From a virus, in the IMG/VR virus record IMGVR_UViG_3300030085_000334, positions 1 to 22,013 of that record: 22,013 bases of DNA; one strand, written 5' to 3'. The notes under the pieces were generated by a model that worked only from the letters and a program-made list of their open reading frames with translations, ran no database searches and was not told the origin of the DNA. Positions 1 to 22,013 of the stretch are shown here, piece after piece (the stretch's first letter is position 1; each line of letters opens with the position of its first letter). Made by a program: the position numbers and the translations under genes.

Positions 1-1
1 C

Positions 2-1333
2 TTAAATGGTAATTTGGATGTATCAGGTTCATTAACACTAGGAGGTGTTACTTTAACTTCAACAGCCACTGAGTTAAATTTATTAGATGGTGTATCTGGG
101 TTAGTACAAGCTGACTTTACAAAACTAGCTGCTGTTGATTCAACTGCTACAGAACTTAATATAGTTGATGGTGATACGTCTATAGGAACAACTGCTGTAT
201 CTGACGGACATGGTATTGTAATGAATCATGGTGGCACTATGGCACAAACTACAGTGCAAACTTTAGCTGCCTATCTTGACGATGAAATAACTGCAATGCC
301 AAATCTTGTTACAACAGCTGCAACAACTGTTGGTGCATTAAATAGTGGTTCAATAACAAGTGGTTTTGGTTCTATTGATAATGGTTCGTCTGCTATAACA
401 ACCACAGGTACAATTACATATGGTAGTTTGTCTGATGGTTCAATAACTATTACAGCATTTGTAGATGAAGATAATATGGCTTCTAACAGTGCTACTCTTG
501 TGCCTACACAGCAGTCTGTAAAAGCTTATGTTGACACACAGTTAACTGCAGAAGATTTAGATGTAACCACCGACAGTGGCACTATCGATATTGATTTGGA
601 TAGTGAGACATTAACTATTGCAGGTGGTGAAGGTATAGACACATCAGCAACAGGAACTACTGTTACTATTGCAGGGGAAGATGCAAGTACATCTAACAAA
701 GGTGTAGCATCATTTAGTGATACATTCTTTTCTGTATCAAGTGGTGCAGTAAGTTTAGATGCCGCACAAACAGGAATTACTTCAGTCGTAAATTCAAGTT
801 TAGAAATTGGTAGAGATGCAGATAATAGAATTAAATTTGGAACAGATAATCAAATTATTTTTGAAGTTGATGGTGGTGATAACGTAATATTTAAAACAAG
901 TGGTGAGATAGAAGCTACCTCATTAGATATAGGTTCTGGTGGTGCTGACATTGATGGTACATTAGAAGCAGATGCCATAACAGTTAATGGTACAGCACTT
1001 AATACTGTAATTGCAGGTGTAACAGTTACAAATGCAACAAACTCTGCACACGTATTAGTAACAGACAACGAAAGTACAAACGAAGAAAATTTAATTACCT
1101 TTGTAGAAGATGCTACATCAAGCACAGGCAACGTTGGGTTAGAGATGGATGGTCATCTTACGTATAATCCAAGCACAGGCACTGTAACAGCTACAGTATT
1201 TAAAGGTAACATAGATGCCGTTGATGGTGATTTTGATGGTACGTTAGAAGCAGATACAATTACTGTAGGTGGTGCATCATTAAGTTCGGTAATTCAAGAC
1301 GAAGCAACAGCGTTAGCCATAGCGTTGGGATAA
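2..1333 (+). CDS. Long repetitive tail-fibre-like protein, C-terminal part (5' end outside window)
   Basis: The frame is open from the left edge (L-N-G-N precedes the first possible TTG at 14), so this is the last 443 residues of a longer protein. It is rich in Thr, Ser, Gly, Asp and Ala, low in charge, and has no Cys. It carries the TELN-[LI]-[LV]-DG repeat seen in many marine phage fibres (TELNLLDG and TELNIVDG, about 25 residues apart). A longer repeat, DGTLEADAITVNG and DGTLEADTITVGG, lies near the C-terminus. Such proteins are usually fibrous, beta-rich trimeric appendages. It ends at TAA 1331-1333, directly before an AGGAG ribosome-binding site for the next gene. The fibre assignment comes from composition and repeats; no receptor can be named. 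Confidence 0.75.
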   Translation, partial: LNGNLDVSGSLTLGGVTLTSTATELNLLDGVSGLVQADFTKLAAVDSTATELNIVDGDTSIGTTAVSDGHGIVMNHGGTMAQTTVQTLAAYLDDEITAMPNLVTTAATTVGALNSGSITSGFGSIDNGSSAITTTGTITYGSLSDGSITITAFVDEDNMASNSATLVPTQQSVKAYVDTQLTAEDLDVTTDSGTIDIDLDSETLTIAGGEGIDTSATGTTVTIAGEDASTSNKGVASFSDTFFSVSSGAVSLDAAQTGITSVVNSSLEIGRDADNRIKFGTDNQIIFEVDGGDNVIFKTSGEIEATSLDIGSGGADIDGTLEADAITVNGTALNTVIAGVTVTNATNSAHVLVTDNESTNEENLITFVEDATSSTGNVGLEMDGHLTYNPSTGTVTATVFKGNIDAVDGDFDGTLEADTITVGGASLSSVIQDEATALAIALG

Positions 1334-1343
1334 GGAGAAAAAC

Positions 1344-1700
1344 ATGGCAAATGATTTTAAAGTAATTACAAGGGATGTTGCTCCTGCAAGTGCAGGTAGT
1401 CCTGAAACACTTTATACTGTGCAAACAGGCAGTACAGTTGTTGTGCTAGGGTTGACTCTTGCAAACGTGCATACATCACAAGTAACAGGTACAGTGCAGT
1501 TAGTCAGTACAACGACACAAACATCACAAACACAAAATACTACAGCACATATTGTAAAAGACATTCCAGTGCCTGTAGGAAGTTCTGTGGAGATTATGTC
1601 AGGAAATAAAATTGTGTTAAATGTAGGTGATATAATTAAAATAGATTGTTCTGTTGCAGATAAACTTTCAGTAACAATGAGTTATATGGAGATAACCTAA
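1344..1700 (+). CDS. Small tail-associated protein, 118 aa, unknown function
   Basis: The start is set by AAGGAG eight bases before the ATG. The protein looks like a single beta-sandwich-type domain: alternating Val/Thr strands, a Gln/Thr-rich stretch in the middle (TTTQTSQTQNTT) and no Cys or membrane segment. It starts 10 bases after the long fibre gene and its TAA overlaps the ATG of the next gene (TAATG at 1698-1702), so it belongs to the fibre operon. Similar small beta proteins sit next to fibre genes in marine phages and are usually called tail or virion proteins. That assignment rests mostly on context. Confidence 0.6.
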   Translation: MANDFKVITRDVAPASAGSPETLYTVQTGSTVVVLGLTLANVHTSQVTGTVQLVSTTTQTSQTQNTTAHIVKDIPVPVGSSVEIMSGNKIVLNVGDIIKIDCSVADKLSVTMSYMEIT

Positions 1701-2149
1701 TGCCGTATATAGGTAAGGATGTTCCAACAGCATATCAAAGTACAACAGCCGTACAAAGATTTAATGGTGATGGAAGTGATACAACATTTACATTGACAAC
1801 AGCCGTAAGTTCTGTGCAAGATGTATTAGTATCTGTAGATGGTGTGGTACAAGATACTGCAGCTTATACAATACCTGATGGTACAACTTTAACATTTACT
1901 GCTGCACCTTCAAGTGGTACAGGTAATATATTCGTGAACTACCTTGCACCTCAAGCGTCAACAATAACACCTGCTGCTGAGAACAAAGGTAACTTTAAAG
2001 GTGGTGGATTGTTTAGAACAAATGCTCAATCATTGACAGCAGATATAACAATACTTGCTACAGAAAATGCTAACGTAACAGGACCTTTTACTGTTGATAG
2101 TGGAGTAACACTTACAATAGAATCAGGTGGAACATTGGTGACTATATGA
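1700..2149 (+). CDS. Two-domain tail protein beginning MPYIGK, first copy (149 aa)
   Basis: The N-terminal half has a pattern common in phage tail and fibre proteins: MPYIGK, then FNGDGSDTTFTL, a VSVDGVVQ strand near residues 44-51, a GTTLTFTAAPSSGTG turn and an IFVNYLAP strand. The C-terminal half (about 107-149) has the FRTNAQSLTADITI and ENANVTGPFTV pattern, ending in a short beta segment. The second MPYIGK gene at 4648-5106 keeps this two-domain plan, most clearly in the C-terminal half (SADITI, GP[IF]T, short beta end). The gene is coupled on both sides (TAATG upstream, ATGA downstream) and heads the first copy of a four-gene cassette. It is probably a base or adaptor for the small proteins that follow, which is inference. 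Confidence 0.65.
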   Translation: MPYIGKDVPTAYQSTTAVQRFNGDGSDTTFTLTTAVSSVQDVLVSVDGVVQDTAAYTIPDGTTLTFTAAPSSGTGNIFVNYLAPQASTITPAAENKGNFKGGGLFRTNAQSLTADITILATENANVTGPFTVDSGVTLTIESGGTLVTI

Positions 2150-2607
2150 GTACATTACTAGCAGATACAATTAGAAAAACTGGTGGAACAGCAGGGGTAG
2201 ACATAAGAGTTAAAAATACTTCTGTGTATGAGTCAGATGGTGGCACAAGTGTTACGCAAAACCTAGCACAAAGTTTGTGTAAGGCTTGGTTATCTTTTGA
2301 CCAAACTTCCCCTTCATTAATAGATAGTTTAAATACAGCTTCTATGACAGACACTTCAGCAGGTAAATATGCAGCTAATTGGACAAACAATTTTGGTAAT
2401 GCAACTTATATGGCAACTGAAAATACTGCTGCTGATGGTAGTGCATATGGCAACTATGGTGCTTCAAGTCATAATAGTTGGCACAGATTAAACAGCCAAA
2501 GAACAACAAGTTTATGTCAAGGTGCGTTTTATTATACTGACAGTGGTTCAGGAGTATATGCTGATGCTAAAACTATTGAAGGTATGTTTATGGGAGACTT
2601 AGCATGA
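2146..2607 (+). CDS. GDLA-family small tail protein, type A, copy 1 (153 aa)
   Basis: First of seven related small proteins. Its N-terminus (LLADTIRKTGG, then NTSVYESDGG) matches the gene at 5103, and the motif QNLAQSLCKAW sits at residues 38-48 in both. The family core SLIDSLN...MTD...WTNNFGNATYMA follows, then a Ser/Asn/Tyr-rich variable part and the ending MGDLA. It is about 10 to 25 residues longer than its relatives, mainly in the variable part. It starts by ATGA overlap with the MPYIGK gene. Its last codons (GGAGAC) give the ribosome-binding site for the next gene. Structural or receptor-contacting roles fit the fibre context but are not shown by the sequence. Confidence 0.6.
   Translation: MSTLLADTIRKTGGTAGVDIRVKNTSVYESDGGTSVTQNLAQSLCKAWLSFDQTSPSLIDSLNTASMTDTSAGKYAANWTNNFGNATYMATENTAADGSAYGNYGASSHNSWHRLNSQRTTSLCQGAFYYTDSGSGVYADAKTIEGMFMGDLA
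2273..2289 (+). repeat. Shared 17-base core GTTTGTGTAAGGCTTGG (first copy)
   Basis: Identical at 2704-2720, with one change at 5634-5650, and a 15-base match at 4344-4358; at 5230-5240 the first ten bases match. It encodes the L-C-K-A-W core of the small tail proteins. Confidence 0.7.
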
Positions 2608-3020
2608 GTGAAGTAAAGACTAACAAACTCACAGGCACAACTTCAGCAGGTTCAATCGTTGTAACAGGTGAAGGTGGTTCTACTACGACTAATCTGCAAC
2701 AGGGTTTGTGTAAGGCTTGGGTTAGTATGCCAGAAGATGGAGCATCATTAGCTGACAGTTTTAATATTGGTAGTTCAGTAGATTCTGGCACAGGAGATAG
2801 AAGAGTAGGGTTTACTAATAATATGAATAATGCACTTTACGCACTTACAACAGGAGTAACAGATAATACTGCTTCTACTTCTTTTTTAATGACAGACATA
2901 ACAGCAGGAACAATAGCAACAACAGGTTTTGATTTTGAAGTTTATTTTGGTTCATCAAGTAACGATAGAACAGCCTTTGATGAAGAATCTTTTGTTACAG
3001 TTCATGGAGATTTAGCATAA
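2604..3020 (+). CDS. GDLA-family small tail protein, type B, copy 1 (138 aa)
   Basis: Its closest relative in the window is the gene at 5531. Both have TGTTSAGS or TGVTTAGS, then a VTGEG-[GN]-STTTNLQQGLCKAW stretch (the core motif is at residues 30-39 here). The core SLADSFN...TG...FTNNMNNALYAL follows, then a diverged acidic region containing FDFEVYFGSS, and the ending HGDLA. It starts by ATGA overlap with the previous gene and ends by TAATG overlap with the next. The conserved ends and core with a free middle-to-late region suggest a common fold with a variable surface. Confidence 0.6.
   Translation: MSEVKTNKLTGTTSAGSIVVTGEGGSTTTNLQQGLCKAWVSMPEDGASLADSFNIGSSVDSGTGDRRVGFTNNMNNALYALTTGVTDNTASTSFLMTDITAGTIATTGFDFEVYFGSSSNDRTAFDEESFVTVHGDLA
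2704..2720 (+). repeat. Shared 17-base core GTTTGTGTAAGGCTTGG (second copy)
   Basis: Exact copy of 2273-2289, about 430 bases apart. Conservation at DNA level across otherwise diverged genes makes it a possible crossover point. Confidence 0.7.
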
Positions 3021-3406
3021 TGGCTTTTGGTAATTTAAAATTTGATACGCTGACAACTTCTGATGCTAAGAACACAAACACAGAAAAATCTATTGATACA
3101 AGTTATTTATTTAATGGTATAGCAAAAAATTGGATGAGTGCAACTGAACCGGGAAGTGTAGGGGATTCATTTAATGTTTCATCTACATCAGATGATGGTG
3201 ACGGAATACACTCAGTTGTTCTTACTAATAATATGGCATCTGCTGCTCATGCTGTCGTTACAGGTATGCAAGATGCAGACATGGCTTGTCTTGGAGAAAG
3301 TGGTAGAGCAAGTACAGGTTACATGGTAACTTTACTTCAAAGAGCAGATTCTTTAACAAGAACAAATGGCGACCATTTTACTGCATTATTTGGAGATTTA
3401 GCATGA
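3020..3406 (+). CDS. GDLA-family small tail protein, type C, copy 1 (128 aa)
   Basis: This copy lacks the LCKAW cysteine: the core motif is NGIAKNW at residues 32-38, like AGSAKAW in the gene at 5938. The N-terminus (NLKFDTLTTSDAKN) is a diverged form of the family's LxVDTI segment. It continues with VGDSFNVSSTSD and VVLTNNMASAAHAVV, then a region with Cys and Met, and ends LFGDLA. TAATG overlap at the start; the stop overlaps the ATG of the next gene (ATGA at 3403). It closes the first cassette. Confidence 0.6.
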   Translation: MAFGNLKFDTLTTSDAKNTNTEKSIDTSYLFNGIAKNWMSATEPGSVGDSFNVSSTSDDGDGIHSVVLTNNMASAAHAVVTGMQDADMACLGESGRASTGYMVTLLQRADSLTRTNGDHFTALFGDLA

Positions 3407-3876
3407 TAAAAACACCTGAGTTTCAAGGAACACATTTATGGGAACGATTACATTGGGCGAAAGATAACTTAGAGAAAGTGCAATCAGATATACGAGTAGT
3501 ATACGAAGACCCTGAAGATATGGACAATCCTGCAAAGGTTTTAGTTCCTGACCCTAATTGGATGGCTTGTGCATTACAGGGTGGCATTTTACCACCTGTT
3601 GAAGTATATTGGGAATTAGCAAAAGACGAAGCACAACCTGATTTTGAAAAACATACGAGAGGGTATTTGTTGCATAACACTAAACCTGTTGAAGCAATGA
3701 CAGAAGAACAAGCAATAGAATACTTAATTCGTAAAGATATTCCACAACGTGTATGGCGAACATGGAATGAGGGCAACAAACCAAAGATGGTTATATGCCG
3801 AACACATCAACTGCCTGAACATCGTCAATGGCGAAACGCATGGCAAATAACCGATGATATAGAACTAGTAGCATAA
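3403..3876 (+). CDS. Unknown protein of the fibre region, 157 aa, Trp-rich
   Basis: Unlike its Thr/Ser-rich neighbours, this is a charged, Trp-rich, soluble protein. Visible segments are TPEFQGTHLWERLHWAKDNL at the N-terminus, PDPNWMACALQGGILPP around 49-65, EEQAIEYLIRKDIPQRVWRTW around 101-121 and a C-terminal EHRQWRNAW at 139-147. The last segment resembles DRHFRNAW in the following gene. It begins inside the conserved GGAGATTTAGCATGA boundary of the previous gene and ends 10 bases before the next start. The position between fibre genes suggests an assembly or chaperone-like role rather than a surface structure, but no family is recognised with confidence. Confidence 0.55.
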   Translation: MIKTPEFQGTHLWERLHWAKDNLEKVQSDIRVVYEDPEDMDNPAKVLVPDPNWMACALQGGILPPVEVYWELAKDEAQPDFEKHTRGYLLHNTKPVEAMTEEQAIEYLIRKDIPQRVWRTWNEGNKPKMVICRTHQLPEHRQWRNAWQITDDIELVA

Positions 3877-3886
3877 GGAGAAAAAT

Positions 3887-4258
3887 ATGACAAGTTTTAT
3901 CGTAGATAAGGATGGCAACCAGATTGATGCATCAACAGTTTCATCAAAGCCATCAGACCGACATTTTAGAAATGCTTGGGCAATTTCTGGTAAAGTTATT
4001 TCTGAAGACATGACTAAGGCTAAAGAAATATTTAAAGATAAGATAAGGGAAGTAAGAGGTCCTTTATTAGAAGCTGAAGATGTAGTATATATGAAAGCAC
4101 TAGAAGCAGATGATTCTACTGCTAAAACAAATTCAGTTAATAAGAAGAAAGCATTAAGAGATGCACCTGCGGCAAAAGCCATTTCAGATGCAGACACTAT
4201 TGCTAAATTAAAAGCAGCGTGGGATACATCTGTACTTGGTGACAGTCCTTACGCATAA
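3887..4258 (+). CDS. Putative tail-fibre assembly chaperone-like protein, 123 aa
   Basis: The start follows AAGGAG eight bases upstream. The N-terminus is short and Asp-rich, then SDRHFRNAW at 23-31, a helical stretch MTKAKEIFKDKIREVRGP at about 42-59, LLEAEDVVYMKALEADD, KALRDAP at 88-94 and LKAAWD at 108-113. This order (a D-R-x-F-R-N-A-W block, a K-rich helix, a Met-Lys-Ala-Leu-Glu helix, L-R-D-x-P, a final L-K-x-x-W) is a recurrent small-protein pattern beside fibre genes of alphaproteobacterial phages. It is often annotated as a tail assembly chaperone. The protein is helical and soluble, consistent with a non-virion helper. Function rests on this resemblance. Confidence 0.5.
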   Translation: MTSFIVDKDGNQIDASTVSSKPSDRHFRNAWAISGKVISEDMTKAKEIFKDKIREVRGPLLEAEDVVYMKALEADDSTAKTNSVNKKKALRDAPAAKAISDADTIAKLKAAWDTSVLGDSPYA

Positions 4259-4267
4259 GGAGTAATC

Positions 4268-4648
4268 ATGCCTTTAACTAATTTAACAAAAGGTTTAACC
4301 GTAGATTCTGAAGGTGGTTCTGCGACTACTAATCTTGTACAAGGTTTGTGTAAGGCTTATGCAACACACACTGCAGCAGTTTCTGTATTAGATAGTTTTA
4401 ATGAAAGTAGTGTTTCAGATACAGGAACAGGTCATTTTGGTTTAAATTTTACTTCTAATATGGCTAATGCTAATTATGTAGGCACTGGTTCTAATATTGG
4501 AAGTGATGACTCTTTTGCTACAGGTTTTATTTCAGACGGAGCAGTTCCCTTATCATCAAGAATGGATTATCAATTTAGAAATTATGATACAGTTGTTGCT
4601 ACAGACCAAGACTTTCAAAGAGTTATGACACACGGAGATTTAGCGTAA
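4268..4648 (+). CDS. GDLA-family small tail protein, unpaired copy (126 aa)
   Basis: Type B-like in its core: EGGSATTNLVQGLCKAY (core motif at residues 22-31). It lacks the usual LxVDTI start, beginning instead MPLTNLTKGLTVD, so its N-terminus is shorter. It continues with LDSFNESSVSDTGTG and NFTSNMANANYVGTG, then a variable region, and ends THGDLA. AGGAG lies 6 bases before the ATG. The stop overlaps the start of the second MPYIGK gene (TAATG at 4646-4650). It is the only family member not in a cassette, so it may be a leftover of a third cassette or a separate duplicate. Confidence 0.6.
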   Translation: MPLTNLTKGLTVDSEGGSATTNLVQGLCKAYATHTAAVSVLDSFNESSVSDTGTGHFGLNFTSNMANANYVGTGSNIGSDDSFATGFISDGAVPLSSRMDYQFRNYDTVVATDQDFQRVMTHGDLA

Positions 4649-5106
4649 TGCCATACATAGGAAAAGCACCCAACTTTGGAGTAAGAAGTAGATTTGTATA
4701 TCAAGCTACAGCAGGACAAACATCCTTCAGTGGTTCAGATAGCAATTCATTAACACTTACATACAACGACAGTCTATACATGGATGTGTATCAGAATGGT
4801 GTGTTGTTAAAGGCAGGAACAGACTACACAGCTACAACAGGTACAACAGTCGTACTCGTTGTAGGTGCAAATTTAAATGACGTAGTAGAGATGATTGTGT
4901 ATGATGTGTTTAGTGTAAATAATACCTACACTAAAACTGAGTCAGATACACGTTATCCTTTTAAAGGCAACAACAGTATCATAAGGTTAAATGGTCAGAC
5001 TATATCAGCAGACATTACAATAGACAGTGATGAGAATGGTGTAAGTGCAGGACCTATAACACAGAACGCTACAGTTACTGTTAATGGTTATTGGAGTATC
5101 GTATGA
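4648..5106 (+). CDS. Two-domain tail protein beginning MPYIGK, second copy (152 aa)
   Basis: Starts MPYIGKAP like the gene at 1700. The middle differs more: it has a FVYQATAGQTSFSG segment, YMDVYQNGVLLKAGTDYTAT (about 50-69), a long beta strand pattern, and TYTKTESDTRYPFKGNNS, a common fibre linker. The C-terminal part (IRLNGQTISADITI, then ENGVSAGPIT, ending VNGYWSIV) aligns with the first copy. TAATG overlap upstream and ATGA overlap with the next gene show tight coupling. It heads the second cassette. A structural or adaptor role in the tail is likely. Confidence 0.65.
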   Translation: MPYIGKAPNFGVRSRFVYQATAGQTSFSGSDSNSLTLTYNDSLYMDVYQNGVLLKAGTDYTATTGTTVVLVVGANLNDVVEMIVYDVFSVNNTYTKTESDTRYPFKGNNSIIRLNGQTISADITIDSDENGVSAGPITQNATVTVNGYWSIV

Positions 5107-5531
5107 CAAGTCAATTAAATGTAGACACAATCGTAGACAAAGCAGGTAGTGGTGGTTCTAATATAAAAATTGCTAATACATCTACTTATGTTTCAGATAG
5201 TGGTGCTACTACACAGAATACTGTACAAAGTTTGTGTAAACAGTGGGTGCTACTTCAAAGTAGTGGAACTTCCGTCACAGATTCATTTAACAATACAAGT
5301 GTTACAGATAACGGCACTGGTGATTATACTTTAACAAGAACCAACAATATGGCAAATGCAACCTATTGTGCGATTGGTAGTTCTGGAGATAATTCAACTT
5401 CCTTCAATGTTTGCTCAGATGTAGGCGAACAAACAACATCTGTGCATGATATAAGATGCGTTAATGACGCAGCCAATTCTACACAAGATGTTCCAGATAC
5501 AGTTGGTGCAGTACATGGAGATTTAGCATAA
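5103..5531 (+). CDS. GDLA-family small tail protein, type A, copy 2 (142 aa)
   Basis: The start at 5103 is chosen because its ATG overlaps the previous stop (ATGA); an in-frame TTG at 5091 would only add four residues. The N-terminus (LNVDTIVDKAGSGG, then NTSTYVSDSG) matches the gene at 2146, with QNTVQSLCKQW at the same residues, 38-48. The core VTDSFNNTSVTDNGTG and RTNNMANATYCAIG follows, then a variable part unusually rich in Cys for this family (CSD, RCVND), and VHGDLA. It ends by TAATG overlap. Confidence 0.6.
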   Translation: MTSQLNVDTIVDKAGSGGSNIKIANTSTYVSDSGATTQNTVQSLCKQWVLLQSSGTSVTDSFNNTSVTDNGTGDYTLTRTNNMANATYCAIGSSGDNSTSFNVCSDVGEQTTSVHDIRCVNDAANSTQDVPDTVGAVHGDLA

Positions 5532-5938
5532 TGGCAAGTCAACTTAAAGTAGATACAATAACAGGTGTAACAACGGCAGGAAGCATTGCTGTTACAGGAG
5601 AGGGCAACAGTACAACAACAAACTTGCAACAGGGTTTGTGTAAGGCATGGGCTAGTTTAAATGATGCAGACACTAGTAGCCCTGCACTTTTAGATAGTTT
5701 TAATTCTTCAGGATTTACAGATACTGCAACAGGTCATTTTAAAATAAATTTTACTAATAGTTTTAATAATAATGATTTTGCTACAACCACCTCTAGTCGT
5801 TTTGCAGATGTAGATGTTGGTGCAATGTTGACTGACCAAACAACATCTCAAACTAAACTTTTAGGTCGTGGTTACAATTCAGCCAGTAACACTGATTTTA
5901 ATGAAAATATGTGTGCATCTATGGGAGATTTAGCATAA
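5531..5938 (+). CDS. GDLA-family small tail protein, type B, copy 2 (135 aa)
   Basis: Nearest relative is the gene at 2604. The N-terminal 40 residues are very close: SQLKVDTITGVTTAGS, then VTGEGNSTTTNLQQGLCKAW (ending at residue 40). The core LLDSFNSSGFTDTATG and NFTNSFNNNDFATT follows. The rest diverges and ends MGDLA. TAATG overlaps on both sides. The contrast between the near-identical N-terminus and the diverged C-terminal half suggests selection for change, or module exchange, in the latter. Confidence 0.6.
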   Translation: MASQLKVDTITGVTTAGSIAVTGEGNSTTTNLQQGLCKAWASLNDADTSSPALLDSFNSSGFTDTATGHFKINFTNSFNNNDFATTTSSRFADVDVGAMLTDQTTSQTKLLGRGYNSASNTDFNENMCASMGDLA

Positions 5939-6315
5939 TGGCAAGTGAACTTAGAGTAAATACATTAAAGGATGCAAGTGGCAATAACTCTGTAGCAACG
6001 AGTGTGGTGTTTGCAGGTTCGGCAAAGGCTTGGGCAAATTTTGATGGAACAAGCACATTATCTACTAGAGATAGTTATAATGTAGCTAGTACCACTGATA
6101 ACAGTACAGGAAATTATACTAATAACTTTAGTAATAATATGGTCAACGATGATTTTTCAGCATCAACCGATAGCCAAGATGCAACTACAAGAACTAATGT
6201 ACACTCAAGTTTTGAAGACCAGACCACTGGCACTCTTAAAATATTACATTATGAAGGTGGTTCTAGCACAGATACAAACAGAGTGGGTACAATGGTCATG
6301 GGAGATTTAGCATGA
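5938..6315 (+). CDS. GDLA-family small tail protein, type C, copy 2 (125 aa)
   Basis: The start at 5938 is supported by TAATG overlap and by MASELRVNTLKDASGNNS, the family's typical N-terminus; an upstream in-frame ATG at 5911 lies inside the previous gene. Like the gene at 3020 it has no Cys in the core (AGSAKAW at 26-32). It continues TRDSYNVASTTDNSTG and NNFSNNMVNDDFSAS, then a region ending with VMGDLA. Its final codons form the GGAG site for the 338-aa fibre gene, which starts by ATGA overlap. Confidence 0.6.
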   Translation: MASELRVNTLKDASGNNSVATSVVFAGSAKAWANFDGTSTLSTRDSYNVASTTDNSTGNYTNNFSNNMVNDDFSASTDSQDATTRTNVHSSFEDQTTGTLKILHYEGGSSTDTNRVGTMVMGDLA

Positions 6316-7328
6316 GTAAAGCAGCAGAATTAGCGGCATTGATAGGCAGTCAGTCTTCTTTAGCCAATCGTAATATGATTATAAATGGCAATATGGAAGT
6401 TGCACAAAGGTCTACTTCTGTTGCTGTAACAGCGAGTGGATTTCATACTTGTGACAGGTGGGGTATAGCCTTATCAAGTGATGGAAGATTTACCATGTCA
6501 CAAGAAAGTATTACCGATTTAGAAGGTTTTGGAAAAGCATTAAAACTAGATTGCACAACTGCTGATACTTCAATAGCTTCAAACGAATTACTTCTTCTTT
6601 ATCAAAAATTTGAAGGACAGTTTGTACAAAAAATGCAAAAAGGATTTTCTACTGCTAAACCTGTTACAGTGTCTTTTTATGTAAAAGGAAATGCAAATGC
6701 AACTTATGTAGCAGAATTACTAGACCAAGATAATTCAAATAGACATATTAATAAAACTTTTTCTGTTACAACAAGTTGGAGTAGAGTATCTTTAACATTT
6801 CCGGGTGACACTACTGGGAAATTAGATTCAGACAATGCAAGTTCCTTACGACTAAATATATGGTTGCATGGTGGTAGTGATTACACAGGTGGTACATTAC
6901 AAACAAGTTGGGGTAGTATTGTTGGTGCTAACAGAGCAGCAGGTATAACATCATTTTTTGATAGCACAGATAGAGAGTTTTTTATAACAGGTGTTCAGAT
7001 GGAATTAGGAGAAGTTGCAACACCTTTTGAAACGATACCTTTTGGAGATAATTTAGCTAGATGCCAAAGGTATTATTCAAAAGTACAATACAGTAACTGG
7101 AGTGGTAGAGTAGCAAGTGGCAATGCTTATTATATCCATGACGGATTTCGTCAAACTATGAGAGCAAATCCTACTGCATCAATTCTTTCTCAATCACAAA
7201 GCACCTTTCCTACTGATAGAAGTTTTGGTGATATGACAACAAACGGTGTTGGCACTCAATGTACTGCTCCCTCAAATGCTGATGGAGCGTATTGGTACAC
7301 AGGCATAGCACTTGATGCAGAATTATAG
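6312..7328 (+). CDS. Tail fibre protein with jelly-roll-like binding region, 338 aa
   Basis: The N-terminus has RNMIINGNMEVAQR at 20-33, then a CDRW segment at 47-50. Residues of about 55-240 show the order seen in a common phage fibre or minor tail domain: an SFYVKGNANATY strand (about 121-132), SVTTSWSRVSLTFPGDTTG (about 151-169), LNIWLHGGSDYTGG, and FFITGVQMELGEVATPFE (about 223-240). CQRYYSK follows at 251-257. This domain resembles carbohydrate-binding jelly rolls. The last 80 residues are likely a distal tip. It is the last gene of the fibre block, coupled by ATGA to the last GDLA gene. Role in host contact is probable from domain and place. Confidence 0.75.
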   Translation: MSKAAELAALIGSQSSLANRNMIINGNMEVAQRSTSVAVTASGFHTCDRWGIALSSDGRFTMSQESITDLEGFGKALKLDCTTADTSIASNELLLLYQKFEGQFVQKMQKGFSTAKPVTVSFYVKGNANATYVAELLDQDNSNRHINKTFSVTTSWSRVSLTFPGDTTGKLDSDNASSLRLNIWLHGGSDYTGGTLQTSWGSIVGANRAAGITSFFDSTDREFFITGVQMELGEVATPFETIPFGDNLARCQRYYSKVQYSNWSGRVASGNAYYIHDGFRQTMRANPTASILSQSQSTFPTDRSFGDMTTNGVGTQCTAPSNADGAYWYTGIALDAEL

Positions 7329-7336
7329 AGGTTAAG

Positions 7337-7510
7337 ATGATAATAACAAAAGCACAATGGAATGAATACAAAGGTAATAAAAAAGAAAATATTAAAGCAA
7401 CAATAGATGGTGTTGAGTGTTTTGTGCCACTAGACGAAGACAACATACACTACGCTGAAATCAAACGACAAGTTGATGCAGGTGAACTTACAATAGAAAA
7501 CGCAGACTAA
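7337..7510 (+). CDS. Small phage protein of fibre region, 57 aa
   Basis: A short gene with ATG at 7337, GAGG a few bases upstream and TAA at 7508-7510 overlapping the next ATG (TAATG). The protein reads MIITKAQWNEYKGN at the start, then ATIDGVECFVPLDEDN and HYAEIKRQVDAGELTI near the end. The last segment (a HYAEI-x-RQ-x-x-AG-E-L-x-I pattern) recurs in small proteins next to tail fibre and lysis genes of many phages. No membrane segment or catalytic motif is seen and the function is unknown. Coupling and family resemblance make it a real gene. Confidence 0.7.
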   Translation: MIITKAQWNEYKGNKKENIKATIDGVECFVPLDEDNIHYAEIKRQVDAGELTIENAD

Positions 7511-7740
7511 TGGAAGTAAACCCAATACTATTTTGGAATGGACTACTAACACTCGTAATAGCACCTGCTATATGGGTGTTTCGTGGTATGTTTATGGAAG
7601 TAAAACGCTTGGATATACTCCTCAATAAAACACGAGAGGAGTATGCCAAACGTGATGATGTAAAAGAAGATATGCACACAGTAATGGATGCATTACAAAG
7701 ACTAGAAGATAAATTAGATAAGATATTAATAGGTAAGTGA
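7510..7740 (+). CDS. Small membrane-anchored coiled-coil protein, 76 aa (holin or spanin candidate)
   Basis: One hydrophobic segment lies at about residues 7-28 (ILFWNGLLTLVIAPAIWVF). A charged helical tail follows, with heptad-like spacing, particularly MDALQRLEDKLDKIL at about 59-73. It has no signal-peptidase or lipobox site. Small single-span proteins with a coiled coil next to tail genes are often holin-like or inner spanin-like. The N-terminal anchor with the coiled coil outside fits an inner spanin type better than an XhlA-type protein, whose membrane segment is C-terminal. No endolysin lies beside it, so the lysis role is a weak inference. TAATG coupling to the 57-aa gene. Confidence 0.55.
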   Translation: MEVNPILFWNGLLTLVIAPAIWVFRGMFMEVKRLDILLNKTREEYAKRDDVKEDMHTVMDALQRLEDKLDKILIGK

Positions 7741-7741
7741 A

Positions 7742-9079
7742 ATGGCTGAGTATATAAATCCTAGACAAAAATTATCTCAAGTTGTAGAAGGAACACGTGA
7801 AGTTCCTAAGGTAGATCCTGTAACGCTTGATGCAACAACTGCAGGAACACAAATAGATGCTTCAGATAAAACGTTGGGAAATATTGGAGCAGATCTTATA
7901 AGCACTCCTGTTAATGAAGAAGGTTTAACCGTAGATGTACCACTAGCAAAAGAAGGTTTGGGGCAAATTGCATCAATAGAAACTGTTGCTGAAGATCTAC
8001 AACAATTAGGACCTGCACAAGCTGCGACACAAGCACAGCCTACAAATGTAATAGGAGAAATAAAAGGGGAATTATCTCCTGATGCAATAGCAAAAGCCCA
8101 AACAGCAGATTTAGATCCACGTGGTACAGTCAAATATCAACTATCTGAATTAATGTCTAGTCTTGAAGAGGGCAAACCTCTTCCTGCGTGGGCTTCTCCT
8201 GCCGTAAGAAAAGTTACAGCTATAATGAATCAAAGAGGTATGGGGGCATCATCAATGGCTGCATCAGCTATGATACAAGCTGTAATGGAGTCAGGCATAC
8301 CTATAGCAAGTGCTGATGCACAAGCATATCAACGTATCCAGTTGCAAAACTTATCTAACAAACAAGCAACGGCATTAAAAAATGCAGCTACAGTTGCATC
8401 TATGGACACAGCTAATTTAAGTGCCGCACTTGCAGGTGCTGTAAATAATGCACGAAACTTTTTAGCAATCGATACTAAAAATTTAGACAATACACAAAAA
8501 GCAAATTTACTTACTTTTCAATCACTCGTACAGGGTGCTTTTACAGATGCTGCACAAGAAAACACACGAAGACAGATAAACGCAAAAACAGAAGTACAAG
8601 TTGAAGAATTTTATGATGAATTGAGTTCACAAGTAGAATCAGCTAATGCTAACAGAGTTGCAGCTTTGCGACAATTTGAAGTATCTGAATCTAATGCATT
8701 GCAACAATTTAATAGACAAATAGTAGATTCTCGTGATAAATTTGATGCAAATATGAAATTTGCAATCGATCAATCCAATGTTGTTTGGAGAAGAGAAGTT
8801 AATACAGCAAATACGGCTGTGCAAAATGAAACAAATAGAATAAATGTACAAAATGAATTTAACGCTGATCAAAGTGCTTTAAATGCTCTTTGGCAAAACT
8901 ATAGAGACAATGCATCTTTTAATTTTCAAAAAGCAGAAAACGCTTTGAATAGAAAACATGCTATTGGGCTTATGGCTTTAGAATATTCATATAATAAAGA
9001 TTTGTTAGACGAACAAGAAAAAGGTGATTTGATAGAGTTGATGGGTACATGGGTAACAAATTGGAGTAAAAATTCGTAA
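7742..9079 (+). CDS. Helix-rich virion or ejection-type protein, 445 aa
   Basis: The first ~130 residues are acidic and mixed (many Asp, Glu, Thr, Pro). From about residue 135 on the protein is almost wholly helical. There is a small-residue stretch GMGASSMAASAMIQAVMESG at about 161-180, then long Gln/Asn/Ala-rich helices (QLQNLSNKQATAL, RRQINAKTEV, NALQQFNRQIVDSRDKF). No enzyme motif is visible. It starts two bases after the 76-aa gene, and its TAA overlaps the next ATG. Long Ala/Gln/Asn helices in a late-gene block upstream of giant proteins are typical of podovirus internal or ejection proteins. This is a contextual call. Confidence 0.6.
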   Translation: MAEYINPRQKLSQVVEGTREVPKVDPVTLDATTAGTQIDASDKTLGNIGADLISTPVNEEGLTVDVPLAKEGLGQIASIETVAEDLQQLGPAQAATQAQPTNVIGEIKGELSPDAIAKAQTADLDPRGTVKYQLSELMSSLEEGKPLPAWASPAVRKVTAIMNQRGMGASSMAASAMIQAVMESGIPIASADAQAYQRIQLQNLSNKQATALKNAATVASMDTANLSAALAGAVNNARNFLAIDTKNLDNTQKANLLTFQSLVQGAFTDAAQENTRRQINAKTEVQVEEFYDELSSQVESANANRVAALRQFEVSESNALQQFNRQIVDSRDKFDANMKFAIDQSNVVWRREVNTANTAVQNETNRINVQNEFNADQSALNALWQNYRDNASFNFQKAENALNRKHAIGLMALEYSYNKDLLDEQEKGDLIELMGTWVTNWSKNS

Positions 9080-9501
9080 TGAGTATAAATAAAAAATTTA
9101 GTTTTTTAGAATCAGTAGTTAAAGTTCCTTTTGATTTTTTTAAAGATACATTTTTTGATGGTAAAGATTCTAAAGAATCTACAGTTGGATTTTTAGGAAG
9201 GACTTTAGGAGATGCGATTACAGCAGTGGCTGATGGCGATGAAAAATCACTTAGAGACATAAAAGTAATTGACTCAGCAAGCACTCTTACAAAAAACTTA
9301 CCTTCTACCACACCTGCTATAACACAAGGTTCACCTTTTCGATTTACAGATACTAGACTTAATACAGCTTTGAGAAAACTTACTAATCAAAGCAACAATA
9401 AAGAATTACTGAATGTTATTGCTCGTGCTAATTACACACCACAAGCTGTAAGACCTTCACGACCAAACATTAAGATGTCTCCCACTAAATTTGGAGTTTA
9501 A
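9079..9501 (+). CDS. Small basic virion-block protein, 140 aa, unknown function
   Basis: Starts by TAATG overlap, with GGAG just upstream inside the previous gene. The N-terminus is Phe/Lys-rich (KKFSFLESVVKVPFDFFKDT), the middle is mixed and the C-terminus basic (ARANYTPQAVRPSRPNIKMS). There is no Cys, no membrane segment and no recognised domain. It ends three bases before the next gene, so it is part of the same operon as the large helix-rich proteins. Confidence 0.55.
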   Translation: MSINKKFSFLESVVKVPFDFFKDTFFDGKDSKESTVGFLGRTLGDAITAVADGDEKSLRDIKVIDSASTLTKNLPSTTPAITQGSPFRFTDTRLNTALRKLTNQSNNKELLNVIARANYTPQAVRPSRPNIKMSPTKFGV

Positions 9502-9504
9502 GAT

Positions 9505-10047
9505 ATGGCACTACCAACCACAGACGAAAGAGCTAGTTTAGATTTATTAGCTTCAGCCCCACCCGGCATATCTCTCACACAAACTAATACAAACTATCCG
9601 TGGGGTAACCCACCACGACACTCTGATCCTGATAAAGCAATGACTGCGGCCATAGATTCTTTAGAAATGCCAGACACTAGAGCAAACTTGCTAAAGCTAT
9701 TGTTTGCAGGAGTATCTATTGAATCATTGATTGAGGGTTTTATATACTCAGGATTTGAATCAGGAAAGTTTTCACTTGATACTGGACTGCTTATTAAAGG
9801 ACCTTTGGGCTTATATATGGCTAACATGGCTGAAGAAGAAGGTGTGCCTTATAGGTTGTTTGAAAATGAAGATGTTTTTGACGAAGATGAACTTGATGAT
9901 GCACACGTATTAAAAGTAATGAAAATGAATAATCCATCTATGTTTCAGTTGTTACAAAAGAAAGCTCGTGAAGCCGTTAGAAAAGGTAAAGTATTGCCTA
10001 AAAATGTTGATCAAGCAAAAGGCTTTATTGAAAGGGAGAGTGAATAA
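9505..10047 (+). CDS. Virion-block protein, 180 aa, unknown function
   Basis: GGAG lies eight bases upstream of the ATG, inside the end of the previous gene. An N-terminal Pro/Asn-rich segment (QTNTNYPWGNPPRHSDPDKA, about 26-45) precedes a helical part. An amphipathic, Gly-rich stretch sits at about 70-110 (FAGVSIESLIEGFIYSGFES, then GLLIKGPLGLYMANMAEEEG), then an acidic region (FENEDVFDEDELDDAH) and a basic C-terminal helix. The middle could touch a membrane but no clear transmembrane segment is seen. TAATG overlap with the 844-aa gene. Confidence 0.55.
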   Translation: MALPTTDERASLDLLASAPPGISLTQTNTNYPWGNPPRHSDPDKAMTAAIDSLEMPDTRANLLKLLFAGVSIESLIEGFIYSGFESGKFSLDTGLLIKGPLGLYMANMAEEEGVPYRLFENEDVFDEDELDDAHVLKVMKMNNPSMFQLLQKKAREAVRKGKVLPKNVDQAKGFIERESE

Positions 10048-12581
10048 TGGCAGGTGGGATGAATTTTGTACGATTTATGAAAGGTGCTTTAAAAGGAGAA
10101 ATAGCACATCAAGAAGCTGTTGCTAAAGCTGAAGCAGATCGTATAAAAGCAGAACGAGAAGCAGAAAAAGAAGAAAAAACATTTATTCGAGATTTGATAA
10201 AAGGATTACCTTTTGAAAAACTAGGACCAGACACTGCAAAATTAATAGGAGATGTTAAATCTGTATCTGATGTTTTAAATATATATGCAAATCTTGAAGA
10301 AGAACCAGACAATGAGGGTTTTAAATATTTAACTGAAAAGATTTTTACTTTTGGTAAAGATAATCCATCATTAATTAAAAACTTAAATTTTGATGACTTA
10401 AGTGTAGTAACTAACATGGAAACTGCAAAAGAATATTTAGCAATGAACCCATCTATGTTTGATGCTTTGGGTAGTGGAACAGGAAAATCACAAGTAGAAA
10501 AAGATTTTTTTGACATAAACAAAGGCATATTAAATGAAATTAATAGAACTATAGCTCAAGGAAAAAAATTTACAGGAACACCTTTAAATTTTGATACCAT
10601 TGATATGTATAGTGCAGAAGGAAGTAAAATCCTTCAAGCTTTTCTTAATACAGTCGCTCCTGCTGATGACAAAACAAAACCAGAAGATTTTTCTCCTGAC
10701 AATTTTACATTTAAAATTGGCGATCAAAATAAAATTTTTCCATTTAAAGGAACTTCCAACCCTGCTGACATTGTATCCAATATGATTACAATGACAAATA
10801 TGTTAAAAGAACAAGGAGATTTATCAGATCCTATAGTTCAAGACCAATTTATAGCAGAAATGAGAAGACAACGTGCTAGAGCAGAAGAATTATTTAGAAC
10901 AGCACTTTCAGCAGAAGGATCTTCAATTCCTAATAACATGATTCTTGATATAGGATCTTTTACTACAATGTTTAAAGACGATCCTGATTTTGCTTTTGCT
11001 GTAAAATTATTTGAAGCTTTTGAAAAAGGTCAACGTTACGAAGTTGGAGCAGATATAAAACAAGACGGAGATGGTCTAGAAGAAAAACAAATAATAGAAT
11101 CTCCACCTGCTAAAGGTAAATTTTCAGAATTAGCTTCTGTGCTTGGATTTGCTGATGAAAAAGAAATGTTTTCAAAATTTGCAAATCTTCGAGTTAATAA
11201 TCAAGGAACTAAATTGTTTGAACACGCAGATAAAATAAGAACACTTATTCCGGGATTATTTATAGATAATAAAAATATACTTTCTTCTTTTGGTACTTTA
11301 GAACTTAATCAAGAAAACAGAGAAAAACTATTTACAACTTTAAATTTATTATCAACTGACAAAAATTCTAATGTAGAACAACAAATAGCAGTTTTATCAA
11401 TTTTAAGTAATGTTGATTCTCCAACATTAAAGTTAGGAGAAGGTAGTTATACTATACCAAACGAATTTGAAAAATATCTAATATCTATAGCGTCTGGTAT
11501 AGCCGAAGAAGGAAAAGATGTAAAAAGTATTGAAGATGCTCAAGCTCTAATTAATCGAAAAGTAACAGATGGTGAAGACATAATAGAATTAGTGAACTCA
11601 CAGCTTGATTATTTAAATAAGGGAAAGGTTAATACAGGAGCTGCACGTGATTTAATTATGGGAATTAAAGGTTTTTTTGGCACTGAAGGTCAAGTATCTC
11701 AAATTAAAGACTTTATTATGGGTGGTTTTGGAGGAAAATACGCTTTTAGGGTAGAAGATTTTGATAGCCAAGAAGATTACGAAAAAGCCGTAGACGCTGC
11801 AGTATACGCTATACAGACTTCAGATAATGCTATTGTTGCAACACAAGAAGTATTTTTAGCATACCAAATAGCTAAGTACAATGATGAAGGGGGTCGATTA
11901 TCAAACCAAGATTACTCTTATAACTTACAAGCTGTTACTGGTGGTAAGTTTGCTAATAGAATACAAGCTAGATCACATCTTTTGACCGTAAAAAAACGTT
12001 TTGAAAAAGAATATACGAAATTTAAAATGTTTAGATTTAGTACAACCAAACTTCAAAGATCAAACAAAAATGCTAGAGAATATGCTGAAGTTTTAATGAG
12101 AAGACTAGATGCAACAAAACAATATTATGACATGTATGAATCAGGTCAAATTAAAAGAGCAGAATTAATACGTAATTATCCTGTAAACGCAAAAATAAAA
12201 GCAAAAAGAAATACAGCCGTATTAACTGAAAGTAAAGTTCAAAATGAATCTTCTGAATACTTTGGTCAAAAAATATTTCAACTTGTTGATACACGAACAA
12301 ACAACCCTGTTTTTGAAGATGAAGGTGGCATATACGCAGTAAGAGTTGGTAGCAAATTTTTTACTTTGCCTTTTAAAGATGTGCCTTTAAATGTGTTAGA
12401 TCCAGAAGGGGATGTGTCTACTGCTTTAAGTGCTGAATCTAACTATGAGGAATTATCTCAAGAACAGAAAGACGCAACAGGATTTTCCCATAGGGTAACA
12501 CAAGGTGATGGACAAATTGGTTTTTTAACACAAGAACAATATGATAATTTAAATTTAAATAATGAAAGCACCCCACAATAA
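10047..12581 (+). CDS. Large helical virion or ejection-type protein, 844 aa
   Basis: The start is fixed by TAATG with GGGAG upstream. The N-terminus MAGGMNFVRFMKGALKG leads into a coiled-coil-like, highly charged helix at about 18-48 (EAVAKAEADRIKAEREAEKE). The rest is a long, Lys/Asn/Phe-rich, mostly helical chain with no clear catalytic triad, Walker motif or transmembrane segment. A basic region (KKRFEKEYTKFKMFRFSTTK) appears late, at about 652-671. Size and place between the 180-aa and 1653-aa genes suggest an internal core or ejection component. This is inferred from genome position. Confidence 0.6.
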   Translation: MAGGMNFVRFMKGALKGEIAHQEAVAKAEADRIKAEREAEKEEKTFIRDLIKGLPFEKLGPDTAKLIGDVKSVSDVLNIYANLEEEPDNEGFKYLTEKIFTFGKDNPSLIKNLNFDDLSVVTNMETAKEYLAMNPSMFDALGSGTGKSQVEKDFFDINKGILNEINRTIAQGKKFTGTPLNFDTIDMYSAEGSKILQAFLNTVAPADDKTKPEDFSPDNFTFKIGDQNKIFPFKGTSNPADIVSNMITMTNMLKEQGDLSDPIVQDQFIAEMRRQRARAEELFRTALSAEGSSIPNNMILDIGSFTTMFKDDPDFAFAVKLFEAFEKGQRYEVGADIKQDGDGLEEKQIIESPPAKGKFSELASVLGFADEKEMFSKFANLRVNNQGTKLFEHADKIRTLIPGLFIDNKNILSSFGTLELNQENREKLFTTLNLLSTDKNSNVEQQIAVLSILSNVDSPTLKLGEGSYTIPNEFEKYLISIASGIAEEGKDVKSIEDAQALINRKVTDGEDIIELVNSQLDYLNKGKVNTGAARDLIMGIKGFFGTEGQVSQIKDFIMGGFGGKYAFRVEDFDSQEDYEKAVDAAVYAIQTSDNAIVATQEVFLAYQIAKYNDEGGRLSNQDYSYNLQAVTGGKFANRIQARSHLLTVKKRFEKEYTKFKMFRFSTTKLQRSNKNAREYAEVLMRRLDATKQYYDMYESGQIKRAELIRNYPVNAKIKAKRNTAVLTESKVQNESSEYFGQKIFQLVDTRTNNPVFEDEGGIYAVRVGSKFFTLPFKDVPLNVLDPEGDVSTALSAESNYEELSQEQKDATGFSHRVTQGDGQIGFLTQEQYDNLNLNNESTPQ

Positions 12582-15500
12582 TGGCTGAAGAACAAAAAGT
12601 AGATGAACAAAACCAAGACGAACAACTTATAAAAGTTGAAAAAGGTGAAATAGTTCCAGATTTATCCGAAGTATCTAAGAATATAAAATCAGGTGAAATG
12701 CTACAGGCTGCTTCAAATTTAAATGAAGTTCAGAAATCTTTACTATCATCTCCTGAAGCATCAGTTACATTTGCCCCTAGTGTTTTACGAGCAGAGGTTG
12801 AAAAAGATATTAAAGAACAAACAACAGTTGCTCCAACCGTTAGTTTAAAAGACTTACTTAGCTCGAACAAACCTTTAACAGAATTTGAAAACGTTCCCCC
12901 CAACTTAACGGAACAAGATGTATCTGTAGCTAGATTTTATACAAATGCAAAGAAAAACAATTTACAAATAGATCCAAAAGATGAAGCTAGTTATGCTCAA
13001 ACTTTAAATAAAGTAATAAATGAAATACAAGCTTCAAAACAACAAGCTGAATTTGAAGTTCCAGAACTACCTGTTCCTTTTACAAGAGATGGTAAACTAT
13101 TACCAGAAGTTGATTACAACAATTTATATCTTATACCAAATTCTAAAAAAGCCCTTGCTATTAACAGATCAAATTTTCTTAAATTTATGGAAGTAGTGCG
13201 AGATGAAGAGGGTGTAAGTTTTACTGAAACCAATCCTTTAGCTGCAAAGGTCTTATTAAAACATTTTGGAACTGGTTCTGTACGACAAGAAGTAGCTAGA
13301 GAATTTAAAGATTTAGGTGGAGGACTTAACTCTGTATATAAAGCCACAGAAAATCTTATTTCAGATACTCTTAAATCTTGGTCAGAATGGCATGACGGAA
13401 ATGAAAAAAACCCTATGGATTATTTTCGTAAAAATTCTGTCAATAGAAAAAGAGAACATCAAGCGTGGTTAAACAACCCTAACAGTTGGTTGCCCGGACA
13501 CACTTTAAGACTTAATGAGTTTATTGAAAAAAAATTTATTGAAGAAAATGGACAAGAAGCATTTGATAATTTAAGTAATGATGAAAAATTAGATTTAAAA
13601 TTAACTCCACAACAAGCTTTAAACTTTTTTAACTTTGCTTTTTCAGAACAAAGTATGTTAGAACAAATGTCAACATTTGCTATAACAAACGCTGGTACAA
13701 CTGCAGGACTTATTGGAACATCCAAAATACTTAAACTTCCATTTATTTATTCAGGCATTGCTGAAACCCCAAGAAACTTTTTTCTTAGAATGGATAATGA
13801 AAGAAGACGACTTGGCTATTTAAATATGCCCACCAGTGGAAAAGGTGGATATATTCAAATGAAGTTTGGTAAAGAGTATGAAACAGCAACAGGCTTTAAA
13901 AAAATGGCTGCTTTGTTTAACAGCATAAGAACCGATATAAAAGGTGAAGTAGGGTATTTTAGTGTTATAAACCAAGAAAAAAATATAGGTCCTACAGTAA
14001 AAGCTGCAATGGATAAAGCTCATCAAAATTTAAAAAAGGCTTATGAATCAGGAAATAAAGCTGCAATAGAAAAAGCTGATAAACTCGCTATTGTAGCAGA
14101 AGATAATTACTTATTATCTTTAATGAAAAATAATAAGTTTGACCCTAACAATAATTTTATTATTCCAAAACAATATTTAGGTAAAATAGCAGGTGCTGAA
14201 ATGTTTCCTTCAGCTATTCAAGGATTTACGTTTTCTGCTTTTGATGATCCTACTGATCCTACTTCATTAGAACGAGCAGAGCTATATTCAGCATTGGGCT
14301 ATCTAACTGCTGCAACAGGCATCGCTAATATTGTTACTAATGTTGGTGGAAATATATTTAACAGATTTGAAGTGTTTAATGATATAAGTTTTACTACAAA
14401 AAGCATGATAGATAATTTTATTCTTATGGACAGATTTGGTATAACTTTTCCAAAATTAATTGATGAAGATATTGCAAATTTAAAAGTAAGTGATGTACCG
14501 GGAGGACCAAAACGAAATATAACTCCTAGTGAATATCAAGGTTTACTACAATTAAAAACTATATTTAGCAGGTTAGGTCCTGAATCTTATGATCAAATTG
14601 AGAAGAATAGAAAAAAATTAACAAGTCAAATAAATGCAGTAGATAAGATAATGCCTGACGGTCCTACAAAAGATTTTGTTCTTGAAAATTTAAAATTAAG
14701 TTTTTCTGAAACATCTCAAATTCAAGCTTTTGCAGCAATGGGTCAAAAGATGGCTATGAATTTAAATTTTAGAGATCTGACAAAAGTTACTCCTAGATTT
14801 CTTAATTCAATATTACACTCTAGACGAGCAAACAAAAGACTACTTGCCCATAGTTTAATTTTAAAAGAATTAGAAGAACAATTTGTAACTCAAAGTGGTA
14901 AAATGTCAAAAGCTGAGAAGAAAGGTTTTACAGACGTAATTAACATTGTACGAAAAACAAACGAAGCTTTATCTCAACAATTAAATGAAAAGAAACAAAT
15001 AGACAGAAACACTTTAAATGCTTTAACAAAAGCTTTTTCTAATCCTGATCAAGTAAAAGGTAAAACTGCAGAGCAATTAGCTCAAGTTGCATCTGAGTTA
15101 TTTGAAGCAACTAAAATACTAGATAGTGTGGTGGGAGAACCTACTTTTGATTTTCAAAAAATATTAAAATCACAAGAAAAAAGATTACTTAGTTTATCTA
15201 CTCTACATACTAATTTAATTACTAACGTACAGGACAGTATTTCAAATTATTCTAAAAAGGGGGGTAATGTTAACGCTCTTAGAGAAGTAGGAGAACAAAC
15301 TTTTAAAATTACACATGAATATAAGACAAGCACTGGTGATGTATTGTATTCCTCATTAGATAAATTTGAAGAAATTGATGCTCAAGGTTTAATAAATTCT
15401 ATCGTTGATTTACATAGAGGAACTAGCTTTGCTGATGGTATATCTGAAGATAAGTTATTAACAGGGTTTATCCCAAATTCAGCATTTGCTAATTCACCTG

Positions 15501-17542
15501 AAGGTAGAACTTTTGTAACACTTGTAAATTTAAACGCTGAAAAATCTTTGAGAGCAGCATTTGATAACGTTGTTGATAAAAGCTTACCAGCTATAGAAAG
15601 AGAGTCGTTGATAGATGGAATGGTAAGTGATTTTAAAGCTGGTATGAATGATGCAGTAAGAGATGCTTATAAGATAGAAGATTTTGAAGAAATAGGTTCA
15701 ATTCATTTTTTAGATTATCTACAAAACAATCCTTATCAAGGAAAACAATTTAACGTACCACCGATTACAATATCTATAAAAGATGCTGATATGCTTTACA
15801 GAAACATTTCAGAAAAAGGAAGAGAACTTTTACAATCAGATTCAGCTATACAAAGAGCGACAGGCGCTGCTTACATACAACTATCTAATAAAATAAACAG
15901 TCAATTAAAAAATAGTGCAGGAGGTAAAGAGTTACAATTTATAAGACTAGAATATTCTGCAAATGTGGGTAATAAAGAAAAAGATGGCAGTTTCTTCGGA
16001 GAGTATTATAATTATAAATTTTCTAAGGCAAAACAACCTAAAAAAGATTTAATTATACGAGAAGCTGCAGGGATGAATTTATTGAAGTCTTTAAAAACAA
16101 ATGCAAGTTCAGCACAAAAATCTCAAGATTTGTCTAATTTTAAAGATGCTGTTCAAAATGAATTTGGCATAATACAATTTCCACCTGAATATGCAGATCC
16201 TAATAATTCATCACGATTAAGAAGAGATATAGATTTAGAAGAAGTATTACCTAATGGTAAGACCGTAGCAGAAGATATACGAGATAAAATTAAAAACGGT
16301 GAGTTTGAATACATACTCGATGATACAACAGACATAGGTAAACAGGGCATTGCTCTTTTAGATCAAGTTATGACTCAAATGTTTAGAGAAATGAATGTTT
16401 ATGAAATAAGTTATAAAAACATATTAGGTAGAGTAGATTCGACAGTAGTATCAAATCCAAAAGCTAAAGGTCCTACAACCACTATGCTTACTAGAGATGA
16501 TGGGCTAGGATTATTTGGTTATAAAGAAATGCAAGATGCTTTGACTTTTAAATTAAAAAGTGGAAAACAGCATGTCGTAAATTTAGATGATTTTGTTAAA
16601 ACAGAGACAGATTTAGCTAGGTTAATGGAAGCTGATACTGCGTTAGCAAAACAATACAATGATTTTATTGATGAAATAAATTTAGCAATAAAGTCGTTAG
16701 ATATGAAAGTTAAAGGACAGTTTGATACAACTTCAGAATCACTTAAAATGGAGTTTCAAAGAGTATTAAATTTTGATCCTGAAAAAGGGTTACTAAAACA
16801 ATATCTTGGAGCATTGCCACCGGGAATACCTGATGAAATAGCAGATGTAAATAGACTTTCTTTATTTGATAAAGATCTTAATCTTATGTACAAAGCGTTA
16901 AAATTAGATGGGGTTAAAGCCACAAAAGAAGAGGTCAATCGATATTTTGCTGGAGTTTTATTACAGGATATACAAAATATTTATGGAAAAGCAACACCTC
17001 AAGCTTTAGAAAGTGTAAATGGTGGACTCGTTCAAGGAACTATAATGAAAGATCCTTATTCGGCATTAAAAGCTTTAGAAGATCCTACGACAAAAGCCAT
17101 GTTTAAAAAGTTAGGTGTTAGTGATGATCAATACGAAGCTCTTCTAGCTGTAACAGGTCATAGCGTTTATGTAGATTATATGAGTAGAGGTTCAGCATCA
17201 GGAGTGAGTTTGCCAGAAACAGCTATTTCAGATACAGGAATAATATCTCGTGCTTTTAACTATGCAAGAGGATTAGTTAGTAAAGAATATATTCTTGTTG
17301 AAGCTGGGTTTAGAATAATGCGTGATAACGACATGAGAATGATGGATTTTATTTTAAACGACCCACAAGCTGCAGACATGTTTACAGAAATGTTAAAAGT
17401 AAAAAATGATCCAAGCAAAATAAAATTTTTAGCAACAACATTTCCACAAAGAATGAGAGCTTATATAGTTAGACAACTTGCTTTTGCAGGAAAATATGCA
17501 GAAACTTTTGAAACTTATGAACCAACTGAGGGAGATAATTAA
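12581..17542 (+). CDS. Giant virion or ejection-type protein, 1653 aa
   Basis: Begins by TAATG overlap with a very acidic N-terminus (EEQKVDEQNQDEQ). It is the largest gene here by far. A weakly hydrophobic stretch occurs near residues 364-390 (TFAITNAGTTAGLIGTSKIL, then LPFIYSGIAE). Another small-residue stretch lies near 570 (YSALGYLTAATGIANIVTNV). The C-terminal ~120 residues look like one compact domain (VEAGFRIMRDNDMRMMDFIL, FPQRMRAYIVRQLAF). No lysozyme or transglycosylase, protease or polymerase motif could be found by eye. In T7-like podoviruses the last giant late protein is ejected to form a DNA channel, and position and size match that role; sequence homology is not claimed. Confidence 0.6.
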   Translation: MAEEQKVDEQNQDEQLIKVEKGEIVPDLSEVSKNIKSGEMLQAASNLNEVQKSLLSSPEASVTFAPSVLRAEVEKDIKEQTTVAPTVSLKDLLSSNKPLTEFENVPPNLTEQDVSVARFYTNAKKNNLQIDPKDEASYAQTLNKVINEIQASKQQAEFEVPELPVPFTRDGKLLPEVDYNNLYLIPNSKKALAINRSNFLKFMEVVRDEEGVSFTETNPLAAKVLLKHFGTGSVRQEVAREFKDLGGGLNSVYKATENLISDTLKSWSEWHDGNEKNPMDYFRKNSVNRKREHQAWLNNPNSWLPGHTLRLNEFIEKKFIEENGQEAFDNLSNDEKLDLKLTPQQALNFFNFAFSEQSMLEQMSTFAITNAGTTAGLIGTSKILKLPFIYSGIAETPRNFFLRMDNERRRLGYLNMPTSGKGGYIQMKFGKEYETATGFKKMAALFNSIRTDIKGEVGYFSVINQEKNIGPTVKAAMDKAHQNLKKAYESGNKAAIEKADKLAIVAEDNYLLSLMKNNKFDPNNNFIIPKQYLGKIAGAEMFPSAIQGFTFSAFDDPTDPTSLERAELYSALGYLTAATGIANIVTNVGGNIFNRFEVFNDISFTTKSMIDNFILMDRFGITFPKLIDEDIANLKVSDVPGGPKRNITPSEYQGLLQLKTIFSRLGPESYDQIEKNRKKLTSQINAVDKIMPDGPTKDFVLENLKLSFSETSQIQAFAAMGQKMAMNLNFRDLTKVTPRFLNSILHSRRANKRLLAHSLILKELEEQFVTQSGKMSKAEKKGFTDVINIVRKTNEALSQQLNEKKQIDRNTLNALTKAFSNPDQVKGKTAEQLAQVASELFEATKILDSVVGEPTFDFQKILKSQEKRLLSLSTLHTNLITNVQDSISNYSKKGGNVNALREVGEQTFKITHEYKTSTGDVLYSSLDKFEEIDAQGLINSIVDLHRGTSFADGISEDKLLTGFIPNSAFANSPEGRTFVTLVNLNAEKSLRAAFDNVVDKSLPAIERESLIDGMVSDFKAGMNDAVRDAYKIEDFEEIGSIHFLDYLQNNPYQGKQFNVPPITISIKDADMLYRNISEKGRELLQSDSAIQRATGAAYIQLSNKINSQLKNSAGGKELQFIRLEYSANVGNKEKDGSFFGEYYNYKFSKAKQPKKDLIIREAAGMNLLKSLKTNASSAQKSQDLSNFKDAVQNEFGIIQFPPEYADPNNSSRLRRDIDLEEVLPNGKTVAEDIRDKIKNGEFEYILDDTTDIGKQGIALLDQVMTQMFREMNVYEISYKNILGRVDSTVVSNPKAKGPTTTMLTRDDGLGLFGYKEMQDALTFKLKSGKQHVVNLDDFVKTETDLARLMEADTALAKQYNDFIDEINLAIKSLDMKVKGQFDTTSESLKMEFQRVLNFDPEKGLLKQYLGALPPGIPDEIADVNRLSLFDKDLNLMYKALKLDGVKATKEEVNRYFAGVLLQDIQNIYGKATPQALESVNGGLVQGTIMKDPYSALKALEDPTTKAMFKKLGVSDDQYEALLAVTGHSVYVDYMSRGSASGVSLPETAISDTGIISRAFNYARGLVSKEYILVEAGFRIMRDNDMRMMDFILNDPQAADMFTEMLKVKNDPSKIKFLATTFPQRMRAYIVRQLAFAGKYAETFETYEPTEGDN

Positions 17543-17730
17543 TGAAAACCTACAATAATAAATCAACCATAAGAAAGCCCATGATGTACGGTGGAGGTGC
17601 TGGTAGTATGATGTCTAAAAATACTATGGGTGATTCTATGGCTATGGGAATGAAAAAAGATAAGATGAATAAAAACATGGCCGCTATGGGTATGGGCATG
17701 ATGTATGGGTCAAAAGTAAAGAAAAAGTAA
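17542..17730 (+). CDS. Tiny methionine- and lysine-rich protein, 62 aa
   Basis: GGAG lies nine bases upstream in the end of the 1653-aa gene, and TAATG couples the two. Of 62 residues 15 are Met, 12 Lys and 9 Gly; there is no Cys, Trp or Phe. Repeats include KPMMYGGGAG, MGDSMAMGMKKDKM and MGMGMMYGSKVKKK. The high Met, Gly and Lys content, the TAATG coupling and the good ribosome-binding site argue for a real gene. Similar short Met-rich proteins are found at this place in other marine phages, but no function is established. It is the last gene of the plus-strand operon. Confidence 0.65.
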   Translation: MKTYNNKSTIRKPMMYGGGAGSMMSKNTMGDSMAMGMKKDKMNKNMAAMGMGMMYGSKVKKK

Positions 17731-17732
17731 AC

Positions 17733-17758
17733 TTTACAAAAAAAAATCTTTATATAAA
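17733..17758 (+). promoter_or_regulatory. Weak promoter-like element ahead of the hairpin
   Basis: TTTACA (17733-17738) and TATAAA (17753-17758) resemble -35 and -10 boxes, but the spacer is only 14 bases, shorter than the usual 16-18. A start about 7 bases on would fall near the foot of the hairpin. In AT-rich DNA such matches are common, so this is only a candidate. Confidence 0.2.
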
Positions 17759-17762
17759 CGTG

Positions 17763-17827
17763 CTGAGAGGGGTAGAACTATAGTCTTTGGTGTATATGTA
17801 CCAGAGAAATAGCTTTACCCCTCTCAG
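17763..17827. terminator. Long hairpin, probable two-way transcription terminator
   Basis: The outer arms CTGAGAGGGGTA (17763-17774) and TACCCCTCTCAG (17816-17827) pair perfectly over 12 bp. Pairing goes on inward: after G-U and A-U pairs and one mismatch, CTAT (17778-17781) pairs with ATAG. After a small 2x1 bulge, TCTTTGGT (17784-17791) pairs with ACCAGAGA (17800-17807) with one wobble, closing a loop of about 8 bases. In all about 26 pairs in 65 bases. It separates the ends of two converging operons, so termination in both directions is likely. The T runs beyond it are weak (TGTTTT on plus) or distant (T9 on minus), so RNA processing or a small RNA remains possible. Confidence 0.6.
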
Positions 17828-17840
17828 TGTTTTAAGAACG

Positions 17841-18017
17841 CTATTGTTTAGATTTATCCATTTTTAACTGATCAAGTTCCCTTCTTAACTGCAAATTTTC
17901 ATTCATAAGGGATGTAACCACATTTAACAACGTTACTTTCTCTTCCGAGCCTACAATCATAGTTTTTATATCTTCAAAACTCATGCCCGGTTTTACTTCT
18001 TTTGCTTCTTCAGCCAT
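17841..18017 (-). CDS. Small coiled-coil protein, 58 aa
   Basis: ATG at 18017 is preferred over an in-frame GTG at 18023 because GAGG lies five bases before it and overlaps the stop of the previous gene. The protein is acidic at first (MAEEAKEVKPGMSFEDIK) and then has a leucine-zipper-like helix at about 27-53 (VTLLNVVTSLMNENLQLRRE, then LDQLK). It is probably a dimer through that helix. No DNA-binding region is visible beside it. It is the last gene of the minus-strand operon, directly facing the hairpin. Confidence 0.55.
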   Translation of the reverse strand: MAEEAKEVKPGMSFEDIKTMIVGSEEKVTLLNVVTSLMNENLQLRRELDQLKMDKSKQ

Positions 18018-18024
18018 ATTCACC

Positions 18025-18249
18025 TCAATGTGTATATATTGTTGATTTGTTTAACATCTCATCACCAGTTACTTTTAGGTAACGAACTAGAGATGCAAGT
18101 TTAAATGTGCCTTCATATTCTGGAAGACCTCTTTCCATGACCCTAATAAGTTCTTCTGGGTCTACAGATTCCATACGTATATCTACTTTACCGTCTTGGT
18201 TTAGATATGCTTTAAAAGAAAATAATTCGGCTAATCTATTCTGTGCCAT
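18025..18249 (-). CDS. Small unknown protein, 74 aa
   Basis: Overlaps the end of the preceding nuclease gene by 14 bases and stops a few bases before the next start. An alpha/beta pattern is seen: MAQNRLAELFSFKAYLNQDG, then a KVDIRMESVD strand, then PEELIRVMERGLPEYEGTFK and LASLVRYLKVTGDE. The ribosome-binding site is weak (GGAT). No family is recognised. Its position in a coupled replication/nuclease operon argues for a small accessory protein. Confidence 0.55.
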   Translation of the reverse strand: MAQNRLAELFSFKAYLNQDGKVDIRMESVDPEELIRVMERGLPEYEGTFKLASLVRYLKVTGDEMLNKSTIYTH

Positions 18250-18721
18250 AAACTGTATCCAACTGATGTATCTTTACGTTGTAGCAGTCAGCTTTAAATC
18301 GAAACTTATTATCAGGATCGAGTTCACCTTTCTTATGATACTTTGCTTTCTCAAAGTATTCATCTTTCATTATCTTTCCCAGTATCCAAGCTTTTGAAAA
18401 ATCATTTAACACACGAACAAATACATACATATCACATTTCTGTTTTGTTCCGTGTGCTGCAATACTACAGTCATAGTTTACTTTGGGTTCAGAGTTGCAA
18501 CGTTTTGTTTTGACATCGATCTTGTTGCCGACCTTATCGACTATATCATAATCATATGTGTTCTGTTCTTTTGCACCTATGTAATCCGTTACAACTATCT
18601 CTCCGATAAACCCAGCGAGGTTGCCCCCACCATTTGTAATAGAGTTTGCCAAGCGACCCATATCAATAGCTTTCTTTCTTGCTCTGATAAACTGATCACC
18701 AGAAACTTCTAATTCTATCAT
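18236..18721 (-). CDS. Predicted PD-(D/E)XK-type nuclease, 161 aa
   Basis: An N-terminal helix is followed by GGGNLAGFIGEIVVTDYIGA (about 31-50), with Glu41 in a GE motif. YDYDIV (56-61) then gives Asp59, and NKIDVKTK (66-73) gives the D-x-K at 69-71. This Glu, Asp, (D/E)-x-K order is the hallmark of the PD-(D/E)XK fold used by many metal-dependent DNases. The C-terminal half (CDMYVFVRVLNDFSKAWILG) fits the late strands of the fold. The ATG overlaps the stop of the reductase gene (ATGA). A DNA-cleaving role, either of host DNA or during recombination, is inferred. A non-nuclease member of the fold cannot be excluded. Confidence 0.6.
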   Translation of the reverse strand: MIELEVSGDQFIRARKKAIDMGRLANSITNGGGNLAGFIGEIVVTDYIGAKEQNTYDYDIVDKVGNKIDVKTKRCNSEPKVNYDCSIAAHGTKQKCDMYVFVRVLNDFSKAWILGKIMKDEYFEKAKYHKKGELDPDNKFRFKADCYNVKIHQLDTVYGTE

Positions 18722-20643
18722 GCAACTTCCCCAATATCTACAACTTCACATGCATCAGATGTACATGCCAGTTCTCGACTTCCTGTTGTACTATCCTCTT
18801 TTTCATATATGGATAACCTACTAAAGTCAATCTCTTTTGGTGTTTTCAATAATGCAGATGAATACTCTGCTTTTGTGCAATCTTGGTATGGTGCTTGTTG
18901 ATATGTATGATCATCGTAAGGTAGGAAAGATATACCTGATATTATATCGAAGTTCTTGTATACCCATGCACCAACATCCATCCACTCATCTTCTTTTACT
19001 GTAACAGTTATAGATGGTTTGTGTTCACACCACTCCTGTGCATATATCTTCCACAATTCTAATTGTTCAATGGCTGATACATCCTTCCGTACACTAGCAC
19101 CTTTCGGAGACATTGTAGGAAATGAAAATACTGTTGTGTAATCAGGTTTCATTACATCAGGTTCGTTCATTACTCCTTCATCTTTCATAAGCTTTGTAAG
19201 AGGATCATTGTTATCTGCTCTTACTGTTCTTATGTAATACTCACTATGTCTTGCGTGTATACCACTGGCTGAGTTAGTCAGCTGCGACACAGTGCCTGAG
19301 GGTTTTACACAAGTTATCGCTGCACTCTGAGGGATACCCAGTAGTTTTGCATACTCTTGATTTGTATGGACTGATTGGTCTTTCATTTCTTTTAGCCATC
19401 TTGTAGAATCTATAGTTTTTGATAAAACTGGATGATCCATTATACCAGTTAATGATACTCCTAATAATCTTTCTTCCTCTGTGTTTTGTTTCCATATCTT
19501 CCTCAAATATTTAAAGTTAGTTAATGTTGATTGAAATGTTCCTAGTATGGTAGCCATACGAACTTTTTGTTTTAGATCTTGTAGCGTATCATCACTACGA
19601 ACTATTACTTCTGATAAGTTGCAAAACTGATATGGTCTAAGTATTATTTCAGAACAAGGGTTTGTACCCCATGCATATCCTGTCTCTCTACGACCATTTC
19701 GTGCAACTTGTTTGTCTGATGCTTCACGATTAAACATACCACGCTCACCAGACTTTGATTCATACAGAGATACCCACTCACGCATGAATGTACCCATCTC
19801 TGGTTTAAACTTGTAGGATACACTGTTGTTTGCCAAAGCACGTTGACCTTGTGTTTCCCACCATGTTCCAGACTTAGCGTGTCTCATCTGGTCATCGCCT
19901 AAATTAGATAGGCTGATTAGTGCTGATCGTCTGACACCACCAACCACAACGACCTGTCCAACTTTACACATAATGTCGTGACACTCTATTGGATATAGTT
20001 TGCGGCCACTAGCTTTTTTAAAAGTATTTATTGTAAAATCAAATAGTTCTACAAGAGGTTCAGGTCCTGATGCCCTGCCACCCATAACCTTTAGTTTTGC
20101 TCCTGCAGGTCTAACAGATGACACATCCCATGTGGGAATTTGCCCAGAGTATAGTAATGCAACCAACTCTTTGTAGGACTTTGCCCATCCCATACGACTA
20201 TCTGCAACTGTGATAACTGTATCACTGCGATGGAAGTTCTCTGCAATGATTGGTAGTTTATCTACATTCTCTCGCTCTACTGAGAATCCAACACCTGTGC
20301 CACACATCAGTATGTACATGCACTCATCAAACGCTCTAGGATGATCAACAGGAATATAACTACAATTATATCCACAGATATTATCTCTGTCTAACGCTTC
20401 TCCTGCAGTCATCATTGCTCGCATAGATGGCATTACTTTGAGATCTAGTATGTAATTGTACATGTCCTCTCTTAGACTGTGATCCATACTAAATTTAAAT
20501 TTACTTTTAAGGTGATCATCTATGTATGCCACATATCTACTGACAGTTTCATTCCAATCTTCTCGTCTTTTTTCTTCTTCATTCCAACGAGCATAGCGTG
20601 ATTTGTGTATAAAGTCTTGATACGGTGTTGGTAAATTTTTCAT
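18718..20643 (-). CDS. nrdJ: Class II (adenosylcobalamin-dependent) ribonucleotide reductase, 641 aa
   Basis: Converts ribonucleotides to deoxyribonucleotides using a cobalamin-generated thiyl radical. The ATG at 20643 overlaps the previous stop (ATGA); a longer frame from GTG 20706 would lie inside the DUF3310 gene. Key residues, matched to the Lactobacillus leichmannii enzyme by spacing: Cys94 in GYNCSY (its Cys119), NPCSE at 328-332 with the radical Cys330 and Glu332, Cys341 in PYQFCNLSE (the redox partner, 11 residues on as in Cys408/Cys419), PSGTVSQLTNSASGIHARH (448-466), and a C-terminal Cys627/Cys632 pair five apart as in Cys731/Cys736. All seem intact, so it is probably active. It is shorter than the 739-aa reference. 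It supplies dNTPs without an R2 subunit or oxygen. The next gene overlaps its stop. Confidence 0.93.
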   Translation of the reverse strand: MKNLPTPYQDFIHKSRYARWNEEEKRREDWNETVSRYVAYIDDHLKSKFKFSMDHSLREDMYNYILDLKVMPSMRAMMTAGEALDRDNICGYNCSYIPVDHPRAFDECMYILMCGTGVGFSVERENVDKLPIIAENFHRSDTVITVADSRMGWAKSYKELVALLYSGQIPTWDVSSVRPAGAKLKVMGGRASGPEPLVELFDFTINTFKKASGRKLYPIECHDIMCKVGQVVVVGGVRRSALISLSNLGDDQMRHAKSGTWWETQGQRALANNSVSYKFKPEMGTFMREWVSLYESKSGERGMFNREASDKQVARNGRRETGYAWGTNPCSEIILRPYQFCNLSEVIVRSDDTLQDLKQKVRMATILGTFQSTLTNFKYLRKIWKQNTEEERLLGVSLTGIMDHPVLSKTIDSTRWLKEMKDQSVHTNQEYAKLLGIPQSAAITCVKPSGTVSQLTNSASGIHARHSEYYIRTVRADNNDPLTKLMKDEGVMNEPDVMKPDYTTVFSFPTMSPKGASVRKDVSAIEQLELWKIYAQEWCEHKPSITVTVKEDEWMDVGAWVYKNFDIISGISFLPYDDHTYQQAPYQDCTKAEYSSALLKTPKEIDFSRLSIYEKEDSTTGSRELACTSDACEVVDIGEVA

Positions 20644-20885
20644 GCTTGATTCTTTCCTTTCAGTTCTTCTTCCATTTTTAATTCTATTAGTTTTTGCAAG
20701 TACCACTCTGCTTTACGTAGATCTTCTGTTGGTTTGCCTTTATATCTATATCTCCAAAGGTATTTAATTATTACTCCCTGTAGATAAAATTCAAACCCAC
20801 TGTTTGTTGCTGATTCAATAGCATCAATACATTCTATTTTATCTTGATTATAGTGTGGTGGTTGGTTGACCATATCTTTCTTCAT
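20640..20885 (-). CDS. DUF3310 protein, related to T7 gp1.7 nucleotide kinase domain, 81 aa
   Basis: Carries the DUF3310 pattern: QPPHYNQDKIECIDAIESA (8-26), GFEFYLQGVIIKYLWRYRYK (30-49) and DLRKAEWYLQKLIELK (55-70). In T7, gp1.7 with this domain is a nucleotide kinase. Many phages encode short DUF3310 proteins of this size whose activity has not been shown. Overlapping ATGA junctions on both sides tie it to the 97-aa gene and to nrdJ, fitting a role in nucleotide supply. The ATG at 20885 is supported by the overlap; an internal ATG four codons later is possible. Confidence 0.8.
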   Translation of the reverse strand: MKKDMVNQPPHYNQDKIECIDAIESATNSGFEFYLQGVIIKYLWRYRYKGKPTEDLRKAEWYLQKLIELKMEEELKGKNQA

Positions 20886-21175
20886 TGTTTAGCTCCAAAG
20901 TCTACTTTAATTACATTATCTTCTGCAGGAATATAGTCTTTGTTTTTTATTCGTACTAATCCTAGTTTTAAAATTGAACCTAAGTCTATTTCCATCATCT
21001 CTAATATACCTTCCTGTGCTATCGCAGCAGCACAAGGAAGTTCACCTTCTTTGTATGAACTGGTTGTATCATACGCAGTTAGCGTAAATGTATCATCATC
21101 CATCTTATGTAGTATTATATAGTATCTATCTTTCAACAGTGTTAGCTTCTCTATTTCTTTTTCTTTATCACTCAT
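20882..21175 (-). CDS. Unknown protein, 97 aa, replication block
   Basis: Acidic, alpha/beta: a charged N-terminal helix (SDKEKEIEKLTLLKDR), then strands YYIILHK and TFTLTAYD, a middle helix rich in Ala, Ile and Leu (AAAIAQEGILEMMEIDLGSI) and a final strand VIKVDFGA. It overlaps the endonuclease gene by eight bases and the DUF3310 gene by ATGA. No motif indicates an activity. Confidence 0.6.
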   Translation of the reverse strand: MSDKEKEIEKLTLLKDRYYIILHKMDDDTFTLTAYDTTSSYKEGELPCAAAIAQEGILEMMEIDLGSILKLGLVRIKNKDYIPAEDNVIKVDFGAKQ

Positions 21176-21533
21176 TTTTTAACCACTCTCTAGGTACAGT
21201 TTTTTCTGCCCAATCAAACCCATGCCTGTTGCACCAATCACCATAGGTTGTTTTACTACTTTTATATAATTTATTTTTTGCATTTGCAAACACAAACCTA
21301 ATATCACATTCCGGGTGTTGTTGTTTGACAAGTAACATCTTAGATCTATCTTCACGTGTTAAATGACCTTTTGCTTCTATGTATATGTTTGTTTCTGGTA
21401 TGTAGAAGTCTGGTGTGTAATGTCTAACCTTTGGAACATATGGTAACTTGATTGTTTCGTACTGAAACTTAGCTCCCTCTTGTACCATCTTAACGGCTAC
21501 GATTTTTTCAAACTGTGATCTGTATACAGGCAT
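21168..21533 (-). CDS. T7 endonuclease I family Holliday-junction resolvase, 121 aa
   Basis: Closely follows T7 gp3: RSQFEKIVAVKM (5-16) with the likely catalytic Glu9, KFQYETIKLPYV (22-33), HYTPDFYIP with Asp42, IYIEAKG with Glu53 and Lys55, then DRSKMLLVKQQHPECDIRFV (62-81) and TTYGDWCNRHGF. The D/E/K positions agree with T7 Asp55, Glu65, Lys67. The family resolves branched DNA and helps host DNA breakdown and packaging. The ATG at 21533 is chosen because it overlaps the previous stop (TAATG) and matches the N-terminus of the fold. An in-frame ATG at 21665 would overlap the upstream gene by over 130 bases. It lacks the first ~16 residues of T7 gp3 and its basic C-terminal tail. Confidence 0.9.
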   Translation of the reverse strand: MPVYRSQFEKIVAVKMVQEGAKFQYETIKLPYVPKVRHYTPDFYIPETNIYIEAKGHLTREDRSKMLLVKQQHPECDIRFVFANAKNKLYKSSKTTYGDWCNRHGFDWAEKTVPREWLKNE

Positions 21534-21916
21534 TACGAGAATGTCTCCCTTATGTATTCCATTCTTTTTGATAATGTCTTTGCCACTTCTGGGGAGTGTT
21601 TTTGTAAAATCTCTAGCTCCCTTTGGAAAGGTGAAATCGGTAGGCATATAACAGTTTGACTCCATAAATAATCATTAATCTTTTTAAATTGTTTCAACAA
21701 TAAACTCTTATCTCGTGACTGTGTTTCTTCTCGTAGATAGCCACCATCTGTATAGTTTTCACGCAACGTTACAGGTATACCTTTGAGATGACCTCTCAAC
21801 ACGGCTATCATTCTACCACCACCAAATTCCTTATGTGACTCAACATACAGAAAAGCAACATGTGGGTTTATTGTAATAAATTCTAAATCATAATCATCTG
21901 TATATACCAGTGGCAT
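21533..21916 (-). CDS. Unknown alpha/beta protein of replication block, 127 aa
   Basis: ATG at 21916 has GAGGAG six bases upstream and overlaps the previous stop (TAATG). Visible are strands FITINP and VAFLYVESH, then GGGRMIAVLRGHLKG (about 33-47) and DGGYLRE (about 57-63), a helix rich in Lys and Leu, VICLPISPFQRELE (about 88-101) and a final helix SPEVAKTLSKRMEYIR. The order of strand, Gly-rich loop, strand and Pro-Phe loop is like a Rossmann- or macro-type fold, but the match is too weak to name. Its place next to the resolvase hints at DNA metabolism. Confidence 0.55.
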   Translation of the reverse strand: MPLVYTDDYDLEFITINPHVAFLYVESHKEFGGGRMIAVLRGHLKGIPVTLRENYTDGGYLREETQSRDKSLLLKQFKKINDYLWSQTVICLPISPFQRELEILQKHSPEVAKTLSKRMEYIRETFS

Positions 21917-22011
21917 TATATGCTCCTCTGTACATATCGTGTATACCAAACTTGTGGTGGAGATTTTGCTTTCGATGTTATACGACTTTCAAGCCTTGCA
22001 TCCTGCCAACA
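21916..22011 (-). CDS. C-terminal end of a gene entering from the right edge
   Basis: One minus-strand frame is open from the edge to TAA 21918-21916. Its last residues read WQDARLESRITSK, then PPQVWYTRYVQRSI. The stop overlaps the next ATG (TAATG), as at most junctions here, and the other two frames close within 40 bases. About 31 residues are too few to identify the protein. Confidence 0.5.
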   Translation of the reverse strand, partial: CWQDARLESRITSKAKSPPQVWYTRYVQRSI

Positions 22012-22013
22012 AT

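Follow-up and report, generated by a model that had tools for sequence, protein, structure and literature searches.

The DNA encoding the conserved C-terminal tail of tandem phage tail-fibre genes almost certainly also marks the start of the next gene

Why do seven small genes of an uncultured marine phage all end in Gly-Asp-Leu-Ala (GDLA), written with the same few bases, directly at the start of the next gene? The window, the whole stretch of DNA analysed here, is a 22 kb virus record (IMGVR_UViG_3300030085_000334; 22,013 nucleotides), and the genes in question very probably form an array of tandem one-domain tail-fibre genes, receptor-binding-like and packed without spacers. All four of the members searched match the profile of PHROG 11355, 'tail fiber protein' (E 8e-8 to 3e-12). 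The gene order of the tail block is that of the gp28-gp41 block of HMO-2011 (NC_021864), with PYIGK (gp33), TPEFQG (gp36), gp35, SKAAELA (gp28) and small tail-fibre genes between them, and gene order and sequence mark the window as a tail module of the HMO-2011 kind. A megablast search of the window against phages gave no match, and neither did tblastn with member 6 at E 1e-3. The array, including the junctions at which a Shine-Dalgarno (SD) sequence is predicted, reads as follows.

2146..2607, plus strand: family member 1, 153 aa, ending MGDLA; PHROG 11355 tail fiber
2593..2606, plus strand: junction 1, GGAGACTTAGC and ATG(A), SD spacing 7
2604..3020, plus strand: family member 2, 138 aa, ending HGDLA
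3006..3022, plus strand: junction 2, GGAGATTTAGCA and TAATG, SD spacing 10
3020..3406, plus strand: family member 3, 128 aa, ending FGDLA
3392..3405, plus strand: junction 3, GGAGATTTAGC and ATG(A), predicted SD for the gp36 homologue
3403..3876, plus strand: HMO-2011 gp36 homologue (74% identity), 157 aa, without GDLA; its own AAGGAG in the spacer after it
3887..4258, plus strand: HMO-2011 gp35 counterpart by position and sequence, tail-assembly-like, 123 aa; its own AAGGAG in the spacer after it
4268..4648, plus strand: family member 4, 126 aa, ending HGDLA
4634..4650, plus strand: junction 4, GGAGATTTAGCG and TAATG, predicted SD for the gp33 homologue
4648..5106, plus strand: HMO-2011 gp33 counterpart (PYIGK...WSIV); its C-terminus would write the next SD in another frame, TGG AGT ATC GTA TGA
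5103..5531, plus strand: family member 5, 142 aa, ending HGDLA
5517..5533, plus strand: junction 5, GGAGATTTAGCA and TAATG, SD spacing 10
5531..5938, plus strand: family member 6, 135 aa, ending MGDLA; modelled as a beta-sandwich
5924..5940, plus strand: junction 6, GGAGATTTAGCA and TAATG, SD spacing 10
5938..6315, plus strand: family member 7, 125 aa, ending MGDLA
6301..6314, plus strand: junction 7, GGAGATTTAGC and ATG(A), predicted SD for the gp28 homologue
6312..7328, plus strand: HMO-2011 gp28 tail fiber counterpart (SKAAELA...), last in the array and outside the GDLA family

A preliminary description of this DNA had reported seven genes ending in GDLA, coded GGAGAYTTAGC and followed by ATGA or TAATG, with GGAG 7 or 10 bases before the next ATG, and both observations were confirmed at 7/7 family ORFs and junctions. 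Exact copies of GGAGAYTTAGC lie at 2593, 3006, 3392, 4634, 5517, 5924 and 6301, all on the plus strand and each closing a family ORF; the overlaps that follow are ATGA at 2604, 3403 and 6312 (GGAG spacing 7) and TAATG at 3020, 4648, 5531 and 5938 (GGAG spacing 10). With up to two mismatches allowed, the window holds 21 matches against 7.7 expected, a number that none of 100 shuffles reached. The terminal Gly codon is GGA in 7/7 tails against a usage of 31% (p=3e-4) and the Leu codon is TTA in 7/7 (p=0.014), while GAT and GCA, each found in at least six of the seven (p=0.54 and p=0.05), are near expectation; a single GCG Ala codon occurs among the tails, at 4643-4645. The only clearly unexpected codon within the window is that for Gly, and most of the other agreement among the 11-base copies is the ordinary codon usage of an AT-rich phage. 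By themselves, the seven sites would be moderate evidence, since the Gly codon alone clearly stands out, and relatives had to be brought in.

Homologues were collected at the protein level, with single proteins as queries because an alignment of the seven members had no conserved stretch, and were recognised by a core-only profile from which the tail was excluded. This yielded 408 distinct homologous ORFs, 378 of them ending in GDLA. The terminal Gly codon of these 378 is GGA in 363, GGG in 12, GGT in 3 and GGC in none; at internal Gly positions of the same genes, the counts are GGT 2280, GGA 1404, GGC 736 and GGG 464, so that GGA or GGG makes up 38%. Among the conserved columns tested, codon bias is highest at the terminal Gly (1.52 bits; the runner-up has 0.77). 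With one sequence per 60%-identity cluster, the terminal Gly is GGA or GGG in 275/277, and a conserved Gly inside the protein in 135/281 (p=1e-51; like the other p-values from these related sequences, this one overstates independence). The exceptions in the GDLA lineage are four GGT codons. The neighbouring codons vary, with GAC 232 and GAT 146 for Asp, and TTA 239, CTC 72, CTA 43, CTT 12 and TTG 12 for Leu. Rare tails (GVLA, GGLA, GELA, GDSA, GDVA, GDIA and GSLA) mostly retain GGAG or GGGG. The tail has 20 distinct 12-base spellings in which only GGR-G is nearly fixed, and on this ground conservation of the full 11-base stretch as a DNA element was rejected.

The synonymous variation at Asp and Leu, together with the retention of GGAG by rare tails, places the constraint at the DNA level on GGAG: these bases appear to be held as nucleic acid, and Asp and Leu mainly as amino acids. 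The earlier proposal that the same bases are held by two needs is thus upheld only in part, in that two needs seem to act on one stretch, and are real, yet fall mostly on different bases, with the rest of the stretch synonymously variable. Varied codons for GDLA elsewhere had been named as one observation that would speak against the proposal; Asp and Leu codons do vary, and Gly is GGA or GGG in 375/378. The same data bear on whether recent duplication, recombination or gene conversion could account for the pattern, with the GGAG bases unselected. The junction DNA is indeed very similar, a single haplotype (GGAGACCTCGCA) recurs in 71/378, and tandem members carry signs of exchange. However, clusters below 60% protein identity still write GGR in 275/277 while Leu and Asp codons vary, and the same rule is seen in an unrelated domain family and in GC-rich Gordonia phages. 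Shared ancestry alone is therefore a very improbable explanation, and the synonymous variation beside a nearly invariant GGAG appears to have largely refuted it already.

If GGAG serves the next gene, the codon choice should track the presence of a start in range, as the preliminary description had anticipated. In the GDLA lineage, the next start lies at -1, +2 or +3 for every member (ATGA, GTGA, TTGA, TAATG or TAAATG); two cases that seemed to lack a downstream gene (L192 and L263) are followed by TAATG and tiny ORFs below the length threshold. Since all members of the lineage have a coupled start, the comparison with genes lacking a downstream start was made instead on distant homologues from Vibrio, Pseudomonas and freshwater phages and from bacterial genomes. 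Here, with the terminal Gly assigned by rule rather than by structural alignment, GGAG or GGGG is found in 33/38 of those whose next start lies 9-16 nt from that codon versus 5/25 of the others (Fisher p=1.4e-7), bearing out the expected dependence. On one contig (L288), a member with a start in range has TTTGGAGATTAGTTATG, and the last member, for which the next start comes much later, has TTTGGCGATTAG. Where a spacer is present, an SD-like site lies in the stop or spacer in 132/185, and where starts overlap, it lies in the upstream ORF in 363/366 in the lineage and in 43/58 in the outgroup, a split that follows in part from geometry. GGT or GGC despite an overlapping start is found in L495, L499, L512, L515, Dinoroseobacter phage DS-1410Ws-06 and Dunaliella viridis virus SI2.

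The rule is not confined to one family. The string GGAGAYTTAGCNTRATG has 147 distinct sites in viral contigs, 128 of them at the end of GDLA family genes and most of the remainder following either different long domains that resemble tail proteins or ORFs truncated at a contig edge. A second tail domain (...ASNTFLVVGDIA), collected by protein and unmatched by the profile of the first family, ends in GDIA or GDLA; its terminal Gly is GGA or GGG in 75/79 with a start in range versus 1/5 without (p=2e-4, counts that take in GTG-start pairs), and GDIS written with GGC occurs where no start is in range. In Gordonia phages, whose GC content is 68-70%, near-identical tails of TGDLA and a stop are spelled GGC GAT in Wizard and Nettuno, where the next start lies at +3 or +5, and GGA GAT in Zirinka, at a TGATG overlap. 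In two neighbouring families, the signal is carried by the remaining two frames: the Ser codon of WS[IV][VI] is AGY in 88/91 versus a background of about 55%, and MEIT uses GAG in 39/44 versus a background of 31%. GDLA is therefore one of three frame solutions rather than a unique one.

These families also inform the question of whether GDLA merely reflects an underlying ribosome-binding site and its spacer, with no role as protein. Such a reading would suit the lineages with coupled starts that still write GGAG or GGGG under GGQA, GGQS, GGNS or GDQ tails, as well as an 8-codon minigene (in L263) that retains GGAG and ends GENK. RNA requires neither Leu nor Asp, however, and across the 378 members, Leu is kept through TTA, CTC, CTA, CTT and TTG and Asp through GAC and GAT; the second family, moreover, keeps GDIS with GGC where the start is out of range. 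We regard an RNA signal alone as highly unlikely.

Where the residues lie in the protein is indicated by a model of member 6 (70 homologues, mean pLDDT 82.5), which predicts a beta-sandwich with its last strand at residues 125-131 and GDLA at residues 132-135, directly after it. The nearest solved folds are the C-terminal domains of the phiAB6 tailspike (Z 8.9 over 91 residues, 2.8 A) and the Pam1 tailspike (Z 8.5 over 70 residues, 1.8 A), followed by lectins, including the Helix agglutinins (Z 6-7). The best Foldseek E value for the tailspike/H-type lectin fold is 0.04 and a Z near 8 can reflect a common arrangement, so this likeness is suggestive only, and fold likeness by itself is no proof of function. 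GDLA had been proposed to be a C-terminal peptide tag, an idea that the analysis does not bear out: Gly closes the last beta strand in the model, and other lineages end in GGQA, GGNS, GD, GN or otherwise. Given those different endings, GDLA is best read as the tail of a single lineage, apparently kept at the protein level.

Taken together, the DNA of the GDLA tail almost certainly also tells the ribosome where the next gene starts, and we consider it very likely, as a whole, that the Gly codon and following base of these packed tail-fibre genes supply a GGAG that is the SD of the next gene while Asp-Leu-Ala is kept as protein. Because the next start overlaps the stop codon, the SD has room only within the final codons of the gene before it. 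The terminal Gly, which ends the last beta strand, is written GGA (or GGG) and a codon beginning with G comes after it, so that GGAG or GGGG stands at a spacing of 7 or 10 bases to the start that follows; Asp, Leu and Ala are kept additionally at the protein level. A ribosome finishing one gene would then meet the start signal of the next, from which we infer coupling or re-initiation.

With one and the same outgoing signal on each member, loss, gain or swapping of members at the boundary between GGAG and the start could occur without breaking downstream translation. Downstream of members lie another member (221), a gp36-type gene (72), a gp28-type gene (51) or a gp33-type gene (15), all after the same kind of ending, and the junction type tracks the downstream gene (ATGA before gp28 in 51/51; TAATG before gp33 in 15/15). 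Among 103 member pairs at 60-97% identity, 25 differ in the kind of downstream gene, such as L280 and L281 (96% identical) and member 4 of the window and L278 (91%). Remnant minigenes of 8-9 codons, MASIGDLA (L192), MSTLKGDLA (L072) and MASIGENK (L263), each followed by a stop, look like members cut down to a start and a putative SD. The earlier suggestion that each gene is an exchangeable cassette thus stands as regards exchange or loss of members at the junction, to which near-identical members and remnants lend moderate support, and not as regards selection for exchangeability. These same pairs and remnants might instead indicate that what keeps the tail is its use in cassette exchange, as a short homology or site, rather than translation. 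That is improbable, as the stretch of 11 bases varies at the DNA level (20 spellings of 12 bases, GGR-G alone nearly fixed) and the bias is weaker where no start is in range. Returning to GGAG as the next gene's SD, a bolder extension would have GGAG and the start form a standard coupler selected for exchangeability, allowing modules to be inserted, deleted or reordered with chain translation intact, and would make this the cause of a convergence of unrelated phage tail proteins on a C-terminal G-[DG]-x-[AS]; we hold this to be possible and rather doubtful.

These results have implications for how such genes are read. Much of a striking protein ending can be explained without a peptide tag, by the next gene's translation start shaping the codons. 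This is a warning that a conserved C-terminus in closely spaced phage genes need not be a functional motif, and it suggests in simple terms how a phage could maintain a long series of host-recognition genes and reshuffle them. Among known systems, Puniceispirillum phage HMO-2011 shares with the window the arrangement around gp33, gp35, gp36 and gp28 and the GDLA junction, and has five family members (gp29, gp32, gp34, gp37 and gp40) ending GDLA with GGAGACCTAGCATGA, GGAGACCTCGCATAATG and similar; it differs in having C1q-domain and other genes where the window has GDLA members. HMO-2011-type phages are defined by a DNA polymerase with a DnaJ-like insertion and by core genes (PMC9038755). The receptor-binding C-terminal domains of the phiAB6 and Pam1 tailspikes and the H-type lectins may share the beta-sandwich predicted here for the window family, but sequence identity to the tailspikes is about 9%, and theirs is part of a long spike whereas the family is a separate small gene. 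Coupling at ATGA-type overlaps is established, with the SD helpful and not always essential (reviewed by Brown and Wade 2025, PMC12548453; PMC6728339), and the window shares the ATGA and TAATG-type overlaps of such pairs; it differs in forming a chain of seven paralogous members, for which coupling is our inference. SD sequences inside the upstream gene are likewise known for genes that overlap or are spaced by 1-4 bases (Palleja et al. 2009, PMC2784483). A narrow literature search found no earlier reports of such dual-use C-termini, which is weak evidence. The window resembles the pairs of Palleja et al. in that a putative SD lies within the upstream ORF 4-13 bases before the start at 7/7 junctions, and the codon adapts to the SD only when the SD must lie in the ORF (33/38 versus 5/25, 75/79 versus 1/5, and the Gordonia phages). 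It differs in that one codon choice is fixed within a conserved C-terminus, repeated through an array and found in hundreds of phage genes, and the window case is thus a conserved, well-replicated and unusually clean variant of the established SD sites in upstream ORFs.

The GGAG within GDLA-coding DNA, the putative Shine-Dalgarno (SD) site of the next gene, has counterparts at the ends of two other genes, where the signal is coded in different reading frames:

5089-5106: WSIV C-terminus of the HMO-2011 gp33 counterpart, coding the next gene's GGAG in a frame other than that of GDLA
1688-1702: MEIT C-terminus of a neighbouring gene, coding the next gene's GGAG in the remaining third frame

Codon choice among the relatives of both genes matches the respective GGAG frame, with Ser biased to AGY for WSIV and Glu to GAG for MEIT. 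Outside the tail array, a further Gly-Asp ending, that of a 1653-aa gene, codes an SD-like site upstream of the next start:

17527-17544: EGDN C-terminus, GGAGATAATTAATG

By codon counts in the GDLA tails of the homologous loci L126-L289, Asp is GAC in 61%, compared with 27% in the rest of the same genes, and Leu CTG occurs 0 times against about 28 expected; the SD explains neither the GAC excess nor the CTG absence. The pairing of GAT with a CTN Leu codon is missing from the tails of all GDLA homologues counted (0/378), probably because GATC is strongly avoided, both in L126-L289 (686 sites observed, 2208 expected) and in the window (48 observed, 78 expected).

Between tail genes of three homologous loci lie minigenes of 8-9 codons in which a start and GGAG are kept:

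L192:3435-3461: MASIGDLA-stop
L072:1805-1834: MSTLKGDLA-stop
L263:617-643: MASIGENK-stop

They probably remain from deleted family members, or may be leader-like couplers.
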